This document shows positions 1-64,000 of a stretch of 64,000 nt of DNA, one piece after another. This DNA is from Haloplanus vescus. GTDB lineage: Archaea; Halobacteriota; Halobacteria; Halobacteriales; Haloferacaceae. The stretch's first letter is position 1, and the number at the start of each line of letters is the position of its first letter. The stretch spans positions 186,001 to 250,000 of the forward strand of contig NZ_FNQT01000003.1 of NCBI RefSeq assembly GCF_900107665.1, in the 5' to 3' direction. A model generated the notes under the pieces. That model saw only the letters and a program-made list of their open reading frames with translations. It made no database searches and was not told where the DNA came from. The translations under genes and the position numbers were made by a program.

Positions 1-1
1 C

Positions 2-1291
2 CTCGGCGGCGTCTGCCTCAACCGTGGCTGTATCCCCTCGAAGGCGTACGTCACGGCGACCGACGTGGCCCACGACGCCGCGACGGCGGAGGAGATGGGT
101 ATCCACGCCGACCCCGTCGTCGACCTCGCGGCGATGTGTGACTGGAAAGACGGCGTCGTCGACCGACTCACCGGCGGCGTCGAGAAACTCTGCAAGGCAA
201 ACGGCGTCACCCTCGTCGAGGGCACGGCGTCGTTCGTCGACGGCGAGACGGTGCGGGTCGACGACGGCGACGAGACGGACACGCTCTCTTTCGACCACTG
301 CATCGTCGCCACCGGGAGTCGCCCCCTCGAACTGCCGGGCTTTCCGTTCGCCGCCGACCCCGTCCTTGACGCGGCGGCGGCGCTCGAACTGTCTTCCGTC
401 CCCGACCGCCTCGTCGTCGTCGGCGCGGGCTACATCGGGATGGAGCTGTCGACGGTGTTCGCGAAGCTCGGGACCGACGTGACCATCGTGGAGGCACTCG
501 ATAGCGTCCTGCCGGGCTACGAGGACGACGTGGCGCGCGTGGTGCGAAAGCGTGCCGAGTCGCTGGGCGTCGACTTCCACTTCGGGGAGCGCGCGACGGG
601 GTGGCGCGACGCCGCCGACGGCGGTATCGTCGTCACTACCGAGTCCGACGACGGCACGGAGTCGACCCACGGCGCCGACCGCGTCCTCGTCGCGGTGGGG
701 CGAACGCCCGTCACCGACGCGCTCGACCCCGAGAACGCGGGGCTCGAGCCGACCGAGAACGGCGCACTCGAGACGGACGAGCGCTGCGAGACGGCGGTGG
801 ACGGCATCTACGCCGTCGGCGACGTGGCGGGCGAACCGATGCTCGCCCACGTCGCGTCGGCCGAGGGCGTCGTCGCCGCGGAGGCCATCGCCGGTGAGCC
901 TGCGGCGTTCGACGCGCAGGCGATTCCCGCCGCGGTGTTCACCGACCCCGAGATTGCGACGGTCGGCCTGACCGAATCGGAAGCCGAGGCGGAGGGGTTC
1001 GACCCCGTCGTGGGCGAGATGCCGCTTCGGTCCAGCGGGCGGGCGCTCACCACGGGCGACACCGAGGGGTTCGTCCGCGTCGTCGCCAGCGCGGACGGCT
1101 TCCTCATCGGCGCCCAAATCGTCGCCCCCGAGGCGTCAGAACTGATAGCGGAGCCGACTCTCGGCATCGAGATGGGGGCGACGCTGGAGGACGTGGCGGC
1201 TACGATTCACACCCACCCGACCCTCTCCGAGGCGGTGATGGAGGCCGCCGAAAACGCACTCGGGCAGGCCATCCACACGCTCAACCGATAG
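2..1291 (+). CDS. lpdA: Dihydrolipoyl dehydrogenase (E3), 5' end outside window
   Basis: FAD-dependent pyridine nucleotide-disulfide oxidoreductase that reoxidises dihydrolipoamide in 2-oxoacid dehydrogenase or glycine cleavage complexes. The frame is open from base 2, so the N-terminal FAD Rossmann motif lies outside. The redox-active disulfide is visible at once as GGVCLNRGCIPSK (Cys-x4-Cys). Next come an NAD-binding GAGYIGMELS, the second FAD motif near GIYAVGDVAGEPMLAH, and the C-terminal dimerisation domain with the catalytic HTHPTLSEAVMEAAENAL (His then Glu). Other class I flavoprotein reductases share this fold, but the C-terminal His-Glu pair fits Lpd. Any E2/E1 partners would lie upstream of the window. 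Confidence 0.93.
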   Translation, partial: LGGVCLNRGCIPSKAYVTATDVAHDAATAEEMGIHADPVVDLAAMCDWKDGVVDRLTGGVEKLCKANGVTLVEGTASFVDGETVRVDDGDETDTLSFDHCIVATGSRPLELPGFPFAADPVLDAAAALELSSVPDRLVVVGAGYIGMELSTVFAKLGTDVTIVEALDSVLPGYEDDVARVVRKRAESLGVDFHFGERATGWRDAADGGIVVTTESDDGTESTHGADRVLVAVGRTPVTDALDPENAGLEPTENGALETDERCETAVDGIYAVGDVAGEPMLAHVASAEGVVAAEAIAGEPAAFDAQAIPAAVFTDPEIATVGLTESEAEAEGFDPVVGEMPLRSSGRALTTGDTEGFVRVVASADGFLIGAQIVAPEASELIAEPTLGIEMGATLEDVAATIHTHPTLSEAVMEAAENALGQAIHTLNR

Positions 1292-1464
1292 TCGCCGTCC
1301 GTCAATATGTCCCGATAGGAACAACTACTGGAACGCTGTCACGTTCCGGGGAAAATCGGGCGACTGCGACGCGATAGAGTCGGTTTCGTAACGATACGTG
1401 AGTCGTCGTCAAGGCTTTGCCGAACAGCAAAGTCTAATGGGGTGGCGACTCAACGTTTCGCCTG

Positions 1465-1854
1465 ATGCCCACGGTAGAATACCTCAATTACGAAGTGCTG
1501 GACGATCAGGGCTGGGACATGGACGACGACGACCTCTTCGAGAAGGCCGCCGACTCCGACCTCGGTGAAGAGGACTACGGCTCGCTCGAAGTCAACGAGG
1601 GCGAGTACGTCCTCGAAGCGGCCGAGGCCCAGGGCTACGACTGGCCCTTCTCGTGCCGCGCCGGCGCCTGTGCGAACTGTGCCGCCATCGTCAAGGAGGG
1701 CGATCTGGACATGGACATGCAGCAGATCCTCTCCGACGAGGAAGTCGAGGAGAAGAACGTTCGGCTGACCTGCATCGGCAGCCCGACGGCGGACGAGGTC
1801 AAACTCGTCTTCAACGCGAAGCACCTCGACTACCTCCAGAACCGCGTCATCTAA
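1465..1854 (+). CDS. fer: [2Fe-2S] ferredoxin, halophilic plant-type
   Basis: Soluble one-electron carrier, in haloarchaea the partner of 2-oxoacid:ferredoxin oxidoreductases. The 129 residues include the Cys ligand set of plant-type ferredoxins: C64, C69, C72 ([10 protein letters not shown]) and C103 (RLTCIG). An acidic N-terminal insertion of about 40 residues ([16 protein letters not shown]) precedes the core, as known for the Halobacterium ferredoxin. The start is the ATG at 1465; a TATA-like TCTAAT lies about 30 bases before it, which suits a leaderless monocistronic transcript. Confidence 0.96.
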
Positions 1855-1969
1855 GCCGGTTCAGGCGGTTTTCGCAGCTCCCCAATTTTTATCGACGACG
1901 CCCTTCGAGGCCCCGCCTCGCCGTTCGCCCGACCGGAAACCCTAATTCGATGCCGCGTCCCTACCCGAC

Positions 1970-2953
1970 ATGCTCGCGGCGACGACGGACCTGTTGCGAC
2001 TGCTCGCGGTGCCGGCGCTCGGCTGGGCGGCGTGGCGCGACGTTCGCACGCGGCGCCTCCCCAACTGGCTGTGGTACCCGCTCGCCGCCATCGGCGTGGT
2101 GACGCTCCTGGTCGACGCCGGCGCCCACCTCCCGATGACGGGCGTCGCCGACCGCCTGTTCTTCGTCCGCGTCGGCGTCAGCCTCCTCGTCTTGATTCCG
2201 CTCGCCTACGGCCTCTGGTGGTTCGGCGGGTTCGGCGGCGCCGACGCCAAGGCGCTGATGACGCTCGCCCTCCTCTTTCCCACCTATCCCGTCCTCTATC
2301 TCTCGACCGACGCCCTGCCGCTCGTGGCGACGACGCTCGGCGTGTTCTCGCTGACCGTGCTGACCAACGCGGTGCTCATCGGGTTGGCCTACCCGCTCTA
2401 TCTCGGCGCTCGGAACGCACTCCGCGGCGACCGCTCACTGCTCATGTTCGTCGGGCGGCGAACCTCGGTGACTGCGCTCACCCACGAGCACGGCCGACTG
2501 TTCGAGACGCCCGAGGGGTTCACTCGCCACGGCCTCGACCTCGACGCCCTCCGAATGTACCTGCGGTGGCGGGGGACGACGCTTGCCGACCTCCGCGAGT
2601 CGCCCGCGGCCCACCGCGACCCCGCGAGCGTCGACGAGACACACGACCCGACCGACGGCGCCGTCGACGCCGAGGCGACAGTCGGGGACGCGTCGGCCGA
2701 CACCGCCCCCGACTTCGACGCCGAGTACGACGACCCGTGGGCCGCCGAGCGCTTCCTCGACGATATCGAGGGCTCGGCCTACGGCACCTCGCCCGAGACG
2801 CTCCGCGAGGGGCTTCGCGTCGTGACCACCCGTGACACCGTCTGGCTCTCGCCGGGCATCCCGTTCATCGTCCCCGTCTTCCTCGGGTTGGTGGTCGGGC
2901 TGACGTACGGCGACCTGCTGTTCGGACTGCTTCGGGCGCTCGGACTGGTCTGA
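1970..2953 (+). CDS. pibD: A24-family prepilin/preflagellin peptidase
   Basis: Membrane aspartyl protease that cleaves class III signal peptides of archaellins and type IV pilins. At 327 residues it has the two expected Asp regions on cytoplasmic loops: AWRDVRTRRLPN near residue 25, and FGGADAKALM near residue 90 (a GxHD-like site with Ala-Asp). Several membrane segments follow. Unusually for a minimal A24 enzyme, a hydrophilic acidic stretch of about 100 residues (about 190-285) precedes a last C-terminal membrane segment. The symbol is given because a single A24 enzyme next to the ferredoxin gene is my recollection of Haloferax volcanii pibD; the family call is firmer than the symbol. Confidence 0.8.
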   Translation: MLAATTDLLRLLAVPALGWAAWRDVRTRRLPNWLWYPLAAIGVVTLLVDAGAHLPMTGVADRLFFVRVGVSLLVLIPLAYGLWWFGGFGGADAKALMTLALLFPTYPVLYLSTDALPLVATTLGVFSLTVLTNAVLIGLAYPLYLGARNALRGDRSLLMFVGRRTSVTALTHEHGRLFETPEGFTRHGLDLDALRMYLRWRGTTLADLRESPAAHRDPASVDETHDPTDGAVDAEATVGDASADTAPDFDAEYDDPWAAERFLDDIEGSAYGTSPETLREGLRVVTTRDTVWLSPGIPFIVPVFLGLVVGLTYGDLLFGLLRALGLV

Positions 2954-3014
2954 AATCCGCACCCCTCCGCCGGAGTGACACAAGACCTATCGGTCGAGCC
3001 ACCCTGGGTCGGCC

Positions 3015-3383
3015 ATGACCGTCGAGGTAGATTTCGGAGCCGAGGGCCTCGTCCCCGCCATCGCACAGGACGCCGACTCCGGCGAGGTGTTGATGCTGGC
3101 GTACGTCTCGCCCGAGGCGCTCGAACGCACCCGCGAGACGGGGCGCGCTCACTACTACTCCCGGAGCCGTGACGAACTCTGGGAGAAGGGAGCGACGAGC
3201 GGCCACGTCCAACACGTCGAGGAGGTGCGCGTCGACTGTGACGCCGACACCCTCCTCTATCTCGTCGATCAGGACGGCGGCGCCTGCCACACCGGCCACC
3301 GCTCCTGTTTCTACCGCACCGTCGAGGGCGACCACGTCGGGGAGCGCGTCTTCGACCCCGACGAGGTGTACGACGACGAATGA
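3015..3383 (+). CDS. hisI: Phosphoribosyl-AMP cyclohydrolase
   Basis: Third step of histidine biosynthesis: opens the adenine ring of PR-AMP, a Zn/Mg-dependent cytosolic reaction. The 122-residue, single-domain form (no HisE fusion) shows the family blocks [33 protein letters not shown] (metal and substrate Asp residues), and [15 protein letters not shown] with the Zn-binding Cys residues. It overlaps the next gene by four bases (ATGA, 3380-3383), so the two are probably translationally coupled. hisA and hisB lie about 3 kb downstream but not in the same transcript. Confidence 0.95.
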
Positions 3384-4498
3384 GCGAGGGCACCGACCAC
3401 GCCGACCGACTCCGCGAGGCGTATCAACGCCTGACCGACGCTCGCGACGCCGTCGCGGACCACGGCGAGGACCGCCTGCGCGCGGTGCGAGACGCCCACA
3501 CCGAGGCGACGGACCTCCTCGACCGCTACGAGGAGACAGCGACCGGCACCGGCGACTTCCAGTCGTTCGTCGAGTTTCAGGAGTCGTTCGTCCAGCTGGT
3601 CGAGGGCCTCCCCGACGACTTGCTTGCCCGCGACGCGTTCGAGGCGGCCAACGAGCATCTCGACCAGCGCCGACTCGACGAGGGCGACTTCGAGCGCGCC
3701 CGCGAGCTGCTCGGCCCGGCGACGGAGTACACCGCGCTGCTCTCGGAGCGCGAACGCGCCGAAGAGCGGTACGAGACCGTCGAACGCGAGGCCGAGCGGC
3801 GACTGCGCGACCTCGAGGACCGAATCGACCACCTGACGCGCCTCCAGCGACTCGGTGACGCCGACCTCGACGCCCCCGTCGAGAACCTGCGCGACCCGGT
3901 CGAGGACTACAACGAGACGGTGCGCGAGGCGTGGCAGGAATTCCGACGCGAGGCCAGCGCTCGCGAGGTGTTCCGGGTCGTCGAGGCGAGTCAGGCCTAC
4001 CCCCTCGCCGCCTTTCCCTCGCCGCCGCCGGACATCCGGGAGTACGTCGAGACGTACGACGCCGGGATGGAGCCGATTCCTACGCTCCTCACGTACGCCG
4101 ACTACTCCGCCTCGAAACTCGACCACTACGTCGACGACCCCGGCGCGCTCCGGACGCGCGTCGCGACCCACAGGACCTATCTGGAGCGCCTCGACGCCGA
4201 CCCGCTGACGGTGGCGTGGCCGCCCGCGAGCGCCTCCCACCTCCGCCACCGCGCGGGCGAACTCGTCTCGGTCGTCGCGCGCTTCGCGGACGATGACGCC
4301 ATCGCCGCCGCGCGTCACCTCCGGCGACTCCCCGACCAAGTCGACTACGAGCGCCTGCGGGAGGCGGCGCTCGCCCGCGACGAACTCGACGCCGACGAGC
4401 GCGAGCGACTGACGAGTGGCGAGGTCGAAGCCGACTTGGCCGCCGCTCGCGAGGAACGCGACCGGATAGCGACAGCGCTCGACGAGTACGCGGTGTGA
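3380..4498 (+). CDS. Acidic helical protein of unknown function
   Basis: A 372-residue protein of very high Asp/Glu/Arg content, predicted almost all alpha-helical. A coiled-coil-rich section lies around residues 100-175 ([18 protein letters not shown] followed by heptad-like Glu/Arg runs). [19 protein letters not shown]-type segment around residues 210-230 breaks the helices. No catalytic motif, signal peptide or membrane segment is visible. The four-base overlap with hisI points to co-expression. It looks like one of the haloarchaea-only DUF families (I recall DUF7118 for a protein of this kind, but cannot confirm it), and I do not assign a function. Confidence 0.8.
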
Positions 4499-4499
4499 G

Positions 4500-5855
4500 T
4501 TAGTCGGTCAGGTGCGCGTGCACATCGTCGACGAGCGTCGCCGCCCGCTCTTTTTCGCGCGCTTCGGCGTAGATACGGACCTTGGGTTCGGTCCCGCTCG
4601 GCCGGACGAGCACCCACGCGTCCCCGTAGTCGAGCCGATAGCCGTCGGTCGTGTTCAGGTCGGCGTCGGCCTCGCGGGCGTACGCCTCCGCGGCGTCGAG
4701 GAGGCGGTCACGCTCCGCGTCGCCGTCGTACTCGACCGCGTCGCGGACGAGGTGGTAGCCGGCGTAGGGGGCGACCACCTCGCTCGCGGGCGCGTCGGCC
4801 GCGGCGAGGCGTTCGAGGAACTTCGCGGCGATGTAGGGACCGTCCCGCGTCAGGCGATGGCCCGGGAAGAACACGCCGCCGTTGCCCTCGCCCGCGATTG
4901 GCACCTTTTGCCCCGCTTCGCGACACTTCCGCACCCGCGTGACGATGTGTGCCGCGCCGATGGGCGTGAGTTCGAGACTCGCGCCCGCGGCGTCGACAGC
5001 GTCGACGACTCGCTGGGAGACGTTGACCGCGGCGACGACGGTGTCGCCCGCCGCGAGTTCGGCGGCAGCGAGCGCGGCGAAGGAGGTGTCGCCGTCTATC
5101 ATCGCCCCCGTCTCGTCGACGAAGATGGCCCGGTCGGCGTCGCCGTCGTGTGCGACCCCCACGTCGGCGTCCGTCGAGCGGACGAGCCGTCGGAGCGCGC
5201 CGAGGTTCTCGGGCACCGGTTCCGGGTCGCGGCCGGGGAAGCGCCCGTCCGGGTCAGCGTTGACCGTCCGGACCGCACAGCCGAGTTCGCGGACGAAGTC
5301 TGGCGACACGGCCGACCCAGCGCCGTGGCCGGGGTCGATGGCGACGGTGAGGTCGGCGTCCGCGATGGCGTCGGTGTCGACACCGGCCCGCATGTCGGCC
5401 CGGTAGTCCGCGGCCACGCCGTCGACGGGGCGACTCGTCCCCACCGCGTCCCACGCCGCGAGCGACTCGGTCTCTGCGAAAATCCGGTCTTCGACGCGCC
5501 CGTAGCCGTCGACGGACAGCTCCGTCCCGTCCGCGCCGAGGAGTTTGATGCCGTTGTACTCCGGCGGGTTGTGGGAGGCGGTGATGTGGACGGCGGGCAC
5601 GCCCTCGCGCTCGCAGTAGTAGGAGACGGCGGGCGTGGGGAGAATGCCCAGTCGGTCCACGTCGGCGCCGGCCGCGGTGAGCGTCCCGGCGGCGACGTCG
5701 GTGAACGCCTCACCCGAGTCGCGCGTGTCCCGAGCGACGGCGACCCGGTCGGCGTCCCAGACGGCCGCGGCCGCCGCCGACACGTCGCGAACGAGCGTCG
5801 GCGTGAACGTCTCCCCGACGACGCCGCGCGTCCCGCTCGACCCGAACAGTTCCAT
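4500..5855 (-). CDS. glmM: Phosphoglucosamine/phosphohexose mutase
   Basis: Alpha-D-phosphohexomutase interconverting 1- and 6-phosphates of hexoses, probably glucosamine, for UDP-sugar supply. The 451-residue product starts MELFGSSGTRG, the family N-terminus. It has the phosphoserine loop TASHNPPEYNG (Ser94), the Mg-binding DGDADRAIF, the sugar-specificity region GEGNGGVF, and the C-terminal phosphate-binding VRPSGTEPKVRIYAEA. I chose the ATG at 5853-5855 because the open frame runs on far upstream but is antisense to hisA and hisB there, and the protein begins exactly with the conserved motif. Whether it uses glucosamine, glucose or mannose cannot be told from sequence. Confidence 0.93.
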   Translation of the reverse strand: MELFGSSGTRGVVGETFTPTLVRDVSAAAAAVWDADRVAVARDTRDSGEAFTDVAAGTLTAAGADVDRLGILPTPAVSYYCEREGVPAVHITASHNPPEYNGIKLLGADGTELSVDGYGRVEDRIFAETESLAAWDAVGTSRPVDGVAADYRADMRAGVDTDAIADADLTVAIDPGHGAGSAVSPDFVRELGCAVRTVNADPDGRFPGRDPEPVPENLGALRRLVRSTDADVGVAHDGDADRAIFVDETGAMIDGDTSFAALAAAELAAGDTVVAAVNVSQRVVDAVDAAGASLELTPIGAAHIVTRVRKCREAGQKVPIAGEGNGGVFFPGHRLTRDGPYIAAKFLERLAAADAPASEVVAPYAGYHLVRDAVEYDGDAERDRLLDAAEAYAREADADLNTTDGYRLDYGDAWVLVRPSGTEPKVRIYAEAREKERAATLVDDVHAHLTD

Positions 5856-5925
5856 TGCCGGGGAGTCGACGGCCGGGCCACAAATCCGTTCCGCCTGCGG
5901 GCGGCGCGGCGGCCCCCGAACGGTG

Positions 5926-5933
5926 GGTTTAGG
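5926..5933 (+). promoter_or_regulatory. TATA-like box of hisA
   Basis: GGTTTAGG ends about 25 bases before the hisA ATG at 5958. This is the usual archaeal TATA distance for a leaderless mRNA. It sits in the 102-base divergent gap between glmM and hisA. Confidence 0.5.
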
Positions 5934-5957
5934 CCGCCGCCCCGCCCACGCCCCGAT

Positions 5958-6680
5958 ATGCCCCAGTTCTCGACGTTCGAGGTGATTCCCGCCGTCGACA
6001 TGCAGGACGGCGAGGTGGTGCAACTGGTACAGGGAGAGCGAGGGACCGAGACGCGCTACGGCGACCCCGTCGAGGCGGCGACGCGGTGGGTCGACGCCGG
6101 CGCGCGCACCCTCCATCTGGTCGACCTCGACGGCGCCTTCGAGGGGGAACGCGCCAACGCCGACGCCGTCGAGGCCGTCGTCGACGCCGTGGACGTGCCC
6201 GTCCAACTCGGTGGCGGCATCCGCACCGCCGAAGACGCCATCTCTCTGCTCGACCGGGGCGTCGACCGGGTGATCCTCGGGACGGCCGCCGTCGAGAACC
6301 CCGACATCGTCCGCGAGATCAGCGAGGAACGGCCGGGGAGCGTCGTTGTCAGCCTCGACGCGAAAGGCGACGAGGTGGTCGTCTCGGGGTGGACCGAAGG
6401 GACGGGCCTCGACCCCGTCGAGGCCGCGGGGCGGTACGCCGACCTCGGCGCGGCGGCCATCCTCTTCACCGACGTTGACGTGGAGGGGACACGTGACGGC
6501 GTGCGCGCCGACCGCATCGAACGCCTCGCCGACGCCGTGGATATTCCCGTCATCGCCAGCGGTGGCGTCGCGACGCTGGACGACGTGCGGGCGTGTCGCG
6601 AGGCGGGCGCCGCGGCCGTCGTCGTCGGCACCGCGCTCTACGAGGGGGCGTTCACCCTCGCCGAGGCGATGGACGCGTAG
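5958..6680 (+). CDS. hisA: ProFAR isomerase (HisA)
   Basis: Fourth step of histidine biosynthesis, an Amadori rearrangement of ProFAR to PRFAR on a TIM barrel. The 240 residues contain the N-terminal catalytic Asp14 in [13 protein letters not shown], the LGGGIRT phosphate loop, the second-half catalytic Asp in [10 protein letters not shown], and [12 protein letters not shown]. The start [15 protein letters not shown] is conserved; an in-frame upstream extension runs antisense to glmM and is rejected. hisB follows after 40 bases. hisA and HisF-like barrels resemble each other, but the DMQDGEVVQ motif is HisA. Confidence 0.95.
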
Positions 6681-6720
6681 CAGGCGCAACCGACTTACGC
6701 CCGCCCTGCGAGAATCGGCT

Positions 6721-7305
6721 ATGGACCGCACCGCCGCCCGGACCCGCGAAACCGCGGAGACGACCATCGAGGTGACCCTCGACGTGGACGGCGAGGGCGA
6801 CGCCCGCGTCGACACGGGTATCGGCTTCTTCGACCACATGCTCGAGTCGTTCGCCAAGCACGGCCTGTTCGACCTGACCGTCGACTGCGACGGTGACCTC
6901 CACATCGACGACCACCATACCGTCGAGGACGTGGCGCTGGTCGTCGGCGCGGCCTTCGAGGACGCCCTCGGCGACAAGCGGGGCATCCGCCGCTTCGCCG
7001 ACCGCCGAATCCCCCTCGACGAAGCCGTCGCGTCTGTCGTCCTCGACGTGAGCGGGCGCCCCCTCTTTCGCTTCGACGGCGAGTTCTCCGAGGAGCGCGT
7101 CGGCGAGTTCACGACGGTCATGGCCCGGCACTTCGCGCGCTCGCTGGCGATGGAAGCCGGCCTCACGCTCCACGCCGAGGTGACCGGCGAGAACGCCCAC
7201 CACGAGGTGGAGGCGCTGTTCAAGGCGCTCGCGCGCACCCTGGACGACGCCACCCGAATCGACGAGCGTCGCTCGGACACGCCGAGCACGAAGGGCGAAC
7301 TGTAG
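6721..7305 (+). CDS. hisB: Imidazoleglycerol-phosphate dehydratase
   Basis: Sixth step of histidine biosynthesis, the Mn-dependent dehydration of IGP. At 194 residues it is the monofunctional archaeal form. The two His-rich metal clusters are plain: [13 protein letters not shown] with [11 protein letters not shown] in the first half, and [16 protein letters not shown] in the second. The start [18 protein letters not shown] matches the family N-terminus; the longer open frame upstream is out of register with hisA. A TATA-like CTTACG about 27 bases before the ATG suggests its own promoter in addition to read-through from hisA. Confidence 0.96.
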
Positions 7306-7377
7306 CAACGACTGCTGACGTAGGTTCTTTCGACGCCCGTCGTTAACTATTTGATTGCGGGGGGTGAGTAGCCGGGT

Positions 7378-7629
7378 ATGCAGGCGTTCGAACGGCTCGA
7401 AAGCGACACATCGAAACTGGTCGTGCTGTACCTGCACCGCGTCGGCGACGCCACGCCCGACCGGATTGCAGAGCGACTGCGACTCCCGCTTTTGACCGTC
7501 CTCGCAACCGTCAGCCACCTCGACGACGAGGGAATCGTTCGCCGTCTGGAGGGCTCCGACCGTGTCGTCCTCGCGGAGCACGCCCCCGAGCAGCGATTCC
7601 CCGCCGACCGCATCCGCGACGCCGTCTGA
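7378..7629 (+). CDS. Small winged-helix DNA-binding protein
   Basis: An 83-residue protein made of one winged helix-turn-helix: a helix with LVVLYLHRVG, an HTH formed by TPDRIAERLRLPLLTVLATVSHL, and a wing with DDEGIVRRLEGSDRVVL. This is the layout of small haloarchaeal MarR/ArsR-like repressors. No sensor domain or Cys ligands are present. It stands alone between hisB and the ACT-domain gene; its target cannot be inferred. Confidence 0.8.
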   Translation: MQAFERLESDTSKLVVLYLHRVGDATPDRIAERLRLPLLTVLATVSHLDDEGIVRRLEGSDRVVLAEHAPEQRFPADRIRDAV

Positions 7630-7701
7630 CCGGGGCGGGCACCCCGCGTCGTCGCCGGAGCCGAGGGTATATCAACTGTCCCGGACAACGCCCGACGACG
7701 A

Positions 7702-8202
7702 ATGTTCGACGAGATTATGGAGAAATTCGAGGGGAGCCCGAGCCAGCAGGCGGTGATTCGGCTCCTCCTCGAACGCGGCTTCTCCGTCAACGACGAGGGT
7801 CGCGTCGTCTCCGGCGGGATAGAGATTCCCAACACGGGAATCGCCCGCGAAATCGACGTTGACCGGCGGGTGGTCGACTCCACCACCGACGCCATCCTCG
7901 ACGACCCCGAACTCCGGCGCATCTTCCAGAACATCACCGCCATCCCGAGTCTGATGGACCTCGCGCCCGTTCTCGACTTGGCCGTCCTCACCGTCTGGGT
8001 CGACGACGAAACCGAATCGGGCATCGTCGCCGACGTGACGGGGACCATCGCCGACCACGACATCTCCATCCGGCAGGTCATCAGCGAAGACCCCGAGTTC
8101 GTCGACGACCCCAAACTGTACGTCATCACGGACGCCAGCCTCCCCGGCGACCTGCTGGTCGAGATTCGAGAACTGCCCTACGTTCGCCGGCTCGAGTTCT
8201 GA
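7702..8202 (+). CDS. ACT-domain regulator of amino acid metabolism
   Basis: A 166-residue protein with an N-terminal HTH-like half (QAVIRLLLERGFSVNDEG, then an acidic helix) and a C-terminal ACT domain. The ACT domain reads VWVDDETESGIVADVTGT, then HDISIRQVISED, and ends in a strand LVEIRELPYVRRLEF. It matches the archaeal family described as predicted regulators of amino acid metabolism, in which the ACT domain binds an amino acid ligand. TATA-like GTATATC at 7667 lies about 30 bases upstream. Its stop overlaps the next start (TGATG at 8200-8204), so the two genes are coupled. Confidence 0.82.
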   Translation: MFDEIMEKFEGSPSQQAVIRLLLERGFSVNDEGRVVSGGIEIPNTGIAREIDVDRRVVDSTTDAILDDPELRRIFQNITAIPSLMDLAPVLDLAVLTVWVDDETESGIVADVTGTIADHDISIRQVISEDPEFVDDPKLYVITDASLPGDLLVEIRELPYVRRLEF

Positions 8203-8813
8203 TGAGCGACGCCGACGCCGAGGCGTACCTGACCGTCGCCGAACGCGGCCAAGCCGAGTTCGAGGTGAAGGGCTCGGAGTTCATCGGCCACGTCGCCCCC
8301 GCCGACTCCCTCGCCGAGGCAGAGGCGTTCGTGAGCGAGGTGCGCGACGCCTACGCCGACGCCACGCACAACGTCCCCGCGTACCGCGTCCCCGAGGGCG
8401 ACATGCTCCGCGAGTGGGCGAGCGACGACGGCGAACCCACCAATTCGGCGGGCAAGCCCGCGCTGAACGTCCTCGTCCAGCGAGAGGTGCGCAACGTCGT
8501 CGCCGTCGTGACGCGGTACTACGGCGGCGTCAACCTCGGCGTCGGCGGGTTGGCCCGCGCCTACGCCCGCGGCGTGAGCGACGCCGTCGACGAGGCGGGC
8601 GTCGTCGAAGAACGCCCCCATGAGCGGTTCACCGTCACCGTCGAGTACGACGACTCCGGTACCGTCCGGGGCATCCTCGAAAGTGCGGGCGCCGAGTTCG
8701 ACGCCGCCTACGAGGCCGACGTGACGTTCGACGTGCGCGTCCCCATCGACGAGGCGGACGCCCTCCGTGACCGACTCCGGAGCGCGACCGGCGGGCGGGT
8801 CAAGTTGCCGTGA
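8202..8813 (+). CDS. IMPACT/YigZ family protein
   Basis: A 203-residue member of the YigZ/IMPACT (UPF0029) family. It shows the signature block TRYYGGVNLGVGGLARAYA near residues 105-125, the EFEVKGSEFIGHVAP start and the VPAYRV-x-EWASDDGEPTNSAGKPA section. The C-terminal domain (about 140-203) is the DUF1949-type ferredoxin-like half. Bacterial and eukaryotic relatives are linked to translation stress or peptide cleavage; the haloarchaeal role is unknown. Translational coupling to the ACT-domain regulator suggests a link to amino acid status. Confidence 0.88.
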   Translation: MSDADAEAYLTVAERGQAEFEVKGSEFIGHVAPADSLAEAEAFVSEVRDAYADATHNVPAYRVPEGDMLREWASDDGEPTNSAGKPALNVLVQREVRNVVAVVTRYYGGVNLGVGGLARAYARGVSDAVDEAGVVEERPHERFTVTVEYDDSGTVRGILESAGAEFDAAYEADVTFDVRVPIDEADALRDRLRSATGGRVKLP

Positions 8814-8915
8814 CGTACGGACGGCTATAGAGCGCTGGGGTGGTCGACGCCGAGTGGAGATATGTGGCCCTGAAACGCGGCGCAGTCGGTCGATTTTCGA
8901 CCGGAAGAGGAGGGG

Positions 8916-9590
8916 TTACTTCGTGCGGAACGCGCGGTCACCGGCGTCGCCGAGGCCGGGGACGATGAAGCCGTCGTCGTCGAGGTGGTCGTCGATGGAG
9001 ACGGTGAGGAGGTCCGCCTCGGGAATCGCCTCGCGAACGCGGAGGAGGCCCGCGGGGGCGCTGACCGCCGAGAGGACGAGCACGTTCTCGGGGTCCGCGT
9101 CTTCGAGGACGTGTTCGAGGACGGCGGTCATCGTCGACCCCGTGGCGAGCATGGGGTCGGCGACGATGACGGTGTCCTCCGGGCCGATTTCGGGGAGTTT
9201 CACGTAGTCGATGGTGATGGGAAACTCGCCCTCCTCGTTCATGCCGGCCTCCTCGTCGCGCCCGGCGCTGATGACGCCCTGCTTGGCGCGGGGGAACGCC
9301 TTCAACAGGCCTTCGACGAACGGCGTCGCGGCGCGGAGGACGTTGATGATGACCACGTCGTCGAGGCCTTTGACGCGCTCACCGGTCGTCTCCGCCATCG
9401 GCGTCTCGATGGAGACGTACTCCGTGTCCATCGCGCCGTCGATGATTTCGTAGCCACAGATGCGGCCGAGTTTCACGAGCCCCTTGCGGAAGGCGACCTG
9501 TTCGGTCTCCACGTCCCGAATCTTCGAGAGCGTGTCCTTGGCAAGCGCGTGCGTGATGAGGTGGGCCTCGTCTCGGTCTTCGATGGTCAT
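8916..9590 (-). CDS. upp: Uracil phosphoribosyltransferase
   Basis: Pyrimidine salvage: uracil plus PRPP gives UMP. The 224-residue product has the PRPP loop [18 protein letters not shown], the uracil-binding C-terminus ([16 protein letters not shown]), and an early [18 protein letters not shown] block. The ATG at 9588-9590 gives [11 protein letters not shown], the usual archaeal start; a longer GTG-initiated form would add 26 Arg-rich residues with no family support. Confidence 0.95.
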
Positions 9591-9671
9591 ACCCCCTACT
9601 GCGCGAGTCGTGCGTAAGAAATTCCCGTTCGTCAGCCGCCGTGTCAGTCTGTCTCGGACGACTCTCACGCC

Positions 9672-9851
9672 TCACCGCATCGTCACGACGTACGTAAGCG
9701 CCATCAGCAGGAGCGCCAGCGCGGTGACGTTCCAGACTGTCAGGCCGAGCAAGCCGATGAACGACAGTCCCCACACCACCCCCGCCGCGAACAGCGTCGA
9801 CAGAACGAGGTTCATCACGAACAGCACGCGCGGGTCCCCCTGTGAGGCCAT
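9672..9851 (-). CDS. Small two-helix membrane protein
   Basis: A 59-residue protein with two membrane segments, about residues 9-30 (FVMNLVLSTLFAAGVVWGLS) and 33-55. The cytoplasmic start is short and charged (MASQGDPR). It lies 81 bases upstream of upp on the same strand, so the two may share a transcript. No family is recognised. The ATG at 9849-9851 is preferred over a start 44 residues upstream, because the extra part lacks the acidic haloarchaeal composition. Confidence 0.7.
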   Translation of the reverse strand: MASQGDPRVLFVMNLVLSTLFAAGVVWGLSFIGLLGLTVWNVTALALLLMALTYVVTMR

Positions 9852-10006
9852 ACGTCGTGCTGGTTCGGCGATTCCCTTATACTGTTCGTTGGGCTGGTCG
9901 AAACTCCTCGCCGACGAACGGGTGTGGTGCGCATTCATCGCTGGCCCCGAACGGAAAGGCATTACAGACTGAGAAAACACCATCCACGCAACGAGTTCTC
10001 TCTCGT

Positions 10007-11221
10007 ATGTCCTCGGCTATCGGCATCGTGGCTATCGCGCTCGTCACGTCGCTGTTCATGGCGTTCACCGTCGGCGCGAACAGCAACTCCGCGCCCATCG
10101 CGCCCGCCGTCGGCGCGAACGCGATTTCCACGCTCAAGGGAGCGTTACTGGTCGGCATCGTCGCTGCGCTCGGCGCCGTCGCCCAAGGTGGCAGTATCTC
10201 GGAGACGATTGGCCACGGGCTGGTCACGGGGGTCACGATTACGCCTCTCGCCGCTGCCACGACGTTGCTCACGGCGGCCACGCTCATCACGGTCGGCAAC
10301 ACCTACGGCTATCCGATTCCCTCCGCGTTCACCGTCAGCGGAGCCGCGATTGGCGCGGGACTCGCCCTCGGCGGTGGCCTCGCGGTCGGCACCTATCTCC
10401 AGATTCTCGGCTTCTGGTTCGCCATCCCCATCGTCGAAGCCGTCCTCGCCTACGGCCTCGCGCGACTCCTGCTCGGCGACCGGATTCCCGATACGGTCTC
10501 CATCCCGTTGCTGGTCGCCGGTGTCGGGTACGCGCTGGCGAACGTCCAGCTGTCCTTCGTCCCGACGCCACGCGGTGAGCAGGGGTCGCTCGCCGGCTTC
10601 CTCGCGCACGGACTGGTGGGGCAGTCCGCGCTCTTCGGGCGCGACGGGCTCGCCGTCGTCCTCGTCAGCGTCGTCGTGGCACTCGTTGCGGTGGCGATTG
10701 CTTACCGGCAGCTGGAACGGGACGTGACGCGGGGCATCAATCGCATCCTCATCGCACTCGCTCTCGTCGTCGTGTTCACGAGCGGCGGGACGCAGGTCGG
10801 TCTCGCGACCGGGCCGCTGGAGCCGGTCTTCTCCTCTGCACTCGGGCTACCGGGGCTGTACCTGCTCGCGCTCGGTAGTATCGGCATCCTGCTGGGCGGC
10901 TGGGTTCGGTCGCCACGACTCATTCAGGCCGTCTCCCGCGAGTACGCGTCGCTCGGACCCAAGCGGTCCATCGCCGCGTTCATCCCCGCCTTCCTCGTCG
11001 CACAGACTGCGATTATCCTCGGCTTCCCAATCTCGTTCAACAAGGTGATGATTTCGAGTATCGTCGGGGCGGGGCTCGTCGGTGGGTCGTCCGGGTCGGG
11101 TGGCGTCTCCGTCAAGAAGACCGGTTACACGCTCGGTGCGTGGGTCGGCTCGATGGTCGGCGGGGCAGCGATCAGTTTCGCCCTCTACCACGTTCTCGCC
11201 GCGGTCTTGGGACTGGGGTGA
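10007..11221 (+). CDS. PiT-family inorganic phosphate permease
   Basis: Sodium- or proton-coupled phosphate symporter of the PHO-4/PiT family, 404 residues with about ten membrane segments. The duplicated family signature is present as FTVGANSNSAPIAPAVGANAI near residue 20 and, in the second half, as PISFNKVMISSIVGAG with GGVSVKKTGYTLGAWVG. The ATG at 10007 places the first helix at the N-terminus; an upstream in-frame extension to 9842 overlaps the divergent small membrane gene and is rejected. A second PiT paralogue is at 59115-60284. No PhoU-like partner is adjacent. Confidence 0.9.
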   Translation: MSSAIGIVAIALVTSLFMAFTVGANSNSAPIAPAVGANAISTLKGALLVGIVAALGAVAQGGSISETIGHGLVTGVTITPLAAATTLLTAATLITVGNTYGYPIPSAFTVSGAAIGAGLALGGGLAVGTYLQILGFWFAIPIVEAVLAYGLARLLLGDRIPDTVSIPLLVAGVGYALANVQLSFVPTPRGEQGSLAGFLAHGLVGQSALFGRDGLAVVLVSVVVALVAVAIAYRQLERDVTRGINRILIALALVVVFTSGGTQVGLATGPLEPVFSSALGLPGLYLLALGSIGILLGGWVRSPRLIQAVSREYASLGPKRSIAAFIPAFLVAQTAIILGFPISFNKVMISSIVGAGLVGGSSGSGGVSVKKTGYTLGAWVGSMVGGAAISFALYHVLAAVLGLG

Positions 11222-11551
11222 CTAGGCGTTGCTGAGCGTGACGAGGTCCGCCACCGCCGAGCGCTCTTTCATGTCTGCCCACGTGTCGAACTCGGTCGTC
11301 GCGGCGACGAACTCGTCGCGCTCGTCGGCGGACAGTCGTTGGATGGCACCGATTGTATCCTGCTCGCCCGGACAGGCGCGGCAGAACGCGTCGTAGGACT
11401 CGAACTCGGTGTGGTGCTGGATGAACGAGTCCGAGAAGAACGTGTCGGCGTCGTACGCGTTGCGAGTCTCCGGCGCGATGGCCTGTTCGACGACTGCCTT
11501 GACACGGGTGGAAACCGGGTCGGTCGCCTTGACCCGAAGGTCAAGAACCAT
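11222..11551 (-). CDS. Conserved-looking hypothetical protein
   Basis: A 109-residue acidic soluble protein beginning MVLDLRVKATDPVSTRVKAVV. It has two Cys in FCRACPGEQDT (CxxC-like, about residue 57) and a helical C-terminal half (RLSADERDEFVAATTEFDTWADM). The stop is immediately adjacent to the convergent PiT gene (stops at 11221 and 11222). I do not recognise the family. Confidence 0.72.
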   Translation of the reverse strand: MVLDLRVKATDPVSTRVKAVVEQAIAPETRNAYDADTFFSDSFIQHHTEFESYDAFCRACPGEQDTIGAIQRLSADERDEFVAATTEFDTWADMKERSAVADLVTLSNA

Positions 11552-11688
11552 ATCTCCGTGTTCGTCCGCGACCCGTTAAATCTGGTGCGCGGCGTCCGAG
11601 CACCCCGCTCCCGACGCCTCCCGTTTCGTCGTTCCGGCACTCGGACTGACTCACACGCCGATGGACTCCCGAGGCTCACCGTCTCGGG

Positions 11689-11720
11689 GAGTTTATGTGC
11701 GGACCAGCCCCTTTGGTCCG
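11689..11720 (+). promoter_or_regulatory. rfc promoter with start-proximal inverted repeat
   Basis: GAGTTTATG (TATA-like) is centred about 28 bases before the ATG at 11722. Immediately after it, CGGACCA at 11700-11706 and TGGTCCG at 11714-11720 form a perfect 7-base inverted repeat with a 7-base spacer that ends one base before the start codon. Seen directly; a role as operator or 5' hairpin is inference. Confidence 0.5.
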
Positions 11721-11721
11721 T

Positions 11722-12702
11722 ATGAGCGAGGCCGAGGGGTCGTCTGCGGGACGGGAGATTTGGATCGAGAAGTATCGTCCACAGACCCTCGACGACGTGA
11801 AGGGACAGGACGACATCGTCGACCGACTGCAGAGCTACATCGCACAGCACGACCTGCCCCATCTCCTCTTCTCGGGGCCGGCGGGCATCGGCAAGACCAC
11901 CTGCGCTACCGCCATCGCCCGCGAGGTGTACGGCGACGACTGGCGGGGCAACTTCCTCGAACTCAACGCCTCCGACGAACGCGGTATCGACGTGGTGCGC
12001 GACCGAATCAAGAGCTTCGCGCGCTCTTCGTTCGGCGGCTTCGATTACCGGGTGATATTCCTCGACGAGGCCGACTCCCTCACCAGCGACGCCCAGTCTG
12101 CGCTCCGCCGGACGATGGAGCAGTTCGCGGACAACACCCGCTTTATCCTCTCGTGTAACTACTCCAGTCGCATCATCGACCCCATCCAGTCGCGGTGCGC
12201 GGTCTTTCGCTTCTCGCCACTCCCGGACGAGGCCATCGCTGCGCAGGCGCGCGAAATCGCCGCGGCAGAGGATATCGAGATGACCGACGACGGCCTCGAC
12301 GCACTCGTCTACGCCGCCAGCGGCGACATGCGCCGCGCCATTAACACGCTGCAGGCGGCGGCGACGACAGGCGAACTCGTCGACGAGGAGGCCGTCTACA
12401 CCGTTACCAGCACCGTCCGCCCCGAGAAAATCGAGTCGATGGTGGAGGCGGCCATCGAGGGCAACTTCCCGCGGGCGCGCTCGACGCTCGAAACCCTGCT
12501 CGTCGACTCCGGGATGGCCGGGGGCGACGTCATCGACCAGCTCCACCGCTCGGCGTGGGAGTTCGACATCGACGAGCGCCGGACGGTCAAACTGATGGAG
12601 CGTCTCGGTGAGGCGGACTACCGCATCACCGAGGGCGCGAACGAACGCGTGCAGTTGGAGGCGATGTTGGCGGCGCTGGCCCTCGACGACGAGGACGCGT
12701 AG
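11722..12702 (+). CDS. rfcA: Replication factor C small subunit
   Basis: AAA+ clamp-loader subunit that opens PCNA on primed DNA. The 326 residues contain the RFC boxes: [18 protein letters not shown] (box II), Walker [14 protein letters not shown], Walker [10 protein letters not shown], the SRC motif in [14 protein letters not shown], and sensor 2 near [15 protein letters not shown]. No intein is present, although archaeal rfc genes often carry one. The start [14 protein letters not shown] is set by the TATA spacing and the family length. Confidence 0.95.
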
Positions 12703-12750
12703 TCGCCCGACGGGACGACGAAATCTCCCGCGACGACCCTTCCCGGAACT

Positions 12751-12758
12751 GTTTTAGG
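12751..12758 (+). promoter_or_regulatory. TATA-like box of alaS
   Basis: GTTTTAGG at 12751-12758 lies about 28 bases before the alaS ATG at 12782, consistent with a leaderless transcript. A G/C-rich BRE-like CCCGGAAC precedes it. Confidence 0.5.
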
Positions 12759-12781
12759 CGGAGACGGGCCAACAAGGCATA

Positions 12782-15550
12782 ATGAGCGAACTCGAAGACG
12801 CCTACCGTCTCGACTACTTCGAGGAGGAGGGGTTCACTCGGCAGGAGTGTACCTCGTGTGGCGTGCACTTCTGGTCGCGCGTCGAGCGCGACACTTGCGG
12901 TGAGCCGCCTTGCGACGACTACTCCTTTATCGGCAACCCCGGCTTCGACGAAGCACACTCGCTGGAGGAGATGCGCGAGGCCTTCCTCTCTTTTTTCGAG
13001 GATAACGGCCACGAACGCATCGACCCCTATCCGGTCGCCGCGAACCGCTGGCGTGACGACGTCCTCCTGACGCAAGCGTCGATTTACGACTTCCAGCCAC
13101 TGGTCACCTCCGGCGAGACACCGCCCCCGGCGAACCCCCTCGCCATCTCCCAGCCCTGCATTCGGATGCAGGACATCGACAACGTGGGCAAGACGGGCCG
13201 GCACACGATGGCCTTCGAGATGATGGCCCACCACGCCTTCAACGCCCGTGACGAGGCCGACGGCGAGTACGCCTACGAGGGCGAGGTGTACTGGAAAGAC
13301 GAGACGGTCGCGTACTGCGACCAGTTCTTCGAGCACATGGGCGCCGACCCCGCCGAAATCACGTACATCGAGGACCCGTGGGTCGGCGGCGGCAACGCCG
13401 GCCCGGCCTTCGAAGTCATCTACCGCGGCCTCGAACTCGCCACGCTCGTCTTCATGTCGATGGAGCAGGACCCCGACGGCGAATACGAGATGAAAGACGG
13501 CAACCGCTACAGCCCGATGGACACGTACATCGTCGACACGGGCTACGGGCTGGAGCGGTGGACGTGGATGACACAGGGGACGCCGACGGTGTACGAGGCG
13601 GTCTACCCCGAGATGATAGACTTCCTCACCGACCGCGCCGGCATCGACCACTCCGAGGAGGAGGAGGAACTCATCCGCGATGCGGCCCGCCTCTCGGGCT
13701 ATCTCGACATCGACGAGGTGACAGACCTCGCCTCGGCCCGCGCGGACGTGGCCGAGGAACTCGGCGTCGACCCCGACCGACTCACCAGTCTGCTCGAACC
13801 CCTCGAAGACGTGTACGCCATCGCGGACCACTGCCGGACGCTCGCGTACATGTTCGGCGACGGCATCGTCCCCTCGAACGTCGGCACGGGCTATCTCGCG
13901 CGGATGGTCCTTCGACGGACCAAGCGCCTCGTCGACGGCCTCGATATCGACGCACCGCTCGACGAACTCGTCGACATGCAGGCCGAGCGTCTCGGCTACA
14001 CCAACCGCGACACCATCCGCGACATCGTCCGCACCGAGGAGCGCAAGTACCGCGAGACGCTCGACCGCGGCGCCCGAAAGGTGTCCGACCTCGCCGAGGA
14101 GTACGCCGAGCGCGGCGAACCCATCCCCCGCGAGACGCTCATCGAACTCTACGACTCCCACGGCATCCAGCCGGACATGGTGGCCGATATCGCCCGCGAC
14201 CACGGCGCCGAAGTCGACGTGCCCGACGACTTCTACGGGCTGGTCGCGGCCCGCCACGAGGGCGAAGGGGCAAGCGAGGCGGCCGCCGAGCGAGACGAGC
14301 GACTGTCCGACCTCCCCGAGACCGACCGCCTGTTTTACGACGAGCAAGAACGCACCGAGTTCGAGGCCGTCGTCCTCGACGTGTTCGAACGCGAGGACGG
14401 CTACGACGTGGTGCTCGACCAGACGATGTTCTACCCCGAGGGTGGGGGCCAGCCCGCCGACACGGGCACGCTCTCGACGGACGAGACGACGGTCGAAGTG
14501 ACCGATGTGCAGCGCCGCGACGGTGTCGTCCTCCACCGAACCGACGGCAACCCCGGCAAGGGCGAGTTCGTCCGCGGGCAGCTAGACGCCGAGCGTCGCT
14601 ACCGGTTGATGCGCCACCATACCGCGACACACGTCATCGGCTACGCCGCGCGGCAGGTCCTCGGCCAGCACGTCCGACAGGCCGGTGCCCAGAAGGGGAC
14701 CGACCGCGCCCGCCTCGACGTGCGGCACTTCCGGCGCATCTCCCGCGAGGAGGTAAAAGAAATCGAACGCGTCGCCAACGACGTGGTGACGGACAACCAG
14801 CAGGTCGCCCAAGAGTGGCCGGACCGCCACGAGGCGGAGGCCGAACACGGCTTCGACCTGTATCAGGGCGGCGTCCCACCGGGAGAGCAGATTCGGCTTA
14901 TCCACGTCGCGGACGACGTGCAGGCGTGTGCCGGCACGCACGTCTCGCGGACGGGCGACATCGGCGCCATCAAGATTCTCAAGACCGAGCCGATTCAGGA
15001 CGGCGTCGAGCGAATCGTCTTCGCGGCGGGCGAGGCGGCCATCGAGGCCACCCAGCGCACCGAGGACGCCCTCTACGACGCGGCGGACGTCCTCGACGTG
15101 TCGCCGGAGGACGTGCCCGAGACGGCCGAGCGGTTCTTCGAGGAGTGGAAGGCCCGCGGCAAACAGATCGACCAGCTCAAGTCCGAACTCGCGGAGGTGC
15201 GCGCCGCCTCGGCGACGGATGACGGGGTGGATATCGGCGGTTTCGACGCCGTGATTCGGCGGATGGACGGCGACGCCGACGAGCTCCGCGCCACCGCGAA
15301 CGCCATCGTGGAGGAGGGGTCGGTGGCCGTCCTCGGGAGCGCACAGGGCGGCAGCGCGCAGTTCGTCGTCGGCGTCCCCGACGACGTGGACATCAACGCG
15401 GGCGAAGTCGTCGGCCGACTCGCTGCACAGGTCGGCGGCGGCGGTGGCGGCCCGCCGGACTTCGCGCAGGGTGGCGGCCCGGATGTCGACGCCCTCGACG
15501 ACGCCCTCGACGACGCGCCGGACGTACTCCGCGCCGTGCAGGACGCCTGA
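12782..15550 (+). CDS. alaS: Alanyl-tRNA synthetase, archaeal type
   Basis: Charges tRNA-Ala and edits mischarged Ser/Gly; cytosolic class II enzyme. The 922 residues have the archaeal N-terminal zinc-like extension (CTSCGVHFW, then CGEPPCDDY), the aminoacylation core ([47 protein letters not shown]), and the editing domain with HHTATH near residue 616 and CAGTH near residue 717. A C-terminal oligomerisation/C-Ala domain ends in a Gly-rich [14 protein letters not shown] segment. The TGA stop at 15548-15550 is also the end of a palindromic repeat that recurs twice elsewhere. Confidence 0.97.
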
Positions 15551-15627
15551 TACGGAGTAACTGTTTGCCGGTGATTCGCCGAAACGGGCTGGCGACCCAT
15601 CGGTACTGACTTACAATAACCGTCTGA
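15548..15627 (+). repeat. Stop-codon-anchored palindromic repeat, copy A
   Basis: Imperfect hairpin of about 80 bases starting CTGATACGGAGTAACTG, whose TGA is the alaS stop codon. The interior reads GCCGGTGATTCGCCG ... GGCGACCCATCGG and the far arm is ACTTACAATAACCGT. It is the same family as copies at 34191-34277 and 43869-43955, which face the other way on the chromosome but have the same orientation relative to their gene. This copy lacks about six bases (the ATTATT-like part) in the stop-proximal arm. Confidence 0.8.
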
Positions 15628-15670
15628 GGGCGGACGAACGTTCATATGTGATGGCGCAGAAATCGCTCGT

Positions 15671-15922
15671 GTGAAGTCGCCGTCGTCCGCTTCGAGAACC
15701 TCGACGCTGACGGTGTTCGGTCTGCTCGTTGTCGGTATCGTCTCGCTCTCCGCGGCGGCGTTCCCCGCCGACTCACTGTTTCGCGACGTGACGGTCCTCG
15801 ACCTGTTGAGCGGCGTGTCGCCGTTCGACCTGCCGTCGCTGGCGTACACGACTGCGCTCGTCCTCGTCGGCTTCGCGGCCACGCTCATCGGCCTCTCGCT
15901 TCTGAGCGCCCGCCTCGAGTGA
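15671..15922 (+). CDS. Small membrane protein
   Basis: An 83-residue protein starting at GTG with two hydrophobic segments: about residues 13-33 (LTVFGLLVVGIVSLSAAAFP) and 57-78 (AYTTALVLVGFAATLIGLSL). An acidic/amphipathic loop lies between them. No family motif is seen. It is separated from alaS by repeat copy A and from the downstream hydrolase by 33 bases containing that gene's TATA box. Confidence 0.62.
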   Translation: MKSPSSASRTSTLTVFGLLVVGIVSLSAAAFPADSLFRDVTVLDLLSGVSPFDLPSLAYTTALVLVGFAATLIGLSLLSARLE

Positions 15923-15931
15923 GTATATAAG
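15923..15931 (+). promoter_or_regulatory. TATA box of the alpha/beta hydrolase gene
   Basis: GTATATAAG ends 24 bases before the ATG at 15956, close to the archaeal consensus and the expected spacing for a leaderless mRNA. Confidence 0.55.
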
Positions 15932-15955
15932 TGGCTCGGGGGTGGACGAGTACGT

Positions 15956-16723
15956 ATGCCGACCGCATCGAACGGCTCCGTGTCGCTCTATTACGAGGCT
16001 GACGGCGATGGCGAGACGGTCGTCTTCCTCGGCGACGTGGGCTACGGCGCGTGGCAGTGGGGGTGGCAACACGGCGGCCTGTCGGGGCCGTTCGAGACGC
16101 TGGTGACCGATCTTCGGGGGGCCGGCCGCTCCGACGCGCCCGCGGGCCCCTACGCGGTCGACGACCTCACCGCCGACGCCCAAGCGGTACTCGAAGCGCA
16201 CGGCGCGCGTCGGGTCCACGTCGTCGGCGCGGGGTTGGGCGGGATGGTCGCACTCGAACTCGCACGACTCTCCTCGCGCCCGCGGTCGCTCACCCTCCTC
16301 GGGACGGCGGCCGCGGGGGCCGACCTCTCGCTCGACCCCCTGTTCGGGGCGCCGGACGACCCCGACACCTTGGAGTCGTCGCTCGCGGCCGCGCTCTCCC
16401 GCGAGTTCGTGGACGCCAACCCGGACGTGGTCGAGCAAATCGTCGAGTGGCGCGCCGCCGAGGACGCCACCCGAGACGCGTGGGAGGCCCAAGCGGCCGC
16501 CGTCGAGGCGTTCGATATCTCCGACCGCCTGTACGAAATCGACTGTCCGGCGCTGGTCGTCCACGGGTCCGACGACGCCGTCTGGCCCGTCGAGCGCGGC
16601 CGCCGACTCGCCGAGGGCCTGCCGCGCGGGTCGTTCGTCGAACTCGACGCCGGCCACCTTGTCGGAATCGAGCAGTCCCGCGCGGTGAACGACCGCCTCT
16701 TCGGCCACGTCGAATCGGCGTAA
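15956..16723 (+). CDS. Alpha/beta hydrolase
   Basis: A 255-residue alpha/beta hydrolase fold protein. It shows an oxyanion region near VVFLGDVGYGAWQW, the nucleophile-elbow position VVGAGLGGMVALELA, a late Asp in VVHGSDDAVWPVERG and His in LDAGHLVGIEQS. The elbow reads G-A-G-L-G-G where G-x-S-x-G is expected, so the usual Ser nucleophile is missing. It may be a non-hydrolytic member or use another chemistry. Substrate unknown. Confidence 0.82.
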   Translation: MPTASNGSVSLYYEADGDGETVVFLGDVGYGAWQWGWQHGGLSGPFETLVTDLRGAGRSDAPAGPYAVDDLTADAQAVLEAHGARRVHVVGAGLGGMVALELARLSSRPRSLTLLGTAAAGADLSLDPLFGAPDDPDTLESSLAAALSREFVDANPDVVEQIVEWRAAEDATRDAWEAQAAAVEAFDISDRLYEIDCPALVVHGSDDAVWPVERGRRLAEGLPRGSFVELDAGHLVGIEQSRAVNDRLFGHVESA

Positions 16724-16755
16724 GCGTCTCCCGTCTCCACCGCCTCCGTCCACGT

Positions 16756-17436
16756 ATGTTGCGGTTCGCGCTCCTCGACGCCTCCCACGGTGTCGAACGC
16801 ACCCGTCGAAACTTCCGTCGCGAACTCGACGCCGCGCTCGTCGAGTTCGACGTGACCGCCGGCGACCTCCCGCCCGATTTCGACTACGACGCCGTCGTCG
16901 TCACGGGATCGCGCTCGTCGGTCTACCAGGACGACCCGTGGATAGACGACTTGCTCGACTGGATTGAAACGGCGGCCGACCGAGGGCTCCCGATTCTCGG
17001 CGTCTGCTACGGGCATCAGGCGCTCGCGGCGGCGCTCGGCGGCCGCGTCGAGTCCATGGACGACTATGAACTCGGCTACCGCGAGGTGCAGGTGGTGGCC
17101 GACGACCCACTCTTCGAGGGGGTCGAGACGCCGTTCACGGCCTTCGAAACCCACTCGGACCGCGTGGCCGACCTCCCGCCGGGCGCGACGTTGCTCGCCG
17201 AGAACGACCGCGGCGTGCAGGCCTTTCGCCACGGCGACTGCTGGGGCGTCCAGTTCCACCCCGAGTACGACCGGGCGAGCGCCGAGGCGGTCACCCGAGA
17301 GAAGGACCTGCCCGCTGACCGCATCGAGCGAGTCCTCGCGGGGGTCGACGACGACGCCTACGACGCGGCCTGCCGGACCAAGCGCCTGTTCGACAACTTC
17401 GCTGCGTCCGTGCGCCACCGTGTGGCGGCGGACTGA
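16756..17436 (+). CDS. Class I glutamine amidotransferase-like protein
   Basis: A 226-residue stand-alone class I glutamine amidotransferase domain, resembling GMP synthase subunit A. The nucleophile elbow is LGVCYGHQALAAALGG (Cys about residue 83), and the His-Glu pair is in WGVQFHPEYDRAS (about 165). An early VVVTGSRSSVYQDDPW strand matches YfeJ/GuaA-like amidotransferases. No synthetase partner is adjacent, so the acceptor is unknown. The start MLRFALLDASHGVE is the ATG at 16756. Confidence 0.88.
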   Translation: MLRFALLDASHGVERTRRNFRRELDAALVEFDVTAGDLPPDFDYDAVVVTGSRSSVYQDDPWIDDLLDWIETAADRGLPILGVCYGHQALAAALGGRVESMDDYELGYREVQVVADDPLFEGVETPFTAFETHSDRVADLPPGATLLAENDRGVQAFRHGDCWGVQFHPEYDRASAEAVTREKDLPADRIERVLAGVDDDAYDAACRTKRLFDNFAASVRHRVAAD

Positions 17437-17443
17437 CCCGGGC

Positions 17444-17457
17444 ACGTTTTTGAGGCG
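17444..17457 (+). promoter_or_regulatory. ACGTTTTTGAG promoter element
   Basis: ACGTTTTTGAGGCG lies about 20-32 bases before the ATG at 17476. Almost the same string (ACGTTTTTGAGACG) occurs at the same distance before the HIT gene at 19228, suggesting a shared core promoter type. Confidence 0.45.
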
Positions 17458-17475
17458 CGCCCGCCGAGCTGCGGT

Positions 17476-18267
17476 ATGGACCACGACGTGACCATCGACG
17501 AGAAGCGCGTCTACGCGGAGCGAGAGGGCGCCGAGACGGTGTTGGTCGCCGCCGAACAGGGTGTCGTCGTCGCGTCGCTCTCCGGTGACCGCGTCGGCGA
17601 GTTCGGCCTCGACTACCGGGGCGTCGCTCGCGCCGTCGCCGCCGCCGGTGACCGCCGCGCCGTCGCCACCGCCGAGGACGTCCTCGTCGGCGACGACGAC
17701 CCGACCGACTTCGGCCCCGCCGTCGCCGTCGGTTTCGACGACGACGCACTCCTCGCCGCCGGCCCGGACGGGCGCGTCGCCCGCCTCGACGACGAGTGGA
17801 CGGCCCTGGGAACCGTTACGGACCCCCGCGCAATCGACGGCGGGATGGTCGCCGCGGACAGCGGCGTCCACCAAGTCGTCGGCGACGACCTGCGGAACGT
17901 CGGCCTCGACGACGTGCGCGACGTGTCCGGGCGGGGGATGCCCCTCGCGGCGACGAGCCACGGCCTCTATCGACTGGGCAACGGGTGGATGGACGACGCC
18001 GAGGGCGCGTTCGACGCCGTGAGCGTCGACGCCGCGGACGACCGGGCCCACGCCGTCGGCGACGCCGGCCTGTCCGAACGCGAGGCGATTGGCTCGTGGG
18101 CGCCCGTCGACGTGCCGACCGACGACCGACTCGCGGACGTGGCTTACACCGACGCGGCGACCGTCTGTGTCACCGAGTCCGGAACGCTCCTCGCCGACAC
18201 GGGCGATGGCTGGCGGACGCGCGAACTCGGCGTCACGGGCGTGACGGGGCTCGCCGTCCAGCGCTGA
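17476..18267 (+). CDS. HVO_0234-like beta-propeller-type protein
   Basis: A 263-residue, strongly acidic, beta-rich protein of repeated short blades, for example ETVLVAAEQGVVVASLSGDR, DRRAVATAEDVLVGDD, DDALLAAGPDGRVARLDD and GTLLADTGDGWRTRELG. No catalytic site is visible. Located directly before a PRPP synthetase gene, it resembles the haloarchaeal family annotated as HVO_0234-type beta-propeller; I recall that name but cannot check it. Function unknown. Confidence 0.75.
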   Translation: MDHDVTIDEKRVYAEREGAETVLVAAEQGVVVASLSGDRVGEFGLDYRGVARAVAAAGDRRAVATAEDVLVGDDDPTDFGPAVAVGFDDDALLAAGPDGRVARLDDEWTALGTVTDPRAIDGGMVAADSGVHQVVGDDLRNVGLDDVRDVSGRGMPLAATSHGLYRLGNGWMDDAEGAFDAVSVDAADDRAHAVGDAGLSEREAIGSWAPVDVPTDDRLADVAYTDAATVCVTESGTLLADTGDGWRTRELGVTGVTGLAVQR

Positions 18268-18269
18268 CA

Positions 18270-18286
18270 ACGAAAACGGTTTTCGT
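18270..18286 (+). promoter_or_regulatory. Palindrome over the prs promoter
   Basis: ACGAAAACGGTTTTCGT is a perfect inverted repeat with 8-base arms and a one-base centre. It lies between the stop at 18267 and the prs start at 18308. The GGTTTTCG half is at TATA distance from the ATG and the CGAAA half resembles a BRE, so the palindrome may be core promoter, operator, or both. Confidence 0.45.
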
Positions 18287-18307
18287 GGCGGCCGTCCACC
18301 ACCGGGT

Positions 18308-19180
18308 ATGATCCTCCCCGGTTCCGACTCGCAGGCGCTCGGTTCGGCACTCGCCGCCGAGACGGGTCGCGAGCTCGCCGCGGTGACGTACGACCGCTTC
18401 CCCGACGGGGAAGGGATGGCGTCGGTCGACCTCGACGGCACGGCCCCCGACCGGGCCGTCGTCGTCGCGTCGACGCCCTCCGACACCGCCTACGTCGAAC
18501 TCCTGCAACTGCAGGACGCTGTCCGGGAAGCCGGCGCCGACCACGTGACGACCGTCATCCCCTACATGGGCTACGGCCGGCAGGAACGCGCGTTCGAACC
18601 CGGCCAACCCGTCTCCGCGCGGGCAGTGGCCCGCGCCGTCGCCACCGGCACCGACCGCGTGATTCTCGTCAACCCCCACGAGGCGTCGGTGACCGACTTC
18701 TTCGACGTGCCCTGTTCCGTCGTCGACGCCGCGCCGCGACTCGCCGACCCGCTCCCCGCCGACCTGACCGACCCGCTCTTTCTCTCGCCCGACGCGGGCG
18801 CCGTCTCACTCGCTGAATCCGTCCGTGACGCCTACGGCGGCGGCGACGTGGACTACTTCGAGAAGGTGCGTCACTCGGGGACGGAGGTCGACATCACGCC
18901 CAGCGACGCCGACGTGACCGGACGTGACGTGGTCGTCGTCGACGACATCATCGCCACGGGGTCGACCATGAGCGAGTCCATCGGCGTCCTCGCTGACCGC
19001 AACGCTGCCGACGTGTTCGTCACCTGCGTCCACCCGCTCCTGGTGCGGAACGCGCGGACGAAACTCGAACGCGCCGGCGTCACCGCCGTCTACGGCACGG
19101 ACACCTTGGAGCGCGAGGTGACGACCACCTCCGTCGCGCCCGTCGTCGCCGACGCGTTGGGGTCCGCTGCCGCCGAGTAA
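18308..19180 (+). CDS. prs: Ribose-phosphate pyrophosphokinase
   Basis: Makes PRPP from ribose 5-phosphate and ATP for nucleotide, histidine and tryptophan synthesis. The 290 residues show the ATP-binding GYGRQERAFEPGQPVSARAV block (about 85-105) and the PRPP loop VVVDDIIATGSTMSESI (about 212-228). The size and lack of an allosteric insertion fit archaeal Prs. The start MILPGSDSQALG is conserved in type. It is in the same window as the PRPP-consuming hisI/hisA/hisB and upp genes. Confidence 0.95.
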   Translation: MILPGSDSQALGSALAAETGRELAAVTYDRFPDGEGMASVDLDGTAPDRAVVVASTPSDTAYVELLQLQDAVREAGADHVTTVIPYMGYGRQERAFEPGQPVSARAVARAVATGTDRVILVNPHEASVTDFFDVPCSVVDAAPRLADPLPADLTDPLFLSPDAGAVSLAESVRDAYGGGDVDYFEKVRHSGTEVDITPSDADVTGRDVVVVDDIIATGSTMSESIGVLADRNAADVFVTCVHPLLVRNARTKLERAGVTAVYGTDTLEREVTTTSVAPVVADALGSAAAE

Positions 19181-19194
19181 CTGCCGTCGCCGGG

Positions 19195-19208
19195 ACGTTT
19201 TTGAGACG
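19195..19208 (+). promoter_or_regulatory. ACGTTTTTGAG promoter element
   Basis: ACGTTTTTGAGACG lies about 20-33 bases before the HIT gene's ATG at 19228 and is a near copy of the element at 17444. Confidence 0.45.
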
Positions 19209-19227
19209 GGACAACGAGCATACACGT

Positions 19228-19647
19228 ATGGCCGACTGCATCTTCTGTTCCATCGTCGACGGCGACATTCCCAACCACACCGTGTACGAGGACGACGACG
19301 TGTTGGCGTTCCTCGACGTCAACCCGTTGGCCCGAGGCCACACGCTCGTCATCCCGAAAGAGCACCACGAACGCGTCAACGACCTCCCCGCGGACCTGGC
19401 CGCGGACGTGTTCGCCACCGTCCACGACCTGACCGACGACGTGGAGGCGGCCGTCGACGCCGAGGCGACGACCATCGCCGTCAACAACGGCCCCGCCGCC
19501 GGGCAGGAAGTGCCGCACGTCCACGCCCACATCGTCCCGCGCTCGGAGGCCGACGGCGGCAAACCCGTCCACGCCCTCATCGACAACCCGCCCGAGGTGG
19601 ACGACGACGAGTTCGCGGACGTGGCCGCCGCCATCCGCGACGACTGA
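19228..19647 (+). CDS. HIT family nucleotide hydrolase
   Basis: A 139-residue Hint-branch HIT protein. It starts with the Zn-type Cys pair MADCIFCSI, has the DDVLAFLDVNPLARGHTLV core, and carries the catalytic triad motif GQEVPHVHAHIVPR (H-x-H-x-H). Members hydrolyse AMP-lysine/AMP-NH2 or dinucleoside phosphates. The ATG at 19228 is chosen over an upstream in-frame codon because MADCIFC is the family start and the TATA element fits it. Confidence 0.92.
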   Translation: MADCIFCSIVDGDIPNHTVYEDDDVLAFLDVNPLARGHTLVIPKEHHERVNDLPADLAADVFATVHDLTDDVEAAVDAEATTIAVNNGPAAGQEVPHVHAHIVPRSEADGGKPVHALIDNPPEVDDDEFADVAAAIRDD

Positions 19648-20108
19648 CGCTACTTCGACGCATTCGTTCTCGTCACGTTCTACCCTCATAGCCACGCGAA
19701 AATCGTCCGATTCTGTGGCATAAATTAGAAAATAGTGGAATTAAATACGTATATTTGTACTAGGTCGTATGGAGAAAAACCTATATGTTGTAAGAACGTC
19801 CAGATAATTGTACGAGGTGATAGAGGCACGAACACAGTACCGGATGACCGACACATCGGCTTCCGAGCCGACTGTCGTCACAGCCACACGAGACGGTCAG
19901 TCACCAGGGTGGTGCGGCCAGTAATTGCTACCCGACTCTCGGCCGGCGCTCCCACCTGCTCCCGGTGGGACCGGACACCCTGTCTTCGCGGTATGCCATG
20001 CCTCGCCACTTCGGCGGGGCTCAATTCGTTTTCTCGTCGAGCATTGCAGCCAGGTAGAATCGCGTCACGACCCGAGTCCTTTAGTCGGAGAGCGCGCCAC
20101 CTCGGTGC
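19648..20108 (+). other. 461-base gene-poor, partly AT-rich interval
   Basis: No convincing gene. Bases about 19718-19830 are much richer in A/T than anything around them. A 26-codon open frame (19844-19924, MTDTSASEPTVV...) follows but is too short to support. Two hairpins are visible: TCCCACC/GGTGGGA at 19950-19970 and GCCTCGCC/GGCGGGGC at 20000-20020. It may be a decayed mobile element or hold a small RNA; neither is proven. Confidence 0.5.
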
Positions 20109-20855
20109 ATGAGTGACGCTGCTGACGGGACGGCGGCGCTGGTCGGCGCCACTGGTGGCGCGGGGACGACGCGACTGACGGTCGAACTCGGAACCCTCCT
20201 CGCGAACGACGGGCGGGACGTGTGCATTCTCGACGCCGCCTTCGCGACGCAGGGCCTCGCCGACTACCTTTCCGGGCGACTCGACCCCGACCTGACGGCG
20301 CTGCTCACCGACGACGCGGACGCTCCGCTCTCGGACGGCGTCGTCGATTTCTCGCTCGACAGCGACGGCGGTCGGCTGGCCTGTTGCCCCGCCGCTGCCC
20401 CCTTCGAGCGACTGGCGCGAGCGAAATCACCGGCCGCGGCGCAGGCGTTCGAATCGCGGGTCGCCACCGCGGCGACGACGTTCGACCACGTCCTCGTCGA
20501 TACGCCGCCCGTGGCCGCGAATCAGGCCGTCGCTGCCGTGAACGCCACGGACCGAACCGTCCTCGTCGCGCCCGCGGCGACGCGTGGTCGGGACGCCGTC
20601 CAGCGACTCTCCGACCGCCTCGCCGACCTCGACGTCGACATCGACGGCGTCGTCTCGACGCGGGGTGAGCTCGCCGTCGCCGACGCCGCTGTCCCCGAGA
20701 CGGACGCCGACGTGACCGCCGCGCCGACCTGTCTCGCCGACTCCTCGATGGCGACTGCCGTCGCCACCGTCGCCGACATCGCTGTCGACGCGACGCCCGC
20801 GACCGAGGACGGCCGCGGCCTCCTCGACTCTGTCGGCGACCTTGTTTCGGGGTAG
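20109..20855 (+). CDS. MinD/ParA-like protein with degenerate P-loop
   Basis: A 248-residue MinD-fold protein. The N-terminal strand and P-loop position reads ALVGATGGAGTTRLTVELG, where active ParA/MinD have K-G-G-x-G-K-T-T. Both the signature Lys and the P-loop Lys are Thr here, and the second Thr is Arg. The switch II strand FDHVLVDTPPVA and the later TVLVAPAATRGRD region are retained. Haloarchaea carry several MinD paralogues; this one may bind nucleotide weakly or act as a non-hydrolysing partner. Tail-to-tail with bcp with no gap. Confidence 0.8.
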   Translation: MSDAADGTAALVGATGGAGTTRLTVELGTLLANDGRDVCILDAAFATQGLADYLSGRLDPDLTALLTDDADAPLSDGVVDFSLDSDGGRLACCPAAAPFERLARAKSPAAAQAFESRVATAATTFDHVLVDTPPVAANQAVAAVNATDRTVLVAPAATRGRDAVQRLSDRLADLDVDIDGVVSTRGELAVADAAVPETDADVTAAPTCLADSSMATAVATVADIAVDATPATEDGRGLLDSVGDLVSG

Positions 20856-21302
20856 TTACCCGCCGACGACGAACTCGCTTCGCGCGTCCTCGAGGACTGC
20901 CCGCGCGTGGCCGTCGGGGTCGACCGCGTCGTAGCGTTCGCGCACCTCACCGTCGGCGAGGAGGAAGGTGACCCTATCTGCCGTCCCGCCGTCGGTCGAG
21001 ACGCCGAAGGCCGACGCAACCTCGCCGTCGGGGTCCGCGAGCAAGTCGAACAGGAGACCCTCCGAATCGGCGAAGTCCGCATGTGTCTCGACGTCGTCGG
21101 TCGAAACACCATATACTGTCACGCCGAGTTCGCGGAATTCGGGCAGCGTCGCCTGGAACTCGCTTGCCTCCGTCGTGCACCCGCCCGTGAAGTCCTTGGG
21201 GTAGAAGTAGACGACCGCTGGGTCCGCGAAGGAGAGGGTGACCGACTCGCCGTCCTGTGTCTGTGCCGTGATTTCGGGCGCTGAATCGCCGGGTTCGAGC
21301 AT
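20856..21302 (-). CDS. bcp: Peroxiredoxin, Bcp/PrxQ type
   Basis: Thiol peroxidase of 148 residues. The peroxidatic Cys is in FYPKDFTGGCTTEASEFQ (about residue 43). No second Cys is found in the helix five residues on (EFQAT), so this is a 1-Cys type or uses an external thiol. The thioredoxin fold is complete (VYGVSTDDVETHADF; PDGEVASAFGV). Starts MLEPGDSAPEIT. Confidence 0.92.
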   Translation of the reverse strand: MLEPGDSAPEITAQTQDGESVTLSFADPAVVYFYPKDFTGGCTTEASEFQATLPEFRELGVTVYGVSTDDVETHADFADSEGLLFDLLADPDGEVASAFGVSTDGGTADRVTFLLADGEVRERYDAVDPDGHARAVLEDARSEFVVGG

Positions 21303-21360
21303 CGACGGCGATTGGGCGGCAACCGGGATAATCGGTTCGACGGCCGCCGTGGGCTGCCGG

Positions 21361-21876
21361 TTATCGGAGGTCCTCGACGGCGCTCATTGTCTCGGCGAGC
21401 GCGTCGCGCTTGGCGACGGACGCGTTCGACTCGGGTTCGAGGACGCCCGCGACGGCGTCGGCCAGGTCCGGGACGGCCTCGTGGGTTTCGACGTACGTCG
21501 CGAGCGCGAACTCGGCTTCATCGGCGCCGACGAGAGTGACGGCTTCGGACCGCGAGAGGTCGCCGTCGAGCCAGTCGCGCAGAATCTCGCGGGCCGTCGG
21601 CGCCAGCGGCGACACGCCCGTGACGCCACATCGATGCAGGAGTTTGGCGGCCGTCATCGGTGCGATACCCGCCTCGCGGGCACAGTCGCCGATACTCGTC
21701 CCCGCCGCGTACGCGTCGAGGACGCTCGCTGCCGCCTCGGGCGTACACGGCAAGTGATTCGCGTGCGCGTCGAGGCGGTCCAGCAGGTCACTGCCCGTCG
21801 CGTCGACCGTCGGGACGCCACGCTCGCGCTGCTGTTCGCACACTTCGATTCCGGCCGCGATGTCCGACAACCCCAT
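21361..21876 (-). CDS. Haloarchaeal protein of unknown function with HTH-like core
   Basis: A 171-residue helical acidic protein. Residues about 45-85 contain TPEAAASVLDAYAAGTSIGD and CAREAGIAPMTAAKLLHRCG, which look like a sigma-like/resolvase-type helix-turn-helix (repeated small-residue turns between helices). The C-terminal half is Ala/Glu-rich helices. I recall a haloarchaeal DUF (DUF7858) next to tfb and minD, but cannot confirm membership. It is divergent from the TFB gene with a 150-base gap. Confidence 0.72.
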   Translation of the reverse strand: MGLSDIAAGIEVCEQQRERGVPTVDATGSDLLDRLDAHANHLPCTPEAAASVLDAYAAGTSIGDCAREAGIAPMTAAKLLHRCGVTGVSPLAPTAREILRDWLDGDLSRSEAVTLVGADEAEFALATYVETHEAVPDLADAVAGVLEPESNASVAKRDALAETMSAVEDLR

Positions 21877-22026
21877 CAACCGAGGTTCGTTCGCTATCCG
21901 ACAAAAAACCTCGCCCGGCGACGAGTAACGTACCTATTACCGGTACGTTATGCACGCCCGCTCGCCCCGAATTTCCCGGTTCGCGCCCTCGTTTAAATAC
22001 TCCATCGGGACCTATCTTCACGTGTG

Positions 22027-22890
22027 ATGAGTCAGGCACGCGAGGCCGAATGCCCGGAGTGTAGTGGACGACTGAACGCCGACGGGACCGAGACGGTCTG
22101 CGGGCAGTGCGGACTCGTCGTCGACGAGTACTGCATCGACCACGGTCCGGAGTGGCGGTCGTTCGACGACGATCAGACGAACCCCGAGCGGACGGGCGCA
22201 CCGCTGACGCAGTCGCGACACGACCGCGGGCTGTCGACCGATATCGGGCGGTCGACGCGAGTGAAGGGGCGGAAGCGTCGTCGACTCTCGCGCATGCGAG
22301 TCCAGCACAACCGGGCTCAGATATCGTCCAAGCGCGAGCGCAATCAGGTGTACGCCTTCACCGAGATTCGACGGCTCGTGAGTGCGTTGTCGCTCCCGAA
22401 GCACATCCGCGAGTCGGCGTGCTCGCTGTTCCGGTCGGCGCAGTCTGCTGACCTCCTCCGCGGACGCTCGCTCGAAGGCTTCGCCTCGGCGACGGTGTAC
22501 GCCACCTGCCGAACTTGCTCCGTCTCGCGGACCGTCGAGGAAGTCGTCGACGCCGCGAAAGCCACCGAGGACGAACACCAGGCTGCCTACCGCGCGCTGA
22601 ATCGCGAACTCGACATCCCGACCGGCCCCATCGACCCCGCGGAGTACGTCCCACGCTACGCCAGCGAACTTGACGTGAGTCAGGCGGTCCAGCGGGCCGC
22701 CGAAACGTACGCTCGCCGCCTCCGAGAGTCGGGCGACACCGCCGGCCGCAATCCGAGTGGCGTCGCCGCGGCTTGTCTCTACACCGCCGCCCGCGACGCC
22801 GGGGAATCGCTCACCCAGCGCGATGCCGCCGAAGTCGCGGACGTGACTCCCGTTACGGTCCGCAATACCTACCAGCTCTTGCAGGACTGA
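22027..22890 (+). CDS. tfb: Transcription initiation factor TFB
   Basis: Archaeal TFIIB homologue that bridges TBP and RNA polymerase at BRE/TATA promoters. The 287 residues carry an N-terminal zinc ribbon (CPECSGRLNADG ... CGQCGLVVD), a B-finger/linker region (DHGPEWRSFDDD and RVKGRKRRRLSRM), and two cyclin folds (about 105-190 and 200-287), the second ending VADVTPVTVRNTYQLLQD. Haloarchaea have multiple TFBs, so this is one of a set. Its last 22 bases overlap the 3' end of the convergent minD gene. Confidence 0.93.
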   Translation: MSQAREAECPECSGRLNADGTETVCGQCGLVVDEYCIDHGPEWRSFDDDQTNPERTGAPLTQSRHDRGLSTDIGRSTRVKGRKRRRLSRMRVQHNRAQISSKRERNQVYAFTEIRRLVSALSLPKHIRESACSLFRSAQSADLLRGRSLEGFASATVYATCRTCSVSRTVEEVVDAAKATEDEHQAAYRALNRELDIPTGPIDPAEYVPRYASELDVSQAVQRAAETYARRLRESGDTAGRNPSGVAAACLYTAARDAGESLTQRDAAEVADVTPVTVRNTYQLLQD

Positions 22891-23537
22891 ACCGCGTCGG
22901 CGAGCGACCGAACACCCGCCGCTGCGTCCGATTCCGGTGCCGCCGTCACTATCGGCTGGTCCGCTTCGACAGACCGCCCGACCCGCGGGTCCGTGGGTAT
23001 CGTCGTGACCGGCGCCCCGAGGACTTGTCGGAACGCGTCGGTCGGTGCGTCGTCCGCTCCATCGAGGCGATTGAGTGCGACGCCTGCCAGCCCAGCGTCG
23101 AGTTCCCGCGCCAACTCTCGCGTCCGAACCGCGTCCGCCAGCGCGAAGCGCCGCGGCGACGCGACTAGTATGCAGATATCGGCGACGGCGAGGGGGATGC
23201 CAACGTCGGCACGCAGGCCCGCGGGACAGTCCACGACCACGTCGCCCGCCTCGGCGGCCACCCGTTCGAGCACCTCGGCCAACCGACTCACGTCCGCTGC
23301 CCGGGCGCCGGCGAGCGAGCGACCACACGGCAGCACCGACACCGTTCCGCCGCGCACCGCTTCCGTCGCCGACGCCCGTCCGGCGAGCACGTCGTGCAGG
23401 TCCGGTCCTCGGCCCCGGGGGAGGTCCGCCATCCCGAGGTCGGCGTCGACGACGACGGCGTCGAGCGCCGCGCCGACGTTGTACGCGACGGTCGTCTTGC
23501 CGACACCGCCTTTCCCGCCCGCGACGGCGACAATCAC
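22869..23537 (-). CDS. ParA/MinD-family ATPase, last gene of the MCM operon
   Basis: A 222-residue deviant-Walker ATPase. Its P-loop AVAGGKGGVGKTTVAYN starts at residue 4, switch I is VDADLGMADLPRG, switch II is VVVDCPAGLRADVG, and the adenine-contact strand includes ALNRLDGAD. The start GTG at 23535-23537 overlaps the upstream gene's stop as GTGA; a longer open frame upstream is an Arg-rich shadow of that gene and is rejected. Such ATPases position or segregate DNA, chemoreceptor arrays or division planes. Co-transcription with mcm favours a chromosome role (inference). Confidence 0.88.
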   Translation of the reverse strand: MIVAVAGGKGGVGKTTVAYNVGAALDAVVVDADLGMADLPRGRGPDLHDVLAGRASATEAVRGGTVSVLPCGRSLAGARAADVSRLAEVLERVAAEAGDVVVDCPAGLRADVGIPLAVADICILVASPRRFALADAVRTRELARELDAGLAGVALNRLDGADDAPTDAFRQVLGAPVTTIPTDPRVGRSVEADQPIVTAAPESDAAAGVRSLADAVQSCKSW

Positions 23538-24265
23538 GACAACCTCCAGAGCGCTTCGACCGGCACGTCGACCGCCTCCGCCCGTTCCGCCAGCGCCGCA
23601 ACGCGGCGTTCGACCGTCGCCAACGCCTGTGCGTCGCTCGCGATGCGTTCCTCGAGCGCCGCGATGTCTGCCTCGTCGGACTCCAGCACTGTCGTCGCCG
23701 TCTCGACGGATGCGTCGGTCACTCGCTCCCCGCGCTCGACGCGTTCGGCGACGGTATCGAGCCACGCTTCGACGGCGTCTGGTATGCCCTCAGCTGTGGC
23801 GTCGCCGCTCGTCGTCACCTCGTCCGCCGAACGTTCTGCCGCTTCGTCTGCTGGACGTTCTGTCGCCTCGTCCGCTGAACGTTCCGTTGCATTGGTTGCC
23901 GACGGTAGCGCGTCCGCCGGCGGTCGAGCATCGCCGAGTTCGCGCAGCACCGTCGCCGCCGTGGTACTCTCTTCAGCGTCGGCCGCACGCCCCTCGTCGG
24001 CCACCGACACCGGCGGCCGGCGGGCCGGTGCCGAACAGGCGTACCCGAGTACGCGCCGTCCATCCGACGACACGACGCTCTCGAACCCTTCTTCGTCCCA
24101 TCCGGATTCGGGGACGCCGTCCCGACGCGGGGGCAGGACGCGGCCGTCGAGTCGGTTCGTCACTCGGACGCGACGGGGGACCGACGACGGGTTACGCACC
24201 TCGACCGTCACGAGCGTCACGTCCGCTCGCCCGTCGAGCGACGTGACTGACCAGTCGGTTTCCAT
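23534..24265 (-). CDS. Two-part acidic protein with octapeptide repeats and coiled coil
   Basis: A 243-residue protein. Residues 1-80 form a beta-rich domain (DWSVTSLDGRADVTLVTVEV and RVRVTNRLDGRVLPPRRDG), which looks like a small Ig/transglutaminase-type sandwich. Residues about 125-148 hold three 8-residue repeats (ERSADEAT/ERPADEAA/ERSADEVT), and residues 165-243 are a coiled coil (LEERIASDAQALATVERR). It is coupled to the downstream ParA gene through GTGA. I recall DUF7857 for this neighbourhood but cannot verify; function unknown. Confidence 0.75.
   Translation of the reverse strand: METDWSVTSLDGRADVTLVTVEVRNPSSVPRRVRVTNRLDGRVLPPRRDGVPESGWDEEGFESVVSSDGRRVLGYACSAPARRPPVSVADEGRAADAEESTTAATVLRELGDARPPADALPSATNATERSADEATERPADEAAERSADEVTTSGDATAEGIPDAVEAWLDTVAERVERGERVTDASVETATTVLESDEADIAALEERIASDAQALATVERRVAALAERAEAVDVPVEALWRLS
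23820..23891 (-). repeat. Three 24-base in-frame tandem repeats
   Basis: Units at 23820-23843, 23844-23867 and 23868-23891 share TCGTCYGCYGRACGTTCYGYYGC-type sequence and encode the (E-R-S/P-A-D-E-A/V-x) octapeptides of the surrounding gene. The differences are mostly at wobble positions, so the peptide is conserved more strongly than the DNA. Confidence 0.8.
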
Positions 24266-24282
24266 ACGCCCGCGTGGCCGCG

Positions 24283-25110
24283 CTATCCGACATAAATCAC
24301 CGGCGCGTCGAGGGTCGTCCTCGCCGTTTCGGCGGCGATATCGGCCTCGGCTGTGACCGTGACCGGGGCGTCGAGTGGCGCTAGCCGTGCCACCGCGAAC
24401 GCTGCCGTCGTCCGCGGGCCGTCGTACGTCCCCGGCGATTCGGCCGCGGTTCCGCGCCCCGGTACGGCGTCGAGTGCGGTTCGGAAGCGCTCCCAGACGT
24501 CGCCGACCAAGTCCTGCCTGACCTCTCGTTCGAGGTTCGCGACGCGGTCCTCGAGTTCGAGGCGCCGGTCACGCTGGTCGCGTGCCGCTCTCGCGGCCCG
24601 TTCCGCCTGTTCGAGGGCTTGCTCGGCCGCGATGCGCTCCGTCTCGCTCTCGGCGAGTTCGCTCGTCGCCTCCTGCAGTCGCTCCTCTATCGACTCCGTC
24701 TCCGCGTCTACCTCCTTGCGGGCCTGCAAACGCCCGCGCAGTTCCGCGACCCGCTCTCGCAGTCGTGCTTCCCGGTCGCCCGCCGCCGCGACGCGTCGTC
24801 GCGCGTCTGCCACCTCCACCGTCGGCGGCGACAGCGACGCCAACTCTTCCCGTGCGTCCTCGAGTGCCGACTGCGACGGCGACGTGTGGCCGAGCGCTCG
24901 TGCCGCCGCCGCGAGCGCCGCCCGCAAGTCGAACGTCGCCGGCGGGAGGCGAGCGACGTGATCGTGGACGGCGCTCGGGTCGGGGCAGTCGACGGTGACT
25001 GGCGACTCTCCCTCTCTGACGGCCCGCACAACGGCCGCTGGCGATACGTCAGTATCGCGCAAATCCACGACTGCTCCCGCGTACGTTCGGCCCTCGTAGT
25101 CGACGCGCAC
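24283..25110 (-). CDS. Long coiled-coil protein of the MCM operon
   Basis: A 275-residue protein with a GTG start. The N-terminal about 90 residues (MRVDYEGRTYAGAVVDLRDT) form an alpha/beta domain. About residues 95-205 are an uninterrupted coiled coil (LREKVAEL-type heptads such as AELRGRLQARKEVDAETESI and ELAESETERIAAEQALEQAE). A C-terminal beta-rich section ends TARTTLDAPVIYVG. The coiled-coil arrangement recalls cytoskeletal or SMC-accessory proteins but no head motif is present. It lies 17 bases upstream of the repeat protein gene. Unknown function. Confidence 0.78.
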   Translation of the reverse strand: MRVDYEGRTYAGAVVDLRDTDVSPAAVVRAVREGESPVTVDCPDPSAVHDHVARLPPATFDLRAALAAAARALGHTSPSQSALEDAREELASLSPPTVEVADARRRVAAAGDREARLRERVAELRGRLQARKEVDAETESIEERLQEATSELAESETERIAAEQALEQAERAARAARDQRDRRLELEDRVANLEREVRQDLVGDVWERFRTALDAVPGRGTAAESPGTYDGPRTTAAFAVARLAPLDAPVTVTAEADIAAETARTTLDAPVIYVG

Positions 25111-25129
25111 GGCTCAGTCTCCCGTCACC

Positions 25130-25468
25130 TCACAGGTCGCTTTCGCGCATGTTCTCGGGGTCTGGGTGGTCCGTCCCCGACGCGAACTTGGCGTACGGCG
25201 TGCTCGGCGTGTCGCGGTCCTCGTACGCCTCGGCGGCTTCGCGGACCGACTCCGGGACGGTTTCGAACTCGTTGAACGGGTCGGTCCGTTCGACCTGTAC
25301 GTCCCCGCTGTGTTTCGCGCGGAGTCGAAGCGCCAGAAAGGCTCCGAGCTCTGTCTCCTCGAACAGCGCCGCCCGGCCGAGCGAACGCACCACCGTCGAC
25401 TCGTGGGTTCGGCAGACGTTTCGAAGCGTCGTTCTCGCGGCCCGCGAGTACGTGACGACGAGTAGCAA
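25130..25468 (-). CDS. Small conserved-type protein of the MCM operon
   Basis: A 112-residue protein, apparently starting at TTG. The first 60 residues (YSRAARTTLRNVCRTHESTV and ALFEETELGAFLALRLRAKH) form a compact helical domain with many Arg. The C-terminal 50 residues are acidic and probably disordered, ending PENMRESDL. No known motif. It sits 19 bases upstream of the coiled-coil gene and 49 bases downstream of the preceding gene, fitting one transcript. Confidence 0.7.
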   Translation of the reverse strand: MLLVVTYSRAARTTLRNVCRTHESTVVRSLGRAALFEETELGAFLALRLRAKHSGDVQVERTDPFNEFETVPESVREAAEAYEDRDTPSTPYAKFASGTDHPDPENMRESDL

Positions 25469-25517
25469 CGTCTCCGGTTGGAGACGCGGTGTGACCTAAC
25501 GGTATCGGTACCGGCAG

Positions 25518-25799
25518 TCATCCCAATCGCTCGACGTCGAACGATTCTGGCGGGTCCGAGGCGTGTTCGGCGACCCGCTCTCTGGCCGCGGCCCGCGACT
25601 CAGCAACGACGACGACGCCCTCGACGGCCTCGTCGCCTCGCCCTGCGTACGCCCCCAGCCCGGTCTCGTCGTCGAACTCCGTCGCGTACGTCCGCAGCGT
25701 CGCGAGCACTCGCTCTTCGGTCGCCGCGAGGTCCGCCTCTCCCTCTTCGAACGCCCGAAGCGCCTGCTCGACGTTTCGAATCGTGGAGATGCGGTCCAT
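25518..25799 (-). CDS. Small helical protein coupled to mcm
   Basis: A 93-residue acidic protein: an N-terminal amphipathic helical pair (RNVEQALRAFEEGEADLAAT; ERVLATLRTYATEF), a Gly-rich turn (GLGAYAGRGDEAVEG), then a strand VVVVAES and a helix. Its ATG shares a base with the mcm stop codon (TGATG at 25797-25801), so it is translated in strict coupling with the helicase and is a candidate MCM-associated factor. No family recognised with certainty. Confidence 0.75.
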   Translation of the reverse strand: MDRISTIRNVEQALRAFEEGEADLAATEERVLATLRTYATEFDDETGLGAYAGRGDEAVEGVVVVAESRAAARERVAEHASDPPESFDVERLG

Positions 25800-27910
25800 C
25801 AGACCACCTTGTACTGGTCCGTCGCCGGCGTGTACACGTCGCCTTTCCGCTTCAGCTGCTCTATCTGGTCCATCACCTTCTCCTCGGAGATGTCCTCGAC
25901 TCCGGCGCGTTCGACGATGGCGTCGATGGGCGCGCCCGCCTCGCCCTCGTACTCGGCGTCGACGGTTTCGATGACGTCTTTGATGCTCTTGATGCGGTCA
26001 CGCTGGCTCTTCGAGGTGCCCGTCTCGATGACGTCGGCGTCGAACTCGCCCGTCTCGGGGTCGACGCCGATGTCCTGCAGACACGAGCGCACGATGTCGG
26101 TCGAGCGCTTGGCGTCCTCTTGTTCGACTGTGTCCGAGAGTCGGACGCGGGCGCTCGCTTCCGCGAGGCGAACCAGCGCTTCGAGTTTCCGGGCGGTGAC
26201 CGGCACCGGCGCGTCCTCGTCCGCGCCTTTCGAGCGCAGGTCGACGTAGAAGTCTCGAATCGCCGCCTGCGCCTCGTCGGTCATCGTCGGGTAGCAGTTG
26301 CGCTTGGCGTACGCGATGTACTTCCGCAGGAGGTCGGGGTCGATGGCGGGTTCGACCGTGTCCGTGACCGACGCCACCTCGGCTTCGGTGAACTCGGGGT
26401 TGGAGACGTTCGTCCGCTGGGTTTCGAGTTCGCCCGCGTAGTTGGTCCGCAGGATGTGTTCCGCGAGGGCAGCGTCCTCGTCCGGGTCGGGTTGGTCCGT
26501 CACCGTGAATATCAGGTCGAACCGCGAGATGAGCGCGGGTTCGAGGTCTATCTGTTCGCCGATGGGTTCGTACTGGTCGAACCGGCCGTACTTCGGGTTC
26601 GCGGCGCCGAGGAGCGAACACCGCGACTTGAGCGTGGCGTTGATGCCCGCTTTCGAGATGCTGATCTCCTGTTGTTCGAGCGCCTGGTGCATGGCCGAGC
26701 GGTCCTCCGGGCGCATCTTGTCGAGTTCGTCGACGGCGGCGATGCCTTGGTCGGCCAACACCAGCGCCCCGGCCTCCAGACTCCATTGTTGACCTTCGCC
26801 GAAGTCGTCGCGAACGGCGGCGGCGGTCAACCCGGCCGAACTCGACCCCTTCCCGGAGGTGTACACCGAGCGCGGGGCGATATTTCGGATATATGACAAC
26901 ATCTGACTCTTCCCCGTACCCGGGTCCCCGATAAGAAGCATATGCAGGTCGCCACGAATCCGCGACCCATCGGGGAGCGTCTTCGTCACGCCCGAGAACA
27001 GCTGGAGAATCATCGCGAGTTTCTCCTCGTCGTAGCCGTAGATAGAGGGTGCGACGGAGGCGACCATCTCCTCGTAGATGCTGGGGTGATTCGACAGTTC
27101 GATAATCTCGCGTTTGTCCGCCTCCGTAATCTCCATGTCCTCGAACTGTTCGTCCTCGATTTCGACGCTCACCCCATCCATGTAGAGGTCGAACAGCTGC
27201 GATTTCTCGTTGCCCTCCGTCACTTGGTCGATGTGGAGGACGCCCGTGACGGTGACGTGGTCGCCCGCGGTCACTTTGCCCGTGATGTCGTCCTCGATGT
27301 CGATGTCGATGCTCTGGGGTGTCTCGCCGCCGCGAAGGCCTTCTGGTGACTCCTGAACCCGGAGTTTCTGGGAGTCGACGAACTCGCTCTGGTCGTAGTT
27401 GACCCGGAACGGGCCCTGTCGCTCACAGCCCTGACACTCGTGGGGTTCCTGGAACCCGCCGTCGGACTGGGGGATGTACGTCATCGTCCCGCAGCGCTGG
27501 CACTCGAAGGCCGCCTCGGTTATCTTCGGGCGCACGTCCGTCGCCTTGCGGATGATGCCCGAGACGGCAATCATCCGCCCGACGTGGTTGTCGTGGACGC
27601 GAATCGCCCGGATGTCGACAGTGTCGGGCAGGTTCCGCAGGCGGACGTGGGCCTGTCCCAGTGACACGTCCGCGGGCAGGTCGTACATGCGGAGGGCCTC
27701 CTCCGCGAAGTCGCCGAGTTGGTCCGGCTGTGAGAGGTAGTCCTCGGCGAGGTCAGGGTCGAACTGATAGAGGTCGTTGTAGTCGATGTGGAGGGAGCGC
27801 TGCTCGTTCGGATACTGCTGGGCGAGCTGGCTAATCGCGTCTCGGTAGTAGTTCCGATAAAACCGGGCGAAGCGGTCGACGAGCTCCTGGTTCGGGGACG
27901 ACTGCGCCAT
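25799..27910 (-). CDS. mcm: Replicative DNA helicase MCM
   Basis: Hexameric 3'-5' helicase of the archaeal replisome. The 703 residues include the N-terminal domain with a zinc site (CQRCGTMTYIP ... CQGCERQGP, about 135-165), the OB-fold beta-hairpin region, Walker A LIGDPGTGKSQMLSYI (about 325-340), Walker B ALVLADQGIAAVDELDK (about 390), the arginine finger region LISRFDLIFTV, and a C-terminal winged helix. No intein is seen. It starts MAQSSPNQELVDRF and heads the operon with the ParA gene, 38 bases after the preceding gene. Confidence 0.97.
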   Translation of the reverse strand: MAQSSPNQELVDRFARFYRNYYRDAISQLAQQYPNEQRSLHIDYNDLYQFDPDLAEDYLSQPDQLGDFAEEALRMYDLPADVSLGQAHVRLRNLPDTVDIRAIRVHDNHVGRMIAVSGIIRKATDVRPKITEAAFECQRCGTMTYIPQSDGGFQEPHECQGCERQGPFRVNYDQSEFVDSQKLRVQESPEGLRGGETPQSIDIDIEDDITGKVTAGDHVTVTGVLHIDQVTEGNEKSQLFDLYMDGVSVEIEDEQFEDMEITEADKREIIELSNHPSIYEEMVASVAPSIYGYDEEKLAMILQLFSGVTKTLPDGSRIRGDLHMLLIGDPGTGKSQMLSYIRNIAPRSVYTSGKGSSSAGLTAAAVRDDFGEGQQWSLEAGALVLADQGIAAVDELDKMRPEDRSAMHQALEQQEISISKAGINATLKSRCSLLGAANPKYGRFDQYEPIGEQIDLEPALISRFDLIFTVTDQPDPDEDAALAEHILRTNYAGELETQRTNVSNPEFTEAEVASVTDTVEPAIDPDLLRKYIAYAKRNCYPTMTDEAQAAIRDFYVDLRSKGADEDAPVPVTARKLEALVRLAEASARVRLSDTVEQEDAKRSTDIVRSCLQDIGVDPETGEFDADVIETGTSKSQRDRIKSIKDVIETVDAEYEGEAGAPIDAIVERAGVEDISEEKVMDQIEQLKRKGDVYTPATDQYKVV

Positions 27911-27948
27911 TGCACGCCCCTTGCGCGGGACCGGCTAAGAACCTTCGC

Positions 27949-28455
27949 TTAGAACGAGACGTCCGTCTCGATATCTTCGGTCGCTTCGCGCAACCCGTCT
28001 TCGCGGGAGTCGCTGGCGAGGCGTTCCGAGAGCGCGTCGTCGGTCAACAGGTCGACGAACTCGCTCCGGAAGCGGTGGTTGGTGCGGACGCTCCGGTCCC
28101 GACTCCGCTCCGCGGCGTCCGAGTCGTCGCTCTCGCGGACGAGGTGACAGTCGAGGCGGGCTTGGACCGCCGTCTCGGTGTCGATACCGGCCGCGTCGGC
28201 GATGGCGTCGTCGTCGGCCTCGTCGTAGAACGCGCGAATCACCCGCACGTACGTCTCGGTGTCGAGGTCGGTGGCGAAGTCGTAGCGTTCGCACATTGCG
28301 GTGACGAGTTCGCGCAGGCGGTCGCTCACTTCGGGACTGTCGGGGTCGGCGTCGACGAGTGACCCACGGCGCTCGGCTTGGTGCTCCGTCACCGTCTCCT
28401 CGCCGTCCGTCGCGTCGAGGATGATGTCGCGTAGCTCCGCGGTCTTCTCGTCCAT
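27949..28455 (-). CDS. Acidic DNA-binding-like protein upstream of mcm
   Basis: A 168-residue acidic helical protein. ATDGEETVTEHQAERRGSL precedes a helical core (RLRELVTAMCERYDF; TYVRVIRAFYDEADDDAIAD; AGIDTETAVQARLDCHLV), in which the last part looks like a helix-turn-helix. A charged C-terminal tail includes NHRFRSEFVDLLTDDAL. I recall that haloarchaeal genomes label a protein in this spot as conditioned medium-induced protein 4, but cannot verify. It is the first gene of the mcm operon. The start ATG at 28453-28455 is preferred over an upstream in-frame codon. Confidence 0.72.
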   Translation of the reverse strand: MDEKTAELRDIILDATDGEETVTEHQAERRGSLVDADPDSPEVSDRLRELVTAMCERYDFATDLDTETYVRVIRAFYDEADDDAIADAAGIDTETAVQARLDCHLVRESDDSDAAERSRDRSVRTNHRFRSEFVDLLTDDALSERLASDSREDGLREATEDIETDVSF

Positions 28456-28503
28456 ATTACAGGACGGGCGTGTCTCGGCCAAAAACCCATCGGCACTCGC
28501 CGC

Positions 28504-29991
28504 TCAGATCGGGTACTCCCGCGGTTCGTGCTGGATGGATATCCACTTCGTCTCGGTGATTTCGTCGAGGAAGGCGTCGCTGTTGTAGGTGCCGACGCCC
28601 GAGGCACCGATACCGCTGAAGGGGACGTGGGCCTCGTCGTTGATTGGCTGGTCGTTGATGTGGACGTTGCCCGTCTCCATGCGCTCGGCGATGTCCTTCG
28701 CGACGGCGAGGTCCTGCGAGTGGACGGCGCCGGAGAGGCCGTACTCGGTGTCGTTGGCGAGTGCGACGGCCTCGTCGACGTCCGAGAACGGAATCACGGG
28801 GGCGATGGGGCCGAAGTGCTCGTTGCACGCCGCCGCCATGTCGTTGGTCACGCCCGAGAGCACCGTCGGCGCGACGACCAGCGAGTCGTCGACGCCCTCG
28901 ACCGGCACCGTCTCACCGCCGGTTTCGAGCGTCGCGCCCGCGTCGACCGTCTCCTCGACGTAGCCGAGCATCTCGTCGCGCTGTGACTCGTCGATGATGG
29001 GGCCGACGACGGTGTCCTCGTCGTGGACGCTCCCGACCGAGAGGGATTCGGCGCGCTCGACCAGACGCTCGACGTACTCGTCGTAGATGTCCTCGTGGAC
29101 GATGTGGCGGTTGATGGAGATACACACCTGTCCCTGATGGACGAAGGAGCCGAACGTCGCGGCGTCGACGGCGCGGTCGAGGTCGGCGTCTGCCGCCACG
29201 ACGTGAGCGTTGTTGCCGCCGAGTTCCATCGCCGGGACCGCGAGGTTCTCGCCCGCGATGCCCGCGACGCGCCGGCCGACCGACGTCGACCCGGTGAAGG
29301 CCACTACGTCGCTCTCGGGGTGACCCGCGACTCGGTCGCCGATGTCGGACCCGCGTCCCGTCACGACGTTGATGAGGCCGTCGGGGAGGCTGGTCTCCGC
29401 GAACAGCTTCGCGAAGAGCAGGCCGCCCGTAATCGGCGAGTTCGTCGACGGCTTGAGGACGACTGCGTTGCCGGCGGCGATGGCCGGTGCCACGGCCCGC
29501 ATCGAGAGATTCAGCGGGAAGTTCCACGGCGAGATGACCGTCACGACGCCTTTCGGACTGCGCTCGACGAGGTTCTCCTTGCCCGGAATGTTCGAGGCGA
29601 CGTGTTCGCCTTTCATCCGCCGGGGGAGCGTCGCGGCCTCCGTCGCGTGGTCGGTCGCAATCTGCATCGACGTCTCGCCCATGAGCGTCGACCCGCCCAC
29701 CTCGTGTTCGAGGAGGTGGGTCACGTCGTCGTGGTGGGCCTCCAGCACGTCGAGGAACTCCTCGATGACTGCCTGTCGGCGGGCGAGGGGTTGCTCGGCC
29801 CACTCCGCCTGTGCGGCCGCGGCGGCCTCGTACGCGTCGTCGACGTCTGCCTCGGTGCCCGCGGCCACCGTCGTCACCGTCTCGCGGGTCGAGGGGTCCT
29901 CCACCGCGATGGTTTCACCGCTCGCTGCGTCGGTCCACTCTCCGTCGATGAAGAGTGCGTCCCAGTCCGCGTCGATGGAGAAGTCTGCCAT
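28504..29991 (-). CDS. NAD(P)-dependent aldehyde dehydrogenase
   Basis: ALDH superfamily enzyme oxidising an aldehyde to the acid. In 495 residues: cofactor motif ISPWNFPLNL (about 150), Rossmann loop FTGSTSVGRRVA (about 225), catalytic Glu in MELGGNNAHVV (about 250) and catalytic Cys in HQGQVCISINRH (about 284). Family members with this NNAHVV motif include benzaldehyde- and succinate semialdehyde-type dehydrogenases; the substrate cannot be set. An ATG at 29989-29991 is chosen; a TTG two codons earlier is possible. Divergent from the biotin operon. Confidence 0.93.
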   Translation of the reverse strand: MADFSIDADWDALFIDGEWTDAASGETIAVEDPSTRETVTTVAAGTEADVDDAYEAAAAAQAEWAEQPLARRQAVIEEFLDVLEAHHDDVTHLLEHEVGGSTLMGETSMQIATDHATEAATLPRRMKGEHVASNIPGKENLVERSPKGVVTVISPWNFPLNLSMRAVAPAIAAGNAVVLKPSTNSPITGGLLFAKLFAETSLPDGLINVVTGRGSDIGDRVAGHPESDVVAFTGSTSVGRRVAGIAGENLAVPAMELGGNNAHVVAADADLDRAVDAATFGSFVHQGQVCISINRHIVHEDIYDEYVERLVERAESLSVGSVHDEDTVVGPIIDESQRDEMLGYVEETVDAGATLETGGETVPVEGVDDSLVVAPTVLSGVTNDMAAACNEHFGPIAPVIPFSDVDEAVALANDTEYGLSGAVHSQDLAVAKDIAERMETGNVHINDQPINDEAHVPFSGIGASGVGTYNSDAFLDEITETKWISIQHEPREYPI

Positions 29992-30071
29992 CGTCAATAC
30001 GAGGGCCCAGACACCGAAAAGGAGCGCGTACGCGGAAATCGTCGCTGGTTGTCACGTCTGCCGGCAGATTT

Positions 30072-30103
30072 TCGTAAACCAGAATTTACTAAGTGGTTTA
30101 CGA
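30072..30103 (+). promoter_or_regulatory. BirA-box-like biotin operator
   Basis: TCGTAAACCA at 30072-30081 and TGGTTTACGA at 30094-30103 form a perfect 10-base inverted repeat with a 12-base spacer. Counted as GTAAACC-N14-GGTTTAC, this matches the published BirA consensus TTGTAAACC-N14/15-GGTTTACAA reported for bacteria and some archaea. It ends 13 bases before the bioY ATG and spans the expected TATA position (TTTACTAAG in the spacer), so bound repressor would block TBP/TFB. Confidence 0.85.
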
Positions 30104-30116
30104 GAGAGGGGTGGGT

Positions 30117-30701
30117 ATGTCGGCTTCGACGGATTCGGTCGAGTTGGTCGGCGACGAGGCGACGGGCAACATCGCCCGGGCGGTGCTGTTCGCGGCCGCG
30201 ACCAGTGCCACCGCCCCGGTCGATATGGTTCATCCGCTCGCCCCGAACGTACCCATCACGCTCCAGACGGTCTGGGTGTATCTCGCGGGCGTCGTCCTCG
30301 GCCCCCTGTGGGCGGGCGTCGCCTTCACGCTCTACCTGCTCGCAGGCCTCATCGGCCTCCCCGTGTTCGCCGGTGGGAACGCCGGGCTGGGCGTCATCCT
30401 CGGCCCGACTGGCGGCTTCCTGATTGGCTTCCCACTCGCCGCGATGACTATCGGCGCTGTCGTCCACGGGCGCGACGGGTTGACGCCGCCGAGCGAGGTC
30501 CCGATTCCGCGACTCGTCGTCGGGTTGCTCGCGGGGACAGCCGTCGTCTACGCCGCCGGTGCGGTGGGGTACTCGCTCGTCCAGGCCATCGGTCTCGTGG
30601 CCGCGGTCAGCGCCGTCGTCGTTCCCTTCCTGCCCGTGGCGGGCCTGAAGATTGCGGCGACGGTCGCCATCGTCCGCAGCGACGCCATCGTCGCCCGATG
30701 A
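30117..30701 (+). CDS. bioY: Biotin ECF transporter S component BioY
   Basis: Substrate-binding membrane subunit for biotin uptake. The 194 residues have about six membrane helices and the BioY signatures NVPITLQTVWVYLAGVVLGP (about residue 42) and GLPVFAGGNAGLGVILGPTG with GFLIGFPLAAM. The start is the ATG at 30117, right after the BirA-like operator. The stop overlaps the next gene as ATGA (30698-30701), typical of a coupled bioYMN operon. Confidence 0.95.
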   Translation: MSASTDSVELVGDEATGNIARAVLFAAATSATAPVDMVHPLAPNVPITLQTVWVYLAGVVLGPLWAGVAFTLYLLAGLIGLPVFAGGNAGLGVILGPTGGFLIGFPLAAMTIGAVVHGRDGLTPPSEVPIPRLVVGLLAGTAVVYAAGAVGYSLVQAIGLVAAVSAVVVPFLPVAGLKIAATVAIVRSDAIVAR

Positions 30702-31393
30702 TCACCGTCGACGGCTACACGTATCGCTACGACGACGTGGCGGCCGTCGACGACGTGTCTCTCACCGTTGACGACGGCGAGTGTGTCGTCCTCGCCGGCC
30801 CCAATGGGTCTGGAAAGACCACGCTCGTCCGCGGGTTCAACGGCCTCCTGACCCCCGACGAGGGCGAGGTGCGCGTCAACGGCCGGCCCGTCGCCGACGA
30901 CCTGGTCGCCGCCCGCACCAGCGTCGGGATGGTGTTTCAGGACCCCCGCGACGGCTTCGTCGCCGCGACGGTCGGTGCCGACGTGGCCTTCGGCCCCGAG
31001 AACCTCGGACTCGAACGCGACGAAATCGACCGCCGCGTCGCCGACGCACTCGACGCCGTGCGGATGGCCGGGCGCGAGGACGACCGGGTCGCCGACCTCT
31101 CGGGCGGCGAACGCGAACGCGTCGCCATCGCGGGCGCGTTGGCGATGGACCCCGACCACCTCGTTCTCGACGAACCCTTCACCGGCCTCGACCTTCGCGC
31201 CCGCGAGTCGGTGCTCGACCGCCTGCGCGCTCTGCGTGAGTCTGGCGTCAGCGTTGTCGTCGTCACGCACGACCTGCGGGACCTCTACTCGCTGGCCGAC
31301 CGGGTCGTCGTCCTCTCGGACGGGTCGGTCGCGCTCGACGCGGCGTCGCCGTCGGCGTCGGAACTGGAAGCGCTCGGCGTCCGCCCGCCATGA
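30698..31393 (+). CDS. bioM: Biotin ECF transporter ATPase BioM
   Basis: Energy-coupling ATPase of the biotin importer, 231 residues. Walker A GPNGSGKTTLVRGFNGLL (about 36), Q-loop FQDPRDGFVAATVGADVAF, signature DLSGGERERVAIAGAL, Walker B LVLDEPFTGLD and switch His in VVVTHDLRDL. The FQDPRD motif with GPENLGL is characteristic of EcfA proteins. Four-base overlaps join it to bioY and bioN. A single ATPase implies an EcfA homodimer. Confidence 0.94.
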   Translation: MITVDGYTYRYDDVAAVDDVSLTVDDGECVVLAGPNGSGKTTLVRGFNGLLTPDEGEVRVNGRPVADDLVAARTSVGMVFQDPRDGFVAATVGADVAFGPENLGLERDEIDRRVADALDAVRMAGREDDRVADLSGGERERVAIAGALAMDPDHLVLDEPFTGLDLRARESVLDRLRALRESGVSVVVVTHDLRDLYSLADRVVVLSDGSVALDAASPSASELEALGVRPP

Positions 31394-32094
31394 GGTTCGA
31401 CGCGACGGGCGACACCGTCGTCAACCGCCTCGACCCCCGCGCCAAACTGTTCGTGCAGGCCGCCGTCGCCGTCGCAGCCTTCGCCCACACGTCGCCGCGC
31501 GGCCTCCTCGTCCTCACCGCCTTCGCCCTCGGCGTCTGCTGGGTGGCGGCGACGCCGGTGGTCGACAGCCTGCGCTCCTACCGCGCCTTCCTCCCCTTTC
31601 TCGTCGCCGCGCCACTCGTGGAGGGGGCGACGCTCGGGGCGCCGTGGTTCGTCCCTGCCGATGCCGTCGGACCCGGACTGGCCAGCTACCGCGTCGTGGT
31701 GCTTCTGCTCGTCTCGACGGCGTACATCCGCACGACGCCCGTTCGGGAGTCTCGCGCCGCCATCCAGTCGCTTCTCCCGGGTCGGGTCGGCGTCGTCCTC
31801 GGCGCCGGCGTCGGGTTCGTCCTCCGATTTCTCCCCTTGCTCCGCGACGACCTCTCGACGATTCGCGCGGCGATGCACGCCCGACTGGGGACGGCCCGGT
31901 CGCTCCGCGAGCGCATTCGACTCGTCGGCGTGACGGGACTTCGCCGGGTGTTCGGCCGCGCCGACCGGTTCGCGCTCGCGCTTCAGGCCCGCTGTTTCGC
32001 GTGGAATCCGACGCTCCCACCGCTTGCGCCGACGTGGCGGGACGTTCCCGCCGTCGCCGTCGGCGTGGCGTTGCTGGCGTGGGCCGTCTGGTGA
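31390..32094 (+). CDS. bioN: Biotin ECF transporter T component BioN
   Basis: Transmembrane coupling subunit EcfT, 234 residues with about five helices. The coupling-helix motif region reads RADRFALALQARCFAW, where EcfT proteins typically have Ala-Arg-Gly (here Ala-Arg-Cys). NRLDPRAKLFVQAAVAVAA at the start is the usual EcfT N-terminus. It is the last gene of bioYMN; no biotin synthesis or ligase gene is adjacent. Confidence 0.9.
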   Translation: MRFDATGDTVVNRLDPRAKLFVQAAVAVAAFAHTSPRGLLVLTAFALGVCWVAATPVVDSLRSYRAFLPFLVAAPLVEGATLGAPWFVPADAVGPGLASYRVVVLLLVSTAYIRTTPVRESRAAIQSLLPGRVGVVLGAGVGFVLRFLPLLRDDLSTIRAAMHARLGTARSLRERIRLVGVTGLRRVFGRADRFALALQARCFAWNPTLPPLAPTWRDVPAVAVGVALLAWAVW

Positions 32095-32112
32095 GCGGCG
32101 CTGCTGACCCCA

Positions 32113-33309
32113 CTACTTCGCCGTCCCGCGCCAGGTGACGACGGCGAGCGACGCGGCGCCGACTGCGAGCACGGCGGCGAGGAGGCCGAAGCCGACGGCC
32201 CACCCGGCGTCGTCGGCGAGCGTTCCGACGACGGCGGGGCCGAGCGCCCCCACGAGGATGTAACTGGTGCGGACGGCGCCGAAGCCGACGCCTTGATCCG
32301 TCTCGGCGAGTGCCGTCACCGCCCGCGCTTGCACGGGCGGCCCCCACGCCATCGCGACGCCGACGAGCGCCACCGCGGGCACCGCGACCAGCGCGCCCTC
32401 CGTGAGCGCCAGACTCGCGTAGCCGAGGGCGCCGAGGGCGAACAACCCGCCCGTCACGGCGTCTCGTCCGAGGCGGTCGGCGGCCCACCCGCTCACCGGC
32501 TGGAGCGCCGCCACGATGCCGAAGTACGCGGCGAAGAGCGCGCCTGCGGCGGACAAGGAGAGGCCGTGGTGGACGACGAGAAACGTGGGGAGAAAGGAGA
32601 GCGTCGCCAGCGACGCGAACTCCCCGACGGTGGCGAGGCCGACGCTGAACGCCACCGGCGGGCGAGCGAGGACGCCGACGAGTGCTCGCGGCCGCACCGA
32701 CGCGCCCCCGTCGGTCCGCGCCGGCCGCGGTGCTGGCGCGCCTCCCGACCCGCGCACGGCGACGACGCCGAGCACCAAGACGGCGACGAGCGCCCCGCTC
32801 CCGACGGCGACGCGCCACCCGAACCGCGCGCCGAGCAGCGTCGCCAGCGCCGGCGCGACCAGGCCCGCTGCCTGACTCCCCATCCGGTGGACGCCGATGA
32901 CGCGGCCCACGTCCTCGAAGCGCCGGGCGAGGAGCGCCGTCGCCGGCGTGTAGTAGAGGCCGGCGCCGACGCCGAGCAAGAGCGCGAACGCGCCGAACGT
33001 GAGCAGCGAGGGCGCCGCCGCGAGCGCCACCGCCGCCACCGCCGTACAGCCGAGGGCGGCGAGGACGACCCGACGCGGCCCGTAGCGGTCGCCCGCCGCG
33101 CCGCTCGGTGCCTGCGCGACGGCGTACACCACCCACATTCCGGTGAGTATCGCGCCGATGGCGCCCTGCGAGACGCCGAACGAGTCGCGCAGCGACGGGA
33201 CGACTGGGCTGACGAGCAACTGCGCCAGCCGAACCGCGAAGTACGCGCCGACGCAGACGGACAGCGCCGCGTGCCGCTCGTCCAACTGTGCTATACTATA
33301 CCGTGACAT
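32113..33309 (-). CDS. Major facilitator superfamily transporter
   Basis: A 398-residue membrane carrier with 12 predicted helices and the MFS loop 2-3 motif GAAGDRYGPRRVVLAALG (G-x-x-x-D-R-x-G-R-R type). A cytoplasmic linker rich in Arg/Gly follows helix 6. Substrate unknown; the layout fits drug or metabolite exporters. The ATG at 33307-33309 (MSRYSIAQLDERH) lies beside an AT-rich divergent promoter region shared with the cupin gene. Confidence 0.88.
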   Translation of the reverse strand: MSRYSIAQLDERHAALSVCVGAYFAVRLAQLLVSPVVPSLRDSFGVSQGAIGAILTGMWVVYAVAQAPSGAAGDRYGPRRVVLAALGCTAVAAVALAAAPSLLTFGAFALLLGVGAGLYYTPATALLARRFEDVGRVIGVHRMGSQAAGLVAPALATLLGARFGWRVAVGSGALVAVLVLGVVAVRGSGGAPAPRPARTDGGASVRPRALVGVLARPPVAFSVGLATVGEFASLATLSFLPTFLVVHHGLSLSAAGALFAAYFGIVAALQPVSGWAADRLGRDAVTGGLFALGALGYASLALTEGALVAVPAVALVGVAMAWGPPVQARAVTALAETDQGVGFGAVRTSYILVGALGPAVVGTLADDAGWAVGFGLLAAVLAVGAASLAVVTWRGTAK

Positions 33310-33393
33310 TACTTGACACACATAGCAGTCTATAGTGATATATATTTCGCCGTTCGGCGTAGCGTCTTTCTCTCCCCCTGCCGAGCCGTCGGT
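33310..33393. promoter_or_regulatory. AT-rich divergent promoter region
   Basis: The 84 bases between the divergent MFS and cupin genes include TCTATAGTGATATATATTTC (33331-33350), a strong local AT block with TATA-like strings on both strands. The distance suits the MFS start (about 27 bases). For the cupin gene at 33394 it lies about 44-60 bases upstream, so a short leader is possible. Confidence 0.45.
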
Positions 33394-33873
33394 ATGCACG
33401 TCAACGAGGCCGAACTGGACTGGGAGACGGTCGACCACGACGAGACTGGCTTTCGGCGCAAGCGCCTCGCCGCCGCGGCGGGTGGCGAGCGGCTGGGCTG
33501 TTCGCTGTACGAACTCCCGCCCGGGGAGCGCTCGTGGCCCTTCCACTACCACACCGGCAACGAGGAGGCACTCTACGTCCTCGCGGGCACCGGACAGTTG
33601 CGTACCGCCGACGGCGTCGAGGAACTCGAAGCCGGCGCGTACGTCGCCATGCCCGCCGGCGAGGCGGGCGCTCACCGCGTGAGCAACGACGGCGACGAGA
33701 CGCTCCGCTATCTCGCCGTCTCGACCATGGACGACCCGGACGTGACCGTCTACCCGGATTCGGGGAAAATCGGCGTCTTCGCCGGCTCACCGCCGGGGAG
33801 TACCGAGTCGCGAACCGTCGCGGGCTACTACCGCCGCGACGACGAGGTGGACTACTGGCTCGACGAGGCCTGA
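33394..33873 (+). CDS. Cupin-domain protein
   Basis: A 159-residue single cupin. The two metal motifs are WPFHYHTGNEEALYVLAGTG (about 44-63, H-x-H-x4-E-E) and AGEAGAHRVSNDG (about 85, His). These give two His plus Glu and a third His, a complete metal site. The C-terminal 50 residues (SGKIGVFAGSPPGSTESRTV) extend beyond the barrel, as in sugar-isomerase-like or quercetinase-like cupins. Catalytic role unknown. The 3' end overlaps the convergent gene by 22 bases. Confidence 0.88.
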   Translation: MHVNEAELDWETVDHDETGFRRKRLAAAAGGERLGCSLYELPPGERSWPFHYHTGNEEALYVLAGTGQLRTADGVEELEAGAYVAMPAGEAGAHRVSNDGDETLRYLAVSTMDDPDVTVYPDSGKIGVFAGSPPGSTESRTVAGYYRRDDEVDYWLDEA

Positions 33874-34148
33874 GCGCCCAGCGCGGTCCGAACAGCTGCT
33901 GCCGGCTCTCGGTCGCGCTCCGGCGCGTTCTCAAGATGCGCGTCTAGGGCCTCGCGGGCCACCTCGCGGTCGGTTTCGTCGAGCCGAGCGCCCGACTCGA
34001 TGCGGTCGATGACCGCGACGACCCGGCCCACGTCGCCGTCCGCCGCGGCGGTTCGCTCTGCGTGCTCCACCACCGCCGCGTGCAGGACCCACGCCGCTTC
34101 TCGGGACAGGTCGATTCCGCGGGGTCCGTGTCGGTGTGTCGGGGACAT
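33852..34148 (-). CDS. Small haloarchaeal helical protein
   Basis: A 98-residue protein starting MSPTHRHGPRGIDLSREAAW, helical throughout (VLHAAVVEHAERTAAADGD; VVAVIDRIESGARLDETDRE; VAREALDAHLENAP). It ends in a Ser-rich tail. I recall a haloarchaeal DUF7853 of this type but cannot confirm it. No motif allows a function. Confidence 0.68.
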   Translation of the reverse strand: MSPTHRHGPRGIDLSREAAWVLHAAVVEHAERTAAADGDVGRVVAVIDRIESGARLDETDREVAREALDAHLENAPERDREPAAAVRTALGAQASSSQ

Positions 34149-34190
34149 AATGTCTCGCTTCGGGGGAGGTGTATGAGACTCTTGTGGCCC

Positions 34191-34277
34191 TCATACGGTT
34201 TATTGTAAATCATCACCGGTGGTTCGCCCGCCCGTCTCGGCGATCCACCGGAACACAGTTACAATAATCCGTATCAG
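34191..34277 (-). repeat. Stop-codon-anchored palindromic repeat, copy B
   Basis: Near-perfect hairpin: ATACGGTTTATTGTAA at 34193-34208 pairs with TTACAATAATCCGTAT at 34259-34274 (one mismatch in 16), and inside it CACCGGTGGTTCGCC pairs with CGGCGATCCACCGG. Read on the minus strand the element begins CTGATACGG, whose TGA is the stop codon of the SWIM-type gene ending at 34274. Confidence 0.88.
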
Positions 34278-34621
34278 ATGAACTCACGCACGTCGGAGTA
34301 CCACATGTCGTGGTGGTCGACGGCGTCGACGCGTTCGGCGATTTCGACGGCGAGGGCGTGCCAGCACAGGTCCGTCGGGTCGCTCTGGTCGAGGTTGTAC
34401 TCCGCGTCCTTGCAGGTGCAGGAGCCCTCCTCGACGATGTACTCGTCGTCGTGGCCGACGACGACGGTGAAATCCCGGTACTGCTTGATTCGCTCCTCCG
34501 AGACGGCTTCGATGGCGCGTTGCCCGCGGTCACCGTGGGCCGAGAGAATAGCGTCGACGATTGGCCCAGACAGCGCTCCCGCCGCCGAGAGCGCCGCCCG
34601 CCAGTCCTCCTCCTCGCTCAC
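34274..34621 (-). CDS. SWIM zinc-finger-like protein
   Basis: A 115-residue protein whose C-terminal half has a SWIM-type motif: C-x-C in GSCTCKDAEYNL followed by C-x-H in DPTDLCWHALAVEIAER. The N-terminal 50 residues are helical (DWRAALSAAGALSGPIVDAI). SWIM domains occur in archaeal DNA-repair and recombination-associated proteins and bind DNA or proteins through zinc. The start is taken as the GTG at 34619-34621; a TTG two codons up is possible. The stop is supplied by repeat copy B. Confidence 0.75.
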   Translation of the reverse strand: MSEEEDWRAALSAAGALSGPIVDAILSAHGDRGQRAIEAVSEERIKQYRDFTVVVGHDDEYIVEEGSCTCKDAEYNLDQSDPTDLCWHALAVEIAERVDAVDHHDMWYSDVREFI

Positions 34622-34684
34622 GACCAAATCCGTCGTCCCTCGGCGTCTAAAGGAGTTCGGTCGGACGGACGCCGTGCGGTGGCG

Positions 34685-35884
34685 TCACCCGTCGCCCACC
34701 TTCTCTGTCACCCGAAACTCCTCGGGCGGGTCGACGATGCCGGCGGCCGTCCCCATCGAATGCACGAGGGCGATAACCGGCGTCAGCGGCACCGCGAGCG
34801 CCCACGTCAGCTTGCTCCGTCCGTAGTACACCACGCCGCGGAGATACCAGAACGCGGTGAGGACGCCCAAGCCCAGCGCCGTCAGCGCGAACAGTCCGGT
34901 GGTCACGACGCCGATGCCGAGCACCGATAGCGGGACGGCCACGAGCGTCACGACCGGCGAGAGCGCCCACGCGAAGTTCCGCACGCGCGTCAGCGCCTGA
35001 TAGCCGCTGGGCAGGTCGGTCGACGCCCGGAGATTCCCCGCCGCCCACCGCCGGCGCTGCTGGGTAATCTCCGTCAGCGACGGCGGCGCTTGATTCCGAC
35101 ACACCGCCGTCGCGAGTTCGAAACTGAACGACTCACAGTGCTGGGCCGCGGTCCAGACGAAGGCGGTGTCCTCGACCAGCGTCTCGCGGTCCCACGTCAC
35201 CTCGTCCTCGACGGACTGGCGGACGGCGATGCCGCCACCCCACGCGAACAGGGGAATGGAGAGCCGAGCGAACGCCCGCTGTTCGATTTGGACGCCCATC
35301 CGGTACACGTCGGCGAGATAGGAGAACACCGACCCGGTTCGCTGGGGTCGCTCGCGCAGCTGGACCACGTCCGCGTCGGGCAGGCCGTCGAACGCCTCCA
35401 GCAGGCTGTCCTCGTCCAGATACAGGACGTACTCGCGGTCACACGCGAACTGTCGGCGCGCCCACTCGATGGCTCGCCCCTTCCGCACCGCGTCACAGTC
35501 GAACTCCTCGGGGACGACGTGAACCGTCGCGCCGTCGACGTCCATGGCCGTCTCCGCGACGACGCGCACGTCGTCGAACGCTGCCGGGAGCGAGTCGACG
35601 GTCTGTTGGACGACCGACTCGGCGTCGACGGTGAGGATTCGGACCTGCACGTCGTCGGCGCCGTACGCCGGGTCCGGCGATTCGTAGCCCGCGCCGACGA
35701 CGTAGGTGAGGACGGCCCACGTGAGCGCCGTCGCCGCGAACAGCGCCATCGACCCCGCGAGCACGAGTTCGAACGTCTCGCGCCAGTCGACGACGCCCGG
35801 CGTCAGCCACGGTGCCACCGTCGCGACGGCGGCCAGCACGATAATCGCGCCGGCGCCGACGAGCGTGATTCGTTCTGGTTTCAT
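34685..35884 (-). CDS. Membrane glycosyltransferase family 2
   Basis: A 399-residue GT2 enzyme of cellulose-synthase/hyaluronan-synthase style. Two N-terminal membrane helices (about 8-30, 40-62) precede a GT-A domain with YLDEDSLLEAF (D-x-D for metal and sugar nucleotide), the acceptor motif TLVEDTAFVW and the processive-type TQQRRRWAAG. Three C-terminal membrane helices follow. It probably makes a membrane-bound glycan or glycolipid; sugar unknown. Located alone, divergent from trm1. Confidence 0.9.
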   Translation of the reverse strand: MKPERITLVGAGAIIVLAAVATVAPWLTPGVVDWRETFELVLAGSMALFAATALTWAVLTYVVGAGYESPDPAYGADDVQVRILTVDAESVVQQTVDSLPAAFDDVRVVAETAMDVDGATVHVVPEEFDCDAVRKGRAIEWARRQFACDREYVLYLDEDSLLEAFDGLPDADVVQLRERPQRTGSVFSYLADVYRMGVQIEQRAFARLSIPLFAWGGGIAVRQSVEDEVTWDRETLVEDTAFVWTAAQHCESFSFELATAVCRNQAPPSLTEITQQRRRWAAGNLRASTDLPSGYQALTRVRNFAWALSPVVTLVAVPLSVLGIGVVTTGLFALTALGLGVLTAFWYLRGVVYYGRSKLTWALAVPLTPVIALVHSMGTAAGIVDPPEEFRVTEKVGDG

Positions 35885-36085
35885 CGTCGTCTCCCCACCG
35901 CGCTGGCCACTTCAACCCGGACCACCGTCGCGGCCGGCTTCGCCCCAATTAATCCGAGCTAACCCGCGAAAACCGGATATTTCCCGGTCGTACCCCGTTC
36001 TGAGTCGTTCGCCCCGGCCGTTCGCGCCACTTCCGCTTCGCCCGCGAACCGCGCCGTTTTTCGGCGCACCCACCCCACATCGACC

Positions 36086-37207
36086 ATGCGCGTCACCGAG
36101 GGTGGAGTCGAGTTCGAGGTGGCCGACGCTCGCGACGGCGCGAGCGAGGGCCGCGGCGACGACGTTTTCTACAACCCGACACAGGAACTGAACCGCGACC
36201 TGACCGTCGCCGTCCTCCGAGCCTACCGCGAGCGCGAACCCCGCGCCGACTCCTATCTCGACGCGATGACTGCGAGTGGCGTCCGCGCGCTCCGCGCCGC
36301 CAACGAGGGCTGGGACGTGACCGCCGCCGACACCGACGCCGAAGCCGTCGCCCTCGCCCGCGAGAACGCCGCTCGCAACGATTTGGATGTCGACGTGCGC
36401 GAACGCGACGCCAACGCCCTGATGCACGATTCGACCCACGACGTCATCGACCTCGACCCCTTCGGGACGCCCGTCCCCTTCGCCGACGCCGCGTTCTCGA
36501 ACGCCCGCGACCTGGTCTGTGTCACCGCCACCGACACCGCGCCGCTCTGTGGCGCCCACTTCGAGAGCGGGGTCCGCTCCTACAGCGCCGTCCCCCGAAA
36601 CACCGACTACCACCCCGAGATGGGGCTTCGAATCCTCCTCTCGGCGATGGTGCGGACCGCCGCCCGCTACGACACCGCCGCTCGCCCAATCTGCTCGCAC
36701 GTCTCGCGGCACTACGCCCGTACCTACCTCGAACTCGACGGCCGCGCGACGAAAGCCGACGAGTGCATCGACGAACTCGGCCACGTCTACCACTGCGAGG
36801 ACTGTCTCACCCGCGACCACGAGTACGGCCTCATCGCCGACCCGCCCGAGGCGTGTCCGGCCTGTGGCAGCAATCGCGTCGTCACCGCCGGCCCGCTCTG
36901 GTTGGGCGCTATCCGCGAGTCCGAGTTCGTGGCTCGCGTCGCCAGCCACGTCGACGACGAGATGGGTGAGGCGGCCCGCGCCCGCCGCACCCTCGACACG
37001 CTCGAAACGGAGCTCGACCGCCCCACCCACTACGACCAGCACCGCCTCTGCAAGGAGTGGACGCGCTCGGCGCCCGCGATGGACGACTTCCTCGCCGAAC
37101 TCCGGGACGCCGGCTTCGAGGCCTCTCGCGCCCACTACCACGGCACGGCGTTCAAGACGGACGCCTCGGTGGCGGAGATTCGCGAGGCGACGACCGCAGG
37201 GGAGTGA
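36086..37207 (+). CDS. trm1: tRNA (guanine26-N2)-dimethyltransferase
   Basis: SAM-dependent formation of m2-2G26 in tRNA. The 373 residues show motif [18 protein letters not shown], the acidic [11 protein letters not shown], the catalytic [11 protein letters not shown] motif, and a C-terminal zinc site [12 protein letters not shown] ... CPACGSNRV. The length and order match archaeal Trm1. It starts [18 protein letters not shown]. The next gene follows after 33 bases but has an unrelated function. Confidence 0.95.
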
Positions 37208-37240
37208 GCGGGCCGTAGCCTTTTGGCGGCGCGTCCCCGA

Positions 37241-39178
37241 ATGCCGTCGATGGACGTCCCCGCGGACGACGACCCCTTCGAAGCCCAGCGTGAACGAGCG
37301 AGCAACCCGATGCGGCGGCTGTTCGACGAGTACGGCCGCGAGCGGTCCGGCACCTTCGCCGTCGGCGTCGCGGCCAGCGTCTTCGCTCGCGTCCTCGACC
37401 TCCTGCCGCCCCTGATGCTCGGCATCGCCGTCGACGCCATCTTCCTGAACGAGAGCGAGTTCTCCCTCCCGCTCGTCCCGGACCGGTGGCTGCCGACCGA
37501 CCCCGAAACGCAGTTCTGGCTGGTCGTCGGCATCGTCCTCTTCTCCTTTCTCGGCGGCGCCGTCCTCCACTGGTTCCGCAACTGGGGCTGGAACCGCTTC
37601 GCCCAGTACGTCCAACACGCCATCCGCACCGACACCTACGACGCGATGCAGCGGTTGAACATGACCTTCTTCGCCGACAAGCAGACCGGCGAGATGATGT
37701 CGGTGCTCTCGAACGACGTGAACCGGCTGGAGCGCTTCCTCAACGACGGCCTGAACTCCGCGTTCCGCCTCGGCGTGATGGTCGTCGGCATCGCCGCCCT
37801 CCTCTTCTGGATGAACTGGCAGTTGGCCATCGTCGCCCTCCTCCCCGTCCCGCTCATCGCCCTCTTCACCTACCAGTTCGTCAAGACCATCCAGCCCAAA
37901 TACGCCGACGTTCGCTCCACCGTGGGGCAGGTCAACTCCCGTCTGGAGAACAACCTCGGCGGCATCCAGGTCATCAAGACGAGCAACACCGAATCCTACG
38001 AGGCCGACCGGGTCGAGGAAGTCTCCGGCGACTACTTCGACGCCAACTGGGGCGCCATCGAGACGCGCATCAAGTTCTTCCCCGGCCTCCGGGTGCTCGC
38101 GGGCCTCGGCTTCGCGCTCACCTTCACCATCGGCGGCCTGTGGGTGTTCCGCGGCGAGGGGCCGTGGCTCTTCACCGGGACGCTCCGCCCCGGCGAGTTC
38201 GTCACCTTCATCCTCTACAGCCAGCGGTTCATCTGGCCGATGGCCCAGTTCGGGCAGATAATCAACATGTACCAGCGGGCGTACGCCTCCGCCGCCCGAG
38301 TCTTCGGACTGATGGACGAAGACGCGGGTATCGAGGAGCGTCCCGACGCCGCGGAACTGGTCGTCGACGACGGGCGCGTCGACTACGACGACGTGACCTT
38401 CGGCTACGGCGACGAGACGATTCTCGACGGCGTCTCCTTCACCGCCGAGGGCGGCGACACGGTGGCGCTCGTCGGGCCCACTGGCGCCGGGAAGTCGACG
38501 GCGCTCAAGCTCCTCCTCCGGATGTACGACGTGGACGACGGCGCGATTCGCGTCGACGGACAGGACGTTCGCGACGTGACCCTCGCCAGCCTCCGGGACA
38601 CCATCGGCTACGTCAGTCAGGAGACGTTCCTCTTCTACGGGACGGTGCGCGAGAACATCACCTACGGCGCGTTCGAGGCGAGCGACGAGGACGTCGTCGC
38701 CGCCGCGAAAGCCGCCGAGGCCCACGAGTTCGTCACGAACCTGCCCGACGGCTACGACACGATGGTCGGGGAGCGCGGCGTGAAGCTCTCTGGCGGCCAG
38801 CGTCAGCGTCTCGCCATCGCCCGCGCGATGCTCAGAGACCCCGACATCCTCATCCTCGACGAGGCGACGAGCGACGTCGACACCGAGACGGAGATGCTGA
38901 TTCAGCGGTCGCTCGACCGCTTGACCGCCGACCGGACCACGTTCGTCATCGCCCACCGACTCTCGACGGTGAAAGACGCCGACCAAATCGTCGTCCTCGA
39001 CGACGGCGAGGTGGTCGAGCGAGGCTCACACGAGGATCTGCTGGCGACCGATGGCCTCTACGCCAGCCTGTGGAGCGTGCAGGCGGGCGAAATCGACGAC
39101 CTGCCCGCGGAGTTCGTCGAGCGCGCCACCGACCGGGGCGCACGGGCCGAGACGGACGGGGCGACGACCGACCAGTAA
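37241..39178 (+). CDS. ABC exporter (fused membrane and ATPase domains)
   Basis: Half-size type IV ABC exporter, 645 residues. The transmembrane domain (about 35-340) has six helices and the sequence MTFFADKQTGEMMSVLSNDV typical of the first intracellular loop. The nucleotide-binding domain has Walker A GPTGAGKSTALKLLLRMY, signature KLSGGQRQRLAIARAM, Walker B ILILDEATSDVD and the switch VIAHRLSTV. It acts as a homodimer for lipid or drug export. Start ATG at 37241 or, three codons on, at 37250. The stop abuts the kinase gene stop. Confidence 0.92.
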   Translation: MPSMDVPADDDPFEAQRERASNPMRRLFDEYGRERSGTFAVGVAASVFARVLDLLPPLMLGIAVDAIFLNESEFSLPLVPDRWLPTDPETQFWLVVGIVLFSFLGGAVLHWFRNWGWNRFAQYVQHAIRTDTYDAMQRLNMTFFADKQTGEMMSVLSNDVNRLERFLNDGLNSAFRLGVMVVGIAALLFWMNWQLAIVALLPVPLIALFTYQFVKTIQPKYADVRSTVGQVNSRLENNLGGIQVIKTSNTESYEADRVEEVSGDYFDANWGAIETRIKFFPGLRVLAGLGFALTFTIGGLWVFRGEGPWLFTGTLRPGEFVTFILYSQRFIWPMAQFGQIINMYQRAYASAARVFGLMDEDAGIEERPDAAELVVDDGRVDYDDVTFGYGDETILDGVSFTAEGGDTVALVGPTGAGKSTALKLLLRMYDVDDGAIRVDGQDVRDVTLASLRDTIGYVSQETFLFYGTVRENITYGAFEASDEDVVAAAKAAEAHEFVTNLPDGYDTMVGERGVKLSGGQRQRLAIARAMLRDPDILILDEATSDVDTETEMLIQRSLDRLTADRTTFVIAHRLSTVKDADQIVVLDDGEVVERGSHEDLLATDGLYASLWSVQAGEIDDLPAEFVERATDRGARAETDGATTDQ

Positions 39179-41008
39179 TCAGCCGAACTCGACGCCGCGG
39201 ATTTCGAAGCGCGCGCCGCCGGCCTCGCTCTCGGTCACGTCGACGTGCCAGCCGTGTGCCGCGGCCACCTGCTGGACGATGCGGAGGCCGAACCCCGTGC
39301 CGTCCTGCACCGTCGAGTAGCCGGCGTCGAACACCTCGTCGCGTTCGTCCGGGGGGATTCCCGGGCCGTCGTCGGCGACGTAGAAGCCGTCCTCGAGTTC
39401 GCCGACGGTGATGGTCACGTCCTCGCCACCGTGGTCGACGGCGTTCGTGAGGAGGTTCTCGACGAGTTGCTGGAGGCGTCCCCGGTCGGCTAGAATCTCG
39501 CAGTCGACTCGGACGTCGAGCGTCGCCGCGTCCGCGGGGAGCGTCTCCCAGCAGCGCCCGGCGAGCGCCGACAGGTCGACGACCGCCCAGTCGGTTATCT
39601 CCTCGCCCGTCCGGGCGAGGGTGAGGAGGTCGTCGATGAGCGCCTCCATCCGGTCGTGGGCGCGGATTGCGGCGTCGAGATGCGAGATGTCGCCCTCGTC
39701 GCGCGCCAGTTTCGTCCGACTCTTCGCGACGTTCAGCGGATTCCGGAGGTCGTGAGAGACGATGCTGGTGAACTCTTCGAGGCGCTCTTTCTCCCGTTCC
39801 AGTTCCTTTCGCTCGCTGATGTCGATGTAGAGTGCGAGCGTCCCGACCACCTCGTCGCATGCGTCGTACCGCGGCACCGCGCGCAACAGCGTCTCCACCA
39901 CGTCGCCGTCCGCGGTCAGTAACTCGCGGTCCTCGCGGACGAACTCGCCCGCGAGCGCCCGGTCGTAGCCGCCACCGTCGAGTAGTTTCCGCGCTGAATC
40001 AGCCGTGTAGTACGTCGCCAGCGGCGTCCCCACGATATCCTCGTGCGACTCGCCGACCGTCTCCGCGAACCGCTGGTTACAGTCGTCGATGACCGGCTTG
40101 CCGTCCTCCTCTCGCGTGACCACCGCCATCACCGGTGCTTCCTCGAAGAGATAGCGATACTGTGCCTCGAGTGCCTCGGCCTGCTCTTCGAGTTCGCGCT
40201 CTCGCTCCTTGCGGTCGGTGATGTCGGTGATGAACCCCTCCAGCACCCGTTGCTCGCCGTCGGGTGCATCGACGAGCTGCCCTCGCTCCCACATCCACCG
40301 CGTGTCGCCGTCGGCGGTGACGATGCGGTAGGTCACTTCGAACGACTCGTTGGTCGCGAGGCTGTCTTGGACGTGCTCCCAGATGCGGTCGCGGTCGGCC
40401 TCGTGGAGGACGTCCTCGCCCCACGCCACGTCACCGTCCTCCAGTTGCTCGCTGGTATACCCCGTGAGACGAGTCACCTCGCCTTCGACCGTCGTCATCG
40501 GCCACCCCGGTTCGTTCCGACAGCGGTAGACGATGCCCGGGAGGTTGCTGATGAGCGTCTCCAGTCGTCGCGTTCGCTCCGCCAACAGCTGCCGGGAGCG
40601 ATGGCCGTCGACGACGTTCTCGACGCGGTTCGCGAGCAGTTCGTATCGTTCGGTGCTGGCTCCCTTCTGGAGGTAATCCGTCACGCCCGCGGAGATGGCG
40701 TCGCTGGCAACGTCTTCCGACCCCCGCCCGGTGAAGAGGACGAACGGTTTGTCCGGCCAGCGCTCGCGGACCCGTTCGAGGAACTCGATGCCGTTCGTCT
40801 CCGGCATCTCGTAGTCGGCGACGACGCAGTCGACGGCCCCGTCTTCCAGTCGAGCCAGGCCCTCGCGTGCGCTCGTGGCCGTCTCGACGACGATGCGCTC
40901 GTTCGCCCGTTCGAGAAACGAGGCCGTCAAGTCCGCGAACTCCGTGTCGTCGTCGACGTGTAGGACCCGTATCGGCCCCCCCGGCTCCGGATCGCCCACT
41001 CCATCCAT
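39179..41008 (-). CDS. Hybrid REC-PAS-PAS sensor histidine kinase
   Basis: A 609-residue soluble kinase with the receiver at the N-terminus. REC (about 13-125) has phospho-acceptor Asp65 in CVVADYEMPETNG and Lys in TDYLQKGAS. PAS 1 (about 145-265, RTGYTSEQLEDG-type) and PAS 2 (about 280-390, FEEAPVMAVV) come next. HisKA has FTSIVSHDLRNPLNVAKSR (His about 407), and the ATPase domain has NLLTNAVDHGGED, VADDGPGIPPDERDE and GTGFGLRIVQ. No membrane segment. Common haloarchaeal architecture; target unknown. Confidence 0.92.
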   Translation of the reverse strand: MDGVGDPEPGGPIRVLHVDDDTEFADLTASFLERANERIVVETATSAREGLARLEDGAVDCVVADYEMPETNGIEFLERVRERWPDKPFVLFTGRGSEDVASDAISAGVTDYLQKGASTERYELLANRVENVVDGHRSRQLLAERTRRLETLISNLPGIVYRCRNEPGWPMTTVEGEVTRLTGYTSEQLEDGDVAWGEDVLHEADRDRIWEHVQDSLATNESFEVTYRIVTADGDTRWMWERGQLVDAPDGEQRVLEGFITDITDRKERERELEEQAEALEAQYRYLFEEAPVMAVVTREEDGKPVIDDCNQRFAETVGESHEDIVGTPLATYYTADSARKLLDGGGYDRALAGEFVREDRELLTADGDVVETLLRAVPRYDACDEVVGTLALYIDISERKELEREKERLEEFTSIVSHDLRNPLNVAKSRTKLARDEGDISHLDAAIRAHDRMEALIDDLLTLARTGEEITDWAVVDLSALAGRCWETLPADAATLDVRVDCEILADRGRLQQLVENLLTNAVDHGGEDVTITVGELEDGFYVADDGPGIPPDERDEVFDAGYSTVQDGTGFGLRIVQQVAAAHGWHVDVTESEAGGARFEIRGVEFG

Positions 41009-41113
41009 GGTAATTGTCTACGTGGACCAATGCCCCAGACCGACCTAATGGTAACGGGCCGCCCCGTCGGTATCTGGCCGGACGTTGAAGGCCCCCGACG
41101 CCGAGATGCGGAT

Positions 41114-41851
41114 ATGCACCTCAGTGACGCGACGTGGACCGACGTTCGCGACGCCGACACCGACCTCGCGCTCCTCCCCGTCGGAAGCACGGAACAACAC
41201 GGCCCGCACGCCCCCCTCGGCACCGACGCGATGCACGCCGAGACGGTCGCCGAGGCGGGCGCCGACCGCTACGACGGGTCCGTCGTGGTGGCGCCGCCCG
41301 TCTCCGTCGGCGTCTCCGAAGAACACCGTCAGTTCGCGGGTTCGCTCTGGGTGTCGCCAGACACCTTCCGTCAGTACGTCCGCGACGTGGTCCGGAGCCT
41401 CGCCCACCACGGCTTCAACCGCGTCGTCGTCGTCAACGGCCACGGGGGGAACGTCCCCGCCCTCGGCGAAGTGACTGCGACCATCACCCGTCACGACGAC
41501 GCCTACGCCGTCCCGTTCACGTGGTTCGAAGCGGTGGGGGAACACTCCTCGGACATGGGTCATGGGGGGCCACTGGAGACGGCGCTGTTGCGTGCGACCC
41601 ACCCCGAACTCGTTCGCGAGGACCGCATGGAGGAGGCACAGGCGGGTGCGAGCGACGGCTGGGGGGATTGGGTGTCGCGGACGAACCTCGCCCACGACAC
41701 CGCGGAGTTCACCGAGAACGGTGTCGTCGGCGACCCGGACGCGGGCGACGCGGAGTTGGGTGACGAACTGCTGGAGTCGGCGGCGGCGTCGCTGGACCAC
41801 CTCCTGCAAGCGGTGGCCGACCGCGACGTGTCGCGGCCGCCGAACCGCTGA
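41114..41851 (+). CDS. Creatininase-family amidohydrolase
   Basis: A 245-residue creatininase/MftE-type metalloenzyme. Metal-binding residues are visible in LLPVGSTEQHGPHAPLGTDA (Glu, His, Asp) and VVVNGHGGNVPALGEV; a late Glu lies in GPLETALLRATHPE. Archaeal relatives include ArfB (FAPy deformylase of riboflavin/F420 biosynthesis) as well as creatininases; substrate cannot be set here. The ATG at 41114 gives MHLSDATWTDV, the family start. Confidence 0.9.
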   Translation: MHLSDATWTDVRDADTDLALLPVGSTEQHGPHAPLGTDAMHAETVAEAGADRYDGSVVVAPPVSVGVSEEHRQFAGSLWVSPDTFRQYVRDVVRSLAHHGFNRVVVVNGHGGNVPALGEVTATITRHDDAYAVPFTWFEAVGEHSSDMGHGGPLETALLRATHPELVREDRMEEAQAGASDGWGDWVSRTNLAHDTAEFTENGVVGDPDAGDAELGDELLESAAASLDHLLQAVADRDVSRPPNR

Positions 41852-41869
41852 CTCGCCGCGAACGCTTCC

Positions 41870-42274
41870 TCACTCCTCGTCGTCGGCTTCGAACTCTTGG
41901 AGCGCGCCCCGAAGCTCCGGCACCGCGTTCGTGAGGTCGCTCACGTCGTCGTGTGCGTCCTCGATGTCGTCGATGAGGGCTTCGAGGTCCTCGATGGCAG
42001 CGGCGAGGTCGTCGGCGTCCTCGAAGGCGTCGGCGCGTTCGCCCATCGTGTACCACTTCTTCGCCTGCCGGAGGTGCTCTTCCGCGTCGCCGACGTCGAG
42101 CGCGGAGCGAAGGCCGTTCAGCACGCCGAGGACGTTGTCGGCCTCCGTCTCCCACACGTCGGCGGCCGCCGGGAGTTCCTCGCGTGCCTTCGACAGGTGA
42201 TTCTCCACGTCTGCGCGGACCTCCGCCGCCGCTTCGCCGAAGAGTTCGTCGTCACCGAGAGTCGTCTGGCTCAT
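41870..42274 (-). CDS. DUF5790-like helical protein
   Basis: A 134-residue acidic helical protein, beginning MSQTTLGDDELFGEAAAEVR, with long heptad-like helices (ALDVGDAEEHLRQAKKWYTM; DADDLAAAIEDLEALIDDIE). I recall DUF5790 for this haloarchaeal type, at moderate certainty. No motif suggests a function. It and the following dihydroneopterin aldolase gene are on the same strand, with an 82-base gap. Confidence 0.7.
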   Translation of the reverse strand: MSQTTLGDDELFGEAAAEVRADVENHLSKAREELPAAADVWETEADNVLGVLNGLRSALDVGDAEEHLRQAKKWYTMGERADAFEDADDLAAAIEDLEALIDDIEDAHDDVSDLTNAVPELRGALQEFEADDEE

Positions 42275-42356
42275 GGACGCCAGTTCACCGCCGTGTGAGT
42301 TAAACGCACGCCCGAAAGTGAAAGTGAAACGTCGGGATTCGAGGCGCGAGCGACCG

Positions 42357-42692
42357 CTATTCGACGGCCACCACCTGCATCAGCGGGTAGCCGTCCTCCA
42401 TCACCATCTCCGTCCGGACAGTCACGCCCTCGTATACGATGCGCATCTGCACCTCCATGAACCGCCCCGTGAGCTCGACATAGCCGTGGTCGTCGGCCGC
42501 CTCGGCGAGGGCTTCCTCGTCGATATCGACGTCAACAGCCTCGCAGAACGGCTGATTCTCGATGGCCTCGGCCATCGCGCGTTCGAGACTCGGCGCGCTC
42601 TCGGGCGAGAGGGGCGTCCCCGCGAACTGGTGATAGAGCGAGCCGAACTTGATGCCGGCCTCGAAGCAGGCCTGCTGTGGGTCGGTGACCAT
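42357..42692 (-). CDS. mptD: Archaeal dihydroneopterin aldolase-type protein (MptD)
   Basis: A 111-residue protein of the archaeal MptD family, which converts 7,8-dihydroneopterin to 6-hydroxymethyl-dihydropterin in tetrahydropterin cofactor synthesis. The start MVTDPQQACFEAGIKFGSLY and the block HQFAGTPLSPESAPSLERAM are as I know them in this family, and ELTGRFMEVQMRI with an internal Glu/His pair completes the fold. An upstream in-frame extension is rejected. Name by pattern recognition; no pathway neighbour is present. Confidence 0.8.
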   Translation of the reverse strand: MVTDPQQACFEAGIKFGSLYHQFAGTPLSPESAPSLERAMAEAIENQPFCEAVDVDIDEEALAEAADDHGYVELTGRFMEVQMRIVYEGVTVRTEMVMEDGYPLMQVVAVE

Positions 42693-42801
42693 GCCGGGTC
42701 GTCGGCCCCGTGGGGGTAAGGTCTGTCGTCGGGCGGCATAGCAGTCCACGCCACCATCGAATCGGTTGTTACTTGGGTTCGGTGGCCCCATTGACGCTCG
42801 A

Positions 42802-43590
42802 ATGGACGACCCGGTATTACTGACTGGCGCGGGTGGGCGCGTCGGGCAGGCCATCCTCCGCGGGATTGGTGACGCCCACGACTGGCGACTGCTCGACCGG
42901 GAACCGCTGTCGAGCGACCACCTCCCGACGGGCGTCGGCGAGGACGACGTCGTCGTCGCGGACGTGACCGACGAGGACGCGATTGCCGACGCGATGGACG
43001 GCGTCGGCGCCGTGATTCACCTCGCGGGCGACCCTCGTCCCGAGGCGCCGTGGAACTCGGTGCTTGAGAACAACATCGACGGGACGCAGACGGTCTACCA
43101 AGCGGCCGTCGATGCGGGCGTCGAGAATGTCGCCTTCGCCTCCTCGAATCACGCCGTCTCGGCGTACGAAACCGACACGCGCACCCCCGAGATGTATCGG
43201 CCCGACGACGACTACCGCCTTGACGGGACCGAACTCCCCCGTCCCGGCAACCTCTACGGCGTCAGCAAGGCCGCGGGCGAGACGCTCGGCCGCTACTACC
43301 ACGACACCGAGGACCTCTCCGTGGTCTGTGTCCGCATCGGCAACCTCACCGAGGGGCATCCGCCACGCAACTACGAACGCGGACAGGCGATGTGGCTCTC
43401 GCATCGCGACTGTGCACACCTCTTCGACCGCTGTATCCGCGCCGACTACGAGTACGAAATCGTCTACGGCATCTCCGACAACGAGCGCAAGTACTACTCC
43501 ATCGACCGCGCGCGAGAGGTCTTGGGCTACGACCCGCAGGACGACTCCGCAGAGTACACGCTGGCGGGCGACCCCATCGACGACGAATAG
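42802..43590 (+). CDS. NAD-dependent epimerase/dehydratase
   Basis: Extended short-chain dehydrogenase of 262 residues. Rossmann motif LLTGAGGRVGQAILRGI (about 8-24), Asp-rich NAD contacts DVTDEDAIADA, catalytic YGVSKAAGETLGRYY (Y-x3-K, about 153-157) and a Ser in AFASSNHAVSAYE. The close resemblance to uronate dehydrogenases/sugar epimerases (SSNHAV, then GxxxxCVRIG) suggests a sugar substrate. The ATG at 42802 gives MDDPVLL just before the fold. Confidence 0.9.
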   Translation: MDDPVLLTGAGGRVGQAILRGIGDAHDWRLLDREPLSSDHLPTGVGEDDVVVADVTDEDAIADAMDGVGAVIHLAGDPRPEAPWNSVLENNIDGTQTVYQAAVDAGVENVAFASSNHAVSAYETDTRTPEMYRPDDDYRLDGTELPRPGNLYGVSKAAGETLGRYYHDTEDLSVVCVRIGNLTEGHPPRNYERGQAMWLSHRDCAHLFDRCIRADYEYEIVYGISDNERKYYSIDRAREVLGYDPQDDSAEYTLAGDPIDDE

Positions 43591-43637
43591 CGCCGCGCAG
43601 GCGAAACCTATTCGCACCTGAGGCTCGATACGGGAGT

Positions 43638-43721
43638 ATGGACCGGCAACAGGCCATCGCCCTCGTGTTCGTCTTCCTCATGCTGTTCTCGTCGCTCGCG
43701 TACACGGTGTCGATGTTCTGA
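43638..43721 (+). CDS. 27-residue membrane microprotein
   Basis: ATG at 43638 to TGA at 43721: a charged start (MDRQQA) followed by one hydrophobic helix (IALVFVFLMLFSSLAYTVSM). It starts 47 bases after the epimerase stop. The composition and the single-helix layout resemble other haloarchaeal small membrane proteins. It may be real because codon use is typical and the helix length is right, but no homologue search was possible. Confidence 0.5.
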   Translation: MDRQQAIALVFVFLMLFSSLAYTVSMF

Positions 43722-43765
43722 GCGGGGGAGCAATTAAGCCAATTCCCGTGCACGACCCCGTGTGT

Positions 43766-43867
43766 ATGCGAGCAACGTGTCCGTTCTGTGGCGACCGCGT
43801 CGACGTACTCCCCGACCACCTCGAAGACTGCCACGACGCGCCTCGGGACGACCCCCGAACGTCGTGA
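43766..43867 (+). CDS. 33-residue zinc-finger microprotein
   Basis: ATG at 43766 to TGA at 43867 encodes a protein with CPFCGDRVDVLPDHLEDCH: Cys5, Cys8, then His18 and Cys22/His23, a C2HC/C2H2-like single zinc finger. It is the size and style of the haloarchaeal CPxCG-type microproteins. The finger covers most of the protein. It is followed within two bases by repeat copy C. Confidence 0.7.
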   Translation: MRATCPFCGDRVDVLPDHLEDCHDAPRDDPRTS

Positions 43868-43868
43868 T

Positions 43869-43955
43869 TCATACGGGTTATTGTAAGTCAGTACCGGCGG
43901 GTCGCCGACCCCTCTCGGCGACCTACCGGAACACAGTTACAAGAATCCGTATCAG
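43869..43955 (-). repeat. Stop-codon-anchored palindromic repeat, copy C
   Basis: ATACGGGTTATTGTAA at 43871-43886 pairs with TTACAAGAATCCGTAT at 43937-43952 (two mismatches), and TACCGGCGGGTCGCC pairs with CGGCGACCTACCGG inside. On the minus strand the element begins CTGATACGG with the TGA acting as stop of the DUF309 gene (43952-43954). Same orientation relative to its gene as copies A and B. Confidence 0.88.
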
Positions 43956-44569
43956 GCGTCGAACAGCCCTGCAACGTCCGCATACTCCCGGTCACGACGC
44001 TCGACGTGTTCGGCGAGTCGCCGATAGACCAGCGACCGCGCCGACTGGGCGGCCACGAACTCCAGTAGCGTGGTCGTAAAGAGCGTCCGCTCGCCGCCCT
44101 CGATTTCCTCGCGCGCGAACGTGATCGCTCGCTCGATTGGGTCTGAGTCGTAGTCGTACTCGGTGGCCAGCACCCGCGCCGCCGTCGCCGCCGCCTCGAA
44201 TCGCAGGTCGTCCGGCGTCAGCACCTCGCCGTCGTACCGGAGCGACGGCGGGGCGCGTCGCTCCACCCACACCGGGTCGGCGTCCAGACGTGCGAGCGCC
44301 GCGCGAACGGGGGCGAGGCCGACGCCGCGATACGGCGACGGGAGACCGTCGAGATACGCCGTCGCGCTCTCGGCGAGTCCCGTTGCCCCGCTCCAGTTGC
44401 CGGTGCGGGCGTGGTGGAGCGCCGCCGTGAACTGGATGAGGCCGTGGAGGAATCGCTCGTCGTCGGTCCCGGATTCGAGGTCGAGCCACGGTCCCTCCCA
44501 CGCGTCGTGCGCGGCGTGATACTCGCCGGCGTTGTAGAGGGCAATCCCCGCGCGGAGCGACTCGTCCAT
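43952..44569 (-). CDS. DUF309-domain protein
   Basis: A 205-residue helical protein with the DUF309 signature YNAGEYHAAHDAWEGPW (residues about 11-28) and FLHGLIQFTAALHHARTGNW (about 40-60), which in this family bring His, Glu and Trp to one face. A long C-terminal helical region (ERAITFAREEIEGG; LLEFVAAQSARSLVYRRLAE) is an extension beyond the domain. Function of the family unknown. The TGA stop is supplied by repeat copy C. Confidence 0.88.
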   Translation of the reverse strand: MDESLRAGIALYNAGEYHAAHDAWEGPWLDLESGTDDERFLHGLIQFTAALHHARTGNWSGATGLAESATAYLDGLPSPYRGVGLAPVRAALARLDADPVWVERRAPPSLRYDGEVLTPDDLRFEAAATAARVLATEYDYDSDPIERAITFAREEIEGGERTLFTTTLLEFVAAQSARSLVYRRLAEHVERRDREYADVAGLFDA

Positions 44570-44815
44570 ACACGGTGTTGCGGGTCGAGGCTGAAAAGCG
44601 GCGTCGTCGGAGCGTATCTGCCGACGTAGACGACTCGCCTCGTCGTTGTGGTGTCGGCTGCGTCCTGACGGAGTCCCACGCGAGCGTCAGCGAGCGTGGG
44701 GCAAGTCAGGACGTGAACAGCGCGAGACCGGTGGTCTCGCGTGCAGCCGGCTGACATCGGTCAGCCGGCGACGAAAGGAGTGACCTGACGAAGTCAGGTC
44801 ACGAATGAAATGAAC
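44570..44815 (-). other. Four tandem perfect hairpins downstream of tRNA-Arg
   Basis: No gene. Four inverted repeats follow one another: CGTCCTGAC/GTCAGGACG at 44661-44713 with CCCACGC/GCGTGGG nested inside (44675-44700); CGCGAGACC/GGTCTCGCG at 44721-44741 (loop of 3); GCCGGCTGAC/GTCAGCCGGC at 44746-44769 (loop of 4); TGACCTGAC/GTCAGGTCA at 44781-44801 (loop of 3). All arms are perfect. They lie on the 3' side of the tRNA (minus strand). Confidence 0.75.
44661..44673 (+). repeat. 13-base copy of the tRNA-Arg 3' end
   Basis: CGTCCTGACGGAG here equals 44815-44827, i.e. the tRNA-Arg T-arm/acceptor 3' end read on the plus strand, 154 bases away. Direct repeats of a tRNA 3' end are what a site-specific integration leaves (attL/attR). 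The copy also forms one arm of a hairpin, so it is ambiguous. Confidence 0.5.
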
Positions 44816-44887
44816 GTCCTGACGGAGATTTGAACTCCGGTCCCTGGCTCCGCAAGCCAAGAGGATAGTCCACTACCCTATCAGGAC
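44816..44887 (-). tRNA. tRNA-Arg (anticodon GCG)
   Basis: The minus strand folds as a cloverleaf: acceptor GTCCTGA/TCAGGAC, D-arm around GGGTAGTGGACTATCC, anticodon arm TTGGC-TTGCGGA-GCCAG giving GCG, and T-arm CGGAG-TTCAAAT-CTCCG. No intron and no encoded CCA. Reads Arg CGC (and CGU by modification). Confidence 0.93.
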
Positions 44888-44910
44888 TCATTCATCCATA
44901 CCGGCGAGTC

Positions 44911-44918
44911 GCTTAAGA
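44911..44918 (-). promoter_or_regulatory. TATA-like box of tRNA-Arg
   Basis: On the minus strand GTCTTAAGC (44911-44919) lies about 25-31 bases before the tRNA 5' end at 44887, the expected TATA distance for an archaeal tRNA gene. Confidence 0.45.
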
Positions 44919-45001
44919 CGGTTACGATACGCCGCCGGGAACGTCAAACGGTCTCTTGTGTCTCCCGAAAGAGTATGTCCCCGCCCCGTCTCCGGTCGGG
45001 T

Positions 45002-45472
45002 ATGCATCGGAGAACGCTACTGCGGGCGGCGCCGTTGCTGGCGCTGGCTGGCTGTACTGGTCGCGGCGGGGGCGACACTCCCCGCGTGACCGACCGCTCT
45101 TTCACGGACACGGGTGAGTGTACCCACGGCGACGCCGACGCCGAGACGGCGACGGTCGACGCGTCGTCGACGGCCGTCCGAATCGGCGGGTGCATCACCG
45201 GGCCAAATGGGTGTGCGGTCGCGGCGCTCGACTCGGCGACTGTCGAGGGCGACGAACTCATCGTCGTCGTCACGACGGAACGGGACGCGCCGCCGGATAC
45301 GTCCTGTACCGAGGCGCTGGTCTATCGCTCCTACGCGGCGACCATCACGCTCGACCACCGCGTCGGCTCGGTCCGCGTAGTCCACGACACGCCGGGCGGT
45401 CGGGAGACGGTCGCCGACACCGCGTCGGACGGCCACGAGAGCGAGGAGGAGTCCCACCGACTGGACACGTAG
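45002..45472 (+). CDS. Tat-exported lipoprotein of unknown function
   Basis: A 156-residue secreted protein. The signal MHRRTLLRAAPLLALAGCTG has a twin-arginine pair at once followed by a hydrophobic run and a lipobox LAGC (Cys18), i.e. a haloarchaeal Tat lipoprotein. The mature part is beta-rich with several Cys (ECTHGD, GGCITGPNGCAV, DTSCTEALVY), suggesting disulfides, and an acidic C-terminus. An alternative ATG nine codons upstream would give a weaker signal. No homologue recognised. Confidence 0.8.
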   Translation: MHRRTLLRAAPLLALAGCTGRGGGDTPRVTDRSFTDTGECTHGDADAETATVDASSTAVRIGGCITGPNGCAVAALDSATVEGDELIVVVTTERDAPPDTSCTEALVYRSYAATITLDHRVGSVRVVHDTPGGRETVADTASDGHESEEESHRLDT

Positions 45473-45601
45473 GTTCATCCCGGATGGCGACGCACCTCGT
45501 CACATGCCGGCGATAGATTCGGGCCCGAAATCAGCAGACGGAAACGGGGCGTTCGGGCAAGGACAACGCTTAACCGACGGGTTCGCCTGTTGCTGGATAC
45601 G

Positions 45602-47047
45602 ATGGGCGTAATCGAGGACGTGTACGAGGACCTCGACACCGACGTTGATTTCGAGGAGTTCGAGGCCGCCGTACACGACAAGGTCGAGCAGATGGGGGGG
45701 CTGGCCGACGAGGAGACGGCAGCGATGCTCATCGCTCACGAACTCGAAGACGAGGAGGTGAGCGGTGTCGCCGACATCGACCCCGAGATGAACGAGGTGA
45801 AGTTCCTCGCGAAGGTGATCGGCGTCGGCGACTTGCGGACGTTCGAACGCGACGACGCGGAGGACGAGGACGCCGAGGAGGGCCGCGTCATCAACGTCGA
45901 CGTGGCCGACGAGACCGGGCAGGTCCGCGTCTCCTTCTGGGACCGGATGGCCCAGTCGGTCGACGACGGCGAAGTCGCTGTCGGCGACGTGCTTCGCATC
46001 AAGGGCCGTCCGCAGGAGGGGTACAGCGGCATCGAGGTCAGCGCCGACCAAGCCGAGGTCGACGAGGAGGCGGAAATCGACATCCAGATTCAGGACACCT
46101 ACCAGATCGACGACCTCTCGCTCGGCCTCTCGGACGTGAACCTTCGTGGGCGCGTGCTCGCGACGGACTCGGTGCGGACCTTCGACCGCGACGACGGCTC
46201 CGAGGGTCGCGTCGCCAACCTGACCATCGGCGACGAGACCGGTCGCGTCCGGGTGACGCTGTGGGACGAGCGAGCGGACCGGGCCACGGAGCTCGACACC
46301 GGCACCTCCGTCGAGGTGGTCGACGGCTACGTCCGCGAACGCGACGGCGACCTCGAACTCCACGTCGGCTCTCGGGGCGCTGTCGAGGAAATCGAGGACG
46401 CGGTCCACTACGACCCCGAGACGACCGACATCGCGGACCTCGAACTCGAACAGACGGCCGACATCGCGGGCGGCGTCATCGAGACGGACCAGAAGCGGAC
46501 GTTCGACCGCGACGACGGCTCGGAGGGGCAGGTTCGGAACGTCCGCATCAAAGACGAGACGGGCGACATTCGCGTCGCGCTCTGGGGCGAAAAGGCCGAC
46601 TTTGACGTTGACCTCGCGGACTACCTCGTCGTCACCGACGCCGAGATTCAGGAGGGGTGGCAAGACGACCTGGAAGCCTCGGCTGGGTGGCGCGCGACGG
46701 TGACCGTCACCGACCCGCCGAGCGACGCGCCGGGGACGGACGACGCGGGCGGCGCCGACGCTGGCGGCCAGGACGGCAACGCGGGCCTCGGTGCCTTCGG
46801 CGACGACGGCGGCAGTGGAGCGGCCGGCGGCGAGGCAGCGACCGTCGCGGCAGAGACGGCCGACCCGGACGACGGCGAGACGGTCCAGTTCACGGGGACG
46901 GTCGTCCAGGCCGGGAATCCGGTCGTCCTCGACGACGGCACCGAGACGCGGAGCGTCGAGACGGAGGCCGACCTCCGACTGGGCGAGGAGGTCACGGTTC
47001 GCGGCCAGATTCACGACGGCCGCATCGACGCCGACGAAGTGCGGTAA
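45602..47047 (+). CDS. rpa2: Multi-OB-fold replication protein A (RPA2 type)
   Basis: Single-stranded DNA-binding protein, 481 residues. Three clear OB-folds carry the repeated signature (K/G)V...DLRTFERDD...VNVDVADETGQVRVSFWD: about residues 75-130, RVLATDSVRTFDRDD... (about 175-235) and GVIETDQKRTFDRDD... (about 290-345). A fourth weak OB (FTGTVVQAGNPVVLDDG) is at the C-terminus after a Gly/Asp-rich linker (about 375-425). The N-terminus is helical. It matches the essential haloarchaeal RPA2. The histone and deacetylase genes follow on the same strand. Confidence 0.93.
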   Translation: MGVIEDVYEDLDTDVDFEEFEAAVHDKVEQMGGLADEETAAMLIAHELEDEEVSGVADIDPEMNEVKFLAKVIGVGDLRTFERDDAEDEDAEEGRVINVDVADETGQVRVSFWDRMAQSVDDGEVAVGDVLRIKGRPQEGYSGIEVSADQAEVDEEAEIDIQIQDTYQIDDLSLGLSDVNLRGRVLATDSVRTFDRDDGSEGRVANLTIGDETGRVRVTLWDERADRATELDTGTSVEVVDGYVRERDGDLELHVGSRGAVEEIEDAVHYDPETTDIADLELEQTADIAGGVIETDQKRTFDRDDGSEGQVRNVRIKDETGDIRVALWGEKADFDVDLADYLVVTDAEIQEGWQDDLEASAGWRATVTVTDPPSDAPGTDDAGGADAGGQDGNAGLGAFGDDGGSGAAGGEAATVAAETADPDDGETVQFTGTVVQAGNPVVLDDGTETRSVETEADLRLGEEVTVRGQIHDGRIDADEVR

Positions 47048-47076
47048 TATTCGCGGCGAGACGGCCACTCGGCCGA

Positions 47077-47091
47077 CGGAAAGGATTATAC
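47077..47091 (+). promoter_or_regulatory. Histone gene promoter
   Basis: CGGAAAGGATTATAC contains a BRE-like purine run and the TATA-like ATTATA centred about 28 bases before the histone ATG at 47115. It fits a leaderless transcript starting in the rpa2-histone gap. Confidence 0.55.
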
Positions 47092-47114
47092 GCGCCACGT
47101 ACCCCTATCGGGGT

Positions 47115-47546
47115 ATGAGCGTCGAGTTACCGTTCGCCCCGGTAGACACGATCATTCGTCGGAACGCGGGTGACCTGCGGGTGAGCGCGGACGCGGCGGA
47201 GGAACTCGCCCGGCGCATCCAGCGCCACGGGGCGGAACTCGCCGTCGACGCGGCGGAGGCGGCGACGGGGGACGGCCGGAAGACGCTGATGGCTGCCGAC
47301 TTCGGCGTCGAGCAGGTGGTCGACCGTGACTCCCTCGAGCTCCCCGTCGCACCGGTCGACCGCATCGCCCGCCTCGACATCGGTGACAGCTATCGCGTCT
47401 CGATGGATGCCCGCATCGCACTCGCCGACATCTTGGAGGACTACGCGGACAACGTCGCCGCGGCGGCGGCGACGCTTGCCAACCACGCCGACCGGCGGAC
47501 CATCCAGGCCGAAGACATCGAGACGTATTTCGCGCTCTTCGAATAG
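47115..47546 (+). CDS. hstA: Doublet archaeal histone (two fused histone folds)
   Basis: DNA-packaging histone of 143 residues, two histone folds in tandem. Fold 1 runs PFAPVDTIIRRNAGDLRVSA to MAADFGVEQVV, fold 2 runs PVAPVDRIARLDIGDSYRVS to IQAEDIETYFALF. Each has the P-x-A-P-V-D-x-I-x-R start and the L1/L2 loops; fused doublets are the haloarchaeal form and act as an intramolecular dimer. Acidic compared with other histones, as expected in halophiles. The next gene begins right after the stop. Confidence 0.96.
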   Translation: MSVELPFAPVDTIIRRNAGDLRVSADAAEELARRIQRHGAELAVDAAEAATGDGRKTLMAADFGVEQVVDRDSLELPVAPVDRIARLDIGDSYRVSMDARIALADILEDYADNVAAAAATLANHADRRTIQAEDIETYFALFE

Positions 47547-48554
47547 ATGCAGTTCGGCTACAGCGACACCTGTCTCGACCACGATACGGGCGAACGCCAC
47601 CCGGAGACTGCCGACCGGTTGCGCGCCATCCGCCGGCAGCTCTCTCGGCGCCACGGCGTCACCTACGTCGACGCCGACCCCGCGTCGGTCGAGGCGGTCA
47701 CCGCTGTTCACGACGCCGCGTACGTCGAGGAGGTCCGCGAATTCTCCGCGGACGGCGGCGGCGACTGGGACACCGACACCGTCGCCTCCGAGGGTACGTG
47801 GGACGCCGCACTCAAGAGCGCCGGCCTCGCCCAGTGGGCCGCCGAACGCGCCCTCGCCGGCGACGACGGCCGCGATACACCCTTCTCCATCGGGCGCCCG
47901 CCCGGCCACCACGCGACCATCGACGACGCGATGGGCTTTTGCTTTGTCAACAACGTCGCCGTCGCCGCCCAGTCCGTCCTCGACGACGGGTCGGCGACGC
48001 GCGTCGCCGTCTTCGACTGGGACGTCCACCACGGCAACGGCACGCAGGACATCTTCTACGACCGCGACGACGTGTTCTACGCCTCGATTCACGAGGAGGG
48101 ACTGTATCCGGGTACCGGCGCACTCGAGGAGACGGGAGAGGGCCAAGGAGAGGGCGCGACGCTCAACGTCCCCCTCGCGTCCGGCGCGGGCGACGCCGAC
48201 TACCTCCTCGCCTTCGAGCAGGCGATTCGCCCCGCGTTCGCACGCTTCGACCCGGACCTCGTCCTCGTGAGTGCGGGCTTCGACGCCCACCGCCACGACC
48301 CGATTTCGCGGATGCGCGTCTCCACCGAGGGGTACGCCCGCCTCACCGACCGGATTCGGACGCTCGCCGACGACGTGGGCGCTGGCCTCGGGTTCGTCCT
48401 CGAAGGTGGCTACGGACTCGACACGCTCTCGGAGAGCGTCGCCACCATCCACGAGACGTTCGACGGCCGCGACCCGCTCGAAGACGACGGCGACGCGTCA
48501 GAAGACACGACCGACCTCCTCGCCACGGTGCGGGCGCGCCACGGCCTCGCTTAG
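47547..48554 (+). CDS. Histone deacetylase family protein
   Basis: Zn-dependent deacetylase of the HDAC/AcuC superfamily, 335 residues. The active-site residues are RPPGHHATIDDAMGFCFVNN (His pair), FDWDVHHGNGTQDIFY (Asp, His zinc ligands), AGFDAHRHDP (second Asp) and EGGYGLD (Tyr). The ATG begins directly at the base after the histone stop. The pairing of a histone and a deacetylase suggests that the histone or another protein is acetylated, but that is inference; acetoin or polyamine substrates are also known for the family. Confidence 0.93.
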   Translation: MQFGYSDTCLDHDTGERHPETADRLRAIRRQLSRRHGVTYVDADPASVEAVTAVHDAAYVEEVREFSADGGGDWDTDTVASEGTWDAALKSAGLAQWAAERALAGDDGRDTPFSIGRPPGHHATIDDAMGFCFVNNVAVAAQSVLDDGSATRVAVFDWDVHHGNGTQDIFYDRDDVFYASIHEEGLYPGTGALEETGEGQGEGATLNVPLASGAGDADYLLAFEQAIRPAFARFDPDLVLVSAGFDAHRHDPISRMRVSTEGYARLTDRIRTLADDVGAGLGFVLEGGYGLDTLSESVATIHETFDGRDPLEDDGDASEDTTDLLATVRARHGLA

Positions 48555-49900
48555 GGCGTCGGCTCGAAGTAGCGCGCGAGTTCGACGCCGAATTCCGGAG
48601 CGAGCGTCGCCACCTCGTCGCCGACGTAGCACTCGTACCCTTCTTCCAACGCTGTCTCGATTTGGGCGCCGAGTCCAACGTCGAAGAGCGCGTCGCTCGT
48701 CAGATACGCCGCCGGCGTCGTGAACTCGCGTTCGCGTTCGACGACGTAGCGGTCACCGTCGATGAAGGGGCCGTACACGTCGTCGTCGGCGTAGGCGTCG
48801 TAGAAGCCAGACGCGTGTTCGCGAACGTCGACGGGCGGGCCGTCGTGCCGCGTCACCGCGGCGAGTTCTTCGACGGCGAGTTCGACCAGCAGGACGGCGC
48901 GCTCGTCGGCGAAGGTCGCCGTTCGGAGCGGGGCGAACCCGCGCCGGTCGAGTTCGCCCGCGATGCCGTTCAGCGACTTGCGCAGCTGGGGGTAGAGTTG
49001 GTCGTCCACGAGGTCGGGTGCCTCGAAGACGAGGGCGACGGGCGTCGTCCCGCGCCGGTCGAGGTGGTCGCGGACGGCGTCGGCGTCGAGTGGGTCGGGG
49101 TCGCTCGGGACGAACAGGGAGTCCCGCGGGTCCGCGAGGAGGTCGCGAGCGTAATGCTGGAGGCGGGCGACGTTCTCGGCGGCGCAGACGGCCGCGACGT
49201 TTCGCTCGGGGTCGGTCGGGTCGATGACCACGAGGGGGTCGTCGAAGGTCGCCGTCCCGTGGTCCTCGGGGTCGAGCCGAACCGGGGGATGCCAGTCGGC
49301 GGCCGCGCGGAGGAGGGCCTCGAAGCCGCCGTGTTCGAGGACGAGGAGTTCGGAGAGGTAGCCGGAGAACCCGCGGGTGCGGAGGTCGCTGCCGTAGGCG
49401 CCGATGCCGGTGAGGAAGGCCTTGAACAGGCGCACGTCGTGCGCGAGGTCGGCGTCCAGACGCTCCTGGAGGTAGGCGTCGTGGAAGGGCGTGCGGTCGA
49501 CCGCCGACTGAATCTCCGTCGCGTCGGCCACGTCGTAGCAGGGGACGAGGTCGACGTCGAAGCCGTGGAATTCGCCGGTGACGTAGGGGTGTTCCGCGTA
49601 CTCCTCACGGCCGTCGGGGAGGGCACTCCGGCCGACGTCGAGGCCGTAGCGCTCCAGTTCGGCGCGGTTGAGGTCGGGCGGGAAGCGGACGAACAGGTCG
49701 ATGTCGCGGTCGTCGGCGAGCCACGTCCCGCGAGCGGTTGACCCGACTTGGACCACGTCCGCGTCGGCGGGCACGTCAGCGAGGGCGTCGTGGATTCGGT
49801 CGGTCAGGGCGTCGACCGCTTCCGCCAGACGCTCTCGCTCCTCGGCGTCCGGGGTCACGCGGTCGGCGACGCGCGTGACGACGGCCTCGAAGTCGCTCAT
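48551..49900 (-). CDS. cca: CCA tRNA nucleotidyltransferase, class I
   Basis: Adds or repairs the 3' CCA of tRNAs; needed here because no tRNA gene in the window encodes CCA. The 449 residues show the archaeal class I head GSTARGTWLADDRDIDLFVRF (G-S and D-x-D) with a third Asp in GFDVDLVPCYDV, a central helical domain and a C-terminal RNA-binding section. The ATG at 49898-49900 gives MSDFEAVVTRV; the upstream extension is rejected. The 3' end overlaps the deacetylase gene by four bases. Confidence 0.95.
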   Translation of the reverse strand: MSDFEAVVTRVADRVTPDAEERERLAEAVDALTDRIHDALADVPADADVVQVGSTARGTWLADDRDIDLFVRFPPDLNRAELERYGLDVGRSALPDGREEYAEHPYVTGEFHGFDVDLVPCYDVADATEIQSAVDRTPFHDAYLQERLDADLAHDVRLFKAFLTGIGAYGSDLRTRGFSGYLSELLVLEHGGFEALLRAAADWHPPVRLDPEDHGTATFDDPLVVIDPTDPERNVAAVCAAENVARLQHYARDLLADPRDSLFVPSDPDPLDADAVRDHLDRRGTTPVALVFEAPDLVDDQLYPQLRKSLNGIAGELDRRGFAPLRTATFADERAVLLVELAVEELAAVTRHDGPPVDVREHASGFYDAYADDDVYGPFIDGDRYVVEREREFTTPAAYLTSDALFDVGLGAQIETALEEGYECYVGDEVATLAPEFGVELARYFEPTP

Positions 49901-50022
49901 GGCGTCGTGTCGGCGCGCCCGCGCGGAAAGCGTGTCGGTGTGGCACGACATCGTGTGACCGGCCGACGGGGCGCGGGTGAAAACGAAAGCCCTTTGGGTC
50001 GACTGCAACTACCAGAAACTGA

Positions 50023-50095
50023 GCCGTCGTAGCTCAGATGGTAGAGCACCTCGCTGTTAACGAGGTGGTCCCAGGTTCGAGCCCTGGCGACGGCG
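50023..50095 (+). tRNA. tRNA-Asn (anticodon GTT)
   Basis: Complete cloverleaf: acceptor GCCGTCG/CGACGGC, D-arm GCTC...GAGC, anticodon arm CCTCG-CTGTTAA-CGAGG giving GTT, variable TGGTC, T-arm CCAGG-TTCGAGC-CCTGG, discriminator G. No intron, no encoded CCA. Confidence 0.96.
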
Positions 50096-50163
50096 CTTCT
50101 CTGTCTTCAACGTTCGAGAGGCGACGCCTCGCGCAGTCTGTTCCCAATTAATAAGAATTCCTG

Positions 50164-50177
50164 TGAAATGTTTAAGT
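50164..50177 (+). promoter_or_regulatory. BRE/TATA of the NMT1-type importer operon
   Basis: TGAAATGTTTAAGT holds a BRE-like GAAA and a TATA-like TTTAAG about 30-35 bases before the ATG at 50206. Seen directly; no riboswitch-like fold was found between tRNA-Asn and the gene. Confidence 0.5.
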
Positions 50178-50205
50178 GAAACAAATCCTACCGCCATGCA
50201 CGAGC

Positions 50206-51300
50206 ATGTCTTGGGAACGCAGCACACGGCGAGACGCACTTCGGGCGGTCGGTGTGATGGCGGGCGCCGGACTCGCGGGGTGTGTCGGTGGGTCGGGCGG
50301 GAGCGCCAGCGCCGAGTCGGAGGACCCGACCTCCCTCTCAGTCATTCTGAACTGGAAACCGAACGCCACGCAGGCGGGTTACTTCGTCGCCGACCAGAAC
50401 GGCTTCTACGAGGAGGAGGGCCTCGACGTGACACTCGTCTCGGGCCAAGGTGGTGGGTTCGCGGCCAAACAGGTCGGCCTCGGGAATCAGGACCTCGGCC
50501 TCGGGACCGGTGTCGCCCTGTTGCAGGCGCGGGACAAGGACCTCGACGTTCGGTCGTACGCGAACGCGCAGGCCTCGAACGCCGCCATCTACACCGTTGA
50601 GGAGCAGTTCGGTGGCGAGCTCACCGACCCCCAACAGCTCGCCGGTAAGCGCGTCGCCGCCGTCGCCGAGTCGGCGAAGACGATGACCTACCTCGAGATG
50701 CTCCTCGAACAGGAGGGGATTCGCGATGAGGTCGAACTCGTCAATGTCGGCGTCGAACAGCAGACCTCGAACCTCCTCTCGGGCAACGTCGACGCTGCGG
50801 TCGGCATCTTCTCCGACTCCGTCGGCCTCGCTCGACAGGGGTACAACGCCTCGATGCTTTGGCTGGCCGACTACACGCCGGCCATCGGGCGGACCGTCTT
50901 CACTCGCCCCGGCTACGCCGACGAGAACGGCGACGCCATCCGCGGGTTCCTCCGGGCGACGGCGCGCGGGTGGGCGTGGGCGTCCAACAACCCCGAGGGG
51001 GCGATGGACCGGATGGTCGACGCCCGCTCCAGCCTCTCACAGTCCCGCGAGATGGGCGTTCTCAAGCTGAAATACACGGCGAAGAACCTCGTGTTGTCCG
51101 ACACGGTCCGCGAACACGGCTGGGGTCACCAGCGCGCCGACGCGTGGGAGCGCGTCGTCTCGAACCTCGCCGATAGCGGCGTCGTCGACACCGGGATTCC
51201 GGTTGCCGACGTCTGGACGAACGACTATCTCGACACCGAGGCATCGGTCGTCGGCGACTACGCCGCGCAGGTCACCACCGACTACGACCTCCCCGTCTGA
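50206..51300 (+). CDS. ABC importer substrate-binding lipoprotein, NMT1/THI5-like
   Basis: A 364-residue binding protein with a Tat lipobox signal (STRRDALRAVGVMAGAGLAG, then Cys). The mature domain reads LSVILNWKPNATQAGYFVAD, GFYEEEGLDVTLV and GQGGGFAAKQVGLG, the pattern of thiamine-precursor (ThiY-like), nitrate/sulfonate and aliphatic-sulfonate binders. It probably binds a pyrimidine precursor of thiamine or a similar small amine; the ligand is not set by sequence. It abuts the double permease gene (stop 51300, start 51301). Confidence 0.88.
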   Translation: MSWERSTRRDALRAVGVMAGAGLAGCVGGSGGSASAESEDPTSLSVILNWKPNATQAGYFVADQNGFYEEEGLDVTLVSGQGGGFAAKQVGLGNQDLGLGTGVALLQARDKDLDVRSYANAQASNAAIYTVEEQFGGELTDPQQLAGKRVAAVAESAKTMTYLEMLLEQEGIRDEVELVNVGVEQQTSNLLSGNVDAAVGIFSDSVGLARQGYNASMLWLADYTPAIGRTVFTRPGYADENGDAIRGFLRATARGWAWASNNPEGAMDRMVDARSSLSQSREMGVLKLKYTAKNLVLSDTVREHGWGHQRADAWERVVSNLADSGVVDTGIPVADVWTNDYLDTEASVVGDYAAQVTTDYDLPV

Positions 51301-52854
51301 ATGCACGCCGGTCGCCGCCGCGTGCGCCAGTTCGTCGACGGCCTCGCCCGCCCCGTCGTCGCGGCCGTCACGCTCGCCGCCGCCCTCGTCTGCTGGCAGG
51401 TAGCGACGGTGCTCACCGGCGTCCCGACCATCCTGTTGCCCGCGCCGACGGCGATTGCGGGCGCGCTTCAGGGGCACCGCGCCGACATCGCCGGTCACCT
51501 CGTCTACACGACCTTCGAAATCGGTCTCGGGTGGCTCGTCGGCGTCGGCGCGGGCGTCGCGTTCGCGGGCGTCATGGCCGCGTCGCGGCGACTCCGCCTC
51601 GCCGTCTACCCGCTCTTGCTCTCCGTCCGCATCGTCCCCCTCGTCGCCATCGCACCGCTGTTGATCGTCGCCTTCGGGGCGACGCTCTACACCCGCGTGC
51701 TGATGGCCGCGATTCTCACCTTCTTTCCCGTGACCGTCGCGTCGCTCGACGGCCTGCTCTCCGTCCCGTCGAGCCAACTCGACCTCTTGCGGTCGGTGGA
51801 GGCGTCGACGTGGGCCCGGATTCGACACGTCCGACTGCCGAACGCACTCCCGAGCGTCTTCGCCGGCGTGAAAATCGCCACCCCGCTCGCGGTCGAAGGC
51901 GTGTTGCTCGCGGAGTTTCTCGCGGCGTCGCGCGGCCTCGGCTACGCCGTGTTGCGCGCCGCGGCCGACCTGGAGACGGCGCTCGTGTTCGCGCACGTCA
52001 CGCTCATCGTCGGCGTCGGCCTGACGCTGTTCGGCTTCGTCTCGGTCGCGGAACGCCTGCTTCGCTGGAGCGACGCCGACGGCGTGAGCGCCTTCGGCAC
52101 GCGGACCGGCGGGGGCGACGCCCCGCTCTCGGAACGGCTCCGCTTCGGCGCCGTCGCGCTCTGTCTCCTCGCCGGCCTCTGGGTCGTCGGCACGCTCACC
52201 GTCCCGAACGCCGACGCCTTCCTGCCCGCGCCGCCCGAGGTGGCGTCGCGGCTTCTCGCCGCGCCCGGACTGTTCGCCAGCGCGACGCTCGGCTCGCTCT
52301 CCAAACTCGCCGCCGGGTGGGCGCTCGGGGCGGCTGTCGGCGGCGCGGTGGGTGCGCTCGTCGCTTTCTTCCCCCGGACTCGTCCCGTAGCCGGCCCGTT
52401 CCTCGTCGGCACGCGCGTGACGCCGACCATCGTCGCCGCGCCGCTCTTGCTGGTCTGGTTCGGTATCTCCGTCAGCGCCGCCACGGTGCTGATAGCGCTC
52501 GCAACCTTCTTCCCCATCGCCGTCGCGACGGCGAGCGGGTTGACGACACTCCCCGAGACGCACCGCTCGCTGCTTGACTCCGTCGCTGCGCCACGCCGTG
52601 CGCGTATCGCCGTCAGGCTGCGCTACGGCGTTCCGACCGTCCTCGCGGGCGTGAAACTCTCGCTCGTCAGCGGGCTCTCCGGCGTCGTTATCGCGGAGTG
52701 GTTCGTCGCCAACGGCGGCCTCGGCGTCTTGGTCAATCAGGGGATGCGAAACTTCCAGCCCTCGCTGACGTACGCGGCCATCGTCTGCCTGTTCGCGCTC
52801 GGTCTGTCGCTGTTCGGGAGCGCGACGCTCCTGCAACGTCGGCTGGACTGGTAA
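51301..52854 (+). CDS. Tandem-fused ABC permease (two BPD_transp_1 domains)
   Basis: A 517-residue protein of two homologous permease halves: residues about 1-255 and 262-517, each with about six helices. Each half has an EAA-type cytoplasmic loop: SVEASTWARIRHVRLPNALP (about 160-180) and SVAAPRRARIAVRLRYGVPT (about 430-450). Normally this importer type has a permease homodimer; here one chain supplies both halves. No ATPase gene lies next to it, since GtrA follows in opposite orientation. Second half ends with WFVANGGLGVLVNQ. Confidence 0.88.
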   Translation: MHAGRRRVRQFVDGLARPVVAAVTLAAALVCWQVATVLTGVPTILLPAPTAIAGALQGHRADIAGHLVYTTFEIGLGWLVGVGAGVAFAGVMAASRRLRLAVYPLLLSVRIVPLVAIAPLLIVAFGATLYTRVLMAAILTFFPVTVASLDGLLSVPSSQLDLLRSVEASTWARIRHVRLPNALPSVFAGVKIATPLAVEGVLLAEFLAASRGLGYAVLRAAADLETALVFAHVTLIVGVGLTLFGFVSVAERLLRWSDADGVSAFGTRTGGGDAPLSERLRFGAVALCLLAGLWVVGTLTVPNADAFLPAPPEVASRLLAAPGLFASATLGSLSKLAAGWALGAAVGGAVGALVAFFPRTRPVAGPFLVGTRVTPTIVAAPLLLVWFGISVSAATVLIALATFFPIAVATASGLTTLPETHRSLLDSVAAPRRARIAVRLRYGVPTVLAGVKLSLVSGLSGVVIAEWFVANGGLGVLVNQGMRNFQPSLTYAAIVCLFALGLSLFGSATLLQRRLDW

Positions 52855-52875
52855 GTGGCGTTGAGAGACCGCGCG

Positions 52876-53301
52876 TCAGTCCTTCCACGTCCACCGCGAT
52901 TCGAGGACGTACCGATAGACGCCGCTTACGACGATACCGACCCCGTTGGCGACCAGATACGGGACCGTCGCGAGCGAGACGAGGCCGAACAGGATGCCCA
53001 ACTGGATTGGGATGGCCGACCCGCGGACGAGGTTCGTCCGCAGGAGGCCACGTCCGTACTCGCGCCACCCCTGATGGCGGGCCGCGCTGAACGTCCAGCG
53101 ATTGTTGACGCCGTACTGGAGGAGGATGGTCACCTCGATGGAACAGATGGCCGCCAGAAGATACTGGATGTTCCCCCACTCGACGAGCGCCCCGAGGAGG
53201 CCGGTCTGGAAGCCGGCGGCCAGCAGTCCGACGAGGAAAAACCGGCGGAGCTGCACCGCCTCCGGCCCGACCAGCATCGCTCGCAGGTATCGACGGAACA
53301 T
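52876..53301 (-). CDS. GtrA-family membrane protein
   Basis: A 141-residue GtrA-like protein with four membrane helices (RRFFLVGLLAAGFQTGLLGA; LLAAICSIEVTILLQYGVNN; IQLGILFGLVSLATVPYLVA; GVGIVVSGVYRYVLESRW) and the typical RWTF/SRWTW motifs at the ends of helix pairs. GtrA proteins help move lipid-linked sugars across membranes. It is coupled with the sulfatase gene by an 8-base gap on the same strand, suggesting surface-glycan modification. Confidence 0.9.
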   Translation of the reverse strand: MFRRYLRAMLVGPEAVQLRRFFLVGLLAAGFQTGLLGALVEWGNIQYLLAAICSIEVTILLQYGVNNRWTFSAARHQGWREYGRGLLRTNLVRGSAIPIQLGILFGLVSLATVPYLVANGVGIVVSGVYRYVLESRWTWKD

Positions 53302-53309
53302 TCCGGACG

Positions 53310-54734
53310 CTATCGGTAGCCGAGTGCCTTTAATCTGGTTTCGATATCCCCGTCGACGCCGGCCGCCTCCTCCTCGGCGTCCACCGCGTCGAGCACAGCG
53401 ACGTGGTCGTCGACGACGCCACGCAGTCGGTCGCGGGCCGTCTCCGTCTCCGGGTCGTCGGCCGCCGAGCGGTCCGTTCGTTGCTCCGGGTCGGCGTGGC
53501 GGTCGTACAGCTCTTCCTCGCCCGTCACCGTGTTCCGGATGTACGTCCAGTCATCGTCGCGGGCGCTCACCACCAGGTCGCCCTCGTCCAACGACCGCGG
53601 AATCGGCTGTTGGGTCACGTCGTCGCCACGGACGGTGACGGTCACGACCGGGCGGTCCGTCGGTGCGGTCCCGTCGCGGAGCGTCGGGCGCAGGCTCTCG
53701 CCCACCCACTCCTCAGCGGGGTCGACGCCGAGCAAGTCACAGACTGTCGGCGGGATGGCGTCGAGTCCGACGTGTTCCGAGACGCGTCGCGACGGCATCC
53801 CCGGTACGTCGATTATGAGGGGGACGCGAACCAGTTCGTCGTAGAGCTTCGGGTAGTGGGCGAGGTGGCCGTGGTCCATGAACTCCTCGCCGTGGTCGCC
53901 GGCGACGACGAGTGCGGTGTCGTCGGCGACGCCCGCGTCGTCAAGGGCGTTGAGCAGACGCCCGACGCTGGCGTCGACTTGGCGGACGGCACCCTGATAC
54001 AGCGTCCGCAGGTCCGCGAGCGTTCGGTCGCCGACGGACCACCCCAGTCCCGTTCGGACGTGCGCGACCAGCATCCGCGTCTTGCCGACGCGGCGGTCGG
54101 TGTCGCGGAGATACCGCGGCGCCGGGACGTAGGGCGTGTGGACGTCCATGTAATGTATCCAGAGGAAGAACGGCTCGTCGGTGTCGGCGACGAAGGAGGT
54201 GGCCGCCTCTTCGGCGTCGAGCATCCGCGAGGCGTCGGTGAACGGCCGGTCGTCCGCGCCCCCTCGGAGGAAGTTACCGGCCCGGCGGAACGGCGACGTG
54301 AGCAGTTGAATCCACGCCCCCCACGTCGGGTGCGCGGCGACGAACTCGCCGGCGGGGCCGTCGCTGCCGCCGCCGACGAACGCGTCGAAGTCGCCGAAGC
54401 CGTCGTCGTACCCCCACTGCTCGGTGAGGAAGCCGTTCGCGGCGTTGTAGCCGGCGGTGGCGACGCCGGCATCCTGTAACTGCTCGGCAAGTGTCGTCGC
54501 CCCGTCGACGCCGATGCGGCCGGTGTCGGCGAACACGGGGCGCGAGGCGAGAATCGACGGGAACGACATCGGCGTCCAGTTCCCGTGTGCGAAGGCGTTC
54601 TCGAAGACGGTGCCGCGGTCGGCGATGGCCGAGAGCGTCGGTGTCTCGTACTCGTCGGTGTACGGGCCGATGGCGTCGGCCCGGAGCGAGTCGATAGTGA
54701 CGAGAACGGCGTTGGATACGGAGGCGTCTGTCAT
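53310..54734 (-). CDS. Sulfatase/alkaline-phosphatase superfamily hydrolase
   Basis: A 474-residue sulfatase-fold enzyme. Metal sites: VTIDSLRADAIG (Asp15), VVAGDHGEEFMDHG (Asp-His) and IHYMDVHTPY. At the formylglycine position the sequence is WTPMSFPSIL, giving Ser57-x-Pro-Ser where Cys-x-Pro-Ser is classical. Either Ser-type activation (needs an anSME partner not seen here) or a phosphodiesterase-type role is possible. No signal peptide, so it acts in the cytoplasm. It lies next to GtrA, suggesting glycan sulfate metabolism. Confidence 0.88.
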   Translation of the reverse strand: MTDASVSNAVLVTIDSLRADAIGPYTDEYETPTLSAIADRGTVFENAFAHGNWTPMSFPSILASRPVFADTGRIGVDGATTLAEQLQDAGVATAGYNAANGFLTEQWGYDDGFGDFDAFVGGGSDGPAGEFVAAHPTWGAWIQLLTSPFRRAGNFLRGGADDRPFTDASRMLDAEEAATSFVADTDEPFFLWIHYMDVHTPYVPAPRYLRDTDRRVGKTRMLVAHVRTGLGWSVGDRTLADLRTLYQGAVRQVDASVGRLLNALDDAGVADDTALVVAGDHGEEFMDHGHLAHYPKLYDELVRVPLIIDVPGMPSRRVSEHVGLDAIPPTVCDLLGVDPAEEWVGESLRPTLRDGTAPTDRPVVTVTVRGDDVTQQPIPRSLDEGDLVVSARDDDWTYIRNTVTGEEELYDRHADPEQRTDRSAADDPETETARDRLRGVVDDHVAVLDAVDAEEEAAGVDGDIETRLKALGYR

Positions 54735-54889
54735 GAGTGGTGGGCGTCGACGGCAGACGTCGCGAGAGTGCGATTCGTCCCGTCGACCATCCAGTTGTCG
54801 TGAACTACGTCGATGGACACCCTCAACCTTTTGATACCGACGAGCGAGTCCGGCACGTTCAAGGCGTCCGAGTGTCGATACGCGCAGGA

Positions 54890-54994
54890 GGGCCCTTAGC
54901 TTAGTCTGGTTAAAGCCCCCGGCTCATACTGCCTGCGGCACGTCCGCGGGCATGGGACACCGGGTGATCGCTGGTTCGAATCCGGCAGGGCCCA
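54890..54994 (+). tRNA. tRNA with anticodon CAT (elongator Met or Ile2), 30-base intron
   Basis: Acceptor GGGCCCT/AGGGCCC, anticodon stem CCCGG/CCGGG, T-arm GCTGG-TTCGAAT-CCGGC, discriminator A; mature length 75. The intron at 54929-54958 sits after A37. A perfect bulge-helix-bulge is visible: central helix CTCA:TGGG, bulges TAC and ACA cut after their second base, inner helix TGCC:GGCA. The CAU anticodon is shared by elongator tRNA-Met and tRNA-Ile2 (agmatidine-modified); GGGCCC acceptors occur in the latter, so I leave it open. Confidence 0.92.
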
Positions 54995-55257
54995 TCCCAC
55001 TTTTCCTCGGTCGCTTCGTCGCCGGCGCGAAGCACCGGCTGCCCGAGGAACCTCCGGTTCCTCGTGCTCCCTCGCAAAAACGTGGGGAAAAAGACCGCAG
55101 AGCAGGATTCGACTCAGGGAGTGGAGCGAACGAAGTGAGCGAAACGGCCGAGGTTCGAATCCGGTGGCACGAACGCCGGCAAAGTGCCTCAAGCACTTCC
55201 CTCACGACGCGCAATGAATGCCAAAAGCCAAACGTCGCTCGCCCGTACAGTCGGGTA
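54995..55257 (+). other. Hairpin-rich interval with tRNA T-arm repeats
   Basis: No gene. Right after the tRNA come a T-run (ACTTTTCC), a perfect hairpin CGAGGAACC/GGTTCCTCG (loop TCC, 55044-55064), and the low-complexity GAGTGGAGCGAACGAAGTGA (55121-55140). GCCGAGGTTCGAATC at 55147-55161 carries a T-arm-like GTTCGAATCCGG, repeated from the tRNA at 54973. It looks like a decayed integration or recombination site. Confidence 0.5.
55147..55161 (+). repeat. 15-base T-arm-like direct repeat, left copy
   Basis: GCCGAGGTTCGAATC, identical at 55567-55581 (420 bases apart) and containing the GGTTCGAATC T-arm core also found in the tRNA at 54973. Flanks the 66-residue gene. Confidence 0.6.
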
Positions 55258-55458
55258 ATGAGTGAATCAGACGACGCGCCTTCGGGCCCAAAAATCTCGG
55301 TTGCAGTCGTGGACGAGTCCCACACGAACGAAATCCCGGACAACATCGACTCCGAACTGTACACGACGACGCGACCGGAGTCGTCGATGGTCGAGTTCGA
55401 CGCGGCGCCGGACAGCGACCTGGCGGAGGCACTCCGGCGACACGGCTACGACCTGTAA
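55258..55458 (+). CDS. Small acidic protein next to tRNA
   Basis: A 66-residue highly acidic protein starting MSESDDAPSGPKISVAVVDE. It has one possible beta strand (ISVAVVDESHT) and a helical tail (DSDLAEALRRHGYDL). Not recognised. It is bracketed by the 15-base repeats GCCGAGGTTCGAATC at 55147 and 55567. The ATG at 55258 is the only one inside the frame near a haloarchaeal-type composition; the open frame upstream covers the hairpin interval. Confidence 0.6.
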   Translation: MSESDDAPSGPKISVAVVDESHTNEIPDNIDSELYTTTRPESSMVEFDAAPDSDLAEALRRHGYDL

Positions 55459-55566
55459 GCCACCGCTCGTTCCGTGAGACGGTTCTGTTGACGATTCGGA
55501 GAGTCACGACAAAGCCGGGTTCCTGTCGGTTTCTCGTCTACACGCAGAGCGTACAGCCAGCGGACC

Positions 55567-55581
55567 GCCGAGGTTCGAATC
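55567..55581 (+). repeat. 15-base T-arm-like direct repeat, right copy
   Basis: GCCGAGGTTCGAATC, identical to 55147-55161. It lies between the 66-residue gene and the Cas4-like gene. Confidence 0.6.
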
Positions 55582-55630
55582 AGCCGAGGCCACCCAGCGC
55601 TTCAAATACCATCCCGCGCCCACCGCCCCC

Positions 55631-56287
55631 GTGCTCACGTTCAGCGGCCTCGCTCGGGCGGCGTACTGCCTGCGACAGCACTACTACGCCCAGCGAGACG
55701 ACGAGGGGGGTCCGCCACCGGACGCCCGGGACCGACAGCGCCTCGCCTTTCGCTACGCTTCGTTGCGCGAGGCGAGCGACGCCGACCTCGCTACTGAACC
55801 GATAGCGCCCTCGCCGTCGGCGTATCGGTCAGCGCTCGACTCACTCGCCGCCCGCGACGACTGGGACGGACTCGTCGACCCGGAAGCGACGCGCGTCACC
55901 TTGACGGGCCGGGAGTGTCGCGGCCGCGCGCACAAGATTTTGGCAGGCGACCCGCCGGTGCCGACGTTCGTCTCGCCCGGCCGGCCACCGGCACGAGGTG
56001 TCTGGCGCCCGCAACGCGTTCGCGCGGTGGCGATGGCGAAGGCGCTGGCGTGGGAACGCGAACGGGAGATTCCGGCCGCGCTCGTCGAGTATCCGACTCA
56101 CGGAGTCGTTCGGCGGGTCGACCTGACGACGCGCACGCGGGCGGCGTATCGGCGGACGGTCCGGTCGGTCCGGGATATCGACGGGCCCCCGCCGCGAATC
56201 GACGACGAGGCCAAGTGCGACGCCTGCGAGTACCGCGAGGAGTGTGGCGTTCGGACCCGGTCGCTCAAGTCACTGCTCGGCCTGTAG
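55631..56287 (+). CDS. Cas4-like iron-sulfur protein without CRISPR
   Basis: A 218-residue protein (GTG start) resembling haloarchaeal Cas4/AddB-type proteins: N-terminal Cys13 in LARAAYCLRQHYYAQ and a C-terminal cluster C196-x2-C199-x5-C205 (KCDACEYREECG), which together can hold a 4Fe-4S cluster. The PD-(D/E)xK strand region (ALVEYPTHGVVRRVDL) has Glu-Tyr-Pro where E-x-K is expected, so the nuclease may be inactive. No cas1/cas2 or array is near. The 3' end overlaps the convergent yrdC gene by 18 bases. Confidence 0.68.
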   Translation: MLTFSGLARAAYCLRQHYYAQRDDEGGPPPDARDRQRLAFRYASLREASDADLATEPIAPSPSAYRSALDSLAARDDWDGLVDPEATRVTLTGRECRGRAHKILAGDPPVPTFVSPGRPPARGVWRPQRVRAVAMAKALAWEREREIPAALVEYPTHGVVRRVDLTTRTRAAYRRTVRSVRDIDGPPPRIDDEAKCDACEYREECGVRTRSLKSLLGL

Positions 56288-56851
56288 CCACGCCTCGATG
56301 TCGTCGGCCATCGCGCCCCGCCGGTGAATCACGCCCTTGCCGGGGTCGACGACGGTGCTCTCGGTTCCGGGCGTCTCGCCGCCGTCGACGACGGCGCCGG
56401 CGCCCTCGCGGACGCGCGAATCGAGGTCCGACACGCGGGTGACACTCGGCGCTCCCGAGCGGTTGGCGCTCGTCGCCGTCAGCGGTGGCGTGCGTTCGAG
56501 GAGGGCGAGCGCCGTCTCGTGGTCGGGGATGCGCACGCCGACGCGCTCCCGACCCGCCGTGAGGTTGTCTGGGAGCGTCTCGCGGCGCTCGACCACGACG
56601 GTCACGGGACCGGGGAGGAAGCGGCGCATGAACGCCGCTTCGCGCTCCGTCGGCCGGGTGTATTCGAGTGCGGCGTCGACGCTCGGTACGCCGAGCGAGA
56701 GCGGCTTGTCCCGAGGCCGTCCCTTCAGGTCGAACACTCCCGCCACGGCGTCGGCGTCGGTGGCGTCGGCGCCGAGGCCGTACACCGTCTCGGTGGGGTA
56801 GACGGCGGCGTCACCGTCGCGGACGGCCGCCGCGGCTTCGTCGAGGCCCAT
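56270..56851 (-). CDS. L-threonylcarbamoyladenylate synthase (YrdC/Sua5)
   Basis: Makes threonylcarbamoyl-AMP for t6A37 of ANN-decoding tRNAs. The 193-residue YrdC-only form shows AAVYPTETVYGLGADAT (about 16-32), KGRPRDKPLSLGV (about 45), FLPGPVTVVVERR and TATSANRSGAPS. No C-terminal Sua5 extension. The ATG at 56849-56851 shares a base with the upstream redoxin stop (TAATG), so the genes are translationally coupled. The longer open frame upstream is Arg-rich and rejected. Confidence 0.94.
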   Translation of the reverse strand: MGLDEAAAAVRDGDAAVYPTETVYGLGADATDADAVAGVFDLKGRPRDKPLSLGVPSVDAALEYTRPTEREAAFMRRFLPGPVTVVVERRETLPDNLTAGRERVGVRIPDHETALALLERTPPLTATSANRSGAPSVTRVSDLDSRVREGAGAVVDGGETPGTESTVVDPGKGVIHRRGAMADDIEAWLQAEQ

Positions 56852-57363
56852 TACTCTGCGAGCGCCCGAATCTCGGCTTCGAGGTCGTCGTACGGCGGGA
56901 AGTCCGGCCACTCCTCGGCCACCCACGCGTGCTGGACGGTCCGGTCCTCGTCGAGCAGGAAGACAGCCGGCCGTGGCTCCGAGACGCCAGCCATCCCGTC
57001 GAGGTCGTGGGCGACACCGTAGGCCTCGGCCACTTCGTTCGAGGGGTCGGCGAAGAGGTCGTAGGGCATCTCTCGCTCCTCGACGAGTTGCTTGTGGGCG
57101 TAGGGCGTCGAGATGGAGACGCCGACGACGGTGAGGTGGTCGTCCCACTCGCGGTCACGGAGTTCGTTCCAGATGTACGTCGCGGGGAAGGCGCCGTCCA
57201 TGGGGTAGAACACGAGGCAGACGGGGCCCTCGTCCGTGAGGTCGGAGAGCGAGGCGTCCTCCCAGAACTCGTCGTTGACGAGTGGGCGCGTGAAGTCGGG
57301 GGCTTGCTCGCCTTCGGCGACGTGGTCGGCGTCGGGCAGGGGAACGACGTCGAAATCGACCAT
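56851..57363 (-). CDS. Redoxin-like protein lacking the peroxidatic cysteine
   Basis: A 170-residue AhpC/TSA-fold protein: EGEQAPDFTRPLVNDEF, VFYPMDGAFPATYIWNEL, TVVGVSISTPYAHKQL and PYDLFADPSNEVAEAYGV. The peroxidatic Cys position (after Pro60) is Thr62, and the only Cys (49) is in a buried strand, so it cannot be a classical peroxidase. Its stop is coupled to yrdC and its start to the glutaredoxin gene (TGATG-type overlap at 57363), so all three form one operon. Confidence 0.86.
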   Translation of the reverse strand: MVDFDVVPLPDADHVAEGEQAPDFTRPLVNDEFWEDASLSDLTDEGPVCLVFYPMDGAFPATYIWNELRDREWDDHLTVVGVSISTPYAHKQLVEEREMPYDLFADPSNEVAEAYGVAHDLDGMAGVSEPRPAVFLLDEDRTVQHAWVAEEWPDFPPYDDLEAEIRALAE

Positions 57364-57644
57364 CAGGCCGACCCCCCGTCGACGAGTCCGTCACCGTACG
57401 TCTTCTCCAAGTACTCCACGACGTTCGCCGACTCCGACATCGTCACGCCGGTTCGCTCGTCGACGATGGCGGGGACGGGCCGCGACCCAGCAACTCGCTT
57501 GACCACGTCCCGCTCGGAGTGCATCGGCTCGACGAACCGCGAGGTGTAGTCGAGGCCGAGGTCCTGGAGCGTCCGAACGACGCGCTCGCAGTACGGACAC
57601 GCCTGCAGTCGATACAGGGTGATCGGCGGGTCGCTGTCTGACAT
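57363..57644 (-). CDS. Glutaredoxin/GST-N domain protein
   Basis: A 93-residue thioredoxin-fold protein with the CPYC redox motif (Cys16, Cys19 in LYRLQACPYCERVVRTL) and the Pro/Ser-rich RPVPAIVDERTGVTMSES of glutaredoxin and GST N-terminal domains. It is the first gene of the three-gene operon with the redoxin-like protein and yrdC, and may supply reducing power to a partner. Confidence 0.9.
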   Translation of the reverse strand: MSDSDPPITLYRLQACPYCERVVRTLQDLGLDYTSRFVEPMHSERDVVKRVAGSRPVPAIVDERTGVTMSESANVVEYLEKTYGDGLVDGGSA

Positions 57645-57711
57645 GCGCCACAGTTGGGTCGGCGTCCGCGTAAGCCCTTCGCTCGGGTGAGACGGTACCT
57701 ATGAGGGCAAC

Positions 57712-57719
57712 GCTTAATT
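57712..57719 (+). promoter_or_regulatory. TATA-like box of the CNNM gene
   Basis: GCTTAATT at 57712-57719 lies about 30 bases before the ATG at 57748. Confidence 0.45.
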
Positions 57720-57747
57720 CGGGGCCGCGACTACGGTCTGTACTTCC

Positions 57748-59118
57748 ATGGGTTTGTCGCCGCTAGCGAGCGCCGCCGGAATCGTCGCCCCGGCACAGCT
57801 TGCCGATATCGTGACGCTGACGGATACGACAGTCACGATTGCCGGCTCGGTGGCTATCCTCTTTCTCATCGCGCTCTCGGCGTTTTTCTCCTCGTCGGAG
57901 ATTGCGATGTTCTCGCTGGCTCGCCACCGCGTCGACTCCCTCGTCGAGGAGGGGATTCCCGGCGCTCGGTTGGTCCAAGAGCTCAAATCCGATCCGCATC
58001 GCCTGCTCATCACGATTCTCGTCGGCAACAACATCGTCAACATCGCGATGTCCTCCATCGCCACGGGGCTGTTCGCCATCTACCTCTCGCAGGGGCAGGC
58101 CGTCCTCGCCGCCACCTTCGGCGTCACGACGCTCGTCCTCCTGTTCGGCGAGAGTGCCCCCAAATCCTACGCCGTCGAGCACACCGAATCGTGGGCGCTC
58201 CGCATCGCTCGCCCGCTCAAGTACTCCGAACTCGCCTTGCTCCCGTTGGTCGTCGTCTTCGACTACCTCACGCGCGTCATCAACCGCGTGACGGGCGGGC
58301 GCTCCGCCATCGAGTCGACGTACGTCACCCGCGACGAGATTCAGAACATGATCCAGACCGGGGAGCGCGAGGGCGTCATCGAAGAGGAGGAACGCGAGAT
58401 GCTCCAGCGCATCTTCCGGTTCAACCGCACCATCGCCAAGGAGATTATGACGCCGCGACTCGACATGACGGCGGTGCCGAAAGACGCCGCCCTCGACGAG
58501 GCCATCGAAACCTGCATCCAGAGCGACCACGAGCGCATCCCCGTCTACGAGGGGAATCTCGACAACATCATCGGCATCGTCACGCTCCGTGACCTCATCC
58601 GAGAGAAGGACTACGGCGAGGGGCGGAGCGACCTGACGGACGTGGTCCAGCCCACGCTCCACGTCCCCGAATCGAAGAACGTCGACGAACTGCTGGAGGA
58701 GATTCAGGACAACCGGATGCGGATGGTCATCGTCATCGACGAGTTCGGGACGACGGAGGGGCTGATTACGCTCGAAGACATGGTCGAGGAAATCGTCGGC
58801 GACATCCTCGAAGGTGACGAGGAAGAGCCGTTCGAGTTCCTCGACGACGACGTGGTCATCGTTCGCGGCGAGGTCAACATCGACGAGGTCAACGAGATGC
58901 TGGAGCTCGACTTGCCCGAGGGCGAGGAGTTCGAGACACTCGCTGGCTTCATCTTCAACCGTGCCGGGCGACTCGTCGAGGAGGGCGAGGAAATAGACTT
59001 CGACGGCATCACCATCCGCATCGAGCAGGTGGACAACACCCGCATCATGAAAGCCCGCCTCACCATCCACGACGACGAGGAAGACGAGTCAGAGACCGAG
59101 GCGGAAGCCGAGAGTTAG
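57748..59118 (+). CDS. CNNM/CorC-type membrane protein (DUF21-CBS-CorC_HlyC)
   Basis: A 456-residue membrane protein of the CNNM/HlyC-CorB class implicated in Mg2+ transport. Four membrane helices in a DUF21 domain (about 30-200; FFSSSEIAMFSLARHRVDSL with the conserved charged loop), then a CBS pair (about 222-345; LDMTAVPKDAALDEAIETC; VVQPTLHVPESKNV), and a C-terminal CorC_HlyC domain (about 360-440; VIVRGEVNIDEVNEMLELDL). The acidic tail is typical of halophiles. The stop overlaps the convergent PiT gene by four bases. Confidence 0.92.
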   Translation: MGLSPLASAAGIVAPAQLADIVTLTDTTVTIAGSVAILFLIALSAFFSSSEIAMFSLARHRVDSLVEEGIPGARLVQELKSDPHRLLITILVGNNIVNIAMSSIATGLFAIYLSQGQAVLAATFGVTTLVLLFGESAPKSYAVEHTESWALRIARPLKYSELALLPLVVVFDYLTRVINRVTGGRSAIESTYVTRDEIQNMIQTGEREGVIEEEEREMLQRIFRFNRTIAKEIMTPRLDMTAVPKDAALDEAIETCIQSDHERIPVYEGNLDNIIGIVTLRDLIREKDYGEGRSDLTDVVQPTLHVPESKNVDELLEEIQDNRMRMVIVIDEFGTTEGLITLEDMVEEIVGDILEGDEEEPFEFLDDDVVIVRGEVNIDEVNEMLELDLPEGEEFETLAGFIFNRAGRLVEEGEEIDFDGITIRIEQVDNTRIMKARLTIHDDEEDESETEAEAES

Positions 59119-60284
59119 CGCAGCACCTCGATGGCGGTGAACGCACCGTAGCTGAGCACGAGCGCCAAGACGAGCGACCCAATCCACGCCAGCACGGTGT
59201 AGACCATCTTCCGTCGGCTGACGCCACCGCCACCGGCCGCGTAGCCCGACCCGATAATCGTCGAGACGACGATTTCGTTGAAGGAGACGGGGATGCCGAA
59301 GGCGACGGCGACTTGTGCGATGGCGAACGCCGGGATGAGCGCCGCAATCGACCGCCGCGGGCCGAGCGAGGAGTAGTCCTGTGCGAGCGCTTTAATCATC
59401 CGCGGCGCTCCGGTCCACGAACCCAGCAGGAGGCCGAACCCGCCCCCGGCGAGCACCGCCGGCAGCGGAACCGCCACCTCGTCGAGCAGGGGGACGAGCG
59501 GGCCGATAGCCAACCCCACCTGACTCCCGCCGGCGGAGAACGCGACGAGACCCCCCAGCGAGAGGAGAAACCGGCGCTGGGTGGCTTCGGGATGCGTGGT
59601 CAGTCCGCGGAAGAGAAGCGCCGTCACGACGAGGGCACAGGCGAACGCGACGGGGAGAGCTCCCACCGACAGCGCCGCGCCGATGGCGGCCGAAATCGAC
59701 GCCGCCTCGCCGGCCGGCCCGAGCAACGCGAACTCGATAGTGGCGACGAGGGCGCCGACGAGTCCGCCGAGTAACGAGATGGCGTACCGTTCGGAGACGG
59801 CGGGCGACCGGAGGAGGCGCGCGGTGCCGTACGCGATGCCGCCGCCGACGAACGGCGCGAGCACCCACAGCGTCGTAATCTGTCGGTACTTCGCCCACGC
59901 GGGGTCGCCGCCGAGGGCGAGGCCCACGCCGACGACGGCGCCGGTGACGGTGAACGCCGTCGCGATGGGATAGCCGGTGAACACGCCGATGGCGACGAGG
60001 ATGGCGGCGGTGAGAAGACCGACGATGGCCGCTGTCGCCGTCAGCGACACGCCGCCGATCAACTCCGTCCCGACCGCTTCGGTGACGTTCGCCCCCTGTA
60101 GGACGGCGCCGGTGAACCCGAGGAGACCGACGATAAACCCCGCGCGCATGACGGAGATTGCGTTCGCGCCCACGGCGGCGGCGAAGGGCGTCGACCCGGA
60201 CGACCCGGCGCCGATGGCCCACGCCATGAAGAGACTCGCGAGTGCGGCGACGACGAACGTCAACAGAGTTCCGGTTGCAACCAT
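59115..60284 (-). CDS. Second PiT-family phosphate permease
   Basis: A 389-residue PiT/PHO-4 permease with about ten helices, paralogous to the gene at 10007. The signatures are AWAIGAGSSGSTPFAAAVGANAI in the first half, where the usual G-A-N is G-A-G, and PVSFNEIVVSTIIGSGYAAG in the second. The changed first motif may alter affinity. It is convergent with the CNNM gene. Confidence 0.88.
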   Translation of the reverse strand: MVATGTLLTFVVAALASLFMAWAIGAGSSGSTPFAAAVGANAISVMRAGFIVGLLGFTGAVLQGANVTEAVGTELIGGVSLTATAAIVGLLTAAILVAIGVFTGYPIATAFTVTGAVVGVGLALGGDPAWAKYRQITTLWVLAPFVGGGIAYGTARLLRSPAVSERYAISLLGGLVGALVATIEFALLGPAGEAASISAAIGAALSVGALPVAFACALVVTALLFRGLTTHPEATQRRFLLSLGGLVAFSAGGSQVGLAIGPLVPLLDEVAVPLPAVLAGGGFGLLLGSWTGAPRMIKALAQDYSSLGPRRSIAALIPAFAIAQVAVAFGIPVSFNEIVVSTIIGSGYAAGGGGVSRRKMVYTVLAWIGSLVLALVLSYGAFTAIEVLR

Positions 60285-60332
60285 CGAGTGTGCGTTCCTG
60301 TGTGAGGGGGGTACTAAGCCGTGTCGGGGGAG

Positions 60333-60485
60333 TCAGCGGTAGCCGTCGTCGAACCCCTCTCGGAGCGAGAGCAGGGTCCGTCGGATGAGCAGGTAGCCGC
60401 CGAAGACGAGCAACAGCATCAGCACCACCAGTCCGATGAAGACGGGGTCGTCGAAGAGCGAACCCTGGAGCAGCGGTGCCTGCAT
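60333..60485 (-). CDS. 50-residue single-helix membrane protein
   Basis: Minus-strand ATG (60483-60485) to TGA (60333-60335): MQAPLLQGSLFDDP, then one hydrophobic helix VFIGLVVLMLLLVFGGYLLI, then a basic-to-acidic tail RRTLLSLREGFDDGYR. Positive charges after the helix suggest N-out/C-in topology. Too short for standard gene tracks but with typical haloarchaeal codon use. Function unknown. Confidence 0.6.
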   Translation of the reverse strand: MQAPLLQGSLFDDPVFIGLVVLMLLLVFGGYLLIRRTLLSLREGFDDGYR

Positions 60486-60620
60486 GAGAGAGACGTGTTC
60501 CGGCCCCCACAAAGCCGTTTCGCCACCGGACGGTCTCCGAAACTACAACGCCGTTTTGAGTTTACGCTGCCCCTATTATACCGACGGCCGTACGTCGAAG
60601 TGCGTGGTCCCCCCGACCTC

Positions 60621-60695
60621 GCTTCGGCCCTCTCCCCCTCCCTTCGGCCCTCTCCCCCTCGCTTCGGCCCTCCCTCCCCCCCTTCGGTCCTCCCC
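60621..60695 (-). repeat. 20-base pyrimidine-rich tandem repeat
   Basis: GCTTCGGCCCTCTCCCCCTC and variants at 60621-60640, 60641-60660, 60661-60680, with a partial copy to 60695. One strand is almost pure C/T outside the TTCGG core. It lies immediately downstream of the metallophosphoesterase gene (its stop is at 60703). TTCGG could form tetraloop-like turns in RNA. Confidence 0.75.
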
Positions 60696-60702
60696 TTTTC
60701 GC

Positions 60703-61257
60703 TCAGTCCTCGCCCGGCACTCGAATCTCTCCGAGTCGCTCGCCCTCCGGCGAGCGGAGCGTCCCGACGAGGGCGGCGTCGTCCGCGCGCAGGTCCGCGG
60801 GGACGTCGTCGTGGCCCGGCGCCCACAGTTCGGCGTGGGCGGCGCGATGCCCCCGTGGCTCGGCGTGGCTCCCCGGATTGAGAAGCGTCGGGCCGTTCGC
60901 GGGCGTGTCGACCGTCGGCCGGTGCGTGTGACCGGTGACGACGAGTGACGCCCCTCGCTGGCGGCCGAACAGCGAGAGCGCCGTCGTCCCGCCGGGTTCG
61001 GTGTGGGTCATCGCTATCTGGACGCCGGCGTAGGTGGTCGTCGCCGCGGATGGGAGACGCTCCTGCACCGCGGCGGTGTCGGCGTTGCCGTGGACGGCGA
61101 CCAGTCGCTCCGCTCGGTCGCGGAACTCGTCGAGCACCGCGCCCGTCGTGAAGTCGCCGGCGTGGAGAACGAGGTCAGCGGCTTCGACGGCCTCGCGCGT
61201 GCGTCCGGTGAGTTCCGCGCTGTCGCTGCCGTGCGTGTCGGCGCAGACGGTGAGCAT
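60703..61257 (-). CDS. YfcE/MJ0936-type metallophosphoesterase
   Basis: A 184-residue calcineurin-fold phosphoesterase with all five metal motifs: CADTHGSDSAEL (D-x-H), VLHAGDFTTG (GD), VAVHGNADT (G-N-x-D), IAMTHTEPGG (His) and VVTGHTHRPT (G-H-T-H). Family members are phosphodiesterases or 2',3'-cNMP hydrolases. The ATG at 61255-61257 gives MLTVCADTHG directly before the first motif. A longer open frame upstream overlaps the CDF gene and is rejected. Confidence 0.92.
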   Translation of the reverse strand: MLTVCADTHGSDSAELTGRTREAVEAADLVLHAGDFTTGAVLDEFRDRAERLVAVHGNADTAAVQERLPSAATTTYAGVQIAMTHTEPGGTTALSLFGRQRGASLVVTGHTHRPTVDTPANGPTLLNPGSHAEPRGHRAAHAELWAPGHDDVPADLRADDAALVGTLRSPEGERLGEIRVPGED

Positions 61258-61339
61258 GTGGGTCCGTGACCGGCCACGACCAACTCGGTTACGGTCAGCA
61301 GGCGGAAGCTTGAATCGGGGGCCGTTCGAGGGATGTCCC

Positions 61340-62281
61340 ATGGCTGGCAGTAAGTCGGTCGTTCTGGCCGCACTCATCGCGAACGGCGCTATCGCCGTCC
61401 TGAAATTTGGCGCCTTCCTGCTCACCGGAAGCCCCTCCATGCTCTCGGAGACGTACCACTCTATCTCCGATACGGGCAATCAGGTGTTCTTGCTCGTCGG
61501 CATCCGATACAGCGGGAAGTCGCCGAATCGCGAACACCCCTTCGGCTACGGCAAGGCACAGTTCTTCTACAGCTTCCTCGTCTCCGTCCTCCTGTTCGGC
61601 ATCGCGGGCTGGGAGAGTCTGAAACACGGCTACGACGCCATCCTCCACGGGCACTCCGCCGCCCCGGGGATGGTGACGTTTGCGGGCTACACCTTCGACG
61701 CCGTCTACGTCAGCGTGGCCGTCTTGCTCGGCGCCATCGCCTTCGAGAGCTACGCGTTCGTGAAGGCGCACGCCGAACTCCGGCGGCAGATGAACGAGTA
61801 CGGCTGGTCGGGGCTGGTCGAAGCCTTCCGAACCACCAGCGACGTGACGACCCTCACCGCCTTCACCGAGGACGCCATCGCCCTCGGGGGTGCCGTCGTC
61901 GCCCTCGTCGGTATCGTCCTCACGCGCGTGACCGGGAACCACATCTACGACGCCGTCTCCGCGGCGGTCATCGGCGTCCTCCTCATGTTCTTCGCGCTCG
62001 CGCTGGCGTGGGAGAACAAGCGCCTCCTCCTCGGCGAGAGCGTACCCGCTGGCCGCGAAGCCGAGTTCGAGTCCATCATCGCCGACCACCCCGGCGTCGA
62101 ACACGTCGACCGCTTCCGGACGATGTTCGTCGGCCCGACCGACATCCTCGTCACCGCCGACGTGAGCTTCGCCGCCGACCTCGACACCGGGGGCATCGAC
62201 GACGACATCGCGCGCATCGACGAGAAACTCCGCGCCCACGACGAACGCGTGTCGTTCGTCTACATCGAACCGGAACTCTGA
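61340..62281 (+). CDS. Cation diffusion facilitator (CDF) transporter
   Basis: A 313-residue CDF efflux protein with about six helices and a C-terminal cytoplasmic ferredoxin-like domain (about 235-313, VPAGREAEFESIIADHPGVE). Metal-site helices: SPSMLSETYHSISDTGNQVF (His-x3-Asp) and DVTTLTAFTEDAIALGGAVV, where the second motif has Glu-Asp in place of the usual His-x3-Asp. Such changes alter metal choice, so Zn, Co, Mn or Fe cannot be set. The ATG at 61340 is the one just before the first helix. Confidence 0.9.
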   Translation: MAGSKSVVLAALIANGAIAVLKFGAFLLTGSPSMLSETYHSISDTGNQVFLLVGIRYSGKSPNREHPFGYGKAQFFYSFLVSVLLFGIAGWESLKHGYDAILHGHSAAPGMVTFAGYTFDAVYVSVAVLLGAIAFESYAFVKAHAELRRQMNEYGWSGLVEAFRTTSDVTTLTAFTEDAIALGGAVVALVGIVLTRVTGNHIYDAVSAAVIGVLLMFFALALAWENKRLLLGESVPAGREAEFESIIADHPGVEHVDRFRTMFVGPTDILVTADVSFAADLDTGGIDDDIARIDEKLRAHDERVSFVYIEPEL

Positions 62282-62333
62282 ACGGCAAGTTCCACTCCGA
62301 AAGGCTTTGCCGCCCGCGCCGGAAGGCGGTCAC

Positions 62334-63419
62334 ATGGACCCGCGCATTCGCACGCACGCAGAGACCATCGTCGACCACTCGACGCGAATCGAGGCCGGCG
62401 ACAACGTCGTCGTCACCATGCCGGCGGAGGCGGAGGACCTCGCCGTCGCGCTCCACGAAGCGCTCGGCGAGCGGGGCGCCAACCCCGTCTTCATGAACAA
62501 CTCCGAGCGCGCCGCGCGGGCGTATCTCCGCGCGAGCGACGCGGACGATTTCGAGACGCCGAGTCACCAGCTTGCCCTCTTCGAGGAAGCGGACGCGTTC
62601 GTCATCGCCCGCGGCGGCGCGAACGTCTCCGAGCAGAGCGACGTGTCCCCGGACACCAACGCCGCCTACCGCCGGGCGATGCGGCCCGTCCTCGACGAGC
62701 GACTGGAGAAGCGGTGGTGTCTCACGCAGTACCCCTCGTCCGGCCACGCCCAACTCGCCGGGATGAGCACCGAGGCCTACGAGGAGTTCGTCTGGGACGC
62801 TGTCACCCTCGACTGGGACGCCCAGCGTGAGCATCAGGCCCAGATGGTCGACATCCTCGACGGCGCCGACGAGGTGCGCATCAAGAGTGGCGACGAGACG
62901 GACATCACCATGTCCGTCGCGGGCAACCCGACGCTCAACGACTACGGCGAACACAACCTGCCCGGCGGCGAGGTGTTCACCGCGCCGGTCAAGGAGTCCG
63001 TCGAGGGGTACGTCCACTTCGACCTGCCGCTCTACCGGAAGGGCAAGGAAATCGAGGACGCACGGCTCCGCTTCGAAGACGGCAAGGTCGTCGGTCACAG
63101 CGCCGAGCGCAACGAGGACGTGCTCACCGGAATTTTGGAGACTGACGAGGGCGCCCGCTACCTCGGCGAACTCGGCATCGGGATGAACCGCTCTATCGAC
63201 CAGTTCACGTACAACATGCTGTTCGACGAGAAGATGGGCGACACCGTCCACATGGCGGTCGGGAACGCCTACGCCGACACCGTCGGTGAGGGGAACGAGC
63301 GCAACGAGAGCGCCGAACACGTCGACATGATCGTCGACATGTCCGAGGAGTCGGTCATCGAAGTCGACGGTGAAGTCGTCCAGCGCGACGGCACCTTCGT
63401 GTTCGAAGACGGGTTCTAG
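62334..63419 (+). CDS. M29 family aminopeptidase
   Basis: Metal-dependent aminopeptidase (thermophilic AmpT/AmpS type), 361 residues. The C-terminal metal region is visible: NLPGGEVFTAPVKESVEGYV (Glu), a conserved Tyr-x-x-G near GIGMNRSIDQF, GDTVHMAVGNAYADT (His), and ESAEHVDMIVDM (His, Asp). It starts MDPRIRTHAETIVDHST, the family start. The gene end is duplicated 85 bases downstream (see findings). A double T-run follows the stop. Confidence 0.9.
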   Translation: MDPRIRTHAETIVDHSTRIEAGDNVVVTMPAEAEDLAVALHEALGERGANPVFMNNSERAARAYLRASDADDFETPSHQLALFEEADAFVIARGGANVSEQSDVSPDTNAAYRRAMRPVLDERLEKRWCLTQYPSSGHAQLAGMSTEAYEEFVWDAVTLDWDAQREHQAQMVDILDGADEVRIKSGDETDITMSVAGNPTLNDYGEHNLPGGEVFTAPVKESVEGYVHFDLPLYRKGKEIEDARLRFEDGKVVGHSAERNEDVLTGILETDEGARYLGELGIGMNRSIDQFTYNMLFDEKMGDTVHMAVGNAYADTVGEGNERNESAEHVDMIVDMSEESVIEVDGEVVQRDGTFVFEDGF

Positions 63420-63420
63420 G

Positions 63421-63440
63421 GTTTTTGGTCCAGTTTTTTG
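63421..63440 (+). terminator. Oligo-T terminator of the aminopeptidase gene
   Basis: GTTTTTGGTCCAGTTTTTTG carries two T-runs (5 and 6) immediately after the stop codon, as expected for an archaeal intrinsic terminator. Confidence 0.6.
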
Positions 63441-63477
63441 CCGCGAGCGTAGCAATGCGGGAAAAAGTGGGACGTGG

Positions 63478-63504
63478 ACCTTCGTGTTCGAGGACGGGTT
63501 CTAG
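63478..63504 (+). repeat. Duplicate of the aminopeptidase 3' end
   Basis: 27 bases differing at one position from the last 27 bases of the M29 gene (63393-63419), including the stop codon. It is orphaned behind the T-runs, with no reading frame leading into it. Confidence 0.75.
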
Positions 63505-63562
63505 CGTCGCCACTCGGCAGTCGTTGAATAGCTCGCCCCGGGTGCTCGCGGGGCGACGGTAG

Positions 63563-64000
63563 TTACTCCTCTTCGTCGACGTCGAGGTTGAACTGCTTGT
63601 TCTCGACGGCGGCGTTGAGGACGACGCTCGTGTTGGACTCGCGGATGTCGGCGTCGGTCAGCAGCGTCTTGATCTGCTGGTTCATGCCGTCGGTATCGAG
63701 GAACTTGCCGATGGCGATGACGTCGTAGTCGCCCGTGACCTCGTAGACACTAATCATCTGTTTCTGCTCGCGCAGGCTCTCGGTGACCGAGGGCAGGGCA
63801 CTCCCCTCCACCTTCAACTGGAGGATGGCCGTCACGTCGTAGCCGAGGGCGTCGTAGTTGACACGCGGCGTGTACCCTTCGATGACGCCCTCGTCCTCCA
63901 GGTCACGGAGGTGATTCGAGACGGTGGTGACGGACACGTCGAGTTCTTCGGCCAGGCTTCGAAGGCTCGCTCGACCGTCGCCGAGGAGTGCGTTAATCAG
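63563..64000 (-). CDS. Lrp/AsnC family regulator, 5' end outside window
   Basis: Feast/famine regulator. The frame is open to base 64000 and 145 residues are visible. An N-terminal winged HTH ([20 protein letters not shown], then [20 protein letters not shown]) is followed by the RAM ligand domain ([55 protein letters not shown]). The start codon lies upstream of the window (minus strand), so only a few residues are missing. Haloarchaeal relatives regulate glutamine synthetase or peptide use, but the target here is unknown. Confidence 0.92.

What the first reader, a model, noticed from the sequence alone, without database searches (positions are those of the whole stretch)
30072..30103. BirA-type biotin operator over the promoter of an archaeal bioYMN operon
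TCGTAAACCA-N12-TGGTTTACGA is a perfect palindrome directly before bioY and lies across the expected TATA position. In the known BirA consensus form it is GTAAACC-N14-GGTTTAC. The published biotin regulon analysis proposed BirA sites in some archaea; here the site directly precedes an ECF biotin uptake operon, making repression of uptake by biotinyl-AMP-bound BirA likely. It is one of the clearest regulatory sites in the window.
Basis: partly seen in the sequence, partly recalled or inferred. Interest (0 to 1): 0.7.

Follow-up and report, generated by a model that had tools for sequence, protein, structure and literature searches.

The report
BirA biotin-switch site in salt-loving archaea
The perfect DNA palindrome before the biotin-uptake genes is almost certainly where the biotin-sensing repressor BirA sits to switch uptake off; it is shared by nearly all salt-loving archaea examined, so it is a well-supported archaeal example of a switch already known from bacteria.

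Summary
Confirmed. TCGTAAACCA-N12-TGGTTTACGA at 30072-30103 is a perfect 10-bp inverted repeat, equal to the published BirA signal (GTAAACC-N14-GGTTTAC core), ending 13 nt before the bioY ATG, with an AT-rich box (TTTACTAA) in its spacer at the TATA position. It is the only exact match in the genome (a Haloplanus-like haloarchaeon). That genome encodes one BirA with HTH_11, ligase and C-terminal domains, and lacks BioB.

Both refutation tests were passed. The operator stands before bioY in both congeners and in 75 of 80 named haloarchaeal bioY loci found by BioY alone. The same signal precedes bioB in biotin-making haloarchaea (51 of 55 in one register) and some biotin-carboxylase genes. Five genomes whose BirA lacks a recognisable HTH have no operator anywhere. 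In Halalkalicoccus the spacer is N13 at bioY and at bioB, pointing to one trans-acting dimer.

Relative to a constant AT-rich box near -28, the operator covers that box in bioY, but the start codon in bioB, where its right arm encodes residues 2-3 (Val-Tyr). Binding and biotin response remain untested. An archaeal BirA signal was proposed in 2002, so this is a new, well-supported member of a known kind.

The parts
30072..30103 (.). BirA operator: 10-bp perfect inverted repeat TCGTAAACCA-N12-TGGTTTACGA
   Evidence: conserved before bioY in relatives
30085..30092 (+). Putative TATA box TTTACTAA inside the operator spacer, about -32 to -25 from the bioY ATG
   Evidence: AT-content peak at -30 to -25 in 54 aligned bioY promoters; transcription start not mapped
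30117..30701 (+). bioY, substrate-binding S component of the biotin ECF transporter; putative leaderless start
   Evidence: PF02632 E 1.5e-34
30701..31393 (+). bioM-type ECF ATPase
   Evidence: PF00005 E 1.9e-31; TIGR04520 E 1.9e-65, below that model's own cut-off
31390..32094 (+). bioN-type (CbiQ-like) ECF T component
   Evidence: PF02361 E 2.3e-15

Best explanation
The palindrome is the operator of the genome's bifunctional biotin ligase/repressor BirA, laid over the TATA box of a leaderless bioYMN promoter. When biotin is plentiful and the carrier protein is fully biotinylated, BirA holding biotinyl-AMP dimerises and puts one winged helix-turn-helix on each half-site, keeping TBP/TFB off the promoter so that uptake stops; when biotin is scarce BirA is monomeric and transcription proceeds. 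Shown here: the site, its placement, its conservation, the HTH-bearing BirA, and the shared site before bioB and some carboxylase genes. Inferred: that this BirA binds it, that biotinyl-AMP is the corepressor, the direction of the response, and the leaderless start.
For: (1) Arms and spacing equal the published BirA consensus TTGTAAACC-[N14/15]-GGTTTACAA; the haloarchaeal variant GTCAACC-N14-GGTTGAC equals the predicted Geobacter/Desulfuromonas BirA sites (PMC545781). (2) BirA has HTH_11 (4.6e-13), BPL and BPL_C domains and aligns over HTH and ligase with E. coli and S. aureus BirA. (3) Conservation: 119 of 130 bioY upstreams score at least 12/14 against 0.4% of shuffles and 0 of 130 for the reversed half-site; 75 of 80 in a set chosen by BioY only. 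Eight of 14 arm positions carry 1.87-2.0 bits; most spacer positions carry below 0.6 bit apart from an AT-rich core. (4) Independent promoter: bioB carries the same signal, 51 of 55 in one register. (5) No operator anywhere in five genomes whose BirA lacks HTH_11, against 47 of 60 genomes of the window's family. (6) Spacer N13 at bioY in six genomes of one genus and at bioB in the one that has it. (7) Recognition-helix residue 3 is Asn or Thr in 22 BirAs; none of their operators is of the pure GTAAACC/GGTTTAC form, against 36 of 66 with Ala (not corrected for kinship).
Against: No binding, expression or start-site data for this organism. No second operator in this genome. The five HTH-less genomes are only 59-86% complete. 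Two genomes (G026, G038) have an HTH-bearing BirA and a divergent bioY without operator, though their bioB has one. Nearly all haloarchaea have HTH-BirA, so co-occurrence has limited power.
Confidence: 0.92

Rival explanations
1. The palindrome is the operator of another biotin-related repressor, not BirA.
For: No direct binding evidence; other biotin regulators (BioR, BioQ) exist in bacteria (general knowledge; BioR in PMC4554459, title and abstract only).
Against: Half-site, spacing and its A/C variant all equal bacterial BirA signals; operators are absent where BirA lost its HTH; helix residue associates with operator base. The genome was not scanned for BioR or BioQ homologues.
Confidence: 0.05
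2. It acts as an RNA hairpin in the bioY leader (attenuator or translational switch).
For: The stretch folds well as RNA, z -3.4.
Against: The AT box sits inside the palindrome, so the transcript probably starts downstream of it; in bioB the right arm is coding. Only 55 of 113 operators have fully complementary arms; position L3/R5 pairs in 72% and L2/R6 is G/A in 11. No Rfam hit.
Confidence: 0.02
3. BirA binds but activates uptake, or mainly controls the divergent aldehyde dehydrogenase gene.
For: A divergent ALDH gene starts near 29991.
Against: The distance to bioY is fixed in relatives and the site covers the bioY TATA box, a repressor position; ALDH conservation in relatives was not examined.
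Confidence: 0.01

Closest known systems
BirA regulon (Rodionov, Mironov and Gelfand 2002, Genome Res 12:1507, 'in Eubacteria and Archaea')
   Same: Same palindrome, spacing, target genes (bioY, bioB) and link between the BirA N-terminal domain and sites. Paper not held here; known through citing papers and memory.
   Different: Here the haloarchaeal regulon is seen across many species, with promoter geometry, a carboxylase target and lineage variants. Which archaea that paper covered could not be checked.
E. coli / S. aureus bifunctional BirA
   Same: Winged HTH plus ligase plus C-terminal domain in one protein.
   Different: Acts on a TBP/TFB promoter; mostly uptake in auxotrophs; its gene here follows a biotin-carboxylase/carrier gene.
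Predicted delta-proteobacterial BirA sites (PMC545781)
   Same: GTCAACC-N14-GGTTGAC form, identical to the haloarchaeal variant.
   Different: Bacterial promoters, mostly bioB/bioF/bioW.

Membership tests
BirA operator | Inverted repeat GTAAACC-N14/15-GGTTTAC | tested here: met
   Exact at 30074-30101
BirA operator | Located at the promoter of biotin synthesis or uptake genes | tested here: met
   13 nt before the ATG of bioY in bioYMN
BirA operator | Conserved at orthologous promoters | tested here: met
   Both congeners; 75 of 80 named loci
BirA operator | Same signal at a second biotin operon | tested here: met
   bioB in relatives; this genome has no bioB
BirA operator | Bound by BirA with biotinyl-AMP | not testable with these tools
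   Needs EMSA or ChIP
Group II BirA (ligase plus repressor) | N-terminal winged HTH | tested here: met
   HTH_11 E 4.6e-13; TIGR00122 E 2e-14 but 53 bits, below its 70-bit cut-off
Group II BirA (ligase plus repressor) | Biotin ligase catalytic domain | tested here: met
   TIGR00121 169.8 bits, cut-off 83.1; GRGR and KWPND motifs in the sequence
Group II BirA (ligase plus repressor) | Ligand-induced dimerisation | not testable with these tools
   Biochemistry needed

The most novel reading that the evidence does not exclude
One haloarchaeal BirA operator represses by two promoter geometries: over the TATA box (bioY, some carboxylase genes) and over the start codon, with its right arm encoding Val-Tyr (bioB). 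Its geometry can drift in concert within a genus (N13 in Halalkalicoccus; a direct repeat in Halostella bioY) along with the BirA recognition helix.
Probability: 0.5. Interest if true: 0.55.

Novelty: new member of a known kind. Interest (0 to 1): 0.42.

Why it matters
It gives a clean, class-wide case of a bacterial-type, ligand-sensing enzyme-repressor acting on a eukaryote-like archaeal promoter, with a genetically tractable group (Haloferax) carrying both bioY and bioB operators. It makes archaeal BirA repression directly testable, supplies paired promoters with the same operator over TBP versus over the start site, and offers natural specificity variants of operator and HTH; PMC4016012 (2014) states that how E. 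coli BirA binds its operator in detail was unknown.

Tried and rejected
Sigma-70 promoter and terminator scan: none, as expected for an archaeon. Rfam: no hit. RNA-hairpin reading: folds well, but arms are often not complementary in relatives. Near matches with 2-3 mismatches in the own genome: not separable from the reversed-pattern control (23 matches against 17). Operator before the own carboxylase-birA operon: best 10/14, not accepted. The second BPL-family hit in the genome (L006) looks like a lipoate-type ligase, judged from domain score and sequence only. An N15 palindrome in G073 (L037/L098) and one site in G244 (L200) are not next to an identified bio gene and are within chance expectation. 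Halalkalicoccus N13 could not be tied to one BirA residue. A Pfam call with a bad reference failed and was repeated.

Full report
OBSERVATION. The palindrome is exactly as described: TCGTAAACCA (30072-30081), 12-nt spacer GAATTTACTAAG, TGGTTTACGA (30094-30103). As GTAAACC-N14-GGTTTAC it is unique in the window, with 0.45 matches expected even at 3 mismatches, and the only hit with fewer than 2 mismatches in the 2.78-Mb genome. It precedes bioY-bioM-bioN-like genes; the bioY ATG is at 30117.

REGULATOR. The genome has one BirA: 308 aa, HTH_11 at residues 5-56, BPL 84-204, BPL_C 259-304. Sequence search aligns it over HTH and ligase with E. coli BirA (1bia) and S. aureus BirA. birA follows, with overlapping ends, a biotin-carboxylase/carrier gene; no convincing operator lies before that gene in this genome (10/14). 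BioB was not found, so the organism is probably a biotin auxotroph relying on uptake.

CLOSE RELATIVES. The same-genus genome G199 carries GTCAACCACTACGTACTAAGTGGTTTAC, and G268 GTCAACCAATATGAACTAAGTAGTTTAC, both before bioY. G199's bioY region (contig length 472914) corresponds to Haloplanus ruber, so the window is most likely from Haloplanus.

BREADTH. In a 243-genome sample of the order, exact palindromes (N13-16 allowed) occur in 46 genomes, nearly all N14; of those inspected most lie just before bioY and nearly all others before bioB. With the half-site GTMAACY, 119 of 130 distinct bioY upstreams score at least 12/14; shuffles reach this in 0.4%, and the reversed half-site never exceeds 10. 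Part of that set was fetched by the palindrome itself, so the unbiased figure is: loci found by BioY alone, 75 of 80 at 12/14 or better (N13-15 allowed), including Haloferax, Halorubrum, Halobacterium salinarum, Halogeometricum and Halorussus species. Arm positions are near invariant while most spacer positions drift, apart from an AT-rich core, which is what a two-half-site protein over a promoter box would leave.

SECOND AND THIRD TARGETS. bioB-bearing haloarchaea carry the operator at bioB: 51 of 55 in exactly one register, the right arm being xTG-GTT-TAC, i.e. start codon plus Val-Tyr; GTG starts in 38 of 45. Biotin-carboxylase genes carry it in some lineages: 9 of 30 unselected loci at 12/14 or better, all 58-81 nt upstream, plus two found by the operator itself. 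Gene identities for bioB and carboxylase rest on sequence signatures and homology, not on a Pfam scan.

GEOMETRY. Measured from the start codon, the AT-rich box is at about -30 to -26 in both bioY and bioB, but the operator arms flank that box in bioY and lie at about -19 to -13 and +2 to +8 in bioB. In Haloferax volcanii 72% of protein-coding transcripts are leaderless (PMC4983044), which fits. Thus the same operator would block TBP/TFB binding at one promoter and initiation or escape at the other; this is inference.

LINKS TO BirA. (a) Five genomes whose BirA lacks HTH_11 (G002, G016, G019 truncated; G015, G030 divergent N-terminus) have no operator anywhere, even with the degenerate pattern, against 47 of 60 genomes of the window's family. 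They are draft genomes, 59-86% complete. (b) The 15 genomes without BirA show no exact palindrome, and none of those listed has BioY. (c) In genus g27 (Halalkalicoccus, via G057) the spacer is N13 at bioY in six of six genomes and at bioB in G057. (d) Helix residue 3 Asn/Thr (22 BirAs) goes with at least one C-type half-site (GTCAACC or GGTTGAC) in every case; with Ala, 36 of 66 are pure A-type. This is not corrected for kinship and Ala also occurs with C-type sites.

LITERATURE. The consensus TTGTAAACC-[N14/15]-GGTTTACAA and the GTcAACC-N14-GGTTgAC variants are printed in PMC545781. The 2002 paper proposing a BirA signal in archaea is not in the library. No held paper found describes a haloarchaeal BirA operator; absence from this library is weak evidence. 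PMC3102087 notes that all but one of ten haloarchaeal genomes have BPL and BioY.

VERDICT. A BirA operator controlling biotin uptake, with high confidence; binding and response untested. It is a new, richly supported member of a known kind, with some new anatomical detail.

Noticed in passing
L169, L173, L187 and other bioB loci: The bioB operator's right arm is read as codons 1-3 (xTG GTT TAC), so regulation and the BioB N-terminus (MVYETGN) are locked together.
   Followed up: yes
L032, L139, L141, L144, L145 (genus g19; L141 is Halostella pelagica): bioY has a direct repeat GTMAACC-N15-GTAAACC just upstream of the likely TATA box in place of the inverted repeat.
   Followed up: partly
L154-L156, L284-L286 (bioY) and L275 (bioB), genus g27 (Halalkalicoccus): Operator spacer shortened to 13 at bioY and also at the one bioB found.
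   Followed up: partly
L218, L219, L221, L222, L225, L229, L230, L238, L242: Operator 55-68 nt before biotin-carboxylase genes, absent before the carboxylase of the window's genome.
   Followed up: partly
G239 C3:68094-69152, G129, G170, G025: bioB homologues with one in-frame TGA, possibly broken genes or assembly errors.
   Followed up: no
L197 and L198 (G259); L288 and L289 (G036): Two bioB copies, and two bioY copies, each with its own operator.
   Followed up: partly
30093-30116: An in-frame GTG inside the operator could be called as the bioY start (as the ORF lister does); the ATG at 30117 fits relatives better.
   Followed up: partly
28504-29997: Divergent aldehyde dehydrogenase gene shares the intergenic region; the operator is about 75 nt or more from its start.
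   Followed up: no
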